Shown here: piece by piece, positions 1 to 64,000 of the stretch | How the letters are laid out: each line of letters begins with the position of its first letter | Numbering within the stretch: position 1 is the first letter of the stretch | Source: Nannochloropsis oceanica | Taxonomy: Eukaryota; Sar; Eustigmatophyceae; Eustigmatales; Monodopsidaceae | Length of the DNA stretch: 64,000 nucleotides | Assembly (NCBI GenBank): GCA_004519485.1 | Contig: CP038133.1 | Location: 1,198,830-1,262,829, forward strand | Direction of reading: 5' to 3' | Made by a program: the position numbers and the translations under genes | The notes under the pieces: generated by a model | Told to the model about the DNA's origin: nothing | The model's input: the letters and a program-made list of their open reading frames with translations, nothing else | Database searches by the model: none

Positions 1-1040
1 CCCTTACAACATGACTTTGTTTTCCTTTCTCTACGCCCACACTGCCTCCCTCCCTTTTATCCCTCCCCCTCTCGCCCCTATCAATGAGTCGAAATAGGCG
101 ATGAAGGATGTAACTCTACCACACCCACATATGGATAATTTAACAAACTTCCTACCGGACAGCGGATATCCCGAGATTTGGCAGTGTGTACATCGAGATT
201 TGGATCAAAGAAAATTGGGACGAAAAGTCAGTCTCCAACCGCGGCCCAAGGGAGTGTGAATCGAAATTTTGGACCCAAGAAAGTGATGTTGGGACACAAG
301 TCTCGAATCCCCGCCCAAATGAAAGGGGGAGTGTGTGGCAATTATCATAGTACGTCGGTTTTAGAGCCCGCAGAAAGCCGTTGGTTGGGGTCGGACGATT
401 TTTGGGGAGCGATTTCCTCTTTGCGAGCCTTCCAACAGGTTTGAAAGCATTGAGGCAGTAAATGAATATCAAATATTCCGATTAAATGACCGGCCTTTCG
501 ACTTTTGGTCTTGCTCAGCAAGGTATGACACCGGAAGCTGTAGGAGCAGCAGCAGCAGCAGCAGCTACAGTTGCAGCGGAGAGCATAGATGTATACTTAT
601 TTTTCCACGTCCATGCCCTACCTATCTTACGACTGCTAGTGATAATGGACTTAATTTCTCCAAGGATCAGCAGCACAATAGTGTTGCTTCGCGTCCCTCA
701 TATCCTGCGACTGCTCTTCCTCACAACACCCTCCTCCCCCCTACTTCACCTTCGCCATTCCCTTCTCGTCGGACCCACCATTGTGATGGTGCTGAGTAAG
801 ACAGAAAGGATGAAGTTTTCACAAGGGATGGACGACGAGGCGCTGAATTTATGTCAGAAAAAGAGCTCGCTGAGTGGACCCTGGCTTTTCCTTTCTTGCC
901 ATGATGATACTTATTTACGTGTATATCTTCCGAATTCCAGTCGTCCTTTACCCTCTGTCATCGTAATTATACGAATGTTTCCTGATTAGAAATCTCCGCT
1001 TTCCCCCTCACAATATCCCTGCATTATTTCCACTCAGAGT
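1..1040. other. Left-edge intergenic stretch
   Basis: No convincing gene. Open frames on both strands are short and show no domain. A short AGC run lies near 545-570. Two imperfect copies of a roughly 70-base segment lie between about 195 and 345, ending in a purine-rich stretch near 320-335. CT-rich sequence at about 1000-1060 leads into the 3' end of the next gene on the minus strand. Confidence 0.4.
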
Positions 1041-1892
1041 TTAGTCCCCTCTCTTACCCCCTCTACCGCCGCTCCCCCGAAAGCGCGCCTCCGATCCCAC
1101 TATGGTCGTCGTTTTACCCCCACTAAGCAGTCCAATCGCTGCAACCATTTCTGATTTTCTAGTTATCAAGCCCCCCTCCCGCTCCCGTCCTGTATCTGGT
1201 ATCGCCTGCACCACCTGCATCGGGTCCGGCCCCTGAGTTGCCCCTGCTGCAAGGTAAGCCCTCTCTCGTGCCTGGTGATAATGAGCCGTGCCGAATGATA
1301 GCTCTACTTTCTGTGGCACGTCGTAGAATTGAAGGACAAAGTACGCATAGATTTGCGGGCTCACCCAATCTACCCCTCGTCCGAGGTAGATCCTCTCTTT
1401 GCTGTTGACCAGGCGAAGTTCATCGCCTCCACCGTTTTGATAATCGACAATGATGGAGAGATTGTCATCGAGCTGTAGCGGTTCGAGGGAAGACTTGATG
1501 TCCTTGAGTTGACCAATATAGGCAATACCAGGCATTTCCTGCCACTGGACACGGTTGCTTGCTCCAAGGTAGTTCAGCACCACCCCCATTTGCCCACAGT
1601 CTCGCCCGTGGCAGTTCTCACCTGACTTGACTTCGAGGCGCTTGCCTTTCCAAAAGATGTCTGCAGCCACCTGGATGGCACCCGAAAAGGTGGGGTTGAC
1701 AAGAGCATAGCCGTAGGAATAACCTTCAGGGATACCTTCGTCAATCGTGCTTTCCTTAAAAATGTGCTCGAGCTGCTCCCAACTCATGCCTCGGGCGGCG
1801 TCCCGGGTGGGAAGAAGGGCAAGGTCAGCCGCGATAGGCGTGGGAAGGAAAAGGGCATAGAGAAAAATTTGGCAAAGGACGAGGATGTCCAT
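1041..1892 (-). CDS. Predicted secreted protein of unknown family
   Basis: The product is 283 aa from the ATG at 1892. I chose this start because it opens directly into a hydrophobic signal peptide (MDILVLCQIFLYALFLP, likely cleaved after PIAA). The open frame continues upstream without a better ATG. The mature part looks beta-rich. It contains GYALVNPTFSGAIQVAADIF, a CHGRDC pair of cysteines that could form a disulfide, and segments resembling a small beta-barrel (IIVDYQNGG, RIYLGRGVDW, FVLQFYDVPQKVEL). The C-terminal 60 residues are Gly/Arg-rich and look disordered. I do not recognise the family and assign no function. Destination is probably the secretory pathway or, less likely, the plastid. 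It appears intronless. Confidence 0.65.
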   Translation of the reverse strand: MDILVLCQIFLYALFLPTPIAADLALLPTRDAARGMSWEQLEHIFKESTIDEGIPEGYSYGYALVNPTFSGAIQVAADIFWKGKRLEVKSGENCHGRDCGQMGVVLNYLGASNRVQWQEMPGIAYIGQLKDIKSSLEPLQLDDNLSIIVDYQNGGGDELRLVNSKERIYLGRGVDWVSPQIYAYFVLQFYDVPQKVELSFGTAHYHQARERAYLAAGATQGPDPMQVVQAIPDTGREREGGLITRKSEMVAAIGLLSGGKTTTIVGSEARFRGSGGRGGKRGD

Positions 1893-2629
1893 TTGTCTGT
1901 ATAATATGTGCATGACGGATAGAGGATAGTAGCTGTGAGAAACGAGAGGCGAAATTCGAGAGGGTGTTGGGCATAAATTTGATGTTTGCGCTAGCACAAA
2001 GCTTCTGTGCGACATGGAGGGGTCTTTAGAGAGAGAATCCTTTGCCACCACACTTTTTCCTTATTGGTTACCTGCTTCAGTTCAAGACAGCGTCGTGTGC
2101 TTCACCTCCCCCTTGTCGGTTTTACGTGCCCGGGGCAACAGCTCAAGCAGCAGCGTGTCGACCTTATGCCAGTGAGATCCATTCATTCTGCTCTAAGACA
2201 CGTGATTTCAAAAACCTTTTAATGTCAAACCGCAAAGCTGATGCCACCTGCTCAGCCTATTTTGGCAGCGCTCCCTGCAAACTGTGTGTTTCCGGTTCTT
2301 TTCTGCGTTCGAAGGGCGTGTACAACATGAAAGGATGCGTCGCAAATGTCACAATATACCTCATAGATCTTTGGCATTGCGTCAATGCTTGTTTAGTGCA
2401 TCATTACTTACTGCATGTCCTCAAATAGGCCGCATAAAGGGCATGAACTGAGCGAGAGCGTGTTTTGGTCTGCAAACAACGCCCATTTCATCGCTTTTAT
2501 CTCAACCCTGCATATTGATTAATAAAAGAAATGCAGCATCGAGGGGTACATATTGATTCTTGTACGTTCTGTTTGCCCCATATATTGTTTCTTTACATAT
2601 CTTTGTCCATCGCTTCCTCCTCTTTCCAC
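1893..2629. other. Intergenic, 0.74 kb
   Basis: This lies between the start of the secreted-protein gene and the 3' end of the MDP1-like gene, both on the minus strand, so it should hold the promoter of the former and the terminator of the latter. Open frames here (for example 2042-2428 on plus) show no family resemblance. No other feature was seen. Confidence 0.4.
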
Positions 2630-4147
2630 CTACTTCTTCACAAAATGCTTTGCCATCATCCTCCGAGCCCGCCATTGCTCTCTGTACACACGCAAGCCAC
2701 TCTCTAGGGCAGTCCACGACAGGCCCTCAGTCGATGTGACAACTTGAGCACAACAACCCAGCTTGCGGGCATCTGTGACAAAGAGGCAGCGAATGAGGCG
2801 TTGAATGAGGGGGAGGGACAAAAACATACATACATCGGAAAGTCACGTTAAGTATGTCAGCATGGAGTGAAAAGAAAGACAAGTGCCACTACGGACCTTG
2901 CAGATTACCCATTTGGTCGTCGAAAAACAAGACTTGGTGCGCCTCTGCTTTGGCGGTCCTGTTTTGTGAGGGTTAAAAAAAAATGAGTGGGATGAGACGG
3001 AAGGGTCGAAGAGGCTTCGATAAGAGAAGGGAGTAAGGCCGACTTGTCTCTGGGTGCCATACCTCAGAATCTCCCGGAGGTGCTTCGCCTTGCCAAAGCC
3101 CTCGGCGGAAATATGCATGAGCATCTCGTCGCTTCTGCTTTTGCCTTCTTCTCCCTCCCTTCCTTCCTCGTCCCCCTTTTCCAACACCACGACGGAGGAG
3201 GGGGAAGAGAAAGAGGGGTTGGAGGAGGAGAGTGAGGGAGAAGCGAGGAAGAAAGCATGCAGTTTCATTAATTGCAGCATTTGGACGGCTGCCTGGGTGT
3301 TGGGCGCGCGGGAGGCAATGGCTAGGGTGACAGTTCTAGTGCGGTGAAGAGCACCGAGAACCTAAGGAAATGGGAGGAGGGAAGGGGAAGCAGGGAAAAC
3401 GGACCAAGAAAGATATTAAGAGGAGGAAGGGGGAAGAGATAAAAAGTAAGAGGACCCCAGACACGAACATCGGGAGACAAGACCTACCTCGCGCGTTTCC
3501 GGGAACAAACGAAAGAGGGTCGGCCCACCTCTTCCTCCTCCTCCACCTCGCCCTCCTCCCCAACCGCCACTACTGAAGACGCCGCCAACGTGCACGTGGT
3601 CGGGATGGTTGGTTGCGGCAAAGGGAGGAAGTTGATCCGAAATGTTGCCTTTCCAAAGAGTGTAGTCCAAGTCGACGATGATGAGGGAAGGGAGTTCGAA
3701 AGAGGTGGATGAGGAGGAGGAAAGGGAGGCAAGGAGGGCGTGAAGACGGGGGTGATGGCAATGAGAAGATCTGGGTAGACAGGGTGGTATCGGCAGCAAC
3801 GGTGAAACTGGTGCATTATTTGTTGTTGCCGATTGCGTTCGTGCTATCCTCTCTTCCCCTAGACGCTCCTCGTCCGCCACCTCCTCGTCACTGTCGAGGA
3901 CTATGAGGATGCTTGTGCTGCCGCTCGTTGTGAGAGTACCAATAGCAGCACTGCCACGGACCCGCTTACGCTGTTCCTCTTCCTCGTCATCCCTCTCATG
4001 CTGCTGCGGATGCTGTTGGGGCTGCAATTGCGGATAATTAGAGTAGGTACAGGAGGCAGGCCTATCCCCGCAAAACGGCCCTTCCGCGGGCCGTTTTGTG
4101 ATATGCTTCCGCCGCTGTGGGTCTCCTTGTTGTAATGGTTCTTCCAT
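2630..4147 (-). CDS. MDP1: MDP-1-like HAD phosphatase with long N-terminal extension
   Basis: Four exons on the minus strand: 4147-3488, 3361-3063, 2958-2897 and 2772-2630. They sum to 1164 nt, giving 387 aa. Magnesium-dependent phosphatase-1 proteins are HAD enzymes acting on phosphotyrosine or glycated/sugar phosphates. HAD motif I is LIIVDLDYTLW near residues 155-165, with the two catalytic Asp of DxD. LAIASRAPNTQAAVQ matches the motif II Ser region. VLFFDDQMGN is the metal-binding motif of the last block, followed by the family-type ending DARKLGC...GLSWTALESGL. Animal and plant MDP-1 is about 165-190 aa. Here there is a low-complexity N-terminal extension of about 150 aa, a Gly-rich loop after motif I and a Glu-rich insert before exon 3. 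I started at the ATG at 4147, since no in-frame ATG precedes it. An upstream exon is possible. Confidence 0.85.
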
Positions 4148-4457
4148 GCTCTCTGCCGGCCCTGTGTGCGTAGGAAGTGGGGGATCTGCGTCTGATTGTG
4201 AAGAAAGGAAGAAAGAGCGGGGAGGTTGACAAGCAACACCGTAAGCAAGCACGTGAGCATAACCAACACAGGCATCATGAGCGCCTTTCTTGTTTTTTCT
4301 TTGACTCTTGTATTTCCGTATGTATTCGTACGGTCCTCCTCTGCCATCATCGCACCTCTTTACACTCTCCTCCCTTCCTCCCCGTCCCTCCCTTCATACC
4401 AAACACACAAACCATTTCCCACGTTCATTTTCCTTGAAGCATTTTACTCCTGTCGCC
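4148..4457. other. Spacer between two minus-strand genes
   Basis: About 310 bp separates the ATP6AP2 stop from the MDP1-like start. It contains a minus-strand frame from 4350 with a hydrophobic segment (MMPVLVMLTCLLTVLLVN). It lies out of frame with MDP1 and could be an alternative first exon adding a membrane anchor, or chance. Otherwise it is promoter and 3' UTR sequence. Confidence 0.35.
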
Positions 4458-6561
4458 TTAATCCATCTTCCCTCCCGAGGTGTCTGCCAAGAACTTCGCG
4501 TACAACAAGGAATCCCTGGGGCCCGAATCCGCACCATAAAGGAGACAGAGCGACAGCAGCAGGACGAGAATGAGGCCCACGGTGGTCCAGGTCAGGATGT
4601 TTACCTAGGGAGGGAGAAAGAGAGGGAAGGGAGGAGGGGTAAGACAAAGACTGCTCAAAACGTTCACGGGTAAGACTCCACGACCCATGCAAACAGAGAA
4701 GGTGTCTTCACCCTTCCTTCCCCTTCTCCGAAGGGGAGTTAAGCCAATGGACGTACATTAAAAATGTCCTCCTCGGTGAGGGGTGTGCTATCAGAGTCCC
4801 CGTCCTGCAGGCGTCTTCTCGGGGCAATCGGCTCTGTTACGGCTCCCTGTGGTTTTCAATGAATTATATACGGTGAGAAATGCAGACAGATACACGAGAA
4901 AAGATAGAGATAGAGATAGAGATAGAGATTGAGAGATGGATGCAGACAGTTACATGAATGCATCTGTATAAAATGAGATAGAGAGGCAGTCAGAGATATG
5001 AGTGCATCCAAAGAGAAGTAGAGAGAGAGTAGATTACACATCTATCTATCTATCTATCTATCCATCTGCCATCTGTCCTGTCCATCAATCTACCTTTCCA
5101 CGTTGTTGCATGTTAAAGTGAGCATTATCATTCCCTCCCATTTCCCCTTCCCTTCCTCACCGTCTGCCTCAACAAGACTTCAGAGATCACGCCACCTTTC
5201 TCCCCGTATTTCACCCCCAACACCTGATTGGTCTTGGCCATGGCCACGTCCATCATCCTCTTCGCCAGAGACGAGGGGGGGGAGGAAGGGCCGTACGTGA
5301 GCTGCAGGGTCCGCAATCCATCAGCCGCGAAAAGGATGAAGTCAGGGGAGGACGAGGGGGGGGAAGGGGTGGAGGGAAGGAGGGTGACGAGCTTAAGCAG
5401 GGCCTGGAGCTCGGAGAGGAAACGGCGATCAGCCTGCGAGGGAGGGGGGGAAGGTAGAAGGAATGAGGGAAAATGAGAGAGAGAACATAATAGCGTCATG
5501 ACAACCAACGATCATCAGAAGAGACAATGCGGTAATCCACGCCTCCATCCCTCCCTCCCTCCCTCCCTCCCTCCCTACCGCTCCGTGGACGTTGAACGTG
5601 TTACCAATCTCGGTCGCCGAGGCCACCGCCTCCATCTCCTTCTCGATGAAGGACAGATCAATCTTTTGCGACAGCGGATCAATTGCCACCACTTCCTGCT
5701 GCTGCTGCTGCTGCTGGCAAACGGGCAAGTCACGCGTGGCTGGGTCGCAAGCGATGCAGGCGACGAAAGAGGAGGAGGACGAGGAGGAAGACGCGGAGGA
5801 GGAGGTGGCATTGCCCGCGTAGCGTTTAGCTACAGCATGCAGGTCCTTAAGACTGTACAGGAAAGGTGAGGGGAAAAATGAATCACAAGGGATGTGTAGA
5901 TGACAAAGGTCTACATGTACGTCCTGCCTGTCTCCTCACGTCTGCCGGGCTGCTCTTACCTCTCTCCTTCCCTCCTCCTTCCTTCTTCACTTACCCTCCC
6001 ACGCGCGCCTGATACAAGCCTCGAGCCGCCTGCAGCCCTTGGACGTAGCTTGTTGTCGTCTCCACGCCATCTAATAGAGCAACAAACACCGCGCCTGCGC
6101 CGTGCGACGCAAAGACGTCCAGAGAAGGCAAGGCTTGTTTGTAGGCATGCGCCGGGTGGCCCAGCACGCGGTGGTGCACTTCTTCCAGTTCTGCCGCGGA
6201 GATTTCAGGGGCTTTGTTGGACGCAATGTGCGTTGCGGGCTGTGCATGAGGGGGGAGGAAGCGGAAGGAGACGGAGGAGAACGGTGCGGAGATGCGATGA
6301 GGACGAGTGACGGCGGACGGAGATGACGAGATCAAAAGATAAGGCCCGGACCAAAAAGACTACCACTTTCCACCAAAATAGCACCTGCAGACGTACCGTG
6401 GGGATGCGCAGGACGTCGACGGAGCTGCCCTCGGGCACGACCAAGGCAAGGAAGTGGGAGTTGGAGCAGGACATGGGATCTGCCGCCTGAGCGGCCATAG
6501 TCCCCGCCAGCCACGCCACGGACAGGAATGATCCTGCCGCCTTGATGCGCACCATCATCAT
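4458..6561 (-). CDS. ATP6AP2: V-ATPase accessory subunit 2 / (pro)renin receptor homologue
   Basis: Six exons (6561-6397, 6239-5995, 5852-5579, 5433-5161, 4846-4757, 4604-4458) give 397 aa; human ATP6AP2 has 350. The protein is a type I membrane subunit needed for assembly of the proton-pumping V-ATPase in the endomembrane system. The N-terminus is a signal peptide (MMMVRIKAAGSFLSVAWLAG...AAQA). The luminal part carries RRFLSELQALLKLVT, matching the family's FLSELQVLHDI segment, preceded by IDLSFIEKEMEAV. The C-terminus has one transmembrane helix (WTTVGLILVLLLSLCLLYGA), then SGPRDSLLYAKFL, ending in GGKMD. This closely parallels the human tail PGYDSIIYRMTNQKIRMD with its ER-retrieval signal. 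A Gln run and a Ser/Pro-rich loop are local insertions. The first of three consecutive ATGs is taken as the start. Confidence 0.87.
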
Positions 6562-7006
6562 CGTTGGGGCCCGCTCTGTGTCATGGTGTTGCGTGTGCGA
6601 GTGTGTGAGTGGGTGGGTACAGAGCAGCGGGGACCAGGACAACGCCCCCCATGTGAGCGCGGTGACCATGATGAGCTAGTTTGCTGGCCTCAAGAGACCT
6701 CACGAGGGCCAGGCAGTCGAACACGGGGTAGCCTACGACCTTAAGTACCAACTGAGTCCATGCAAGTGAAGGGTGGGGAGGGACATGAAGGAGGTGGCAA
6801 GGCGGGGAAAGATTCAAAACGTAGATGTTTTGTCGTCTCGCTTCGAGAGCAGAAAAGGGCGAACTCCCTGCTTGCTGCTTCTTCGCTTCCATGCCGCCTC
6901 AAGCAAGCAACACACCTACACGCATCTACTTATGGACACTCACGCCCTCCGTCTCCATTCTCCCTCTCACTAGGCCATCACTAGTCGGGACAAGCAACAG
7001 ACCACC
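6562..7006. promoter_or_regulatory. Divergent promoter region, ATP6AP2 / EMC6
   Basis: These 445 bp separate two start codons on opposite strands, so it must hold both promoters. No TATA-like box or other named element stands out. Minus-strand open frames (6669, 6892) run through it but add no recognisable protein. Confidence 0.5.
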
Positions 7007-7565
7007 ATGATGGACCCTACAATGATGCAGGCTCAGATGGCTGCCCCTGCTCCCAGCATCGAGTCTGCTGACCTCGCCAGCCGCTCGCAATTGTCCATGC
7101 CTGCCCTTACACACAACAACCAGGTTGTGGAGCACGTCCGAGGGTTGATGTCCATTTTTGCCGGGGCAGCGGCGGGCGTGTTGGGGGCAACGGGCATCGT
7201 GCAGGTACGAGAATGAGGGAGGGGAGGACTGGAAAGAGGACACCTCGCATAAGGCAGAGGTCACCCTTGCATTTATCCGTCTCCCTGCCCATCTCCCGTG
7301 CACCTTCCTACTGCATCTGCCGTTCTCCATGATACCACTGACCTTGTCAACTCAACCCTCCCCAATCACACAGGGCGCGCTGGCCTTTCTCGTCTTCTAC
7401 CTCCTCACGTCCCTGGGCCTGCTATTCAAAATGAAATTGACGGGAGACATCTCCACGTATTTTCCTACCAAATGGTACGCATTTTTGCTGGCTGGCGTGG
7501 CGAATCATGTCTTGTCGTTTTTACTGTTCTGGACCATGGGTTACACTCTAATCCATATTTACTAG
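7007..7565 (+). CDS. EMC6: ER membrane protein complex subunit 6
   Basis: Two exons, 7007-7204 and 7374-7565, encode 129 aa with an intact frame. EMC6 is a core membrane subunit of the EMC, which inserts and stabilises multi-pass and tail-anchored proteins in the ER. The signature NNQVVEHVRGLMSIFAGAAA matches the family start (NNxVL...R...S..AG..AG). Three hydrophobic helices follow, with FLVFYLLTSLGLLFKM spanning the exon 2 start and a typical ending LFWTMGYTLIHIY (human LFWTFLYGMVHVY). The N-terminal 45 residues are Met/Ala/Ser-rich and poorly conserved. CCDC47, another ER-translocon partner, is encoded elsewhere in this window. Confidence 0.93.
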
Positions 7566-7790
7566 GAGGGAGAGGGAAGGGACCCGAGGGGATGGTTGAA
7601 ATGGCACAAACAAAATGAATCAAATGCAATTCAAACGACGTATATCGAGCATGTCTTGGAATACCAATGACAAACCTGTATACGAAAGGAGGGCATGACT
7701 TTATTTTCTGCTGATTCGACCTCGTCATCGACTGCTTCATACGTCCGTCAATCTATTTTGCATTTACTTATTCTTTGTTCCTTCAGCTCA

Positions 7791-10481
7791 TTAACGACAA
7801 GGCTTTACCACCTCATCACCACCCACCTCCCGACTGACCCGCCAGCTCTCTCCCGCCCACCATAACTCATACCAATGCCGGTCGGCTGCACTCTGAAACG
7901 ACACCTGGACCACGGGGTGTGGAAACACCCGGACACTCCCCACCACTGGTGGCGACGCCCCATGTAGTACCGTGTGATCCGTCACAAGCCACGCCTCCTC
8001 GCTCGTCCCATCCGCCCTCGATTCCTCAATTATGTGCCCCTTTCCCTCCGCACTGACATATATCACTTTTTGACAGCCCAAAATCTGCAACTCATCTCCC
8101 CTCCGAACATGAATCCCCGACCGGACCGAGTGGTCAACCAATGTGTACTTGAACGACACCCTTTTATCTCCCCCCCTCCCTTCCTTCTCTTGTGAATAGG
8201 ACTCATCGAACGAAAACATTATTCGGTATAAGCGTTGGTCATGTCCCACATAGCAAACCTCTCTGGCACTCACCGCCACAGGGTCGCCGCCCAATCTTGG
8301 CAGTTCTGGACCGTCGAACGCGACATCCTCTACTTTTAAGGTGTTTTTCTCGCGCACGATGTCAAAGGACAACATTAACAGCCTGTCCATCTCCGCGTCT
8401 CGCACCCAGGCCCGAGCAAGTGAGTCAGGACTTGCCTTTGAGGTCGGCGCCCGCCACACAGTGGGGGAACCCCGAATAATGAGTGGGTGATTAACGACAC
8501 GTCGGCTCTGAATGTCCGCCTCGACCAAGTGCCCGTCCCACCCTCCATACACCAGCCACCCCTCTTCTTCCGGACCCAGCGCGCACACCCTTCCTCCCTC
8601 AGCCGCGCGGGGAAACCCCATACATTTCGTCAAATCACGCGTCAACCAGCCTTCCTCCCCTCCTTCCCCCTTCCCCTCACCCTCCCCATGCTCCGATCCC
8701 CATAAAAGCGAAGGAGGTAGTACATTGCGTCGTCCCACCAGCATGACATGCTGCGATGTTTCTTCGATAAAGTAATACACCGTAGGAGCCAGTGTTGCCC
8801 CCTCTCCTACCCTCGGGAGCTGCAACGGCAACACACCCGAAGGCTTGGAGCACCCTGTTTCATTCACGGCCACTAGGCGATAAAAGAAATCTGACGGCGG
8901 GGAGCGCATTAAGCTCTTGTCCAACACCTGCCCTTGCTCCGGAACCCAAGAATCTATCACCCCTCTTTCCACCACCATCCAGTCCCCCCCTCCCCGTCTT
9001 TCCCCCCTTCCTCCTCCGTTCTCTATATCGCGACAGCGATGTAACTCGTAGCTACGGGCGCTGGTGGATCCCCGGAAGGTGAGAAGGCCTTGGGCTGTCA
9101 CAGACAAAAGACGTGGTGGGGCAGGCACGGGAAGAGGAAGTGAGAAAGGGATGGAAGGCAAAGAGACACAGGGTTTGCTGTTGCTATTTTGCCCTATGCC
9201 GCTGTCATGGGAGAAGCAGAGATGGCCGTAGGTGTGCAGCAGTGACATCATCCCTCTTTCGTCGTAGCGGTCGCCGGAAGGAAAGCCGGGCCAGTGGTAG
9301 GCCCAAAAGACATTGAAACCCCAGGGCTCTTCGTGAAAGTAGAAGCCACCGCGAAAAGATCGGAAGCGAAGGCTCCAGAGGCAGGCACCAATGACGCCTT
9401 GTCCAGCTTGGGCTTGAGCAACGAGGGTGGAGAGGAAAGAGGCCGTGGACGAGAGAGAGGCGAATCCAAACTCACCCACGAAGAAAGGCTTCTTGCCCTG
9501 GCACGCGTGGAGATCAGAGAAGAGGGCATCTACGAAGGATGAGGGAGGGAGGGTGCATGTGGTGATGGAAGAGAGGATGGGGGAGTCAGCAGTGCTCCCA
9601 TCACCCGAAGGATAATAATGACGGGAGACAATGTCAATCGATTCCTCGCCCAGCACGCCCGGGTCTACGCCGTGGTGGCCATCAATCACCAAATGTCTGC
9701 ATTCATCCGCCTCCTTGATGATCCTCGCCATGCGAATCGTCCATGCAGAGGGACAGTCCAATTCATTTCCCGTTTCCCACGCGAGGATGGTGGGGTCCTC
9801 CCGGTACAATGCACCATTTATTGTATTCCTCCTCCCCACCACCGCCCTGATCACCTCGCCCCAATCTTGCAAGCACACATCTTCCTCCCAAAAAGCCCTT
9901 GCGCAGTCCTTGCCTACAAACCCACGCCATCTCGCCATACTTTCCACTCCACCCACCCATGTCCACTGGTCGATAAGCGGAAGGATTAATCGAATACCCA
10001 TTTCTCTTGCCACGTCCAAGGCCTGGTCCAAGACTTGCATGTACTGCTCGTTGAGACAGAATTTCTGAGACTTCGGATCCCATTCTACGTGACATCGTCG
10101 AGCAGGGTCAGGATGGACGATCTTGTCTTCAATGGACAAGGTATAGGGCCGCGCCACCCGCCCCCCTTGGTGGAGAACTGAGCGCAAAGCGTCTGTCTGC
10201 TCCCACCGGGTGGGGAGCCGCCAGGGGTCTTGGATAAAGGTTAGCTCGGGAATATTGAAGGATACAAAGTAGAACGGATAGATCATCGGTGGTATGGTAC
10301 AGGTGGGTGCGAGGGCTCGATCCGTGCTTGTGCTGGGAGGGCTGTCGTCGCTTCCCGGAAGCAGCGAGCGGGAAGAATTCGTGGAGGCTGATGCTGTGCT
10401 TGTCGTGGCGACGGCATTATCATCTTCATAGAGTACCAGCCCGCGGCGTTTGATGAACGGGAGGGGTGGAGGCGCAGCCAT
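7791..10481 (-). CDS. GH5-like endo-mannanase with C-terminal lectin-like beta-propeller
   Basis: A single uninterrupted frame of 896 aa. Residues about 65-400 form a GH5-type (beta/alpha)8 glycosidase, the group that includes endo-beta-1,4-mannanases. The putative acid/base is E240 in LAWETGNELD and the nucleophile is E337 in FFVGEFGF; HYYPSGD and LWSLRFRS fit the strand ends. After a linker comes a fibronectin-III-like segment (PAPPRLLSV...DFFYRLVAVNETG, about 430-540). The last 330 residues hold blade-like repeats (GWLTRDLT...GFPRA, WLVYGGWDGHLVEAD, YELWWAGESWRV) resembling propeller or fucolectin modules. The annotated ATG (10481) gives no clear signal peptide. Upstream, a second frame has one (see findings). 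It lies tail-to-tail with EMC6 and near the GH2 beta-mannosidase, suggesting mannan turnover. Substrate is inferred. Confidence 0.8.
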   Translation of the reverse strand: MAAPPPLPFIKRRGLVLYEDDNAVATTSTASASTNSSRSLLPGSDDSPPSTSTDRALAPTCTIPPMIYPFYFVSFNIPELTFIQDPWRLPTRWEQTDALRSVLHQGGRVARPYTLSIEDKIVHPDPARRCHVEWDPKSQKFCLNEQYMQVLDQALDVAREMGIRLILPLIDQWTWVGGVESMARWRGFVGKDCARAFWEEDVCLQDWGEVIRAVVGRRNTINGALYREDPTILAWETGNELDCPSAWTIRMARIIKEADECRHLVIDGHHGVDPGVLGEESIDIVSRHYYPSGDGSTADSPILSSITTCTLPPSSFVDALFSDLHACQGKKPFFVGEFGFASLSSTASFLSTLVAQAQAGQGVIGACLWSLRFRSFRGGFYFHEEPWGFNVFWAYHWPGFPSGDRYDERGMMSLLHTYGHLCFSHDSGIGQNSNSKPCVSLPSIPFSLPLPVPAPPRLLSVTAQGLLTFRGSTSARSYELHRCRDIENGGGRGERRGGGDWMVVERGVIDSWVPEQGQVLDKSLMRSPPSDFFYRLVAVNETGCSKPSGVLPLQLPRVGEGATLAPTVYYFIEETSQHVMLVGRRNVLPPSLLWGSEHGEGEGKGEGGEEGWLTRDLTKCMGFPRAAEGGRVCALGPEEEGWLVYGGWDGHLVEADIQSRRVVNHPLIIRGSPTVWRAPTSKASPDSLARAWVRDAEMDRLLMLSFDIVREKNTLKVEDVAFDGPELPRLGGDPVAVSAREVCYVGHDQRLYRIMFSFDESYSQEKEGRGGDKRVSFKYTLVDHSVRSGIHVRRGDELQILGCQKVIYVSAEGKGHIIEESRADGTSEEAWLVTDHTVLHGASPPVVGSVRVFPHPVVQVSFQSAADRHWYELWWAGESWRVSREVGGDEVVKPCR

Positions 10482-10856
10482 GGTCGATGGGGACCGAAAG
10501 CAAAGCGACGAGGAGATAGGCGAGGGGGGAGGTCGAAGCCAAGGCTACCTTGTGCGGTTTCGCGAGGATGCCTTGAGATTGCGTATAGCTTGGAGCGTTA
10601 ATAAAGAACGACAGAAATATGCGATTATGCATAGGCGCTGTTGTGACGGCATGGCGTTGCGGCTGCCCGATGTTTTTGCGCTCGTCAAGAGGACTTCATT
10701 ACTCACCCTCATATCGGTCGTTTTTGAGTTCGCTCGCGTTGCTTCAAACTCCAGCGACGCACGGCAAACGCCGCTAAGGTGCCTGTCTTTCTTAACATAT
10801 TTCCAAACAAGCCACCCCACCCATTCGCAGACGACAGGCACAGCAAACTAGAAATT
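10482..10856. promoter_or_regulatory. Divergent promoter region, GH5 / coiled-coil gene
   Basis: This is the 375-bp gap between opposite start codons. It includes a minus-strand frame from the ATG at 10632 with a signal-peptide-like hydrophobic core (SPLAYLLVALLSVP) that overlaps the GH5 start in another frame. No named regulatory motif was found. Confidence 0.45.
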
Positions 10857-12038
10857 ATGCCGCTGTTAAACTTCCTGTGCGCACTGAGTCCCATTAAAGC
10901 GGCCTCCTACCTAAACCAGACTCCCGCCACCACAGCTCCCCTTGACACTACAGCAGGTAAGCGAGGCGTATTCTTCTTGCCACCCTTTATTCACAAGGCC
11001 ACCAACAAATTCTGCAAACCCTTTACTGCAACAACCACAAAGGACCCTCACCCACCAGCAACGGCGGTGAGAAAAAGCAAGAGGGAGGAAAGTCCACCTG
11101 GGAAAATGCATGGGAGATGAAGCGCATGCTCAAGGTCACGGTGAGTTGTGTATGGTTTGCTGTGTTGAGTCAGTATGCCAGCTTGTCCTATGTAGGGATG
11201 GCTTTCCACGTGATATCAGCAAAGCTTGTCCCTGGCACCAGAGAGGCGTAGGCATAGGGTGCCATAGCTGAGGTCTTAGGGAGTGAATGGCCCATCCTAC
11301 CAGGCATATTCACGCCTTGTATCCTCCCCTCTGAAACCTCACAACGCAGGAGGAGCTGATGGAGAAAGACGAGATTGCTCGAGGCGAGAATGTACACAAG
11401 CAGCGGGAGGCAATGAAGAAGGAACAAACCCAGCGCAAGAAACAGGACAAAGCGGAGGCCCTTCGAACTCAGCAAGAAGCCTTTCGTAATGTCAAGAAAC
11501 AGCGAGATATAGAGGTGAGTGATTGGGGAACAATGAAAATATACTCAAAGTCTGGTCGTTCGATTGTCCGTTGAGCGTCCCTTTGGCCGCTTTTGCACTG
11601 CTCACCTGGTCTCTCCCATCTCCCTCCCACACTTTTTCGCTCTCCCACACCCTTTCCCCCAACCACACAAAGCAAGAAGCCGCCCGGGCCGACATCCGCG
11701 AAGAATACCGTCGAGCCATGACCACCAAGAAGGAAGCTGAAGCCGAGCAAAGGGCCACCCGACAACGGGAACGCGAAGAGAAACGACGTGCGCTTCTCGA
11801 GGAACACCGCCGGAAGCAAGAGGAAGAGGACGGGATGAAGGCCACGAAGCGGGCAGAAGATCAGGCACGGCTCGCAAAACGACAGGCCGAGGTGGCGGCG
11901 GCGGAGAAGGAGAGGATAAAGAAGGTGCATATGCTGCGGGTATCCTTAGAGGCCCAGAAAGAGAAGAGGCGGGCTTCCCTGTACACTCCACCAGCGGGGA
12001 TGGCCAAGGGGAAGGGAGGCGGACGGCAGGAAGGATGA
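10857..12038 (+). CDS. Coiled-coil protein of unknown function
   Basis: Four exons (10857-10956, 11043-11140, 11350-11514, 11673-12038) join in frame to 242 aa. Residues 1-45 are a mixed hydrophobic leader (MPLLNFLCALSPIKAASYLN). From STWENAWEMKRMLKV onward the protein is almost entirely charged helix: runs of E, K, R and Q with Ala/Leu spacing (KDEIARGENVHKQREAMKKE, EYRRAMTTKKEAEAEQRATR) predict a long coiled coil or single alpha-helix. The tail is Gly/Lys-rich. No family is recognised; charged coiled coils of this kind are common in cytoskeletal, ciliary and RNA-associated proteins. It sits head-to-head with the GH5 gene. Start choice and the first exon are the weakest parts. Confidence 0.68.
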
Positions 12039-13407
12039 GAAGGGAGGGAAGGAAGGAGGGGAGAAGGGTGGGCCATACATGTGTTTTGAATATATATTTT
12101 CCACTGTATTTTTCATTTACAAAAGGGATCATAAGCAGTGGCTTGACTCGGTGGAAGTAGGAAAGATGATGGAGAGGCACTACGGGGAAGGAAGTCACTA
12201 CCTCGTCACTGGCAGACCCAGGCAGGTCAAGAGCCCAAAAGAAGAAGGAAACGATTAATTGAACGAAAGGAAAAATAGAGCCGATATATATATAATCGTC
12301 AAACGTTCTTTTTATGATCGCGTCAATCCGCGAGCGGCCACGGTGAGACAGGCGTGCAGCAGCCTTGTGCCCTGGGTCTCGTCTCAATTTGATTCTTTTC
12401 TTCATCTTCATCTGGGCGTTGTGCCAGGCGGTGGTAGTACTTCGTGTCCTTCTTGTTGTTGGTTTGTCTCTTTGTGTGAATGAGTGTGTGTCTGCGTGCG
12501 TGCATAAATTCATTCTCTTCTCTTCTTACTGCCATCTCCCGAATTCCCCTACTCCCACTTTTCTCTCTCGCTCCCTTCCCTTCCTCTCTCTTCCTCCATC
12601 TCTTTTCCCTATATCTCTCTTCCTTCTCTCCAGCTCCCGAATCACGTCCTTCCGATTTCATCACTCCTTCTTCCTTCGCCTGCTCACTCGTTCGTCCACT
12701 CTCTCTATTACCTCTTCACGTGTGTACACCTATTCCCATCGGCATGGCTCAAGGCCATGCCCGTTCTCCCTCCCTCCCTCCTTACCCCTTCGCTCTCCAT
12801 CATCTTATCTCCGTGCGTTGTTCCTTCAATCCCTAATTATTATTATTATTATCATTATTTTAACTATTATCATATCAGCCTTCTCATCGTGAGAGAGCTC
12901 ATTTCACGCCATTTGCCTTCTTATCCTATCCAAATCTTTCTCCTTCATTTTAAATTTGAATTTGAATGCATAAGAAAAAGGCTGATGGGAAACATATGGA
13001 GGCATGAGGAAAGTGTCAAGGCGAGAGGTGGAAGAGTCCTGCCAGCAGGTGGGTGGGTGTGAGAAAAAAAAAGAGGGGCTGAGGGGTGTCCTCACCAAGG
13101 GCCACCTTCCTCCTCCTCCTCCTCCTCCGCCTCCTCCTCCTCTACTACATCGTCGCTATTACTATTTAGACAGACCTACTGTTACTCCGCACACATGCGC
13201 GGCGGCTGTTCTTCTCCTCTTCTCCTCTTCTCTTCCTCCCTCCCCCCCTCCCTCCTTCCCTCCCTGCTTCGTGTAAATCTACTCGGTCCATCTCTCATTC
13301 TCTCCATCCACAAGCATGTACACCCTCTTTCACTCCCTCCTCTTCCTTTCATCCCTCCCTCACGCATCAACCAACTTCCCCTCCTTCCCTCGCCCATCTG
13401 AATCTGA
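12039..13407. other. Intergenic, 1.4 kb, pyrimidine-rich
   Basis: This lies between convergent 3' ends of the coiled-coil gene and the beta-mannosidase. It holds TA-rich sequence at 12280-12300, a TTA microsatellite at about 12836-12860, a TCC run near 13109-13140 and CCCT-rich tracts near 13240-13270 and 13330-13390. Hydrophobic open frames (for example 12365-12892) are compositional. No gene supported. Confidence 0.45.
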
Positions 13408-16400
13408 TTACAAATCTCGAGACATCGCTGCCCCTCCTCGCAGCTTACGCCCTCCCTCCTCCTTGACCTGCACCACCCTCCTCTTCCCCCCCTCCCTCCT
13501 TCCCTCCTTGCTCATCACCAACATTGAAGGCGACCGCATCAGCTGCGCCGTGCTTCCCTCCCTCCCTCCCTCCGTCCTTCCCATGACCCGACTCACGTTC
13601 TCCGCTTCCCAGTCCTCCATCTTTTTATGTTTCGCCTTTCCCACGGCCACCGCCGGTCCTGCTGCTGCTGCTGCTGTTCCCACCGGCAGGGTGTCATACA
13701 ACGACCGCACCTGCAGGCTGGCTAAGAGCTCCTCCCTCCCTGCCTCCTTCCCTCCCTTCCTCGGCGTGAATACGACGTGCTTCTCCTCACCTTTCCGGAG
13801 ATGGAACGCATTGTCCGAAAAAGAGCCTGGGAAGCCGATGGCCTCAATGAAGACATACAGCGCTGTGTTATTCGCAGTCACGCTCAGTTCCACAGGAGTG
13901 GGGGAGGGAACAGGCGAGGGAGGGGGGGAGGAAGGGGGAGGGAGGGCTTGGATGGTGACGGTAGTGGCCGGGAGAAGGACTTCCTTGAGGACGGTGAAGT
14001 GGAGGACTGATGGGCAGGAAGGAAGGGAGGGAGAGAGGGCGGGAGGGAGGGGGAGCGTGAGTGTCATGGAGGAGGTCACTATGGTAGCCGTACGCCTCTC
14101 TCCTTGCCTCCTTCCCTCCCTTCTTTGCTTACGTGTCGAGGTCGGTTCGCCCTGGGTGGGGATGAAGGTTGTTTCGAGGAAGCATTGAGCGGGCACCAGG
14201 TCTTTGCCGAGTAGAAGGGCCTTGCTGGTGGACTCAAGGACGAGGGCGCTGGGGAAGAGGGAGGGAGGGAGGGAGGGAGGATGGGAGGGTGGGAGAGAGG
14301 GAGGGAGTGGCGGTGAGGAAGGAAAGTCCTGCTGGTGGACTGCAGGGTGATGGTGCTGGGAAGGGAGGGAGGGAGGGGAAGGAAAGTACTTTCGCAAACA
14401 CAGTGGAAAGGAGGGAGGGAAAGAGAACGGGAGAGAGGGCGCACCTATCATTTCCTTGCATGGCAACGGTCTCGTTCCACTCGTTCAAGGGCACGCTGCT
14501 GTCCTTGTAGGCGTAGAGGCGAGTGCGCAGGACGCCCTCGGTGCGGTCGGAGGGCTTGAGGTCGCTGGGGAGATGGAGGGAGGGAGGAAGGGAGGGTGGG
14601 TCAGGTGGCAAAGCTGGACTGAGTAGAGGTAGATCGCAAAGTAGGGAGGGAGGGAAAGAGGAGGGCACCTGGTGACGTGGACATTGACCGTGCCCGTGGC
14701 CGGGTCATGATACCCGGAGACGAGGACGGGCGCGAAGACTTTCTTGAGGGCGTAGTGGAGAGGCTTCCACTTCCCGCCGTACTCAATGGAGGACCATGTG
14801 GGGCCCTGCGAGGAAGAGAGGGAGGGAGGGAGGGAGGTGAGAGACGGAGGGAGGAGGAGGACCATGCTGGGAGGGAGAGGGGGTCGGAGGCGATGAAGGA
14901 AGAGAGGCGACGTACCTTTCTGCAACGGACACGAAAGCAAAATGCCCATCCCCCCACTCCTCCCTCCCTCCCTCCCTCCCTACCTGCCAGACGTCGTTGA
15001 GCTGCCAGTAGAGGGCGCCCATAGTCCTGGCTGGTGTGGCCTTATGCCGGCGCCAGCTGCTGATGGCCGTGTCGTAGCACCGGGACTGTTGGAGCTGCCC
15101 AAGGGGGAGGGAGGGAGGGAGGGAGGGAGGAAAGTTGAGGCCCTCGCTGCGTGTAAGGCTGTCGGATACGAGCATCAAACACCCTCCCTTCCTCCCTACC
15201 TGCGTCAGGTAGATGTAGTCGTCAAAGACCTTGGCCTGGCTCTGATTCGCCGAGGCCTCAGCGGGAGGCAATTTAAAGTGGAGGTCGATCATGTACTCCA
15301 GCTGGAGGGAGAAAGGGAGGGAGGGAGGGGTGGGGGGGGTTAGGAGTGGAAGACTTGAAAAGGGGGAATTCGGGTGGAAGCCGACTGGGGGCTTAGGGCG
15401 AGGAAGGGAGGGAGGGAGGGAAGGATGGGAAATCTTGGGACGACAAAGGACGAGTACCTGCGCATGCCCTTCCTCCCTCCTTCCCTCTCTTCCTCCCTCC
15501 CTCCCTCCCTCTGTCTGTACCTGATCATTCCCACCCTCGTGCCGCTGGCGGAAGAGAAGCATGTCCCCCTTTCGGTTGTAGTCCTCAGGGGCCAGCACCT
15601 GGGCAGGAGGGAGGGAGGGAGGGAGGGAGGGAGGGAAGGAAGGGGGATCGATGGGTGGGCGGAGGGCGAGAGCAGAGGGAGGGAGGGAGGGAGGACAGCC
15701 GCGTACGTACCTTACTGTACGTCTCGAAGGATGGCAGGGACTGGAAGCCGAACTCGCTGACAAAGCGGGCATTGGGGAAGGAAGCAGGGAGCTCGCAGTC
15801 GGAGTAGAAGTCGTAGTGGTGGAGGTCGCCGTAGGTCAAGTCTCCGGGATAGCCCCACCGCTTGATGTACGGGTCCTGAGGGAGGGAGGGAGGGAGGGAG
15901 GGAGGGATCGTCATCGCCCCCGGACAGCACCCTACATGCATGCACACCTTTCCCACTCTCCGTCCCTCCGTCCGTCCCTCCGTCCCTCCGTCCGTCCCTC
16001 CCTCCTTCCTGATCTCCCTCCCTCGCTTCCTTCTTCCTTTTTGCCCTCCCTCCCTCCTCCCCCCCTCCTTTACCTCGGCAATCACGCCGTTGGCAGGCGA
16101 GGAATCGACCCACGCACGGGCCGGGTCCAGGGCATGTACCACGCGGTGGATAGTGTTAATGTACAGCTCCACGTAGTCCACTACGTAGAGGTCACTGAGG
16201 GAGGGAGGGAGGGTGAGTCAAGGGCATGTACCACGCGGTGGATAGTGTTGATGTACAGCTCCACGTAGTCCACTACGTAGAGGTCACTGAGGGAGGGAGG
16301 GAGGGAGGGGCTGCCTACTTACCGGTTGTCGGTGCTTTGCTTAAACCACGTGAGAGCGATTTCGTTTTCGTTGTTGCCCCCCCATAATGCTATGCTGGGG

Positions 16401-19400
16401 TGGGACTGGTGACGCCGGACCTGAGGGAGGGAGGGAGGGAGGGAGGGGGGGAGGAGGGTTAAATCGAGAGAGAGGGGAGGGAGGGAGGGAGGACGTAGGT
16501 ACCTGCTGGGTGACTTCCGCCTCCACCAGAGCCAAGAAATCCGTGCTACGGGGATAGAGGGCGCTGTACAAGGGGGGAGGAAGGGAGGGAAAAAGGGAAG
16601 GGAAAAGACGATGAGGCGGGAGGGAGGGAGGGAGGGAGGGGCACGCACGTACCAAGCAAACATGAATTCACTCCAGATAAGGAGGCCCTTCTCGTCGGCC
16701 ATGTTGAAGAAAGACTCGGGCTGGTAGTAACCTCCGCCCCAAATGCTGAGGGAGGGGAGATAGGAGAGGAGAAGGAGAGAGAGAGTTGAGTGGAGGAAAG
16801 AGGGAGGGAGGGGGTGAGGGAGGGAAGGGGTGAGGGAGGGGCGCGTACCGAAGCATGTTCATGTTGGCGTCAACGGATGATTGGAGGAGCCATTCAATGT
16901 CCTCGTCGTCCGCCTGTGTGGGTGGGGAGGGAGGGAGGGAGGGAGGGAAGGTCAGAACCGGATAGAGGAGGAGGGAGGGAGGAAAAAAATCCGACCCTAC
17001 AGGAGCAAGGGCAGAAAGTCAACGAGATGTGAGGGAAGGAGGGAGGGAGAGAGGGAGGGAAGGGGGGGCTACCCACCTCGTTGTAAAACACCCCCAGGGG
17101 GATGAGGTTGGCGCCCTTGGAGAAGATCGGAACGCCGTTAACCTCGAAGTAGAAAGAGAGGCCCTCCGAGCCGGGCACGGGCTCCTCCACCAGGCGCACT
17201 GTACGGATACCCACGTTCTTCACCTGAGGGAGGGGGGGAGGGAGGCAAAGGTCAGCGGAAGGATGAGGCCCGCTTTTGGTCGCTTCTTTCACTCATTTTG
17301 ACCACCATCCCCTCTTGTCTTTCCCTCCCTTCCTCCCCTCCTACCTTGCTCTGACCGGCCATGTCAACGTGCAGCTTGTAGAGGTGCGGCTCCCCCAGCC
17401 CCACGGGCCACCAGCGCTCGGGCTTGAGGATCGTGAAGGAGTGGATGACCTGGGCAGGGAGGGAGGGAAGGAGGGAGGGTCACGTGAGGTTTCCAAGAGA
17501 AGAAGGGAGGGAGGGAAGGAAGGAAGGAGGGAGGGAGGGAGGGAGGGAGGCGGACCTCGTTCTCGCCGGGTTCGAGGGTGACGGTGGTGGAGTAGGGAGC
17601 ATTGCCACTCTCCTGTCGAAGGGAGGACAAGGAGAGGAAGGTAGAAGGTAGTTCGAAGTTAATATGTTTAATTTAAGATGGAGGCTTAGGTAGGCCATCG
17701 CTGTTCGGTTGCTCTCGCCCTCTTTCCTTCCCGCCTCCTCCCTTCCTCCTTCCAAGACTTTGATTCATACGCCGCCACCCATTCCTCCCTTTCCCCTCCC
17801 CTCCCTCCCTCCCTCCCTCCCTACCTGGAGGTCAAGGCTGAGGCTGGTCTGCACTGCAGCGGGGACGTGGGAGATGAGGGCCGTGGCTGTGATGACAACA
17901 GATCCGTCGGATTTGGGTTCCTGGAGAGGGAGGGAGGGAGGGTGAGGTTCTGCAACGGCCTGTGGTTAATCGAGGGCAAAGGTCCTCCACTCCCCTCCTC
18001 CCTCCCTCCTTCCCTTCCTCCCTACCTGCGTGATGAGCACGTCACTGAGCTCGCCCACCGACGCCTTGAAAAGACGCACCCCCTTAATGATGCCTTGAGG
18101 AATAAAGGCCGGACCCCAGTCCCACCTGTGGGAGGAAGGGAGGGAGGGAAGGAAGGAGGGAAGGAGGTCGGTCGGTCGGTCGGTCGTAAGTCAAGAACCA
18201 GAAAGGGGCACGAGGGAAAAGAGAGAGAAGAGGAAGGGAGGGAGGGAGGGAGGGAGGGAGGGAGGGAGGGAGGGAGGGACCAACCCAAAGTCGGAGGAGG
18301 TCTTGCGGAGGAAGTTTTTGGCGCTGTAGCCCGGCCATGTGTTAAAAAAAAGCACCTCGGGCACTGAATAAGGGTATTCCGCGCGCTCTTGCCCTGGGAA
18401 GGGAGGGAGGGAGGGAGGGAGGGAGGGAGGGAGGGGAGCTCAGATTGCAGTAGGATTCTTATGGAGATGCCTCAGCGCAGCGCTACTCTTCCCTCCCTCC
18501 CGCCCTCCCTCCCTCCCTCCCTCCCTTCTTACCCGTATACTCAAGCGCTGGTTCGATTGTAACGGTCAACATGTTGACGCCATCGGCCGCCAGAATGTCG
18601 TTGGGCACATGGTATGTGTATTGAAGGAACGAGGAGCGAGGAGGGGAGCCTGGAGGAAGGAAGGAAGGAAAAGAGCAAGGGAGTGAGGGAGGGCGAGTGG
18701 ATGTCGTTGGGCATATGGTGTGTGTAATGAAGGAACGAGGAGCGAGGAGGGGAGCCTGGAGGAAGGAAGGAAGAAAAAGAGCAAGGGAGTGAGGGAGGGC
18801 GAGTGGATGTCGTTGGGCATATGGTGTGTGTAATGAAGGAACGAGGAGCGAGGAGGGGAGCCTGGAGGAAGGAAGGAAGGAAAAGAGCAAGGGAGTGAGG
18901 GAGGGCGAGTGGATGTCGTTGGGCACATGGTATGTGTAATGAAGGAACGAGGAGCGAGGAGGGGAGCCTGGAGGAAGGAAAGAAGGAAAAGAGCAAGGGA
19001 GTGAGGGAGGGCGAGTGGATGTCGTTGGGCATATGGTGTGTGTAATGAAGGAACGAGGAGCGAGGAGGGGAGCCTGGAGGAAGGAAGGAAGGAAAAGAGC
19101 AAGGGAGTGAGGGAGGGCGAGTGGATGTCGTTGGGCATATGGTGTGTGTAATGAAGGAACGAGGAGCGAGGAGGGGAGCCTGGAGGAAGGAAGGAAGGAA
19201 AAGAGCAAGGGAGTGAGGGAGGGCGAGTGGATGTCGTTGGGCACATGGTGTGTGTAATGAAGGAACGAGGAGCGAGGAGGGGAGCCTGGAGGAAGGGAAG
19301 AGGGGCGAGGTGTTGCCCTTCCAAGCCATCAGCATGAGCATCACTACCCTCCCTCCCTGTCTTCCTCCCTCCGTCCCTCCCTCCGTCTCTCCCTCCGTCC

Positions 19401-20383
19401 CTCTCTACCTGGTAAGGCCTTCCCATTCCACGTCACACTCGCCACCGTGTCGATCCCATCAAATTGGAGCATCCAGGGAGCGTCTTTATCCCTGTCAGCC
19501 ACCTTCATGCTCTGGCAAAGGAAGGAAGGAAGGAAGGAAGGAAGGAAGGCATGTGAGCACAGAAGGGAGGAAGGAAGGGAGGAAGGAAGGAAGGAAGGAA
19601 GGAAGGAAGGCATGTGAGCACAGAAGGGAGGAAGGAAGGGAGGAAGGAAGGAAGGGAGGGAGGAATCTAACCTTGAGGTCGACCTTGGTGGAGTAAGTCC
19701 AAGCATCTTGACACACCCACTGATACTTCAACTCGTTGTCGCGGTAAAGCGGGTCCTCTGAGTGGAGAGGGAGGGAGGGAGGGAGGGAGGAAGGGAAGGA
19801 GGAAGGGGATGAGCGATCAATGACCATCTTAATTTTTATGCCGTGCGGACTGTCGTCCCTCCCTCCCTTCCCCCCCTGGCCTACCTGCCAAGATTCCGCT
19901 CTTTATTAAATCCAAGTGGACCGTGCCTGGCACCGCGGCCTCGGGCACCGAGTATTCGCCGTCACGCTGGAGAAGGGGAAGAAGGAGAGAGGGAGGGAGG
20001 GAGGGGGGTGAGGATAGTCCATTCGCCTTCTTTTATCAGCGACAGTTGCAGGTTAAAAGCCCCGGGATGAAAAGAGGGTGGAACGACGCAGTCCAAAAGA
20101 GTGGTCATCCCCAGACACAGCCGCATGGCACATACATACATACATAAACACACGAGTTGTTGGGAGTACGTACGTTGGTTAGGCTCCATTGCTGTCCATC
20201 CTTGCTGTTGAGGGAGAAAAAAGAGGCAGGCTCGTTGGCATCCGGTGCATGGGCTTTGTTGCCTCGGTGCTTGGCATCGCCGATGTGTGGCAGGAGGATG
20301 AGAACGAGGAGGAGGAGAGCGGAGGGTAGGACAGCGGGAACTGTGAACGAGGGGAAGAAGGAAGAGCCCCGTCTTGTAATCAT
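13408..20383 (-). CDS. MANBA: GH2 beta-mannosidase, about 24 exons
   Basis: Beta-mannosidase removes terminal beta-mannose from manno-oligosaccharides and N-glycan fragments, normally in lysosome or vacuole. Exon 1 (20383-20174) encodes a signal peptide ([19 protein letters not shown]). Exons 2 (19966-19885), 3 (19757-19672) and 4 (19511-19409) give [31 protein letters not shown] and [15 protein letters not shown], typical of the GH2 sugar-binding domain. Later exons carry [31 protein letters not shown], the acid/base Glu in [14 protein letters not shown] (about 16350) and the nucleophile Glu in [11 protein letters not shown] (about 15755). C-terminal exons include [12 protein letters not shown] and [15 protein letters not shown]. 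Exons are short (20-50 codons), in contrast to the intronless GH5 neighbour. Introns are GGGA/TCCC-rich. Exon 5 (18649-18533) abuts a 106-bp minisatellite. Not every splice site was verified. Confidence 0.9.
16129..16308. repeat. 92-bp tandem duplication of intron end plus exon head in the beta-mannosidase gene
   Basis: Two near-identical 92-bp copies, beginning at about 16129 and 16221, each hold a TCCC tract, a CAG acceptor and the exon segment encoding [21 protein letters not shown]. They differ by one base in the core (gttaat versus gttgat). Only the copy at lower coordinates continues into the rest of the exon. 92 is not a multiple of three. Confidence 0.9.
18595..19300. repeat. 106-bp minisatellite carrying splice acceptors
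   Basis: The word atgtcgttgg recurs at 18595 (one unit starts inside the exon), 18701, 18807, 18913, 19019, 19125 and 19231, exactly 106 bp apart. That makes six full units plus a partial one. On the gene strand each unit has a pyrimidine tract, CCTCCAG, and the first about 55 nt of beta-mannosidase exon 5. Units differ by few bases (cacatggtatg versus catatggtgtg), so the array is young or homogenised. Confidence 0.95.
19510..19662. repeat. GGAA tract with two copies of a about 60-bp unit, in a beta-mannosidase intron
   Basis: Runs of ggaa surround two copies of catgtgagcacagaaggg (near 19549 and 19611). They lie in the intron between exons 3 and 4 of the beta-mannosidase gene. Simple slippage or unequal exchange is enough to explain it. 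Confidence 0.85.
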
Positions 20384-21572
20384 TCTTTCCTCGTGCTTGG
20401 GATGGAATGCGTAGGAAAGGAGCGTAGAGACCGAGGAGAATAAAAATCGACGCGCCGTATTCTAGGATACAGTCGCTTGGACAAAGGGGGACGCTGGACT
20501 GGAAGAAATACGCCAAGCCTGTGAGCGGATGTCAGGGGCGGGGGGGCGGAGCGGAGGTGAGTGGGATGGTAGGTGTCATGTGCTTGTCAAAAGTTAATCT
20601 AAGCATCGTGAACGTTGATCGATTACACGCTCGTGAGTGTTTGATACCGATGCGGTCCCGCCCCTGCTCCATATACATATAGGTCTGAAATGCAGGGCGT
20701 TGCTGGGTTTGTGGTGCCCTGTCTAGCCAGTGCTTTTGGAACGAAACGGGCGCAGGCCGGGTCGAAGGCATGTGCTCTATCTATGTATGGCGTGTACTGG
20801 CGAGTCGTGTCAGGGTCTGTTGGCATTATCGTGCAACGCATCGGTATGAAAGGCAGGGAAGGAGGGATGATGTCACCCCAGGGCTATCGCCCGTAAACAA
20901 ATCGCTCCCGCGGACACGGCGGATAAAGGGCGGCCGCTGGGTGCCCGCACATTTTGGAAGCGCTCGCTTTTAATCAATATGTGGGCGTGAGGTTGTGGAG
21001 GAAGGATGGAAGTTGGCGTCTCTGCCAACGGAAATATTTCATGGGTTTCACACGCAGGTGCAAGTGTATAACCGAACAGAGCATGTTGAAGATGAGAGAG
21101 AGACGGTCCATCATCGCCGAGTTTCATGCGGTTGAGTGCCTTGTGCATGGTCAAGAGGTGGCCACCGAAGTACAGTACAATGACGTGCACGGGGCGCTAG
21201 ACATGCCTGGGAACGCGCAATGGAAACCATGAGTGCTTTCAAATGGGGATTGAGGAAGGTTGATTGACGGCAGGCAGCCGTTGGGTTAGAATATGTTGGG
21301 GGTCCGTTATGCGTTTGGAGGAGTCGAGTCGGAAGCAAAAGGCAAGCAAAGCTTTACGTACGGGGACGCTCTCTTGCACAACAAAGGGAACAAAGGTACA
21401 TCGTAGTATAATCAATTGGGATTTAAGTTGCCGATGGCGTTTTTGGTTCCGTGGCGATGCCGCAAGGTAACACGTAATTGATCCAAGATTAAAAGAATCA
21501 TCTTCGAACGATTTAACTGTTGTGATTTCTTCTTTACTTCATATACTTCACTTACATAATCAATTGATTGTG
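20384..21572. other. Intergenic, 1.2 kb
   Basis: This lies upstream of the beta-mannosidase start and downstream of the FAM185A-like stop, both minus strand. Base composition is mixed and not repeat-rich. Small open frames on both strands (for example 20873-21190 minus) lack ATG support or domains. It presumably holds the beta-mannosidase promoter. Confidence 0.4.
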
Positions 21573-24100
21573 TCACTTGCTATTCCCCACCCGTTGGCTT
21601 TGAGGCGAGTAGTCGATGTGCTCCAAGCCAAAATCCCGCTTGATGGCGTCCATCCAGCTCAGCGTCCTGTGATTGTTAGGGAAGGAGGGAGGAAGGGAGA
21701 GAGGAAGCGAAAGAAGATGACAAGAGATGACAAATATATCTCAATACTACAGAAAGTAGGTATTGGTAGAATCTGAAAGTCGCCGCCTGAAAAAGGCCAG
21801 GCCAACGTCTGGTGTGAACAAGCACACTCGCTATCTCAAACCTCCCTCCTCCTCCTCCCTCCCCACCTCCCTGTTCCGTGCCTATCTTCACTTCAATTTA
21901 TACGTACTTGACTTGCAACGTCCCTCCCTCCCCCTGTGTCCGCACCAAAAGTGACGCCACCTCCTTTCCACCCTCCCTCCCCTCCTCCCCCCCGCTCTCG
22001 TGGAAGAAGGCCTTGAGAGCTTGGTCTTGTGCGCCCTTCAGGTCGATCTTCCCAACACCAACTCGTCCATGCCTGCCCCCCTCCTTCCCCTCCTCCTCCT
22101 GCTGCTGTTGCTGCTGCTGATGCTGCCTCTTGCGGGAGGGTTCGGGGCCTTTCCCTGTAGGAACACCACGTTAGAAAAAGAAGATCAAACAACCTATTTT
22201 TCAATTGCCCCCCTGAAGCCAGGGAGCATCGGCCTCTCCGCTTTTCCTCCCTCCCTCCCTCCCTCCCCCCCTCCCTCCCCCCCTCCCTCCCTTTTAGAGC
22301 GACGCACCAGTAAGCCGGCCCTCCACCAACCCCTCGCTTCTCCTCCCAACCTCCAGGCCTTGGACAGCCTCCCTCCCTCCCTCCCCCTCCACTGCAGCCA
22401 AGAACGATGAAACTGCTGTCTTGCCCTCCACTCTCAAGGTGGCTCTGACCTCGGGAGCCTAAGAGAAAAAAGGGAAGGGAGATAGAAGAGAGGGAGAAGG
22501 AGGTAAGCTGGCCTAGCTAATAGAGATGAGAGGGGAGGGGGGAGGGGGGGAGGAAGTGTAAAAGCTTCTCCAACGCACCACCAGTAGGTTGATGGGCCCT
22601 CCCTGCGTCGCCAGCACGTTCATGCAGCCCGGCTCCAGCGCTTCGAGCCGGACGTCGATTCCTCCCTCACGCCCTGCCCCTCCCCCTTCCCCTCCTCCAG
22701 TCTGAACGATCGCTGAGCCGTTGACCCCTCCCAACCGGACGCCTCCCCCCGTTGCCACCACTTTCAAAGCGCCGTGAGAGCGATTAATATCCAGTGTAAG
22801 GGCTGACGCTCCTTTTTTCCCACTTTCCTCCTTTCTTTCGTGCCCCGCCAACGAAAAGGTGGGAGGGAGGGAGGGAGGGGGGGGGGCGGTGCAGAGCACC
22901 GACGCCTGCCGCCCGTACAAGGCTTCGACAACCAAGGGCGGCCCTCCTTCCCTCCCTCTTTCCCTTCCTCCTCGAACCTGCAAGCGCACGCGATGGCCTT
23001 TGATCATCCGGGCCCTTAACCTCCCGGCCCGAACACTCAGATCACCCTCCACCCATTTGGCCACCTTGACCGTGCCTTTCTCGGCGGACACATCGAGTTT
23101 AACCCCTATTATTTGCAGAGGTTTTTCTTTGTTAGATTTATCATGTTATTAGTGGAGTGGTAATGAGCGTCTTTTTAGATTGTCCCCTGATCTATTGACA
23201 AACATCATTTTTCCTGCTCCTCCCTCCCTCCATCCCTCCATCCCTTTCTCCCTCCGCCCTCACCCCTAGCCTTGTTTAACAGCACATCGCCCTCTTTACT
23301 CAGCAAGTCGATGCTCTCCCCTTCAATCTTCTGGGTGAGTGTGATAGTACCCGGAGATTGTGAGAGATGGACCTGCAACGTATGCACCTTTTCTGGAATG
23401 GTGGCGTGAATGTGGTAGTGGCCTAGAGGGGAGGAGGGAGGGGAGGGAGGGAGGATGGAGGAAGGATGTATGGGTAGGGGTTGCAACTGTGAAGCGGGAC
23501 CAGAGATGCAAGGCATACATACCGTCTAGGTACTTCAGTGCGTCGGGCGGCAAGAGCATTTTGGCGTCTGAAATGGACAGGACGCGTCCCCGGCCAGTAG
23601 CCTCTCCCTCGCCGCCTTCACCTTCATTGAGCACCTGCACGTCCAGTGCTGGGGCGTTAGGTGGTGCAGCAATCAGCAGCTTTGTATGATCAATCCACGC
23701 AGTAGTGATAGTGACTTGGGCAGGAACCCGGTGCAGGCGCACACTGAAGGTGCTGCCTTGGCCTAGCGTGGGAAATTGAACTGGTGTGGGAGAGAAGAGG
23801 GGGGAGGGGGGAGGTTGGTGGGATGGGTGAGAGGCCACACACACACGAGCACAGGACTGAAATGCAGGGTTTGATCTTGCGGTCAATTGGAAAGGGTTAG
23901 ACAGGGGGGAGAATAGGGACAGGGAGCACGTGACGTGTTACAAGGGTGCGACAAGTGCCATTGGGGAAGGTGACGATAAACGCCACGTACCCACCTGCGA
24001 CAGGCGGAGGCGGAGGGGAAGGGGAGTCGGACAAAGCACGGCGGGAGAGGAGGAGGAGCTGTCGCGTGGTCAGCTGGCGCCTGAGGAGAAGGAGCTGCAT
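21573..24100 (-). CDS. FAM185A: FAM185A-like (DUF4097-type) beta-helical protein, probably mitochondrial
   Basis: Multi-exon minus-strand gene from the ATG at 24100 to the stop at 21573. The N-terminus (MQLLLLRRQLTTRQLLLLSR) is Arg/Leu-rich without acids, as in a mitochondrial presequence. Downstream exons encode repeated short beta-strand turns: FSVRLHRVPAQVTITTAW, IEGESIDLLSKEGDVLL, VSAEKGTVKVAKWVEGDLSV, LDINRSHGALKVVATGGGV and CMNVLATQGGPINLLVV. This pattern of G-D/N-V-L rungs matches the right-handed beta-helix of DUF4097 putative-adhesin proteins, and the order resembles FAM185A. The last exon ends SWMDAIKRDFGLEHIDYSPQ, like the FAM185A C-terminus (SWFQSLKLQD). Biochemical function is unknown. 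Exon borders around the central Gly/Arg-rich parts are approximate. It starts 189 bp from the divergent GID8 gene. Confidence 0.72.
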
Positions 24101-24289
24101 GGCGACTGGCTGTGGAATTGTGTGTGCAATGGGAGAAATAAATCCTGAGAGGACGACATGAAGTTGGTCTGCCTGGGCGATATGCATTCCTTTTCCTTTC
24201 CAAAACCTCTTTCCCAAACCAAAATCCCTTGACCTCTTGACACACCACAGGCACCAGCAGGGCAACGACGCCCTCCCACGGCATAGAGA

Positions 24290-25339
24290 ATGCAGGGGGA
24301 GCAAGACCCTGGAGCTTCGAGGGCCCCTGCGCGCAGGAATGAAGCCTCGCGTCTCATTTCCTCCTCTCGGCTCCGTACACACATCAACCGCCTTGGCAAT
24401 CGTCTACTCAACGAACTCGGGGCCACAGGCAACAGCAATAGCGGCATCACCAATAACAGCAGCAGTGATAGAAGTAGTGGTAACAGCAGCAGCAGCAGCA
24501 GCAGCAGCAGAGGTGGCAGCGTGGGTCCTTCCTCTCATCCGCCGCAGCAGCATGACGCCCGTGACCCTCACCTCACCAACCCCGCCTCCCCCTCCTCGGC
24601 CACCTCTCCCTTGCACCTTCCTCAGTCACTTTACTTGCACTCAAAACGACGCGTCCGCAAGCGTTATATGGATCAGCTTATCATGAACTACCTCGTAATC
24701 AAGGGTGACAAGCATGTGGCCGAGTGCTTGACCAGGGAGTCAGGGGCAGTGCCGCCCGTGGACTTGAAAACGATTGAGGAACGCATGAATGTACGAAAGG
24801 CCCTGATAGCAGGTGAGGTGGATGCAGCCATGGCGCATATCGCTAAATGTGACCCGAGGCTATTGGAGAGGGAGCAGGGACTGGCATTTACTTTAAAGCT
24901 GCAGAAGCTCGTGGAGATGATTCGACGGCGGATGGAGCAGCGGGAGGGAGGGATGGAGGGCGAGGGTGCAGACGACGACGAGGTTATTTTGTCGTATGCA
25001 AGAGAAGAGCTTGCGCCTTGGGGCGAGGCGGAGGAGGGGGGGGGAGGAGGAAAGGGAGAGAATTTGCAAGCGTTGGAGGAGGCCATGACATTGCTTGTCT
25101 TTGGCACGGCCGCCTTCGGTGCAGCACCCGGCGCAAAAGGAGGAAAAGAAGGAAGAAGGGGAGAAGAAGAACGAGGAACAGGCGACTTGCTGGACCTTTC
25201 AAGACGGACAGCCACGGCAGACAGGGTGAATGCGGCGATTCTTCAAAGCCAAGGCCAAGATTCCGAGCCTGTATTGCCCAGACTGTTGAGAAAACTGCGT
25301 GCGGCGGAGGACGAGCTGGCATCAGAGATGATGTGTTGA
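24290..25339 (+). CDS. GID8: GID8/TWA1-like CTLH E3 ligase subunit
   Basis: An intronless frame of 349 aa. GID8 (TWA1) is the scaffold subunit of the GID/CTLH ubiquitin ligase, which in yeast degrades gluconeogenic enzymes. A LisH motif lies at about 127-152 (MDQLIMNYLVIKGDKHVAEC), followed by a CTLH domain at about 160-214 (TIEERMNVRKALIAGEVDAA...FTLKLQKLVEMIRRR) and a CRA region to the end (LEEAMTLLVFGTAAF). The family is usually about 230 aa. Here a Ser/Asn/Gly-rich N-terminal extension of about 120 aa and a Gly/Glu loop in the CRA region add length. It is head-to-head with the FAM185A-like gene, so promoters probably overlap. Confidence 0.9.
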   Translation: MQGEQDPGASRAPARRNEASRLISSSRLRTHINRLGNRLLNELGATGNSNSGITNNSSSDRSSGNSSSSSSSSRGGSVGPSSHPPQQHDARDPHLTNPASPSSATSPLHLPQSLYLHSKRRVRKRYMDQLIMNYLVIKGDKHVAECLTRESGAVPPVDLKTIEERMNVRKALIAGEVDAAMAHIAKCDPRLLEREQGLAFTLKLQKLVEMIRRRMEQREGGMEGEGADDDEVILSYAREELAPWGEAEEGGGGGKGENLQALEEAMTLLVFGTAAFGAAPGAKGGKEGRRGEEERGTGDLLDLSRRTATADRVNAAILQSQGQDSEPVLPRLLRKLRAAEDELASEMMC

Positions 25340-26276
25340 GATTGAGGAAAGAGGAAGGAACGAGGAATTGTTGTGTCGGAGAGGGAAGGGTGTGTCGTAG
25401 AAAGAAAAAGGCTGTGTGTGTAAGTGTGTGCGTGGTGACAAGGAAAGGGAGGATGGCGGGTAGAAAGGGCGTGTCGGTGGCCGTTAGAGAGTGGACCATG
25501 GGCTTGAGTCAAAACGAGGATGTGTACGTAGAATAAGTGTAGAGAGAACAAAGCCTCAAATAAGAAAAGAAGAAAGCAGCGAGATATAGGGCTCAGAAGC
25601 AATTGTGAGGTCACTGATGGACAAGACATCGGTCACGTTTCTTCCTAAGCACCACAGAGCTTGTTTCTGACACCCCAAACAAAATGCAAAGATTTCTACA
25701 GACTGGTGACCGAAGTTAAACCATTCTTCCCCTCTTTCTTCCCTCCCTCAATATTGCCACGTCTTTGATCCGGAAACCTGTCGCTCTTGGCGGCAGCAGA
25801 ACCCAAGCAGGGAGGTAGGTTTGCGATAGGCTCGTCCATACGGTTCCTGCCAGTGGCGGTGAGGTTTATTTGATGTGTTGTCTTTAAATAGACCCCTTCC
25901 TTTGCTTGCTTGCGTGCTGCATGCTGTAAATGTGGGGGAAAAGGCCGCCCATCTCGTACCGCCTACCTCTCTCGCCGACAACGCCGATCAAAAACGGGCG
26001 AGCATCATCTTCCACCCCATCCCACCTCTCTTCTAACGAAGCACGTCCACCACCCACCGCACACAACGCCACAGGGAACGCACACAGGCGCTCATTAGTA
26101 CCACTTAAATTAGCCGCAGCAGGTGCAGCCAGAGCCGCTTATACGTCGGGACTCACCATCATCATCATCGACCCCCCAAGAATTGTAACTACTAAGGAGC
26201 CGCAGGATAGGCGCCTACGACGCACACAGCGCACACCTGACAATTCCTCCACCGCCTCTCGCACCAAAATTGAACC
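25340..26276. other. Intergenic, 0.94 kb
   Basis: This lies between GID8 and GOT1, both plus strand. It contains GID8 3' sequence and the GOT1 promoter and 5' UTR. A short ATC repeat occurs at about 26157-26170. No gene or structured RNA was seen. Confidence 0.4.
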
Positions 26277-27603
26277 ATGTTGGACGATAATAAAAAAATT
26301 GGCATGGGTCTGTTGGGCCTGAGCTTTCTCTTCATTTCCATGGGTGTCCTCTTCCTCCTGGACTCGACCTTGATAGCCATAGGTAAGCGCAAGAGAAAGG
26401 AGGCAAGGGTGTAAAAGAAGCGGAAGGAAAAAGAGCGTAATGTATTGTATCTTATCGCTGCTGTCTTCCTTGCAAGCAAGGAAAAAGGGCGTGAGGGTCG
26501 CATGAGAAAAGGAGGGAGGGTGAAAGGGGGGGAGGTGAGAGAGCTTGGAAAGGGATGTGCACTCATGCACCAGCAACAGCAGCATCAGCGGCAACAGCAG
26601 CACCAACAATAGCAGCAACAGCAACAATAGCAGCAGCAGCAGCAACAACAGCAACTTCAGCAGCAACAGCAACAGCAGCAGCAACAGCAGCAGTAGCAGT
26701 AGCAACAGCATCAATCCTCTCCTTTATACCACTTTATCTCTCTGGACAAGCTAGCTGCGGTGGCCACGCTATCACCTTCCCTTTCACCATTTCTCTCTCC
26801 CTCTCTCCCTCCCTCCCTCCCTCCCTCCACCATCCTTTCACAGGCGACTTTCTCTTCCTGACCGGGCTAGTGTTCATTATTGGCATGCAGCGAACAATTC
26901 GGCTGTTCACGAAGCGGGATCGAGCTCCGGGTATCATTTGCTTTTTCTTGGGAATTCTACTGGTGTTTATAAGGTAGTATTGGCGGGGGCGAAGGAAGGG
27001 AAGGAGGACGGGAGCACTTGTTGTGGGAGGTATGCCCGACATTGGTAGCTGCATTTTGCCAAAAAGGGGGGGGTATGGGGCGCTTGTAATGGACGTAGGA
27101 TGGCGGAGGGGAAGGAAGGGAGGGTCAGAGACCAGTAAGCATGTTTGTCATGCAGGATGCCTGTTGGTGTTGTGATGAGTACGTTTGGAGGCCTTGATGA
27201 TAATAGCGGTATAAGGGGGATATTGATGCACAAATTGTCTGCCCCCTCTTTTTCCTGTTTCAATTTCTTTTCATTTATAGAGAGAGGTTGTTCTTTCGTG
27301 AGATCGATGCGGGTCATGGATAAGCCTCCATTGCCCGTCCATCTACACAAAGGCACTTATGCCCGTCTCATCTCATATCATCCCAATCCCGCCCCCGCCA
27401 TCCTTCCCTCCCTCCCCTCCCCCAGATGGACATTCATCGGCCTCATCCTCCAGATCTTCGGCTTCGTCAACCTGTTCGGAAACTTCTTTCCCCCAGCCAT
27501 CGCCGTCATGCAGCACACACCCGTCCTAAAAGATATTTTGCGGTTACCTGGGATCCGCTACGTGATTAGCAGACTAGGGACGCGGTCGAGAGCACCTGTG
27601 TAA
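26277..27603 (+). CDS. GOT1: GOT1-type vesicle transport protein
   Basis: Three exons, 26277-26382, 26844-26973 and 27426-27603, sum to 414 nt and 137 aa, the family's normal length (138). GOT1 proteins are four-helix Golgi/ER membrane proteins acting in COPII vesicle traffic and fusion. Family signatures are visible: KIGMGLLGLSFLFISMGVLF in helix 1, DFLFLTGLVFIIGMQRTIRL across helix 2, ICFFLGILLVFIRWTFIGLI in helix 3, and NFFPPAIAVMQHTPVL...LPGIRYVISRLG at the end. Intron 1 contains a long CAG/CAA-type repeat. Confidence 0.94.
26566..26716. repeat. AGC/AAC trinucleotide microsatellite in GOT1 intron 1
   Basis: About 150 bp of interrupted CAGCAA/CAGCAG repeats in the first GOT1 intron. It creates open frames of poly-Leu (minus) and Ser/Asn or Ala/Thr (plus) that are not genes. 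Confidence 0.9.
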
Positions 27604-28308
27604 TGGAGAAGGACATTTTGCCTGATGGCTTGATGATAAATAGAATAATAAATTTGATAAAAAATAGGGGACTGAGCAGGCCACAAGTTTTATGTAATTT
27701 GGAAGAGGAAGGGTTGACAGGTGTTGTATTTTGGGCAAAAGGAGAGATTTTGACGTGTGCAAATGAAGGCAGGCATGCTCCTGGGCAAGGGCAGTGGTAA
27801 GCGTAAGGTGTCGTTTGTCTGGGAGGGGCATAACCAGCAAAACGTTGAAGAAAATAAAACAAAGCAACCACCAAAGCAAATATGAATCAAAAGCCTAGTT
27901 TCACCGACGCTCATCAATTAATAGGTAATATCCGATGCCTCATTCCTATTCACCACTGTGACCGCGTTAGGCTTCCGGTAGTTTAATTTGATACAAATGA
28001 TGTTGCCACCGAAGCCGTCAAGAATGCTCCTTGGAACGACTGGGAGGCAAACGTAAGGATGGTGGTAGTCGACTTGAGGAGCCTTCATGCCCGCCGAAAG
28101 GAGAACACAGTCTTCAGCGATCGGCAACAGAAATTCCGCCTTAACAGACGACGTCAGGATGTTGACACACATTCCGAGCAAAATGCACACAGTATACAGT
28201 GCAGATACATGCCATACAAATGTGTGTCCTACAAACTGTCTCTGTTTTTTATGCCTGGCACTCAATTGTTCATCACTCACCACTTCCTCCTTTCTCGACA
28301 GAAGGCGG
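27604..28308. other. Intergenic, 0.7 kb
   Basis: This lies between GOT1 and the esterase gene, both plus strand. It is AT-richer than its surroundings at 27610-27690 and 27840-27960, as expected for 3' UTR and promoter. A plus frame joins the esterase ORF from 28087 but has no ATG giving a better N-terminus. No other feature. Confidence 0.4.
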
Positions 28309-29551
28309 ATGCCACGGTTGGGGCCTTCAATGCCGAGGCCCGTGGCCCACCTCCTCCTCGTCTTCCTCCTTGCCACCGGGTTGGAAGCAGCGGACGTCTC
28401 GCCACCCAGTTCAGAGCTGACTACGCCAGAGTTCGCCATCGTCCATGCATCTCCACCCCCGCCTCTTCCTTCGGCCGCAGCCGCGACTGATACTCTCCGT
28501 CTCGCCCACACCCTCGGCTCCCACATGGTCCTGCAACAAGCCCCTCTCCCCGCATGTCTTTACGGGCAAGGGTCGCCCAAAGCCTTTATCTCAATAGCCT
28601 TGGATGGGGCTGCTGTTCCGAGTGCCACCACGGTTGTCGATCCCATGGGGAAATGGGTTGCCTGCCTTCCTCCTCAACAAGCCGGGGGAGCCCATACCCT
28701 CAACATTGCTGGCAGCGGCGGCAACATCACGCTAGAAGACGTGCTTTTCGGAGAGGTCTGGCTGTGTGCAGGGCAGAGCAATATGCAGATGTCCGTGTCG
28801 CAAACCTTGAACGCCACTGCCGAAATTGCGGCTTCAGGTCGTGAAAAAAACGGCGGCCCCCGCCTGCGTCTTATGGCCATCGGCCGCAACACCTCTGCTG
28901 ATCCCCTTGAAGACCTCTCGTCCCCCCCTCTCCTCCCCTGGAGCATCGCCACCCCGTCCAGCGTGGGCGGGGAGGACTGGATGTTTTTCTCGGCCACTTG
29001 CTATTTCTACGGCCTGCATCTAGCGAGCAAAGAAGGTCTTGCCGGGACGCCCATCGGGCTTATTCAAGCCGCCTACGGATCCACAGAGCTCAAGGCCTGG
29101 GCCACTCCCGAGGCTCTCACTGCCTGCCGTTCCACCCCTCCTCCATCCACGCCTACGGTATCGCCGTCAGCAGAGGAGCGAGGAGAGGATGCAAGGGTCA
29201 CTGGCGAGCACGAGTCCGTGAGTCTCATGCCTGGAGGTGTGATGCCGTTACCTGCCATTTCTACCACAAATGTCGATAACACTGGACCTGCAACTGCTGC
29301 TGAGGGCAGTACCACCAGAGCTAGTAGCACCAGTGTCAGCGGCACAAACAACACCCAACCCGGGAAGGAGCCTCGGTCCGGTGGCCCTGTGCCCTCGCTA
29401 GTCAGCCCTCCCATCCCCCCTCCTGCTTCTGCTGCTGTTGCTGTTGTGGCTGGTGCTGCTTCACCTGGTAGTAACCGCCGTTTTCTTCGAGGTCTGGCCG
29501 AACCTGATGATCCAGTAGCAGCAGCAGCAGCCGCAGAAGCAGCAGCAGCAA

Positions 29552-29606
<55 letters not shown>

Positions 29607-31160
29607 GGCATCGGAAATTTCCTCGGCATTAAGTGATCCGCTCACCCCTCTCTCCTCCACGGCCTCTGATCCTTCTCCTCTTCCTTCTCCTCCATCTCCT
29701 GCCGCTACTACAGCAGCTGCTCCATCTGGAGGAGCAGGGGCCTGGACGCAGGATTGGCATCCGGAGGCCTCCACGTGCTTCAATGCGATGATAAGCCCGT
29801 TGCTTCGCATGACCATGCGAGGCATAATTTGGGATCAGGTATGGAAGAAGGGAGAGTGCGAGGGAGGGAAGGAGGAAGGGAGGTGTAGGGAAAAATGTGT
29901 CTCCCGGCTTGAGTTTCCTTCCCGACGGTTTGGCTCAATGCCTTTCCTTCCTCCCTCCCTCCCCCCCTCCCTCCCTCCGCGCCCTCTCTATCCTTCCCCC
30001 CACTAGGGCGAGGAAGACGTGCATGCCCCACCCGAGGACTACCGTTGCCTCTTCCCCCTCTTCATCCAGTCCTGGAGGCAGCGGTTTGTGTACGCCAACG
30101 CCCTTGGGCCCATGGCCTTTGGATTCCTCCAGTTGCAGGTAGGAAGAGAGAGGGGGAGCGAGGAGGGGGACAGAAAGGATGAGTATTCCGACAGTCTGCG
30201 TGTCCACTTTGGATTGTTCTGTGCTTGAAATTCTCGTGTGCGGTATCGATGAGGGAAAGTGAATACATTTTCTCACGCTCCTTCCTTCGCTCCCTTGCTT
30301 CCTCCCTCCCTCCCTCCCTCCAGGGATACGAGGACGCACATCAAGACATCACAGTCGACGGGGTGGAGGTCGGCAAGATCCGCCTGGCGCAATACAGCGG
30401 CTTGATGGTTCCGAGGACTTTCCTCGCGGTAGGGTATGATTTGAATGACGACGCATCTCCTTTTGGTGCCGTCCACTTCCGAGATAAGCAGAGCGTCGGG
30501 CAGAGGCTCGCATTGAGTGCTCTTGCCAACGTGTACGGGCAATGGGGTTCCTTGCCTTGGGGTCCTATGGCCAAGGGGATGGAGACAAGTGTGGGAGGGA
30601 GGGGGGGAGAACGGGCGAGGATTCAGCCGGTGGAGGGGGTGGAGGTTGTGAGGGGTGGAGGGGATGGAGGGGGAGGGGTCGCGGCGTCTCTGGCTGGCTC
30701 AACGGCAGCCGGTGGGAAGGCTGCCGTTCTTGGTGCTACGCTGGCCGTTGATGCCGGCGCAGAGGCCGTTGTTGTAGCCAGAAATGCCACCTCGTCCTTC
30801 TTGCCTTTCTCGGTGCTGATAACATATGAAGGGGCAGGGAGCCAGGGCCTGATTGACAGCGGGATAAACCTGTTCGAGCTTGCTTCCACCATTGATGACA
30901 TTGATACCGAGGGGAAAAGCGTCGTTCCTTCCAGTAGCACCACCGTGATGGGCGCGAACAATGAAAAGCTGCTGGTTGAGTTTATGTTACCTTTGGACTC
31001 GCCCTTGGCGGAGGAGGGGGCAACGCGCGTCTTAAGGTATGCTTTCCGGAACCGACCGTGTCCGGCGACGGTTTTGAAGGTTCCCTACGTGGGCGCGTGG
31101 TGTGGGGTCTACAGCACACCTGAAGGACTGCCAGCCTTGCCGTTTGTCCAAGATGTGTGA
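28309..31160 (+). CDS. SIAE: Sialate O-acetylesterase-like SGNH esterase
   Basis: Three exons (28309-29838, 30007-30138, 30324-31160) join in frame to 832 aa. The family removes O-acetyl groups from sialic acids and related sugars in the secretory or lysosomal system. A second in-frame ATG at 28330 begins a clear signal peptide (MPRPVAHLLLVFLLATGLEA), so either start is possible. The Ser block is GEVWLCAGQSNMQM, and GTPIGLIQAAYGSTELKAW forms the next block. The His block near the C-terminus, DDASPFGAVHFRDKQSVGQR, matches human SIAE (DSPFGSIHPRDKQTV). Human SIAE has about 520 aa. The excess here is a low-complexity insertion rich in Ser/Thr/Pro with an Ala run encoded by GCA repeats (29515-29610). 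The true substrate is uncertain because many such algae lack sialic acid. Confidence 0.85.
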
Positions 31161-32694
31161 GTTTGAGGAAGGAGGAAGGAAGGAGGTAACGATGTGTATT
31201 TGACTGGGTGGGTGAGTTAGTTAGGGAGGGGCATGGAGGGGGTAGGGGCGTTGAATCTGTGTGTAAGTGTGACACTCATGCGTGAAGAGAGTGTAAATAC
31301 ATACATAAACCTTTATGGTAAGACTTGAGTGAGATGCCTTGATTTACACTTAAGCTAAAAGACCACAGGAGAGAATCCGTCAAACGGTCACACGGTGATC
31401 CATCTACCCTATCAAATCGCCTCCACACCTCCACATATATGAAGTTTGATATATTATTAAATTATTCATCACACTTGCTCAATCCCATGCTTTGGTAACA
31501 TTTTTTGTTAACCCGGCGGGTGTGCCCTGCGCTCAGCGCGTGATAAATCTGTGTGAGGTGGAGCCGGGGGAGATGTTGGTGTGAGCATGCGAACAACAGG
31601 CATTGAAAGAACCGGTTAAGATGTCTATATATGTATGTTATGAAAACACCTCGACCCACGCATGGGAAAACTGTCATTCCTCATGCCTTCTCCCCTTCTC
31701 CCCTTCTCCCTTGGCCCTCCGCGCCCCTGTGTCATGCCCAATCATCCATATTGCAAATAAATACACGGTACGTTATCCGAAATTTCCACGAGTAGTTTCC
31801 ATCGCTAGGGACTTCTGATATCAATTGCTAATTCTTTTCTGTAGTTTCCTACAATCCTAACATTATCGCGTGCAACCTGTGCCCGAAAACAAATGCTTCT
31901 CACAAGTGCACAAGTCCGCCACGACAAAGGATTAGCCTTCCAACAACGAATTGTTGCATATTCCTCCCTTTTTTTGGGCCGGGTTTTACATGGCTTTGAC
32001 ATTTTTTTCCTGTACCAGCAAAGTCCTCGGATGGCCCATACAGGGCTAGGAGGAGGAGGGAGGAAAGAGGAGGTCAGCGGAGAAGCAACTTCTCCAGCGT
32101 CCGCATAACCCGCCGCAGTTGACCAAACCGGAGATCGGATCTTCTCCACGGAACATACTCCTGTACACCCGAATGATGTTGCGTGTCGCATTGCCATCGC
32201 GAGATACGAAGTGTTTACAGTTCCCCCTCCTCCCCCCCCCCCTCCTTGAGCCCCTCCAGCTTATTTATTTTTTTCCCTTCCCCCTCCTACTGCTGCTGCT
32301 GCTGCTGCTCGTGCTAGAGATAGCGCCCCTGCTAGTACTGCTGGTACTGCTGCTGTCCTTGTTGTTTTTCTTTTACAAAGATGCATGTGCGCCTGCTTGT
32401 CTAAATGTTCGCGCCATTTATCATTCCAAAAAAATCAAAGACGAGGACCTCCATTCCATCTGTCCGGAGGAAGGAGAGGAGAAAGAAGTGTACGTCAACA
32501 CCAACGACGGATAGTTTGGTGCGCCCTTCTTTCAATTCTTTTTTGTATTTTATTTGTCTGAAGCAGACTTATTGATGTTCGTTGCTTCAATTGACTGCCG
32601 GGCATGCTTTGTGAGCAAGTTGGGTGCTTGTGCTCTGTCTTTTCTTCTCTATTCTCTAGTTACTGCTGTTATTGTTTTTGATTTTGGAGATTTC
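31161..32694. other. Intergenic, 1.5 kb, convergent
   Basis: This lies between the 3' ends of the esterase and NOPCHAP1 genes. It contains AT-rich parts (31430-31500), a CTG run near 32288-32310 and a plus-strand frame at 32119-32514. That frame has a Leu-rich stretch followed by a natural-looking tail (HSKKIKDEDLHSICPEEGEE), but its start is not an ATG and no family is recognised. I do not call it a gene. Confidence 0.35.
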
Positions 32695-33619
32695 TCATGA
32701 GAGCTCCTGAATGAGCGCCTTCTTAGAAACTTTGACGCTTGCTTCTTCCTCCTTCTCTTCCTCCTTATTCCTCTCTTCCTTTCTTTTTTCATTCTTTCCT
32801 TCTCCCAACAACGAGACCACCACGCGGGTCCTGCCGTCCTCTTCCCTTCCTCTCCCCTCCTCCTCCTCCTCCTCCTCCTCCTCCTCCTCCTCCTCCTCCT
32901 CCTTCTCCTCCTCCTCCTCCTCACTCTGCACGTTGAGCTGCTGTCCTCCCTCCCTCCCCTCGTCCCCTTCCAAAGCTGCCGCCAACGTCTCATCCACAGG
33001 TCCCAATGCCAAATTCATGCTGATGACGGGCTGTTGCGGCCCCTTAGCGTTTTCATTCTCTCCGTCCTTCTCTGCTGCGTCCTCCTCCAGCAGGCTGGTG
33101 TCGATGCGCACATCTGTAAGGGAGAAGAAGGGGCTTATGAGAGCTGATTTGTAAAGTGTGGAAGATAAATAATCAACAAGACATTTAAAGCTCTCTCAAT
33201 AGCTCAGGGACAAACGGCTTACTCCTTATACGTTGCACCCCGGGACCAATATCCATCCCATCGCTGCGCTTGCACGCACAAAGGACACAGGCTAATCACA
33301 CATCATCCGATTCACATTCATTCACCGACAGTCGCGACTATTTAAGGTACCACCTCGACATAATTATACAATAACGTACCCTCTCCTTGGCCCGCCAGCA
33401 GCCGCTCCTCCAGTTTGGCATTTGCCTCCGCAATTTGGGGCAAGAAAGCTTGCACGCGCGACAGTACTACAAGGGTAATAGTATTTGTAGAAAGGATATG
33501 TGAGGGCTACGCGTTGAAACTCAGGATTCCTCCACGACCTACGTACGTGAAGAAGAGCCACCCCGAGTTGGAGGAGGCATGGGGAATGACGGAGGCGGGG
33601 GAGTATCCTTGCTCGACAT
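32695..33619 (-). CDS. NOPCHAP1: NOPCHAP1-like box C/D snoRNP assembly chaperone
   Basis: Three exons (33619-33547, 33466-33380, 33113-32695) sum to 579 nt, 192 aa. NOPCHAP1 (C12orf45 in human) bridges NOP58 and the R2TP complex during box C/D snoRNP assembly. The core SSLLSRVQAFLPQIAEANAK aligns almost residue for residue with human SPLLDQVQTFLPQMARANEK across the exon 1/2 junction. PQQPVISMNLALG matches the second block (VIQMDVALF). The C-terminus is a long Glu run followed by Lys/Glu-rich sequence, as in other members where acidic tails are common. It is head-to-head with the MFS gene. Confidence 0.85.
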
Positions 33620-34197
33620 TTTAATGCTGCTTCTAGTGGTGGGAAAGTGGGAGCGTTGGTTGACTTGGCGAAGTATTTATGGCCTGATACTGTACAAAAG
33701 GTATGCATCAGCAAAGATTGTCACCCTTAGAATAGGAAGGGCCTGGGAACAAGGGAGGGAGTAATGGGTGGTGGCGCAAGGGAATAAAAATGGTACGACA
33801 AGCAGCCCCGAAGAAATTGAAGGTGTTAATAAGCTTAAAACTTTAAACAGCGTAGTATTCCCCGAGGCGCACCACTGCCCAAAAGCCTTTTTGGAAGCCA
33901 TTACCGAACCCCTTAATCCGTGGAAACATTGGTCTACGGCTCATTCTCAATAACTTGTAGGACTGGACAACCATGCCAAGCTTTAATGCGGATTTTGCTG
34001 CTTTCTCTAATCCAAACTTTTGGCGCAGGCGTCACAAACGTTTTTCACAAGCGCCCCCACTTCCCTCTTCGTCTGCTCTCGCTTACGTGCTCACATATGT
34101 AATTGACATCGCATAAGTCCTGACGAACCTTATACACAGTATCATCTCTCACGTGCTTCCCAATCCTTCTCATCTCACACATGTACATCCACATAGC
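33620..34197. promoter_or_regulatory. Divergent promoter region, NOPCHAP1 / MFS gene
   Basis: A 578-bp gap between opposite starts, moderately AT-rich, with no tract repeats. Short open frames on both strands lack domains. No named element recognised. Confidence 0.45.
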
Positions 34198-36392
34198 ATG
34201 GAGGCAAGCCCGCGGAAGCGCCATGGTGGGGCTGCCAACATCGCAGGGCCAGGGACTAGTCCGTCGTACATGATGGAGCTTCCGATCACGCCAGTAGCCG
34301 TCGAAGCAGAGGAAATTGTCATTCTCAGCCCCTCCAAGGGCTTTACCACACCCTTGTCGAAGGGGGGGGGCAGTTCCGGCCGCCGCCACCATGTCCCACC
34401 GTTCAATTCACTAAGGCACAAGGACCCTGCAATAGTCGTGAAGCGTGCACGTAGCGCACAGGAATTGGTACGGGCTAAAAAGCTATTGCGTGCCTTGGGT
34501 TTTTTCTACCATTTGAGCTTGGGTGTACTGTTCATGACATTTACCGAGCTTCTTCTGAATGATTTCGACAACAATTATGCCAACACGGCCGCTTTCCTGG
34601 GGACGTGCGCGGGCGTGGAACGAGGAGTGCAGTTCTTCACATCTCCGTTCCTTGGTAATCTGAGTGATAGCGTTGGTCGACGGCCCATCCTGTTTATGTC
34701 CCTGCTCCTGCATCTGGCCTCCCTGCTGGTCGTGGCCGTCATCCCCACGCGTCACACAGTCTTTGTGTATTTTATGATTAATGGCGGCTTCAACGTGACG
34801 TATGGAATGATCAACGCAACCGTCGCAGATCTATGCACCGCCCAGGCAAAGACAGGGAAGGGGGAGCTGGCTCAACAGTACGGAAAACTGGGCATGGCTG
34901 TGGGGCTTAGCATGATTCTCGGGTACGTGGATTTGGTTGGTAAGGAGGGTAGTGGTGTTTGTGTTTTTTCTTCTGTCAAGACGCAGCACTTTGTCTTCAC
35001 ATCCTGTAGCTCTGTTGACGCATACCCTCCCCTCCTCCCTCTCCTATCCACCCATATCACACACACACATCCACAGGCCCGCCATTGGCCCTGTCCTCCA
35101 AAAGATGAACGTGCTCTACCCCGTCTACCTCTCCCTCCTCTTCCTGGTTATCTCCCTCGGCCTTGCGTGGTTTACGCCCGAGAGCCTGGACGACAAATAC
35201 CGAGCGGGGAGTATCGACTGGAAGAAAGCCAGCCCGTTCTATGCCCTTCGCAAATCCCTGAAATACCGTCGCTTTGTCTTCTTCGCCGCGCCCTTTTTTC
35301 TTTCCCAGCTGTCGGAGGGGGTGTATCACTTTATGGTATTGTACACCAAGGTCCGGATCGGGTGGGATTTTGTGGCTTTAGGCATATATATCTCGATTGT
35401 TGGCATATGTCTGGCGGTGGTACAGGGAAATTTAAAGTTTATCGTCCCCAAGATAATTAGCGAGAATGGCAGTGTGACCACGGGGTTGCTTGGGCATGCG
35501 GTGGCGATGGGTGTCACGTCGATGGCGAGCGAGGGGTGGATGATGGGGCTGTGCATTATACCGCAGGTGCGTATACGTTTCTTTTTTCAAAATCGAGCCA
35601 TTAACTTCCCTTCCCTCCTTCGTACTCTTTGTACCTTCCTCTCTCCCTCTGTCCCTGGACGATAGATAGCTTCGATACTTACTGCATTCATAAATGCCTC
35701 TTCCCTCCCTCCCTCTCTCCCTCCTTCTCCCCCTTCCTCCGCCAAAGATGGTTGCTTCTCTGAAAGGGCCTGGTCTAATGTCAGCGTTGGCCACCGGGGT
35801 CTCCCCGGAGGAGCAGGGGGTGTTGCAGGGGTCTGTATCCAGTCTACGCGTCCTGAGCAAAGCGATAGGTGGACCGTTATTCGGTGCCGTGATGGCCTTC
35901 TCCTTGAAGGAAGCAGGGGGGGAGGGAGGGAAGGAGGCAGGGGCAAAAGGGGGGTGGATTCTGGGATTGCCCTTCATAGTGGCCGGGATCTTCGATTTGG
36001 TGGCGGTAGCGATTTGCTTCGGTGTGTTTAAAGTCTACGGGGATTTGAAGGAGGGAGGAGGGAGGGAAGGAGGGTCTAATGACACGGACATGATGATGGG
36101 GAAGAAGACAAAGAATAAGCACAAGGGATACATGCCGACGGTGGTGAGTGCGAGGGAGGGAGGAAAGGGGAGCTTGGTTGATTTGGAGGCGGGTGATGAG
36201 GTGGGAGCCGGGCGAGAGATGGTGAGAGAGGAGACGACTACGACTTGCTCTACGGAGGACGGCGACACAGTGCACAGTAGCAGTGACATTTCCAGCTTGG
36301 AGGAAGAGGGGGAGGAGGAAGGAGGGGATGGGAGAATTGTGTTGTTCGGGACGGTGGAGTATGACGGGTTGAATCCCATGTCTCCTTGGTAG
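34198..36392 (+). CDS. MFS transporter, MFSD14/TetA-like
   Basis: Three exons (34198-34922, 35077-35566, 35748-36392) give 619 aa in frame. The protein belongs to the major facilitator superfamily: 12 helices moving small solutes. After a 100-aa cytosolic leader, helix 1 is ALGFFYHLSLGVLFMTF. The loop 2-3 signature GNLSDSVGRRPILFMSLLLH fits MFS motif A (G-x-x-S-D-x-x-G-R-R). The second half includes PFFLSQLSEGVYHF and GVSPEEQGVLQGSVSSLRVL, where G-x-x-x-x-E-Q-G-x-x-Q-G is typical of tetracycline-resistance-like and MFSD14 (HIAT1) proteins. The C-terminal 120 residues are cytosolic, acidic and Ser-rich. Substrate unknown. Confidence 0.87.
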
Positions 36393-36867
36393 GGGGGGAG
36401 GAAGGGAGGAAACAATAGGATGTGAATGGTGTTGATAAAGGGGGGAGACAGGGAGAATAAGGGAGGATTTGACTTGAGGAGTGGAGCGTGGCGCGGGAAG
36501 AGACCCAAAAATTCATCACGGGGAATAGTGTGTGAGCGAGGAACAGGGGTAGCTTTTGAGTCAGACATTAATGGAAAGGGGAAAGGATTAGGGAAGCACA
36601 AAAATTGCACAAAGGATAAGAAAGCGCGCTGAGTGTGTGTGAAACAAATCACAGGCGTATGGGATCCTCATATTCTGTGACAGAGAAATTGATAGGGTGA
36701 GGGCAAGGCGGGAGCACCCCCCAAAGAGAGATAGAATGTGACAAAAGAACGAAGCAATGACAGGGAAAAGTCTCACAATCTCACACAAACATTTTCATCA
36801 TTATTCATCAATTTGCTCAACACCGTCTTTTTTGTCCTTTCATTTCCTCGGATCCTGTCTACGCCCC
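36393..36867. other. Convergent 3' spacer, MFS gene / SMU1
   Basis: 475 bp between two stop codons facing each other; purine-rich on plus near 36390-36480. It should hold both polyadenylation regions. No gene seen. Confidence 0.45.
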
Positions 36868-38938
36868 TCACGCCTTCCAGACTTTCAAGACCCCCTCGTC
36901 CCCGAAGGTCACTACCACGTTCCTATGCGGATGATGCGCCACTCCAATCACTTCCTTCTCCCCTACCTTCACAAAGCTCTCCAAATCCCCCCTTCCCAAA
37001 TGAAAGGCGTACACCACTCCGTCCTCTCCTGCACAATACGCATACGTCCCCTTCGGACTCAAAGCCGCCGCGGTGATATCCCCCCCCACCTTTTTGCCGC
37101 TCGACATACTTTTAACGACCTGGCCTTGCGCCGTGGTCACATACGCGGTCGCTGTGCGATTGGCAACAAAGAACAAGTCCGTGGGGCCTGGAAGCGGGAG
37201 GACGGTGTGGACCATGGCCTCCATTTCAGTGACTTTTTCCATGGCGGGTCTAAAAGTATGGAGGCAATCACTTGTGCGCGCGTCCCAGACTTTGACGGTG
37301 CCGTCACTGCTACCGGTGAGGACCCGGCTGCCGTCCTGCGTAAAGCAGACGCAATTGACAAAGGACGTATGGCCTCGAAATTCCTGAGTGAGAAGGAGGG
37401 AAAGAAGTGAGGTGAAAGGGAAGGAGGGAAGCGCGTAATGCAATGTCTCAATCGACGAGTGTACGAAAAAAGAGAGAATATGGACAGGGCGGATAATAGC
37501 GGTGATTTTTCCAACACAACAACATCAATCTTTTGTACCTTTAAAACTCTTCCAGCCTTGATCCCGTGCAAGCGCGCAGTGCCGTCAAAAGAAGCCGTGG
37601 CCAACTGCAGCGAATCGCGCGAGAACGCAAGGGAGGTAATTCCCTTAGCATGGGCAGGATCTAGCTTCCGCAGGCACTTCCCACTGCTGATTTTCCAAAT
37701 CTGAAATTATACCGGGGGGGAACAGAGGTTAGAACAAGTTATGTTATACTTAAGACCCAAGACCCAACCCATTACGCACCTTCACAACCCCCTCCGTGTC
37801 CCCCGTCGCCAGCATCTCGCCATCCCTCGAAAATGTCAAGGACAAAACCGCCGTATCGTGCATCATCAACTCTTCTCTTGCTTGGTACGGCAATTCCTTC
37901 CTCAGTCGACAGGTGTCCGGGTCCCAGACCTCTACGAAACCGTCGAGGGAACCCGTTACTAGATGTTGCCCGTCGGGCGAAAAGCGCGCGCATTCCGGGT
38001 GGGTTTTGGAGCCGAACTTGATCTGTCCCATCTGGGTTGAAGCAAAGTGAATGTAATGCGTGTGTTGGTACGTGTACAATTGTATTGTCAAGGGTAATGT
38101 GTCCATAATTCCACTGTATCATCTTCAAACTTAATTAAAAAAGAAGTCTATGTGTCGCACCTGCTTTTTCGGGGGCTTTTCCATTTCATCTTTGCTCCGC
38201 GTGCGGGCCCCGCCGCGGAACAAGTCGTACCGCCTGTCCTTGGGCAAAGTGCCCTGTAATTGCTGATATTTTAAGGCTTGTTGTAGGAGGGAGAGAAGAC
38301 GGGAGGGAGGGACGACGGAAACTTCAGCGGCAAGGCTGTCAGCAATCTCTTGCCGTTTTCGCTCCTTGTTGATACCGTATGTATAAAGCTCATGCGCGTC
38401 GTGGATATTGCGATTCAAAAAGGTCTCGAGGCGAAAGTAACGGTCGGGTTCTTGAATTTTAAGGACTTGAAGAGGCTCGGTTGTTCGGAGCATCTCACGA
38501 GCTAAGTCGTTTTCGCGCATTTCGATGAGCTCCAGGCAGACCTAGTCGGAGGAGAGGAAGACAAGGAAGAAAAGACAGGTTAGAGGATGGTCTCAAGAGT
38601 CCAAAAATTAATGACTTAAGTCAGATCTCCCCTAAAAAATTCTCCTCTCCCGTCGTCCTCCCCCCCCTCACCTGCTCATAAACCGCCGAGAGCTTTTCCT
38701 GAGGAAGCTGTAGGCCAGCGACTTGCGGCAAGACCGTGTCCCAGCGGCCTTGCGTAATGTCAGCGAGAAAGTTTTCCATGGAGTCTACAGTATTCATGGC
38801 AACTTGGGCCTCGGTTTGCAAGGTTTGAAGGGTGTGGAGGAGGTGATTTTCCTTGCAGAACTGGAGGATGAGCTTGATGACGTCCGAGGCCTCCACCTCG
38901 TAGACGCCCGAAGCGGACGAGGGAGGGGGGGCACTCAT
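36868..38938 (-). CDS. SMU1: SMU1, spliceosomal WD40 protein
   Basis: Five exons (38938-38672, 38541-38161, 38031-37780, 37700-37539, 37383-36868) total 1578 nt and 525 aa; human SMU1 has 513. SMU1 works with RED/IK in spliceosomal B-complex activation. The LisH region is [20 protein letters not shown], and the CTLH region includes [20 protein letters not shown]. The linker [20 protein letters not shown] is near-identical to human. WD40 blades follow: [57 protein letters not shown] and a last [20 protein letters not shown]. The start at 38938 matches the family; an upstream in-frame ATG (39004) adds 22 residues. Head-to-head with the poly(A) polymerase gene. Confidence 0.96.
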
Positions 38939-39643
38939 AGTCGTGGAGATGGTCAGACGTGACCTGTGGTGTGTCGGAAGGGAGGAGAAGATGAGCGGGA
39001 GCATCGTTCATGAGGAGGGACGAGACAGACAACAAGTAGGGCCGGTTCTCCTTTGCGAAAGAGACCCTTGTCAGAAGCATGATTTTGGCCAGCGTCTTGC
39101 CCGGTAAGGGACAATAGACAAGTCCCCGTAGATAAGGAAATTGTTGCTTACTGGTTCATCACTCAAGGGCTTGCGCAAGAAGTTGCTGGGTGCGTGAGGA
39201 AGGCAGGCAACACTAGCCCCTTCCATCGCTCCTTGTGCACTCGATCCTGCGACTTCGCTTTATCACTACCGCCTCCACTGCACGAGAAACAAGTTCGTTG
39301 TCGTTCTCGTGGCGGGGGTACCGGTAATATTGGTTTTGCTCTTATGCGCTGTCAATACAAGCAAAGCACTCAGAGCATGAAGAAGCGAAGCTGCAAACGT
39401 TGCGACGCGACGCACTTGACTTGGCTTGATACCATGCCCTGCCTCACACATCACAAGCTCACCCTACCGAGATTACCCTACACAGATAAACGCTGTACAA
39501 ACTTCTTGTCATACTCGTGGTAGTGGCGTGTGTCGAAATCCTCCATCTCCGCCTTTGTAACCCGGCCACAATCCCTCTCATTCGACCTCCCCACTGTCCA
39601 CAACCATGATTTCATACGCAGGTTGGCGGGCCACAACCGAAAA
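38939..39643. promoter_or_regulatory. Divergent promoter region, SMU1 / TENT4-like gene
   Basis: A 705-bp gap between opposite start codons. Open frames at 39194-39523 (+) and 39478-39666 (-) show no domain. No named promoter element recognised. Confidence 0.45.
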
Positions 39644-42600
39644 ATGGGCAAGGCGGCCTCCTTCAACCGTAAGGGCGGTGGCGATGGTGGTGGCGGCGGC
39701 GGCGGCGGAGGTCGATACTTCGATCACGGCGGTGGTGGTGGCGGTGGCAGCGGCGGTGGGCCGAAGCGCTATGTACGTACCTCCTCTCCTCCCTCCTCTT
39801 CCTCTCCTTATACGCTCCGTCGTCCCTCCCTCTCCCTTTCGGACAAAGCTTTCAATTTCCCTACGAGCTGTGTCAGGATGAACTATGAGCCCCCGTGCAA
39901 TGGCATGCCAATCCCCACCTCCACACTTAGCCCCGCTTACCTACCCCCTCCGTCCTCCCCTCCCCACCCTACACCTAGTATACCCAGCGCCCCCCAAGAC
40001 AGCACTATCCTATCTCGGCCGGGCAGCAAGCGAAGAAGAAGGCAGGTTTTCGTAAGCGAGACTATAACAGTCATAGCAACAATGGCAACAATTACGCTTA
40101 CCGACAGAGGGATGGTCGCTTTCTGCCACCTGTGAAGACGCACCAGAAGCACGGCAATCTGTTTGATGTGATGCCAGCAGGGATGAAACGACTCAAGAAA
40201 AGCGAGAAACGCGTGGGGGCAGCATTAATAAAGGCATTGACACCGGGTGAGATGGATGGAGAGGAGGGAGGGAGGGAGGCAAGGGGCGGGGAGAGGGAGA
40301 AAGGCAGGGTCTCATTCGTCCTATCCACTCCCAGGAAAGGTGGCATCCGGTGCCGGTACGCGTCCCCTCCTCTTCCCACAACATCACACTCATATCCCTC
40401 ACATCCCCCATCCCATCTGCAGCCCTTCCACCCGACCCCCCCCCACCTTGGAGCCAAATCGACAAGCGCCTGGGCCCAGATCCTCTGGTGGTGGATGAAT
40501 GCCCGTGGCTTGCCTCCCCACTCCCCCTCCCTCCCTCTCTCCCTGCTCAGGCCACCGACGCCGACCCTCCCTCCCTCCACGACGAATTGCTCGCTTTCCA
40601 GAGATACGTCTCTTTAACCCCGACAGAGATGACAGGAAGAGCAGCGGTTGTTGGCTCGCTCCAACGCGTGATCAAGGTATGCCTACCCCTCCCTCCTTCC
40701 CTCCCTCCTTCCCTCCCTCCTTCCCTCCCTCCCTCCCTCTTTCCACTAACCCTTCCCTCCCTCTTTCCTTTCCTCTCTTCCTCCCTCTCTCCTACCTCGC
40801 GTCCTAGAGTCACTGGCCTGAGGCTCAAATTGCCACTTTTGGGAGCACGGCGGCGTCGCTCGCTACATTTTTAAGTGACGTTGATGTAACGGTCTCGGGC
40901 TTTCGGGAAAGCAAGCCGAATAAGGGGGGTAGCAAGGGGAGGAGGGATAGGGATAGGGAGGGGGAGGTAGTTGTGGTGGCGAATGGTAGTGAGGAGAAAA
41001 AGAAGAGTGAACGGAAGGAGGAGGCGGAGGAGGAGGAGGAGGAGGCGGAGGAGGAGGAGGGAGAGGAAGAGGAAGAGGAGAGGGGGTGGGGAACCGCGGC
41101 GGATGGAGATGAAGAGGAAGCAGAGGGAGAGGAGGAGGAGGAGGAGGAGGAAGACTTTGCCTTCAATACTCTTGTGGGAGGAGGAGGAGGAGGAGGAGGA
41201 GGAGGAGGGGAAGGAGGCGGAGGGTTTAATACAACCGTGATGAGTAGGGATATCCAGCGTCGGTGAGTACAATATGGTGGAAGTGGGGGGGCTTTCTCCC
41301 TCTCCCGTTTCTCCTTCCTCCTTCCTCCTCCTTCTCCTCCTCCTCCTCCAACTTCTTCTTCTTTTCCTCCTCCTTCTCCTTGCCTGGGTCATTTTTCTCC
41401 ATCCATCTTCATGACCGAGCTTGACGAAGACGCACCAGTAGACCAACGCCTCCCTCCCTCCCTCCCTCCCTCCCTCCCTCCTCCCTTCTTTCCAGAGACC
41501 TCCAAGTCCTCTACCCCCGCCTGATAGAGGAAGCGCACGCCTTCATCGACGTTGAGTTTAGGCCCAAGGCCCGCGTACCTATCATCTATACCAAGCACAT
41601 CAGTGGGGTAGGGAGGAAGGAAGGGAGGGAGGGAGGGGAGGAGGGAGGGAGGTATGATAGACCGGCACTTGAGGAAACGCCCTTGCTCACCTTCCTTCTT
41701 TCCCTTCCTCCTTCCCTTCGTCCTTGTGTCCCTATAGTTGGAGGTGGACATACGCGTCGCCCCTCCAGATCACGCGGCCATCTCCCTCTTGCGCCAGCTC
41801 TCGGCCATGCACCCGTGCTTCGCCCCTGTCGCAACGGCTCTCAAAGTATGGACCCTCCCTCTCTCCCTCCCTCCCTCCCTCCCTCCCTCCCTCCCTCCCC
41901 CCCTCCCCCCTACCCCCCCTCCTTCCTCCCCCCCCCTTCACTCCCTCCCTCCCTCCAACCCCTTCCTCCCTCCAACTCCCTCCTACTCCCTCCCTCCCTC
42001 CCTCCCTCAGGTCCTCCTCCACCAGGGGAAGATGGACAAACCATTCGACGGCGGCCTGGGCAGTTACAAGCTCTACCTCCTCCTGGGTAAATTCATCAAA
42101 TACTACTACAAAGGAGACAGGGATGACGCGGGGGCTGTGTTGCTGGTAACAAGGGAGGGAGGGAGAGGGGGAGGGAGGGAAAGACTGTGTTTCTTCTACC
42201 TCTACTTCAAGCTCCTTTCCCCCGTACATTCTTACCCCGCCCTCCCTCCCTCCTTTCCTCCCTCCAACCTGTCAGGCCTTCCTCCTCCATTTCTCCTTCT
42301 TGGAGCCTCTCACTAAGAAGCAACACGGGGGGGGCAAACGTCCCTTTACCTTCTCCTTCCTCCCCTCCCTTCCCTCCCTCCCCATCGACCTCGGTCCCGC
42401 CTTCCGCTATGCCGACCTCCGTCACCTCTTCCACCGTGCTGCTGTCTCCCTCCAGGATGCCGAGAAACACCGCTCACTAACTTCCTCTTCTTCCTCCTCG
42501 TCCTCGAAGAAAAAAGGCGCGAAACCCGCCAGGGCTGTCTTGTCTCGGTTGTCGTTTATGATCGATGGGAGGGAGTGTGCGAGGATGAGGGAGGGGGCGA

Positions 42601-43662
42601 GGGAGGGCTTGGTGCGGGCCTGGCCACGACAGGAGGAGGTGGATAGAGGGCTGAAGCTGGTGATGGAGAGGGTGAGGAGGGAGGGAGGGAGGGAGGGAGG
42701 GAGGGAGGGAGAGAGGATCTCTTTGCACTGTCTTCTTTACTCACCCACGCACCTTTCCTTCCCTCGATCTTCCTTCTCCATCCACCATGCATAGTTCGCC
42801 CCCTTAACCACCATCGACAGTGACGCCCACGAGACCGAGGACGAGGACGAGGGAGGCGCTCCTCCTTCCCTCCCCATCACCTGGACTCGCCTCCTGTACG
42901 GTGGCATGCCTGCCGCCGCCCGCTGCCTTAAACTCTTTGTCTTTCACTACCCCGAGCCTCACACCTGGCGTTTTGACTCCTCCCTCCCTCCCTCCCTTCT
43001 TGCCGTTCCTCCATCCCACCCTCCCTCCCGCCCTCCCGAGCAAAAAGGGAAAAAGGCGCGAGAGGGGGGAAAGAAAGGTCGGAAAAAGCAAGTGGAAGGA
43101 AGGGAGGAAGAGAGGGAGGATGAGGAGAAAGAGGAAGAGGAAGAGGAAGAGATAATACTACTGAGTGAAGGATTTAGGGAGGGAGGGAATGAGGGAGGAA
43201 GGGAAGGAGGAAGAATAGGGGAGGAGACAAAACGATGGTATGAAGAGACGATGGCAGGGCTGGAGGAGGAGGAGGAGGAGGAGGAGGAGGAGGAGGAGGA
43301 GGAGGAGGAGGAGGAGGAGGAGAAGGAGAAGGAGCAAAGGAGGGGGAAAAAGAGCAGTAGAGGAGGAGAGAGGTTTGTTGTCTATTCTCAGAAAAAAAGG
43401 GCAGGAAACAGGATAAGGGTCTCGTCCCAGAGGCACGAAGAAAAAGAGGAAGAGGAGGAAATGGAGCAAGAGATGACTGAACAGCCTCTGAAAAAGGAGC
43501 ACCAAAGATCGAAACTGACGCAGCAGCAGCAGCAGCAAAAGCCTGTCCCCCATCACCATCGCCCTCCTGTATTCTCTCACTTGTTCCCTCCTGTTTCCTC
43601 TTCCTCCTTCCACTTCAATGTTCAGCCACCTGGAGCTGGAGGAGGAGGAGGAGGAAGAGGAG

Positions 43663-43694
<32 letters not shown>

Positions 43695-43997
43695 GGAGGA
43701 AGAAGAAGAGGAGAAATGCAGGGCATTGAGAAGAAAGATGATATTCATGCTGTTACTGTTGTTGTGAGTGAGAGACAGAAAAAGAAGCAGGAGGTGAAAG
43801 TAGCCCGGCAGCGGGAAAGGAGAGAGGCCGCTAAAGGCCGGCGTGTGATGCGGCAGGAAGGTCAAGAAGGGCAGAGAGGGAGGGATGGAGGGGCGCCGGA
43901 GCTGGGGGGAAAGAAGGGGAAGAAGAAGGGGAAAAAAGTGCAGGTGAGAAATCAAATAAATAAGGATCGGATCGGTTTGGGTCCGCCAAATGGATGA
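39644..43997 (+). CDS. TENT4/TRF4-like non-canonical poly(A) polymerase
   Basis: Nine exons (39644-39772, 40003-40246, 40423-40676, 40808-41262, 41496-41607, 41738-41845, 42011-42145, 42276-42671, 42795-43997) total 3036 nt, 1011 aa. TRF4/PAPD5 enzymes add short A or mixed tails that mark nuclear RNAs for the exosome or stabilise transcripts. The nucleotidyltransferase core is visible: LHDELLAFQRYVSLTPTEM, then IATFGSTAASLATFLSDVDV with the two metal-binding Asp, and LEVDIRV with the third. The central domain follows (KPFDGGLGSYKLYLLLGKFI, then PAFRYADLRHLFHRAA). A Gly-rich N-terminus, an acidic insert of about 100 aa between the catalytic Asp residues and a 300-residue Glu/Lys/Gly-rich tail are unusual. 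Last-exon splicing is the least certain. Confidence 0.87.
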
Positions 43998-44481
43998 TGG
44001 TGCTGAAGATTGGCGATTAAGGGTGTAGAGGGATAAGAAAGAGGGGGGGAGGGAGGGATAGGCTGTGAGGAGATATCCGAGATACATCACCTCTTTTGCT
44101 GTTTGGTCTTCATTTCCGTGCTGTTTCCTTTTCATTCTCATACGTTCCCTCCTCTTCAAGGAAGGAAGTAATGATCAAAGAGGAAGATGAAAATTATGTA
44201 CAGTAATAAAACAAAGTTGTAAAGTAGTAGTAGAGGTCATTGGAAGGGAAAAGAAGGAAAGCACGACATCCAGAAATGCCTTGATATCCACACACGTACA
44301 CGCACGTATATATATATATGTATATATATATGTATATATACGTGTATATACATGTGTAAATATTTTTCTTGTTGCATTTTTTTTCATTCTAATGCCTTCA
44401 TGTAGTGTATGGTATCTCTTTTCCTTCTCGAAATAGTGCGGCATAATCAATACCTGCATGCCCTAGATTCGTATTCCCTTG
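43998..44481. other. Convergent 3' spacer with TA repeat
   Basis: Between the poly(A) polymerase stop and the pinin stop. A TATA/TATG dinucleotide repeat lies at about 44308-44352. The rest is AT-rich 3' UTR-like sequence. No gene. Confidence 0.5.
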
Positions 44482-45981
44482 TCACTCCCTCCTGCTGCTT
44501 CTCCTCCCCCTCCTTTCACGAGTCTCTTCATTTTTCTTCTTGCCTTCGTCGCTGTCATTATTCTTCTCCTCCTGCTCTTCCTCCTCCTCCTCTTCACCTG
44601 ACCGCCTCACCATAGCGTCATTAGGTGACCCCCCCTCCTCCTCCTCCCCCCCCTCCTCCTCATCCCTCTCCTTCCTCCTCTTTTCATCCACCATCTCATC
44701 TTTCTCCTCCTCTCCCCTTTCCCCCTTCTTCTTTTCCTCCACCACAACCTCTCCCTTACCATAACCCTCTCCCTCCTCCCCTGCCCCCCCATCCCCATTC
44801 CCATCCCCATTCCCAACTGACGAAGACTCGTCTTCCACCCCAGCAGAAAGCACTGTGGCATCCTCCCTCTCCTTTCCTCCACCCCCGTCCTCCTCCTCCT
44901 CCCCTCTCCCCGCCGGTCCCCACTTCTCCGTGAAAGCCAACTCCGCCTTCCTCCCCTCTTCCGCCCTCTCCTCCTCCCTCCTCCTTACCTTCTCCTCCCC
45001 CTCCCTCCGACTCTCCTCCAATTTCTCCGTCATAGCCTCATTCATCCGTGCCGGCAACCAAAACAACTTGGGCTCCACTCGCGTCAAAATAAAGCCCTTA
45101 AATGCACCCCAATATTCCCTATACCTCGCGCAGTCTAGCTCTCCCTCCACCTTCTTCTGTCGCACCGCCAACCACTCCCTCCTCCTCTCCTCTCCCCTCC
45201 TCCTCTTCTCCCTCTCCTCTTCCTCCTTCACCTTCCTCCTCTCCGCCTCCTCCCTATCCTTACCCACCACCACCTCCATCACCCCTCGTTGCTTCCGCAG
45301 AATCCCACTTCCCTCCCCATCCTTCTTCAGCCTCGCCTGCGCCGCACCCAAATGCCCCATCAACACCCCAAACATCCGTCTGTCCCTCTTCTTCACCTCT
45401 TCCTTCTGGTAGATATTCTTCATTTCCCCTCTCTCTTCTGCCCTTAATTCTGCCGCCTCGTATGCCTCGTCCCTCATCGCCTTCAGCGCTGCCTGTCGTG
45501 CAGGATCCACCACCACCGTTGCCACAGCTGGGCCCCTCCCTCTTCCTCCCCTTCCTCCGTTTTCTCCATCACGTCGCAGAGTCTTGCGAGCCCTCCCTCC
45601 CTCCTGATCGGGCACTTCCCCTTCCTCGATCTCCCCCTTCTCCTCCCCTCCCGGTACACTCACCGCCGAGGCCAATCTTCCCCGCTTCTCACCCACGCGA
45701 GAAAGCAATCCCCCGTCCCGCCGAGGAGAGGTCGGACGCCCGTGCCTGGGGTACATGGTACCGTCGCTCGCTCCTCCTCTGCGGCTTCCTCCTCCTCCTC
45801 CTCCTCCCCCTGCTCCTGCTTCATCTAGGATGACTTGTCGATTACTGCGACCCCACCCGCCACCACTGCCACCACTGCCGCCGCGGGCATGGCTCAGCTT
45901 CTTCTCAAGAATTTGACGCTCTTTTTGGATTTCGCCCAGCTTGGCTTGCAGGGAGGCTACGGTACTGCTGCTGCTAGACAT
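44482..45981 (-). CDS. PNN: Pinin-like splicing-associated protein
   Basis: An intronless frame of 499 aa from the ATG at 45981. Pinin is a nuclear-speckle protein bound to the exon-junction/ASAP complex that modulates splicing. The N-terminal coiled coil (VASLQAKLGEIQKERQILEK) matches the pinin/SDK N-terminal domain. The central pinin/SDK/memA domain includes KRDRRMFGVLMGHLGAAQAR, the family's diagnostic RRMFG.LLGTL-type block, followed by Glu/Arg-rich helix and LFWLPARMNEAMTEKLEESR. The acidic/Lys-rich tail of about 150 aa ends in RRGRRSSRRE, an RS-like terminus. The frame continues upstream but without an in-frame ATG. Head-to-head with CCDC47. Confidence 0.88.
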   Translation of the reverse strand: MSSSSSTVASLQAKLGEIQKERQILEKKLSHARGGSGGSGGGWGRSNRQVILDEAGAGGGGGGGGSRRGGASDGTMYPRHGRPTSPRRDGGLLSRVGEKRGRLASAVSVPGGEEKGEIEEGEVPDQEGGRARKTLRRDGENGGRGGRGRGPAVATVVVDPARQAALKAMRDEAYEAAELRAEERGEMKNIYQKEEVKKRDRRMFGVLMGHLGAAQARLKKDGEGSGILRKQRGVMEVVVGKDREEAERRKVKEEEEREKRRRGEERRREWLAVRQKKVEGELDCARYREYWGAFKGFILTRVEPKLFWLPARMNEAMTEKLEESRREGEEKVRRREEERAEEGRKAELAFTEKWGPAGRGEEEEDGGGGKEREDATVLSAGVEDESSSVGNGDGNGDGGAGEEGEGYGKGEVVVEEKKKGERGEEEKDEMVDEKRRKERDEEEGGEEEEGGSPNDAMVRRSGEEEEEEEQEEKNNDSDEGKKKNEETRERRGRRSSRRE

Positions 45982-46393
45982 GTCTTTAAATGGTGCCTGC
46001 TCATGTGTGTGTGGCAGGGGAGCGGGGAGGCGAAGGGGAATGAGAAAGAGTGGGGCGCAAAAGAACGACAGACACGCCAGCAACAAAGTACACCTCTGGT
46101 TGGAATGTACAGGGGGCCATGGTGGCTATCAGTGTAGGAAAGATATAAACGAGCAAGCGCAGACACAAGGGAATGGATAAGTGCTCGGGCCGCATAGAAG
46201 AAAACTCGCCATCTTCGAGTCGTCTCAACCGACAGCCTGTCAGAATAATAAGACCAAAAGCACTCACACCTCTTCCCTTACCTAGCAAACAGCACATTGG
46301 TGTCAGGCAAGGCAGGGCATTTTATAGCTAGAGAACTTTCCTGCCTGCCGCCCTACCATCCTCCTCCCTCACCTCCCCCCTCGGCCAACCTCA
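45982..46393. promoter_or_regulatory. Divergent promoter region, pinin / CCDC47
   Basis: 412 bp between opposite starts. No tract repeats and no named element recognised. Confidence 0.45.
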
Positions 46394-48337
46394 ATGCCTC
46401 TTCTACGTCCCCGGCCGTCATCACCCCTGCCCGTCCCTTTCCTCGTGCTCCTCATTCCTCTTCTCTGCTCTCTGACTGTGGTCACGCCGCAAGACGACCC
46501 CAACGACGAGTTTACGGACCGGAAACCTCCACTTTCCTCCTCTATCTCCTCCTCCTCCTCTTTCCCTCCCTCTCTCCCTCCCCCTTCCTCCGCAAGTCTT
46601 TACATCTACGAGCTCTGCATGCTCCTACTCCTCGTCTGGTATTTTCTCAACTACTTATGGGGATGTCGCGAGAACGAACGGATCAAGATCTTGTTTCTGA
46701 AGGAGTTTGAAGGCCTTTTTCGCGAGCAATTCGCCCATGTTGGCCCGGGGTGTGTGAGTGGCATGGACGGGAACGGTGGGTGGGGAAATGGTAGTAGCCT
46801 GGACGAAGTAGGAGAGAAGGAGGCCCACAATGGAGAGGAAAAGAAGGGGTTGGTCATGCACAAGGTACGATTAGGCGACAGGAAAGGAATGTGTCGTATA
46901 TCGCCGCCGTTTTCATCACTTTCTGACTGTGGAATTTAGCTCCCTCTTTCCCCTCCCACCTCCCCCTGGCCAGACTCCATATAATATTTCCAGCCTCAGG
47001 CCCATGCCTTTTGACACGTACGAGGATACGAAAAACCACCCACTAAATTCCTCTTCATTCCTCCCTCCCTCCCACCCGTCCTTCCCTCCCTCCCTCCCTC
47101 CCTTCCCCCCCCTTGTCCAGGACTCAAATTCCTCCTTCCAGCTGTGGGCCTCCGGTCGTCGGCATGTTCCAAGAGGGATGGCCATCACCCTAGACCTGCA
47201 GAAAAGACACGACCTCTTCACGAAGCTATGGGAAAGGTTCTTCCCGTCAGAGGTGAGGAAGGAAAAAGGGAGGGAGGGAGGGAGGGCGGTCGTGTGCAGC
47301 ATGTAAAGGTGGAAGTGAATAGACATAGAGCCTCCGATGAATCAGGGCTTATTCATTTCTTACAGATACATGAACACCCTCCTTCCCTCCCTCCTCCCTC
47401 CCTTCTTTCCCTCAGGACGTCATCACCCTCGAAGCGGGCCTCAACCCTGAGGAGGTGGCGCCCTTTGTCCTCGCCCTCTCCCGGCGCCTGCACCACCGCT
47501 CCCTCCACCTTACTACCCCCGACATCTTCAACTACACCACCCTCCTCCTCCTACCCGTCCTCCTTCCCGCCCTCGACACGGCCCATTTCGTCGTCTACGC
47601 GGACAACGACGCCGTCGTGCCCCTCGTCCTCCCTCCTGCCCTCACCCGCGTCTTGGAGGAGCACAAACCTTGGTTCGAAAGGATACACGTCAGTGATCAG
47701 AACACGACCCCTGTAGGGTAAGGAGGGAGGGAGGGAGGGAGGGAGGGAGGAGAATTCACGGTCGGTGAGTTGGGACCGACGACTTGGCCCCCAAGAAAAG
47801 AAAAATGTGAATCTTCAGCACCTTCATCAGTATCCTCCTCCTCTTCCTCCTCCTCCTCCTCCTCCTCCTCCTCCTCCTGTCCGCTTCCAAACTCACAAGG
47901 CGCACTCTCCCCCCTCCTCCCCTTTCCATTCCTCCCTCCCTCCACTCTACAGGGGACACCCCTTCCTCCCCCCCGTCATCCTTCGCGCCCGTTTCCTGGT
48001 CCCCACCAACGAAGCCGACATGCACACGCACCTTCGGCCGTTGCTTTCCCTTGTCTTTGAGCTCTTGGATCACGTGGCAGGGGGAAAGGTACGGCTGTCG
48101 GAGGCCGCGCGGAGAAGAAGTAAAGAGGTGCGGGCCGTGATCGAGGCCAAGAAGCTGATGGAGCTGCAGAAGGCCCACCAGCAGGAGAGGGAGTGGAAGA
48201 AGAGGGAGAAGCAACGGAGGGAACAGGAGGCATATGCGCGCTTGACGCCGGAACAAAAGCGGCGGAAAGAGGAAAAAGACGCCAAGAAAAAGAGACACGA
48301 GGAAGCGAAGAGGTGGGCGAGGACACACATGAGCTAG
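46394..48337 (+). CDS. CCDC47: CCDC47 homologue, ER translocon PAT-complex subunit
   Basis: Four exons (46394-46864, 47121-47252, 47416-47717, 47953-48337) give 429 aa in frame. CCDC47 (DUF1682, calumin) is a single-pass ER protein that with Asterix forms the PAT chaperone for multi-pass membrane proteins at the translocon. A signal peptide (VPFLVLLIPLLCSLTVVTP) is followed by a short luminal acidic stretch. The membrane helix is LYIYELCMLLLLVWYFLNYL. The cytosolic domain includes FQLWASGRRHVPRGMAITLD, LQKRHDLFTKLWERFFPSE and a VLRARFLVP-like strand (VILRARFLVPTNEADMHTHL). The C-terminus is the typical Lys/Arg/Glu coiled coil ending KKKRHEEAKRWARTHMS. Together with EMC6 it points to a full membrane-protein insertion machinery. 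Confidence 0.92.
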
Positions 48338-49433
48338 CAAAGTGGTTGCACCAGGGAGGGAGGGTGATGTGTGATGGTGAAAGAGAGAAGTGACAGCAAA
48401 TGGTAGCAAAGAACATTTAGAAATATAAAGTGTGAAAGAAAGGGAATGCGTGCAAGTGCGTCTTCTCATATTCTCGCGTCCTCTGTCGCTTACTTGGGTT
48501 TGTATACATACTGTGCCAAGCAAATCTCACTTAAGCACGGCTCGGTAGCAAATGACATCGCCACTGTGCGCCTTGCTGGGAGCTAGGAGGAGTTGATTGC
48601 TCATCTCGTGCATCCATGACCATCTTGCTTGGCTTCTCGAAGCATATGGGGCACTTATTCTCGTTCGGGTAGGGGGTAGTGATACTACTCAGTACCACTA
48701 CACAGCAGTACTACTACCCCGACATGCACTCTGTCGTGACTCATGCGCCCCCCTGCCATCTGTTCTGGTCCAGCAGCACCTATTACCCGTCGGTACGACG
48801 TTTATGTAGGTCTACTAGGGCTATTGAACCAGTGAAATCTAGATGATAAAGCCAAGAATCTCCAAGGACAGATATGGCACTAAGAGGGAACACCCTTGTA
48901 GGGGTCCCGTCAAACAAAACACGACTTCAATGGGCCAGGCATTAATCAATCAAGGTAAACCCCGCTCGTACGGTACGACACAAGAAGTCCAGAACCTAAA
49001 TCAATTCCAAAAACTATATAAGTACTGGTCTGTAGACGCAAATACAGTCCAGTTGTGCAGGGTTGGTGCACATGTTTAGGAAAAGGGCAAAAGACTGGGG
49101 AAGTCGAGAGTAGGAGAAAGAAAAAAATGAAAATTGAATTTCCCCTGTAGGATGCTATAGAATCTATGATGATCGGGCTCCTAGGCCCAGACCCACTCAT
49201 CAACAGGGATAACGAGGAGAATGGCAATGTCAAGGAGCAGGAGAAGGGCAATGTCAAGGAGGTGGTGGTACACGGTGGCCTCCCCTCTCTCCTGACACCC
49301 TCCTGCTATGACAGTGTGACAATCCGCCGCCGCCGCTGCCATCCGCCCTACTTCCCCAAAACATGCATACATACGCAAACGCATAAACACAGGCGCCTCC
49401 CACCAAGCGCGGCATTTAGAGAGAGAGAGAGCC
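48338..49433. other. Intergenic, 1.1 kb, non-repetitive
   Basis: This lies between CCDC47 and the orphan membrane-protein gene, both plus. Unlike most of the window it lacks GGGA/TCCC tracts. An imperfect hairpin is visible: ggggtagtgatact (48673-48686) against agtactactacccc (48707-48720). Sequence from about 48790 to 49090 is mixed with no open gene. No tRNA-like T-loop or recognised RNA. Confidence 0.4.
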
Positions 49434-52245
49434 ATGCCGTTCCGGCTCAATCGCTGGGGCGGGGTTCACAATGAAGAGGTGGATAGGAAAGCCATCATGG
49501 GGTTGAAAATCTTGCTGCTGGTCGCAATTCCAACCGTCATGGCCTCGACGGTTTTTGCCGGCATGTACGCCTGGATCCAAGGGCGGCAGTACGGATACAC
49601 AGTCGAAGATTGGCAACGGTGCCTGGTCGCCCCCAACAAAGGAGGCTTTGGCGTTGGGGACCAGACTCTCTTCACGGGATCAGCGGTGCGCGAGGGAGAG
49701 GAAGGGTGGAGGGAGAGGGAGGAGGGAGAGGAAGCATCTCATGATGTAATCGTTTCGTGTCGTCCAATGATGCTATGTCGTCACAGGAATTAAACCTCGC
49801 TGTTTCCCTCTTGTCCATACGAGATTTTCTCAAAGCTTGTCCCCCCCACCCCACTCACCACTCCCCGCTCCGTTACTTCCTCCCCTCCCCCCCTCCCTCG
49901 ACACCTACAGGCGACGTTCGCCATGAAGGCCATCGTCTTTCTCATCCTCTCCTTCAACGGCGTCAATGCTGGGCTGATGGACCACGACATGCTGCCCTAC
50001 GCTCTCTTTGTCTCCTTTTCAGGCCTCCTGGGAATGACGATCTATCGCGAATCGTCCCCTATTCAACCTGAGCCTCGTGCCATGAGCGTCACTCTCGTCA
50101 CGCTCACAAAATTCATCCATCCCCACATGTATGCCGATTTCCCCGTGTATCAAGCTCAGCCTGACCCGAGTCTGTGTGTGCATGCCTATCACTTTAATCT
50201 GGCCTTCTTGGTGTCACAATACATCATGCTTCTGATGGCGGTCGGGCTTTTTTCGATTGCCGTTTACACGCTCGTGTATTCCCCGAGGGATTATCTCGAC
50301 ACGCGGCTGGATGGTTCTAGGAATGCCATGTTGCTGGTACCTGTGATTATGACGGGTTATGTGCTTACCTTGCTGGCCAAGGAGATCGTGGCGGTGGACA
50401 CGATGCAGGTAGGTAGGGAGGGAGGGAGGGAGGGAGGGCTATGCCATGTGACATGGGAAGCTTTGTTTTCACTCCCTCCCTCCCTCCCTCCCTTCCTCTT
50501 TCTCCCCCTCAACAGGTCCTCCAAGATTCCCAGCTAGGCTACATGTTCATGTTCAAGAAAGCCGATATGGGTACGCCCCTCCCTCCCTCCCCTCCCTCCC
50601 TCCCCTCCCTCCCTCCCTCCCTCCCTCCCTCCCTCCCTCCCTTCCTCCCTTCCTCCCTCCCTCCCTTCCTCCTTCCTTCCTTCCTCAACTCCCTCTCCCC
50701 CCTTTTCTCATTCTTTCATCAACCTTCTCTCCCTCGCCACTTCCTTTCACGTCAATCCCCACTCCCCTTTCCCCTCCCTCCTTCCCTCCTTCCCCTCAGA
50801 TGTGATATCGATGACTATGATGGTCACATGCGGTGCTGTCTTGGTCGGCTCCTTCCACGAGTGCAAGAACAAGTTCAGATTAGCCTCTTTCATGGCGTTT
50901 TTGCACGTACGGGAGGGAGGGAGGGAGGGAGGGAGGGAGGGAGGGAGGGAGGGAGGGAGGGAGAGAGGGAGGGAGGGAGGGAGGGCGAGAAGGCGGGAGA
51001 GAAATCTGGCAAGAGGAACGAGGGAGGGAGGGAGGGAGGGAGGGAGGGAGGGAGGGAAGGAGTGCAGGAAGGGAAGAGAGGAAAGGCCAAGCAATTATTC
51101 ATTTGTGCCATCTATCACTCCCTCTGATTCGCACCCCCCCTCCCTCCCTCCCTCCCTCCTTCCCTCCTCGCTTCCCGTAGGTCCTCATCTCCCTCCCCGT
51201 CATGGCGGGGACCTTCGCAGCTTACGACTCATTGACTTACCCCTACAAGGGCAGCACGTACCGGCTCTGGGAGACAGTATCCTGCAAGACGTACATCAAC
51301 ACCAAGAATCTGGTGAGCACGGGAGGGAGGGAGGGAGGGAGGGAGGGAGGGAAATAAAATGAGCGACGGGGATTTGATTTGGTGCATGTACTCAATCCCC
51401 CTCCCCTCCCTCCTGTCCATCATTCACCCTCTCTCCCTCTCTCCCTCTTTACTTCCCTCCCTCCCTCCCTCTCTGTGCTCCCTCTGCCACTCTCTCACCT
51501 CTTCTCCTTCCCCCCCCCCCCCCGCTCTCTCCAGGGCATCTTCGGTGATTATCCAGGCGAGCTAAACGAGATCTGTCGGGAGGTTCAACTCTCGCTCGTC
51601 GGACAGACTATCATGTAAGAAAAGAGGGAGGGAGGGGGGGAGGGAGGGAGAGGAGCGAAAAAGAGGGCAAAATCGAAGGGGGTTAACACCTGGCTTGTTC
51701 TCATACCGTACTCCCCCTTCCCTCCCCCCCTCCCTCCCTCCCTCCCTCCCTCCCTCCCTCCCTCCCTCTTTCCCTCCCTCTCTCCCCCTCCCAGCTTCCT
51801 GGCCATGTTCTTCCAGATGATCTGCTGCCTCCGCGTCGTCCTCACCAACGAAGGTCCCGTCCGTCCTCCTCACGAGACACGGTGCATGTCCTGCGCATAC
51901 CGGCAAGAAAGCGAGGGTCTGTTATCCTTTGTGCGGCAGCCCACCATTATGGGGTCTCTGTCCATGTACGCACGGCCCTCCTCCTTCTCACCCTCGCATA
52001 AAGCGTCACCGTATCGATTGAGGCCGGGGGAGGGTGAGGGGGGGGGAGGGATGGACCGACCGTTATTGTCGGAGTGGGGGAACAGCAGTGAAGAGAGCGA
52101 GGAGGACACGCGAGAGGAGAGGGGAAGGAGGAGGGTTGGAAAGAGGAGGGGGGGGGGGGCGAATGGATGGAGGGAGGACGGAGCAGTGTTGACGGATGAT
52201 CTGGCCAGGGAAGTGGGCTATGCTGAGGAGGAAGAGAGGGCGTGA
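49434..52245 (+). CDS. Orphan membrane protein with about eight transmembrane helices
   Basis: Seven exons (49434-49685, 49911-50408, 50516-50570, 50800-50906, 51181-51312, 51535-51614, 51795-52245) total 1575 nt, 524 aa. I do not recognise the family. Helices I see: LKILLLVAIPTVMASTVFAG, FAMKAIVFLILSFNGVNAGL, LPYALFVSFSGLLGMTIY, FLVSQYIMLLMAVGLFSIAV, AMLLVPVIMTGYVLTLLA, VISMTMMVTCGAVLVGS, FMAFLHVLISLPVMAGTFAA and LVGQTIIFLAMFFQMICC. Cysteines cluster in loops (WQRCLVAP, VSCKTY, EICREV) and suggest extracytosolic disulfides. The last 110 residues are Gly/Glu/Ser-rich and cytosolic. Introns are nearly all GGGA/TCCC. Probably an eight-helix receptor, channel or transporter-like protein restricted to relatives; function unassigned. 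Confidence 0.82.
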
Positions 52246-52479
52246 GGAGGGGGGGGAGGGAGGGGAGGAGGGAAGGGGGAGTACGTAAAGTGTACATAGC
52301 TGGCAACTTGGAACCAAAGTAATTAACCCAAGTCGAGAGACTGAGAAACATCCGGAGGTGAGAGACGTCCTTTCTCCTGCTTCTTTCTAGCTTCTTTCTC
52401 TCTTCGGGCTCACCTCATCTCTCTACCTTCTTTCCTTCCCTCTTCCCCTCCTTCCTTCATTTCCTACCGCTCCGATCCT

Positions 52480-55083
52480 TTACGCCCTCTGCTGCTGTTG
52501 CTGCTGCCTCCTGGTCCCTCCCCCCCCTCCGTCCTTCCTCCCCCCCTCCTCCCCTCCCCCTCCCCCCTCCTCCAGTAAATCAACCAACATGAAATTGGCG
52601 GGTGCATGGGCCGAGGCCTTCCCTACCTTGTTCTGCGGTGAGAAGAGGCGCCTATCAATCGCTGCCGCGTCCCGTGCAAAGGTGAGGGGATGAGCCGCCG
52701 TGGCCACACGGGCTTGCCGGATGCTGCTGTCGTCCAGCGTGGGACTGGAGCCCCAAAGTCCCTGGTCGGCAACGAAGTGATAAAGGGCTTGGAATTCGGA
52801 GGGGGAGTAGGAGGGTGGGTGGAGGATGTCGTAGGCAGGGAGGGAGGGAGGGAGGGGGTGGGGGGGCAGGTCGGCAAGACGCTTGCGGCCTTCTTGACCT
52901 TTCTTGGCTTTGGCGCGAGAGAGACGGGGATACCGCCCCGTCCGGGCTGCGAGGAAGGCGATGTGTTTGTGGTGCTTCCCGTAGGAAGGGGAGGAGGGGG
53001 AGGGCGGAAGGAGGTTCCTGAGAGCGGCCACGAGAACGAGGCGCGAGGCCTCGATTTTCTTCTGTGCATAGTGGTAGGTGCTGGGGTAAAACCACTCCGA
53101 AAACTCATCCACGGCAAAGAGAACGGGGTATACCGACTGCCCTTCCTCCATGCCTCGCTTAAGCTCCAACAAACACGTCGTGGCCAGCTTCTTTTTACTC
53201 AGGCCCAACACCACCAAATCCAGCAAAGTCGCCCCCTCGGGCCCTCCCTCCCTCCCTCCCTCCTTCAGGCCCAGCCTCTCCACCACCTCCCTATCCTTCA
53301 GCGGCAGCCCTGCCAGCTGATGTCCATGGGCCTCCCCCAGCTGTCTCAACGTCGTCTGCGCCAAGTCAGGCGTATCAAAATACCCCTTAAAAAAAGGCGA
53401 GGGCCGGACCAAGCCCCCCTCATGCAGATATTCGTATGCCGAGGGGATGAAAAACACCAGCCAACCGCTCTTCCTCGCATAATGCACCGTGTGATACAAG
53501 GAGGCTGTTTTCCCTGATCCTCGGGGACCTGACAGCAAGAAAATCGACCGTCCTCCCTCCTTCCCGTCCTCTGTCGGTGCCTCAGTCAAGGGCAGCTCTA
53601 GGGTTTGCTCCGGATGCTCTAACGTTACATCGTCAACGGCCAGCCGTTTCAACGTCCCATACATATCCCAATCTGTCTTCCTACCCTCATACACCCCCTC
53701 TCCCAACCCTCCCGCTGCTTTCTTCTCTTTCCGCTCCTGCTCCTCCTCATCCTCCTCCTCTCCGAATAAATCATAATCGTCCTCCTCCTCCTCCTCCTCC
53801 TCCTCCCCTTCCTCCTCCCCCACTCTTCCAGCCGGCGCCACATTCCTTTCCGCCTTCTCCTTCTGCTGCTGCTGCTGCTGCTGCTGTGGTGACACCTCTA
53901 TATCCTTCCCCCTGGCCATCGCTGCCGCCAGCCCCCCACCTCTGACCCACTCCTCCCTCAGTTTCTCCGCTCCCTCCATTCCGTCCACCCACCCTCGTCC
54001 TCCCCTTGCAGCAAAGGCCTTCAAGTGTTCAATCACCTCGATTGCCTGTGGTCTTACCAGCAAGAACTTTGACGCCAGGAGCGATTGCAGTCCTGCCTCC
54101 CAGGGCACCCTTCCTGGCTTGCTCCACGGCCCCGGGAAAAATCTCCCCACCTCCTCCTCATTCAGGGTGTACACTTTTCCCACCGCGGCTGCTCCCCCGG
54201 CGTCGGCGTGCGTGCGGGGATCGTTCGACGGGGCATAGACGTAGCTCAGATCTAGCTTTCCGCTGCTGCTGCTGCTGCTGCTACTGGTGGCTTTCCCCTT
54301 CTGCTGCAGCTCGTAGGCATCAGCCGAGGCCGTAATCTCTTCTACCGTCATGCCCTCCGTCTTCATGCCAGGAGGGAGAGTGATTTTGATAGGATCTCTC
54401 GGCTCTTTGTCCGATGCATAAGGCAAGGAGGCAGGCGCACGACTGCTGCTGCTGTTGCTACCCTTGGCCTTTCGCCCGCTTCGGGGCGGCTTGCCACCAT
54501 CGCCCCCGTTAATGGATTTGGTGGAGAAAGAGGAGTGGGGGACGAGAACGAGAGAAGAAGGCCAAGAGGAGAAGGAGGAGGGGGGGGAGGAACCGCCAGC
54601 GACTGATGTTATTCTTAAAGACTATTTTTTTGGTGGGGGGGGAGGGAAATGCCAGGAGGTTCTCAGAAGGTGGGTGGATGGGTGGAGACCAAAATAGCAA
54701 AAGTCATACAACAAGAGGATAAGTGAGTAAGGGAAACCCTAAGCTTGACATACGCGGGGGGTGCGAAGATCTAGTTGTGCTCGCGAAAGCAGAATAGGAT
54801 GGAGGAGTTCTTCTGGTTTTATGACGGTGGCGTGAGGTGAGGGAAGGAGGTGGAAATTGGGAGCCTATTCAATGACTCAGTCGTTGACGGAAAGACCAAC
54901 AATTAAGACAAAGTCCAGGTACAGGAAAGAACAGCCAAAGGGTCTATAGGGGCATGCACTCACCCTTCTCGTCGCTGCCATTGCCGCAGCTGCGGGTCTC
55001 GACGTCGATGATGGTGAAGAGGCTAGCAGCATGAGCCGTCTATTACCGCTGCCCCCACCGCCACCGCACAGCAAGCGCTTCAT
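52480..55083 (-). CDS. DAP3: Mitochondrial ribosomal protein mS29 (DAP3)
   Basis: The main exon ends at 52480 and is open upstream to about 54620. The proposed first exon (55083-54962) supplies an ATG and an Arg/Ser/Ala-rich presequence (MKRLLCGGGGGSGNRRLMLL), spliced to about 54630 (acceptor uncertain, several AG sites). mS29 is the GTP-binding protein of the mitochondrial small subunit. Diagnostic parts: YTLNEEEVGRFFPGPWSKPG, the P-loop IFLLSGPRGSGKTASLYHTV, SGWLVFFIPSAYEYLHEG and the Walker-B-like VLFAVDEFSEWF. The C-terminus includes YDILHPPSYSPSEFQALYHF and ends in a Gln run. Glu-rich and Gln-rich inserts lengthen the N-terminal third. It is convergent with the orphan membrane gene. Confidence 0.9.
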
Positions 55084-55599
55084 CTTAGCTTTCTTATGGT
55101 TGACGCCGCACCCCCGAAGCGCTGTGTGCGTATATATGTGTATATGTGTGTGCGTGTGCGTGTGTGTGCCGGTGTACGGTTGGCATGTCTGGCGGATGAT
55201 TTTAGGGTACCAAGCGATCCGATCTTCTGGTCGCCCAAAGCACGAAGGACTAAGTGAAATCCTCAGTAGCGGCTCTGCAAGGGTCGCGTCACAACACATC
55301 GACTACCATACATATCTCTTGATGACATTGCTGTCTCCAAGATTGGAACCGCCTGTGGCACGCAATGAACCAAAAATGAGAAATGATACAGCGAATCATT
55401 TTCAAGACAAGACTTCTCTTTCTTTGGTGATCGTGCCATGTACAGCCAGCTTACGGCTTTTTGTTTTTGTCAGCGTTCCTGTTTTTTCCATAATTCTTGC
55501 TTGTGAACTTGTTTACCCCCTTACCAGCACTCTACAGGTCACCTGCCTTTCGTCCGGGTGGGTCCGTGCATGCACGTCCCTTTCACGCTTACACTTGAA

Positions 55600-55633
<34 letters not shown>

Positions 55634-56843
55634 TATAATCTCATGCACATCATGCACACACACGCTCAAACATGTTCAATGTCGCTATTCTTGATCAGTC
55701 CCTTTCTTTCTCCCTGCTTGTTTCAACTTCTCTTCTCTCTTTTAACTCCTCTTCCCTTCTTTAACTCTCGTCGACAGCTTCTTTCCACTTCTCCCTTTTT
55801 TCTTCCTGTACTGCCGTCGCCAGCTTGCTTCTCTTTAAATTCACCTTCTCTTTCTTTCTTGCCGTCGCCAGCTTGCTTCTCTTTAAATTCACCTTCTCTT
55901 TCTTCACTGCCGTCGCCAGCTTGTTTCTCTTTAAATTCACCTTCTCTTTCTTTCTTGCCGTCGCCAGCTTGTTTCTCTTTAAATTCACCTTCTCTTTCTT
56001 TCTTGCCGTCGACAGCTTGCTTCTCTTTAAATTCACCTTCTCTTTCTTTCTTGCCGTCGCCAGCTTGCTTCTCTCTTTAAATTCACCCTCTCTTTCTGTA
56101 CTGCCGTCGCCAGCTTGCTTCTCTCTTTAAATTCACCTTCTCTTTCTTTCTTGCCGTCGCCAGCTTGCTTCTCTTTAAATTCACCCTCTCTTTCTTTACT
56201 GCCGTCGCCAGCTTGCTTCTCTCTTTAAATTCACCCTCTCTTTCTGTACTGCCGTCGCCAGCTTGCTTCTCTCTTTAAATTCACCTTCTCTTTCTTTCTT
56301 GCCGTCGCCAGCTTGCTTCTCTCTTTAAATTCACCTTCTCTTTCTTTCTTGCCGTCGCCAGCTTGCTTCTCTCTTTAAATTCACCCTCTCTTTCTGTACT
56401 GCCGTCGCCAGCTTGCTTCTCTCTTTAAATTCACCTTCTCTTTCTTTCTTGCCGTCGCCAGCTTGCTTCTCTTTAAATTCACCCTCTCTTTCTTTACTGC
56501 CGTCGCCAGCTTGCTTCTCTCTTTAAATTCACCCTCTCTTTCTGTACTGCCGTCGCCAGCTTGCTTCTCTCTTTAAATTCACCTTCTCTTTCTTTCTTGC
56601 CGTCGCCAGCTTGCTTCTCTTTAAATTCACCCTCTCTTTCTTTACTGCCGTCGCCAGCTTGCTTCTCTCTTTAAATTCACCCTCTCTTTCTTTACTGCCG
56701 TCGCCAGCTTGCTTCTCTTTAAATTCACCTTCTCTTTCTGTACTGCCGTCGCCAGCTTGCTTCTCTTTAAATTCATTTTATCTTCTTCAACTCCCGTCGA
56801 CAGCATGTTTCCATTTCTCCCTTCCCGTCCACCTTCCCTTCTT
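55084..56843. other. Spacer, 1.8 kb, between DAP3 and TspO genes
   Basis: Both flanking genes are on minus, so this holds the DAP3 promoter and the TspO 3' region. A GT/AT dinucleotide-rich part lies at about 55125-55170. An ATT microsatellite occupies about 55602-55634. The right half is a large minisatellite, listed separately. Open frames reading through the array are compositional. Confidence 0.5.
55765..56810. repeat. 48/50-bp minisatellite, about 20 copies
   Basis: The unit reads roughly gccgtcgccagcttg, cttctctttaaattcacc, then ytctctttctt (or gtact). Copies of 48 bp contain ctctttaaa and copies of 50 bp contain ctctctttaaa, intermixed. Diverged units (gtcgacagc) mark both ends. On minus, 48-bp units would encode a basic 16-aa repeat like KVNLKRSKLATAVKKE, but 50-bp units shift the frame. 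The array is most likely noncoding and 3' of TspO. Confidence 0.93.
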
Positions 56844-57817
56844 TTACTCCTCTCGCTTCCTGAAAGGATACATAGGTTCCGATCCATTCAGCCTCCATAT
56901 AGAGAATACCAACACATTGGCCACGGTGATCCATACCGCGCTAGGCGCCAGGACCTTTCCCGCCAGAGGCAAGGTGTTATAGAACTGAACGACGGCGTTC
57001 ACCACAGAGAGCCACACCAGAAAGACACCCGGAACGGAGGCGCCTTGCCGATCCTCAACGTTCGTGATGGTGTTCCATGTATCTCCGATCGAGAGGTGGA
57101 GGATGAGTGCGAGAAGAGCGGGGGCGAGAAGGGTATTGGTGGTTTGGTAGATGAGGGAGGAGGCGATGGTGCGGAGAACACCGATGGAAATCCAGATGAC
57201 TGGAAAGGCCTTGGCCGGTGGCCTGAAGACGAGAAAGGAGGGAGGGTGGACAAAAAGATAATTGAAAGGAGGATAAATTTAAAGTGTAACATGGTCAAAG
57301 ACAAAAAGCTTAACAGGATCATTACGTACATCCAGGAAGGGCGTTTCTTGAGGATGCGCTTCCTTTCCTCTTTCTCAACGCTTGGCCGCGAGTTGTCAAG
57401 GATGGAAAAGACTCGAGACCTCAAACTCATGAAGGCAAAGAAGGCTCGCACCACCCACAAGCTCACTTGCTTGGATGCATTCAACTTGATGAATGCCGTT
57501 TCCATGAACGCCATGACCGCCGTTATGGTGGCAAATTGCAATGCCGTGGCCACAACCCAGGTCCCAAGCGCACCCCATTGCACGGGCGGACCCTTGTTGG
57601 AAACGGGGAGGTCTTCGAGGTAGTCGGAGCGCAGTGGAGCCACAACCGTAGGCATGGTGGCTAAGGAGCGCGTGTGAGGCTTAAGCAGGGAAAGACGGGA
57701 GGTAATGTGATGCCTCTGTGCCATGTTGGTTGGCAATCTGAAGCCATGCACGGCCACCATCAGGGCCATCAGCACCAGGCAAAGGCACCGGGAAAAAGAT
57801 GTTAACATGGTTGTCAT
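56844..57817 (-). CDS. TSPO: TspO/MBR family membrane protein with plastid-type targeting sequence
   Basis: Two exons, 57817-57330 and 57222-56844, join in phase to 288 aa. TspO proteins are five-helix membrane proteins binding porphyrins, sterols and other ligands, in outer membranes of bacteria and mitochondria, and in plant endomembranes. The junction recreates KKRPSWMPPAKAFPVIWISI, matching the hallmark KPSWTPP...PVWTLLY. Later segments LSIGDTWNTITN and VLAPSAVWITVANVLVFSIW, then RLNG, fit helices 4-5 (family ending W.N..IWRLN). The N-terminus is a signal peptide ending AVHGFRLP, which resembles the ASAFAP-like cleavage motif of secondary-plastid preproteins. Residues 25-120 are an extension with an extra helix. 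A plastid or ER location is inferred. Confidence 0.82.
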
Positions 57818-58137
57818 CGTCCTGTGTATTGTGTAGATGTGGACTTAAGTCGTGTGGATCTTTAACTTGTTGTTTTTTTCGTCCGCTGAGCTTCGCGCGG
57901 CGGTTGATAGCCGAATTGGAAGCCCGAGGCAAGGCGGAATGTCGATACCTTCCTTACCGCTATCGAACCTATCCCCACGTGATACATCTAACCGTATCCT
58001 TGGTACAGCCCGGATACCCCTTCGTCGCGGCTGGCTTCAGGCACTGCATTTTATAGGGCAGGGTCCAGCAGTCGACCTCCCCACTCACCATCCCACAATC
58101 TACTCCACAGGTACCCTCCGACACAGCCTAGAGAGGG
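57818..58137. promoter_or_regulatory. Divergent promoter region, TspO / MYND gene
   Basis: 320 bp between opposite start codons. No tracts or named elements recognised. Confidence 0.45.
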
Positions 58138-61100
58138 ATGAGTCACGGCCGGCACAGGAAGAAGGGTCAAGGCCTCCATCACCATCACGGCACCGCTTCA
58201 GGTCCCCTGGGTTTCCTGCCGCCAGGCATCCTTCCCAGCAGCCTCCCTCCTTCAGGTGCCCCAGGTGCCCCACCTATCAGCACCACGGCGGCCGCGGCTG
58301 CCGCTGCCGCTGCGTTTCCTCTGCCTGGCTTTGATATTGCTGTAGCACGACCAGAAGAGCAAACCTGTGTGGCTGAATCATGGCAAGCTATAACTGGACC
58401 CGACGCCTTGCTTCCGGATGAGTACGTGAGACTGCCTTTAGATGAGCTCCAACCAGTCTTCGAAAGGGACTTGAGACGCTTCGCCGACAAAACCGTAAAT
58501 CCACGGGAACGCTGTCGTTTAGCACACTATCTCGGAAATTTTTCTTGCACCGCCTCCGGGCTTTGTATGTATGAAAAGGCCGCTTGGTACGTCCCTACGC
58601 TCTATGCGGTCGTTAAGGAGGTGAAAGACATCTATGTGTCCGGTGCCATAGTCCCACGACCTTGCGTGGCAGGCTACGCAATGCTGGCCTTGACGAGTCT
58701 AGTCAAGCAAAGCATGCGTGTGCCATTCCCTTCTTCCGTCCCTCCTTCCTCGGGGAAGGGGCATGGTCTTCATCCTAATGGGCCGCATGCCGTGATTGAT
58801 TATTTGCTTGGCCCGATGGGTTGTGGAGATCATGGCAACGGTGGCAGTAGCAGCCACAGCGGGAGCAGCGGAAAGCAACAGAGAAAAAAGGTCCGCGGTA
58901 AGCAAGACCGAGGAGCAGCACAGCTGGGAAAAGAAAACCACGGTAGCCCCCGTGTCCTCTGCATTTGGACGTTGCTCAAGCACGCTTCGGCCGAAACGGC
59001 GCGTTCGCGTGGCGCCCTCCGCACCCTCTCCTGCGCCCTTGAGCTTCTTACCACCCTCGAACTTGCCTGCATGGGCCGCAACTCTGCGATCATTCTTTCC
59101 CAAAACCACGCCGTCCCTCCCTCCACCCCTCCCCCCCTGCTAACCCAGCTCTGTACGTTCGAAATGTCCACAGAAGCGACCAAATTGATTTTCTTAAAGG
59201 CAGCGTCTTTGATCCTGAAACACACACAATCAAGAGGAGATGTTTGCGGGGTGGCTCAGGCCTTGGGGTTATTCGAGGTTATGGGAGGAGGGGCGGAGAA
59301 TAATATTGTTGAGGAAGGGAGGGAGGGATGGAAGGCGTTCGTCGCGGCGGATGGGGTAATGCCAATGGTGGCGGCGCTGGAAAGCCTGAAGGACTGGCCG
59401 AAGAAGAGGGATGGGAGGAAGCGAAGGAGGAGGAGAAGGAGGGTGGAGGAAGTTGGAGAGGAAGGGGAGGAATGGTCGACGACGTTGGAGGAGGAGGAGG
59501 AGGACGACGACGACGAGGAGGAAGAGGAGAGTAAAGAGGTGGACGAGAACGACGAGGAGGAGATCATAAATGTATCAAATGCGCGTCAGTCAGACCGTTT
59601 ATCAATCCTTTCCTTCTTCACTGATCTGGGGCCCGCACACCCTACCCTTATTTTGCCTGCGGTGAGTCAGCTGATCAAATGGGCGGGTACGGAGGGTCCG
59701 GCATACGAGCATGAACGGACGTTCGCCCTCCTTTCTCTCGCGCGGTTTTTGGAGGGAGGGAAAGAGGGAGAGGATGCACAATTTGCGGCGGAATTGGGTT
59801 TGTTTCCTGTAGTGGTTAGGAGGTTGCAGAATTATCGGAAGGCGGTGGTGGCGGCGGCGGCGGGGGGGGGGAGGGGGCGACGTACGTGTGGATGTTGTAA
59901 TGGAGGAAGGAAGGGAGATGGTGATGGAGGGGAGAAGGATGTGGGGGAAGGAGGGGGGCAGCATGGTGAGCTCGTGCCCGCGGCGTTGGAACTCTTGCTT
60001 AGCTTGCTTCTACACTCCGAGAAGTCGCGGCAGGCGGCGTGTGAAGATGCGGCGGGAGGCGGCCGGTTGTACGTGACATTAAACTCACTCCTTTACGAGG
60101 GAATGCGGGCATCGGAACCAATCCGGAGTCGAGTCTGTGGACCCCTGCTGGGGGTCCTCGTCCTCCTCGTCCACCCCGTGCACTTGCCCGTCCTCTCTCA
60201 GTCGAGCGGCACGAGCAGACCGTTGAGTCGGGAGGTGGGCAATGGAGGGGACAATCGTGTCATGATGCAGAGGATCCTCCAACAATTATCGTTCCATTCC
60301 CAGAAAGACTTAAGGAGCTCGTCTGTGATCTCGTGTTTGAGGGATATGGTGAGATATAGGAAGTTGACATGTGCTTCGGGAGGGGTGTGGCGATTAACTG
60401 TCCATGTGATTATGATGGCGATGCTGATGGGACCGGGGGACAAGGAGGGGGAGGGAAGCAGGGAGGAAGAGGGGAGGGAATCGCAGAGGCTCTTGACGGA
60501 ATTGCAGTGTGTGTTGAAGATGGTGATGTTGGAGGAGCAGGAGGAGGGGGAGGAGGATGAGGAGAGAAGGAAAGAGGCTGGGAGCGCTGTGCCTGCTTTG
60601 AATAGAGGAAGGAAGCCGACTCCTCCTTGGTTGGAAACTATTTTCGCTCGTGTGTTCAAGGGAAGCAATGCGACAGCAGAAGGGAGAGCGGCAGTAGAGG
60701 ATAGGGGCGAGGGGCACGAGTCGCTGGAGGTGGGGATCGAGTACCTGTCGCTGATGATCTTTCTGGAGAAGGAGGGGGGGAAGGAGGGAGGGATGGGGGA
60801 AGCAGAGGAGATGTTTTGGGAAGGAGGAACGGAGGGGCTGCTTGGCTATCTAAGAATGAGGAGAACTGAAGAGCTGATGGCACAATTATCCTTAGTGATG
60901 GAGGAGGAGGTTGGAATGGGAGGAGGGATGGGGGGAGGACCGACGTGTGAGGTGTGTAAGCAGACGTCGGAGGCTGTAAGGAGGCAGGCGTTGCTGAGGT
61001 GCGCGCGATGTCGAAGTGTACGATATTGCTCGAGGGAGTGCCAGGTAGGTGGAGGGAGGAAGGAATTTAGGGAGGAAGGGCTGAGGTCGTCAGCTTAACG

Positions 61101-61373
61101 ATATATATTTCGCCTCATTGACCCGTCAGCGTTCTCTGCTTTTAGTCGTAGGTCTGGCACTAGAGGCGGGGCGGACACCGCTTGACTCATTATAATTATC
61201 TACTTACTTCTCTAATATCATATAATTACGCTCATTTCTCTTATGTAATATAACAGGTCTGGCACTGGAGGCGGGGTGGACACAAGGAAGCCTGCGAACA
61301 GCTTATTGCTGTTGCTAAAACGGCTGCACCTGCAGTGACTACAGTCTCTGCGGTTTCAACTCAACAGCAGTAA
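58138..61373 (+). CDS. MYND zinc-finger protein with long helical N-terminal region
   Basis: Two exons: a very long first one (58138-61044) and a short one (61257-61373), giving 1007 aa. The zinc finger spans the intron: CEVCKQTSEAVRRQ, LLRCARCRSVRYCSRECQ, then WHWRRGGHKEAC. This places all Cys/His ligands of a MYND domain (C-x2-C...C-x2-C...Y-C-x3-C-Q..W..HK..C). MYND fingers bind proline-rich partners. The preceding 950 residues are mostly helical, with Leu-rich stretches (ALELLLSLLLHSEKSRQAAC, CALELLTTLELACMG) suggestive of armadillo-like repeats. They are interrupted by His, Ala, Glu/Asp and Gly-rich runs. Function unknown. An imperfect copy of the exon 2 head lies in the intron (see findings). 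Confidence 0.83.
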
Positions 61374-61582
61374 GAAGGAGAAAGGGAGGGAGGAATGAAG
61401 AGAGGGCCTGGCAGGTAGAACTTGTGATATACATGCGAAGAGAGTGATTTGAAAACCAAAGAAGTAAGAAAGCACCAGTCCCCCCCTTCGCCTCCTCAAA
61501 AAAAGGGAATACAGGCACCATTATTCATATTGAGGCCTATTTTTTTTCGTCCTTCACGTATATAAGAATATTCAAATACAAG

Positions 61583-62161
61583 TTAATTAGCCATACTTCC
61601 ATTTCCATCAACCCCCATTCTTGACCCTGCCATGGGCTGCTGCTGCCCAAACCCTTCTTTGCTGCTGCTCCCACTACGCAACAAATGACCACTCTCCCGT
61701 TTCAAGACGTGCAGCAATGTCTGGCTGCTTTCCAGGATCTTTCTGTATGCAGCCTCTGTTTCTCCGACTGGTGGAAAGAGGAGGGAAAACGTGAGCGGGC
61801 ATTCTTGCCTTCGAATTTTCTGTTCGAAGAAAATAAGTCATGCCCCAGGTACAAAATCGAGAAACTTACTTGTTCTATCGTAAACGTTTCTGGTCTGAAT
61901 CTTCTCATGCAAAGACCCGTCGATGCGCTGGAGCCTGGCTCCAATTGCTGCTGCCTCATGCTGCAACTGAATTCGAGTTTCTTCCTCCATCCTTATTTGC
62001 TGGCTGAGTGCGTCCCGTTTGTCCTTCAGCTCTCTCAGGGCCTGAACCAGCTCTGTGTTGTACAATTGAAGCGCTTGGCCCTGTGGGAGGGTGCTGGTGG
62101 TTGTGATGCTGGTGGAGGCAGAAGAGGAGGCAGCGGAGAACGAAAGCGAGGGGGACGACAT
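61583..62161 (-). CDS. SSNA1: SSNA1 / DIP13 microtubule-associated coiled-coil protein
   Basis: Two exons, 62161-61870 and 61767-61583, sum to 477 nt and 158 aa; human SSNA1 has 119. SSNA1 (NA14; DIP13 in Chlamydomonas) forms fibrils, binds and branches microtubules, and sits at centrioles, basal bodies and axons. After a Ser/Thr-rich leader, the conserved part begins [20 protein letters not shown] (human GAALQNYNNELVKCIEEL). It runs through the exon junction: [34 protein letters not shown]. The human sequence there is [26 protein letters not shown], so the splice is certain. The last 30 residues are Ser/Gln/Gly-rich. It is convergent with the MYND gene and separated from it by 209 bp. Confidence 0.95.
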
Positions 62162-62629
62162 TTTAAGGCTGGGGGAAAGTGACGTGTCTGCCGAAGGGGA
62201 GTGGAGTGTCTGCCTGTGTTGTGAGGGTGATGAAGGTACATTCGTGGAGAATAAGCACTGGGAGGAGAGAGGGATAAAAATACCGGGCTAGTGGCGAAGG
62301 CAATCTTTGATAGGATGACCAAGAGACGGGTTTTCGTTGTGGCTGCCGTTTGGAAGCTCTGGGCACGTACGTCGAACAACTTTAGTTATATTGCATATAT
62401 ATACAATACAATGCTTTACTTTGTACTTACATCCTTTATGCGTGCTTGTAGGTTTAATCACCCGTTTTGCTATCATTGCCGCACCCATCGAAGCCCTGCA
62501 TTACTACTTCCCACGTAGCGTCGATCAACACACTATCAAAGGCTTTCAGACCCTGGCTATCATTCCCACCATTGTCGTCAAACCTCTCTCTACTCATCCG
62601 CACTCCAGCCGCCACCGACCCCGCTGATA
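62162..62629. other. Spacer between two minus-strand genes
   Basis: 468 bp holding the SSNA1 promoter and the 3' end of the rhodanese-domain gene. Plus-strand open frames (62291-62627) have no domain. AT-rich around 62380-62440. No other feature. Confidence 0.4.
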
Positions 62630-64000
62630 TCACGATTGTGCCCCCCCAACATTCTTAACCACCACCCGACCAAAAAGGCTATCAGCCCGGTTCAACAGAT
62701 GCGCGGCCTTGTCCAGCACAGCTCTGGTCACCGCGACTCCTCCTCCTTTATCTCCTTCTTCTTTCCCTCCACCTCCTTCTACATCTCCACCTTCTTTCCT
62801 TTCTCTTTTTCCACCGGCAATCGTATTACCATCACTAATCCGAGATAGCAATAGGCCTAACGGCTCCTCCTCCTCCCCCTCCCCCCCCATACCCCTCTCA
62901 ATCATCTTTTTCTGCACGAAAACCATTTCGTTGATCGCATGTACCACTGTCCGGTGCCCCTTACTCTTTGCGATCTCCGTCGTCTCGGCCAAACGGAGCA
63001 TTTCCTCAGGCCTCAGTCTCCTCCCTCTCGGTAACGGCAGACCCTCCATCCCCCGGGGCCAGTAACAGTCTTCTTCATCAGAGGAGGGAGAGGAGGAGGG
63101 AAAGACGACGGGACGTTGAAGACCGGCGGTGGTGTAGAGGGTGGGAGGGAGGGAGGACAAAGCCCATTCCTTCCGTCGGTGGCGTTCGTAGACCAGCGAG
63201 TCGTGGTGCTCGATGAGGGTTGAGGAGGAGCGGAGAGCGGCAATGGAGGGAGTAAAGGAGGTAGGGCCATGGGAGGGGGAAAGGAGGAGAAAATCCAGGA
63301 GATTGGAGAAGGAGCCTGCAAGCTTGCTCACGTAGGGGAAGTAAAGCGAATGTAGACGCAGAATCAAGGCGTCGCCTGTATCCCTCATGGAGGGGGAGGA
63401 AGAGGGGGGTGCAGGATAGAGGGGGGGGGAGGGCAGGCCATGTTCGTTCTCTTCCTCGTCTTCCTCTGAGCCGTAACCTTCTCCGAAGAACAACCTCTGC
63501 CACACACCCTGCTGCTCTTCCCTCCCTCCCTCCTTCCCTGCCTTGTCCCCTCCCCGTCCCCTTTTCCTTTTCCTCAACCGCGAGCCTATCACACACAGTC
63601 TTTGCTTCCCCGGCAGAATTTGGTGCGAGGCCAGCCATTCCGAGAGGAGGGGGAGGGAGGGAGGGAGGGCGAGGTCGGGAGGGAGGCGGAGGGAGTGTTT
63701 CAGGCGACCGGCCCCACTTTGGACGTAGTCTTCATGGGTGCGGACGTCAAGGACTAGGAGGGGGAGGGAGGGGGGGAGGGTGGGAGGGAATATAGAGGGA
63801 ATCTGTCCTTGGAGCGAAGGGGAGGTGGAGGAGGTGGTGGAGAAGGGATGAGAATGAGAAGATGACAGGTCTGCTGCTTCTTTGCTTGCGGCCCCTGACC
63901 AGGAGGAAAGGAATGAGGAAGAGTAAGAGGAAGAGGTGGAGGAGGAGGAGGAGGAGGGGGAGGAGGAGGAGGAGGAGACAGGTATTGCTGCAGTCTTTTT
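62630..64000 (-). CDS. Rhodanese-domain protein, 5' part beyond window
   Basis: A single open frame of 456 codons plus stop runs from the stop at 62630 to the right edge, so the start is missing. Near the edge a Ser-rich, low-complexity stretch precedes LLVLDVRTHEDYVQSGAGRL, the first strand and helix of a rhodanese domain. RLCVIGSR then has the C-x4-R form of an active-site loop. A Glu/Gly/Arg-rich insertion follows, and ILRLHSLYFPYVSKLAGSF resembles the closing helix and strand of the fold (compare LAHFLQKNKEYVSIASGGF in TBC1D23). The last 200 residues (EMLRLAETTEIAKSKGHRTV, DKAAHLLNRADSLFGRVVV) are helical and unassigned. A TBC1D23- or TBCK-like protein is possible, but no TBC domain is in view. 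Confidence 0.62.
   Translation of the reverse strand, partial: KKTAAIPVSSSSSSPSSSSSSTSSSYSSSFLSSWSGAASKEAADLSSSHSHPFSTTSSTSPSLQGQIPSIFPPTLPPSLPLLVLDVRTHEDYVQSGAGRLKHSLRLPPDLALPPSLPLLSEWLASHQILPGKQRLCVIGSRLRKRKRGRGGDKAGKEGGREEQQGVWQRLFFGEGYGSEEDEEENEHGLPSPPLYPAPPSSSPSMRDTGDALILRLHSLYFPYVSKLAGSFSNLLDFLLLSPSHGPTSFTPSIAALRSSSTLIEHHDSLVYERHRRKEWALSSLPPTLYTTAGLQRPVVFPSSSPSSDEEDCYWPRGMEGLPLPRGRRLRPEEMLRLAETTEIAKSKGHRTVVHAINEMVFVQKKMIERGMGGEGEEEEPLGLLLSRISDGNTIAGGKRERKEGGDVEGGGGKEEGDKGGGVAVTRAVLDKAAHLLNRADSLFGRVVVKNVGGAQS

Follow-up and report, generated by a model that had tools for sequence, protein, structure and literature searches.

Minisatellite duplications of intron-exon boundaries, known as mirages, are described by PMC3087553 in amphioxus, in Adh3 and in the globins BflGb6 and BflGb9. 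The mirage of BflGb6 includes the 3' end of an intron and the 5' part of an exon, with 6 and 3 units in two haplotypes, one of which was apparently misassembled in the amphioxus draft genome (PMC3087553). The RT-PCR results in that report suggest that regular splicing is undisturbed by the amphioxus mirages (PMC3087553).

Other tandem duplications that involve splice sites are covered by PMC4974935. In the potato case, the duplication carries over the 3' splice site, the polypyrimidine tract, and a putative branch site; SPOG_01682 of fission yeast has an intron that extends over four copies of a 24-bp segment, and ATP2A1 is named alongside it among the tandem-duplication cases (PMC4974935). 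PMC9225289 describes the cis-competition experiments of Reed and Maniatis, in which a single donor is offered several 3' splice sites that are nearly the same. Where splice sites are recognized by intron definition, the more upstream 3' site has the advantage (the intron proximity rule); with exon definition, the outcome depends on proximity across the exon (PMC9225289).

We analyzed a 64,000-nucleotide stretch of the genome of the alga Nannochloropsis oceanica (the window, at C7:1198830-1262829), which contains a seven-copy array of an intron-exon boundary. This array has the defining anatomy of a mirage, in a lineage that is distant from amphioxus. As in the mirages of PMC3087553, the boundary is copied in tandem as a minisatellite, there are several units, and many of them have splice signals; and the copied stretch, like that of BflGb6, runs from the 3' end of an intron into the 5' part of an exon. 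The differences are that the host is an alga instead of a cephalochordate, that the units are of 106 bp and exactly spaced, that the array is known from the sequence of one assembly, and that a single gene with CT-tetranucleotide introns has three boundary duplications of different divergence. Also, all of the duplications here are on the acceptor side, while BflGb9 has a 3' exon boundary instead (PMC3087553). The literature that we searched consisted of open-licence papers; within it, PMC3087553 places mirages in amphioxus, and we found no splicing data for Nannochloropsis.

The unit also resembles the potato duplication in carrying a 3' splice site, but unlike the cases in PMC4974935, it makes no new intron. 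Intron gain by tandem duplication of AGGT does not apply here: the unit contains no AGGT and no donor-like GT, so the existing intron would only grow. In comparison to the constructs of Reed and Maniatis (PMC9225289), this is a natural, seven-fold case, and the site that we expect to be used is the most distal one, which is the opposite of the intron proximity rule.

A seven-copy array in a β-mannosidase gene

The array lies in a gene for a GH2 β-mannosidase (13408..20383, minus strand). Our model of this gene was built by hand from the sequence; it has 24 exons and 23 introns and encodes a protein of 1025 amino acids, with one open frame through all joins. The protein has the N-terminal domain, the Ig-like domains, and the overall match to solved β-mannosidases that characterize the family. 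Specifically, PF22666 (133.5 bits), PF17753 (58.5 bits), and PF00703 (34.8 bits) score above the cut-off (PF17786, PF13364, and PF02836 are below it), and among solved structures the protein matches PDB 6ddt_A, "Beta-mannosidase" (E = 1.4e-151, residues 64–932). By eye, we also noticed an N-terminal hydrophobic stretch; the original description of the enzyme as secreted would rest on this stretch. We searched the genome with 667 amino acids of the protein for a paralog in the pre-duplication state and did not find one: the 26 matches listed, which are the best candidates, are all inside this gene (C7:1213551-1218804).

The affected boundary is between intron 4 and exon 5. Exon 4 (19409..19511) ends at a donor at 19408 (CCTTACCAG/GTAGAG, where the slash marks the junction), and exon 5 (18533..18649) has 117 nt in the model. 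Intron 4 (18650..19408) is 759 nt long in the model, and would be 123 nt if the first acceptor were used. The other 22 introns in the model are 82–219 nt.

Tandem Repeats Finder (TRF) reports the array at 18595-19296, with a period of 106, 6.6 copies, 97% matches, and a score of 1348. We describe this mirage-type minisatellite (18595..19296) as seven 55-nt copies of the head of exon 5 and six 51-nt, CT-rich spacers between them. On the minus strand, the sequence CCTCCAG/GCTCC recurs with the last intron base at 19286, 19180, 19074, 18968, 18862, 18756, and 18650, and every step is exactly 106 nt. (We number the copies in this order, along the transcript.) Each of the seven acceptors is followed by the 55-nt head, so just the first part of exon 5 was copied. 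The acceptors also share the same intron phase, as the split codon G/GC is identical at each. Joined to exon 4, every copy would give the same junction, TTACCAG/GCTCCCC. Thus, the original prediction of a minisatellite that has copied both a 3' splice site and the start of an exon in a β-mannosidase gene, with seven acceptors 106 bp apart and all in one phase, was accurate.

The six full units have 0–2 differences each from their consensus, and the spacers of acceptors 2–7 are at most one base off theirs. Between the first acceptor and the last (636 nt), the only AGs are those of the six later acceptors. The same 636 nt contain 8 GTs, in the context CTCGTTCCT or CATGTGCCC, and by eye these are not donor-like. 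Because the unit lacks a donor-like GT, we ruled out that the units are separate exons. Acceptors 2–7 share two branch-point-like words, CTCAC at -34 and TTCAT at -78. The spacer preceding copy 1 is shorter and lacks the CTCAC word; by eye, it is a deleted form of the other spacers. Copy 1 does have a CTGAT word, which is followed by an AG.

There are three variable sites in the exon head, and all of them change amino acids. The translations are FLQYTYHV in copy 7, FLHYTHHM in copies 2, 3, 5, and 6, FLHYTHHV in copy 1, and FLHYTYHV in copy 4. From copy 1 to copy 7, the base at site 42 is G, A, A, G, A, A, and G, which is a three-unit period: G42 (valine) is found in exactly those copies whose acceptors are in frame (1, 4, and 7), and A42 (methionine) in the out-of-frame copies. 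Elsewhere in the genome, there are six short array-like matches (on C21, C9, C28, C26, C3, and C19), with 71–88% identity.

Other boundary duplications in the gene, and a scan of other stretches of the genome

The gene contains a second duplication of the tail of an intron and the head of the next exon, at intron 15 and exon 16 (16125..16305; two nearly identical copies of a 92-bp unit). The upstream acceptor (16287) would leave an intron of just 36 nt and leads to a stop in exon 16; the downstream acceptor (16195), which is the model's choice, gives an intron of 128 nt. A third and older duplication involves the tail of intron 22 and the head of exon 23 (14249..14356), with acceptors at 14356 and 14249. 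These copies are 107 nt apart, and their heads are identical at 26 of 40 positions, in register with the AG. If the upstream acceptor were used, translation would leave the frame after about residue 787 and meet a stop in exon 24. There is also weak evidence for a fourth, nearly erased remnant in intron 20 (14806..14867), where CAG/CATGGTCCTCC lies 61 nt before the acceptor.

To quantify these resemblances, we compared each exon head and each exon tail to its own intron, with 400 shuffles for each of the 23 introns; the p values are uncorrected. Four of the 23 exon heads resembled their own intron at p < 0.05: those that follow introns 4, 15, and 22 at the floor of 0.002, and the one that follows intron 20 at 0.025. 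For exon tails, there was one case in 23 (intron 8, with a rounded p of 0.05). We also compared all heads to all introns. Introns 4 and 15 both scored 48 against their own exon heads, intron 22 scored 15, and intron 20 scored 12; the off-diagonal head scores had a maximum of 15 and a 99th percentile of 13. So, intron 22 ties the highest unrelated pair and intron 20 is under the 99th percentile. For tails, the best own score was 10, with an off-diagonal maximum of 15 and a 99th percentile of 11. We are less sure of the duplications in introns 22 and 20 than of those in introns 4 and 15: the support for both comes from the shuffle test and, for intron 22, from the register with the AG as well.

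Intron 3 contains a repeat of another kind (19519-19665), in which 2.4 copies of a 61-bp unit repeat the CTCAC branch-point-like word and a CT tract without an acceptor.

Words of the form (CCCT)n-CAG are typical of this gene's acceptors. Across the genome, CCCTCCCTCCCTCAG occurs 539 times and the reversed word occurs 43 times, which makes it 12 times more common; CCTCCCTCCCTCCCAG shows little excess (127 versus 97 for the reversed word). We checked the positions of 81 of the 100 listed places with CCCTCCCTCCCTCAG, which are the ones on C1–C6 (the other 19, on C7, were left out). Most of these (73/81) are in the outer quarters of the contigs, with only 7/14 on C6. If these words are acceptors, which we checked at a few places, then introns with CT tetranucleotides may be characteristic of the ends of chromosomes. 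If C7 is similar in length to C6 and C8, the β-mannosidase gene is itself close to the end of its contig.

We also scanned 28 other stretches of the genome (253,003 bases, including 2,500 N in L011) and found no duplicated acceptor and exon head at a distance of 400 nt or less. These stretches hold 77 acceptor-like sites with strong CT tracts, 33 of which are of the CCCT/CCTT type. They are a poor denominator because most of them come from the interior of contigs, where words of the (CCCT)n-CAG form are less frequent. The acceptor scans filter out simple heads, and the 106-bp array itself is recovered by TRF and not by these scans. Two close pairs of CCCT-type acceptors, in L038 and L039, were ruled out as further mirages, as their exon heads differ.

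A few other repeats turned up along the way. When the scan was extended to 800 nt, it reached a 690-bp tandem repeat at L013:518-2466 (2.8 copies), which has acceptor-like sites on both strands. At L018:6936-7063, a 63-bp unit (2.0 copies) has a donor-like site (GTGAGAGACG) in each copy and is a possible donor-side duplication. L013, L018, L020, and L033 all contain TRF arrays. Within the window, the acceptor scan picked up an array at 55801-56811, to the left of a minus-strand reading frame (56999-57844). Its 50-bp unit is rich in pyrimidines and is repeated about 20 times, in most cases with CGCCAG, and there is a higher-order period of 148 bp.

Choice of acceptor

Since 106 leaves a remainder of 1 when divided by 3, just two of the upstream acceptors keep the frame, as was originally predicted. 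These are 18968 (copy 4), which would add 318 nt and 106 amino acids, and 19286 (copy 1), which would add 636 nt and 212 amino acids. The protein is open with either of these or with 18650 (copy 7), the probable authentic acceptor given the homology and the sequence of the copy. With the other four (19180, 19074, 18862, and 18756), there is a stop 11–36 nt before the end of exon 5.

Our model uses 18650 because the N-terminal domain is then contiguous. With this acceptor, the protein aligns to 6ddt_A with just two extra residues at the junction, and PF22666 matches in one stretch (138.2 bits with the head of copy 7). With the 212-residue insert, the score drops to 128.7 bits and the match is split into two stretches. 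The heads themselves differ little by this measure: 137.6 bits for copy 4, 136.1 for copy 1, and 133.3 for copies 2, 3, 5, and 6, so the two in-frame copies nearly match copy 7.

Introns 15 and 22 offer parallels. There, the upstream acceptor leads to a frame shift or a stop, so only the downstream copy gives a full-length member of the family. By analogy, we expect the downstream copy to be the productive one in the seven-copy array as well. Together, the family alignment, what the last copy encodes, and these two parallel cases in the same gene favor 18650.

In contrast, nothing local favors the last acceptor, because acceptors 2–7 share the branch-point-like words and have nearly identical spacers. 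More generally, the branch-point argument is weak: 16 of the 23 introns have a yUnAy word at -60 to -15, compared to 12.7 expected from shuffles. We found a yUnAy word in or near the AG-free stretch of 20 of the 23 introns; in the first copies of introns 15 and 22, this stretch lacks such a word. As for length, the 123-nt intron that ends at 19286 is typical for this gene, as against 759 nt for 18650. By the rules described in PMC9225289, intron definition would favor an upstream acceptor, and exon definition would favor 18650.

Predicted RNA folding gives a further argument. The GA-rich 5' end of intron 4 (19343..19402) is predicted to pair with the CT-rich spacers, mostly those of the upstream copies: 9.7–14.7 pairs are expected with each of the spacers before 19180 to 18862, 0.0 with the spacer before 19286, and 3.4 and 3.8 with the last two. 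In the folded pre-mRNA, the predicted unpaired fraction is 0.82 for the spacer of 18756 and 0.78 for that of 18650, versus 0.52–0.71 for the first five. If the GA tract is replaced, then copies 2–7 are alike (0.85–0.88 unpaired). We also folded transcripts that were cut 60 nt past each acceptor, and from the first acceptor to the last, the unpaired fractions of the acceptor's own spacer were 0.31, 0.19, 0.42, 0.48, 0.58, 0.80, and 0.78. In these same transcripts, the AGs of the first two acceptors were the most open (0.75 and 0.65).

This argument for the last acceptor is two-edged, both because in the cut transcripts pairing is strongest in the spacers of the first two acceptors and yet their AGs are the most open, and because other introns with GA-rich starts also pair their ends and presumably are spliced. 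Such introns are common in this gene: 11 of 23 (introns 2, 4, 5, 7, 8, 10, 16, 18, 19, 20, and 23) are GA-rich at the start (at least 65% in 40 nt) and CT-rich at the end. Ten of the GA-start introns, folded alone, had predicted energies of -42 to -103 kcal/mol. Among the 12 other introns, seven were at 0 to -4 kcal/mol and five were at -9 to -47 kcal/mol.

Origin of the array and alternative explanations

The array is probably a mirage-type minisatellite that arose by duplication of the tail of intron 4 and the head of exon 5, and that now behaves as intron and is spliced mainly at 18650. Slippage or unequal exchange would have duplicated the intron tail along with the 55-nt head of exon 5, probably starting at the CT-rich end of intron 4, and repeated duplication would have led to seven copies. 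The latest enlargement was probably one block of three units (318 bp), because of the pattern at site 42, and the three-unit periodicity suggests unequal exchange. The mature mRNA would have exon 4 joined to the last copy at 18650, and the six upstream exon heads would now be part of the intron. Such an array would be tolerated because, after this kind of duplication, an authentic boundary that still works remains downstream. The GA-rich 5' end of intron 4 may help, if, as the folding predicts, it base-pairs with the CT tracts in upstream copies, so that the last two copies stay the most open. The most likely effect of the duplication is probably the lengthening of an intron rather than new proteins.

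It was originally proposed that the array might be a splicing buffer or a source of length isoforms. The first idea fits in a passive sense, in that a usable authentic acceptor is left downstream, and in no other sense. Length isoforms are not favored: homology, introns 15 and 22, and the sequence of copy 7 all point to 18650.

A different possibility is that acceptors 2, 3, 5, and 6 are sometimes used, leading to a premature stop, so that the copy number sets the fraction of β-mannosidase mRNA that is productive. Four of the seven acceptors do lead to a stop in exon 5, and acceptors 2–7 each have their own CTCAC at -34 and CT tract. On the other hand, the amphioxus mirages are said to leave regular splicing intact (PMC3087553). 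We consider this explanation to be unlikely.

We think it quite unlikely that the in-frame acceptors 19286 or 18968 are used, wholly or partly, to place a Ser/Pro/Leu-rich insert of 212 or 106 residues in the N-terminal GH2 domain, with the array growing in frame-keeping steps of three units because it is translated. Several observations fit this reading. The 123-nt intron to 19286 is within the 82–219 nt range of the others, and the intron proximity rule (PMC9225289) would favor this acceptor. All frames are open across the array, valine at site 42 is found in exactly copies 1, 4, and 7, and the last enlargement looks like 318 bp. However, with the insert the PF22666 match falls into two stretches, and the insert itself matches no family above the cut-off. 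Copy 1 has the shorter spacer without CTCAC, and the upstream acceptors of introns 15 and 22 shift the frame. The three-unit period reflects one event, which would have about a one-in-three chance of keeping the frame. Finally, it is true that the array has no stop in any frame, as was originally noted, but this is unremarkable: among 2,000 mononucleotide shuffles of the unit, 26% were stop-free in all three frames, so we rejected the absence of stops as evidence. Similarly, 71% of the 2,000 shuffles had at most one AG. The open frames and the single AG per unit are largely an effect of composition.

It is extremely improbable that the copy number is an assembly artifact of a shorter duplication: tandem repeats can be misassembled, as apparently happened with BflGb6 (PMC3087553), but for the matching published assembly PMC6610115 reports about 113-fold PacBio coverage, polishing with PacBio and Illumina reads, and a mean read length of 4.3 kb, which exceeds the 702-bp array, and the array holds distinct unit variants.

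If spliced mainly at 18650, the array would be a counterpart in nature to the experiment with duplicated splice sites: six competitors that are nearly the same lie upstream of the expected site, in a gene whose introns are short. What makes it of interest is which rule would let the spliceosome skip over all six of them, contrary to the intron proximity rule. It is very doubtful that the array is partly translated via 19286 or 18968 and expands in frame-keeping steps of three units; if this were true, then a minisatellite would act as a length switch in an enzyme. More broadly, the boundary duplications of this gene, which are of differing divergence and were each apparently absorbed into an intron, suggest a possible route by which introns grow.
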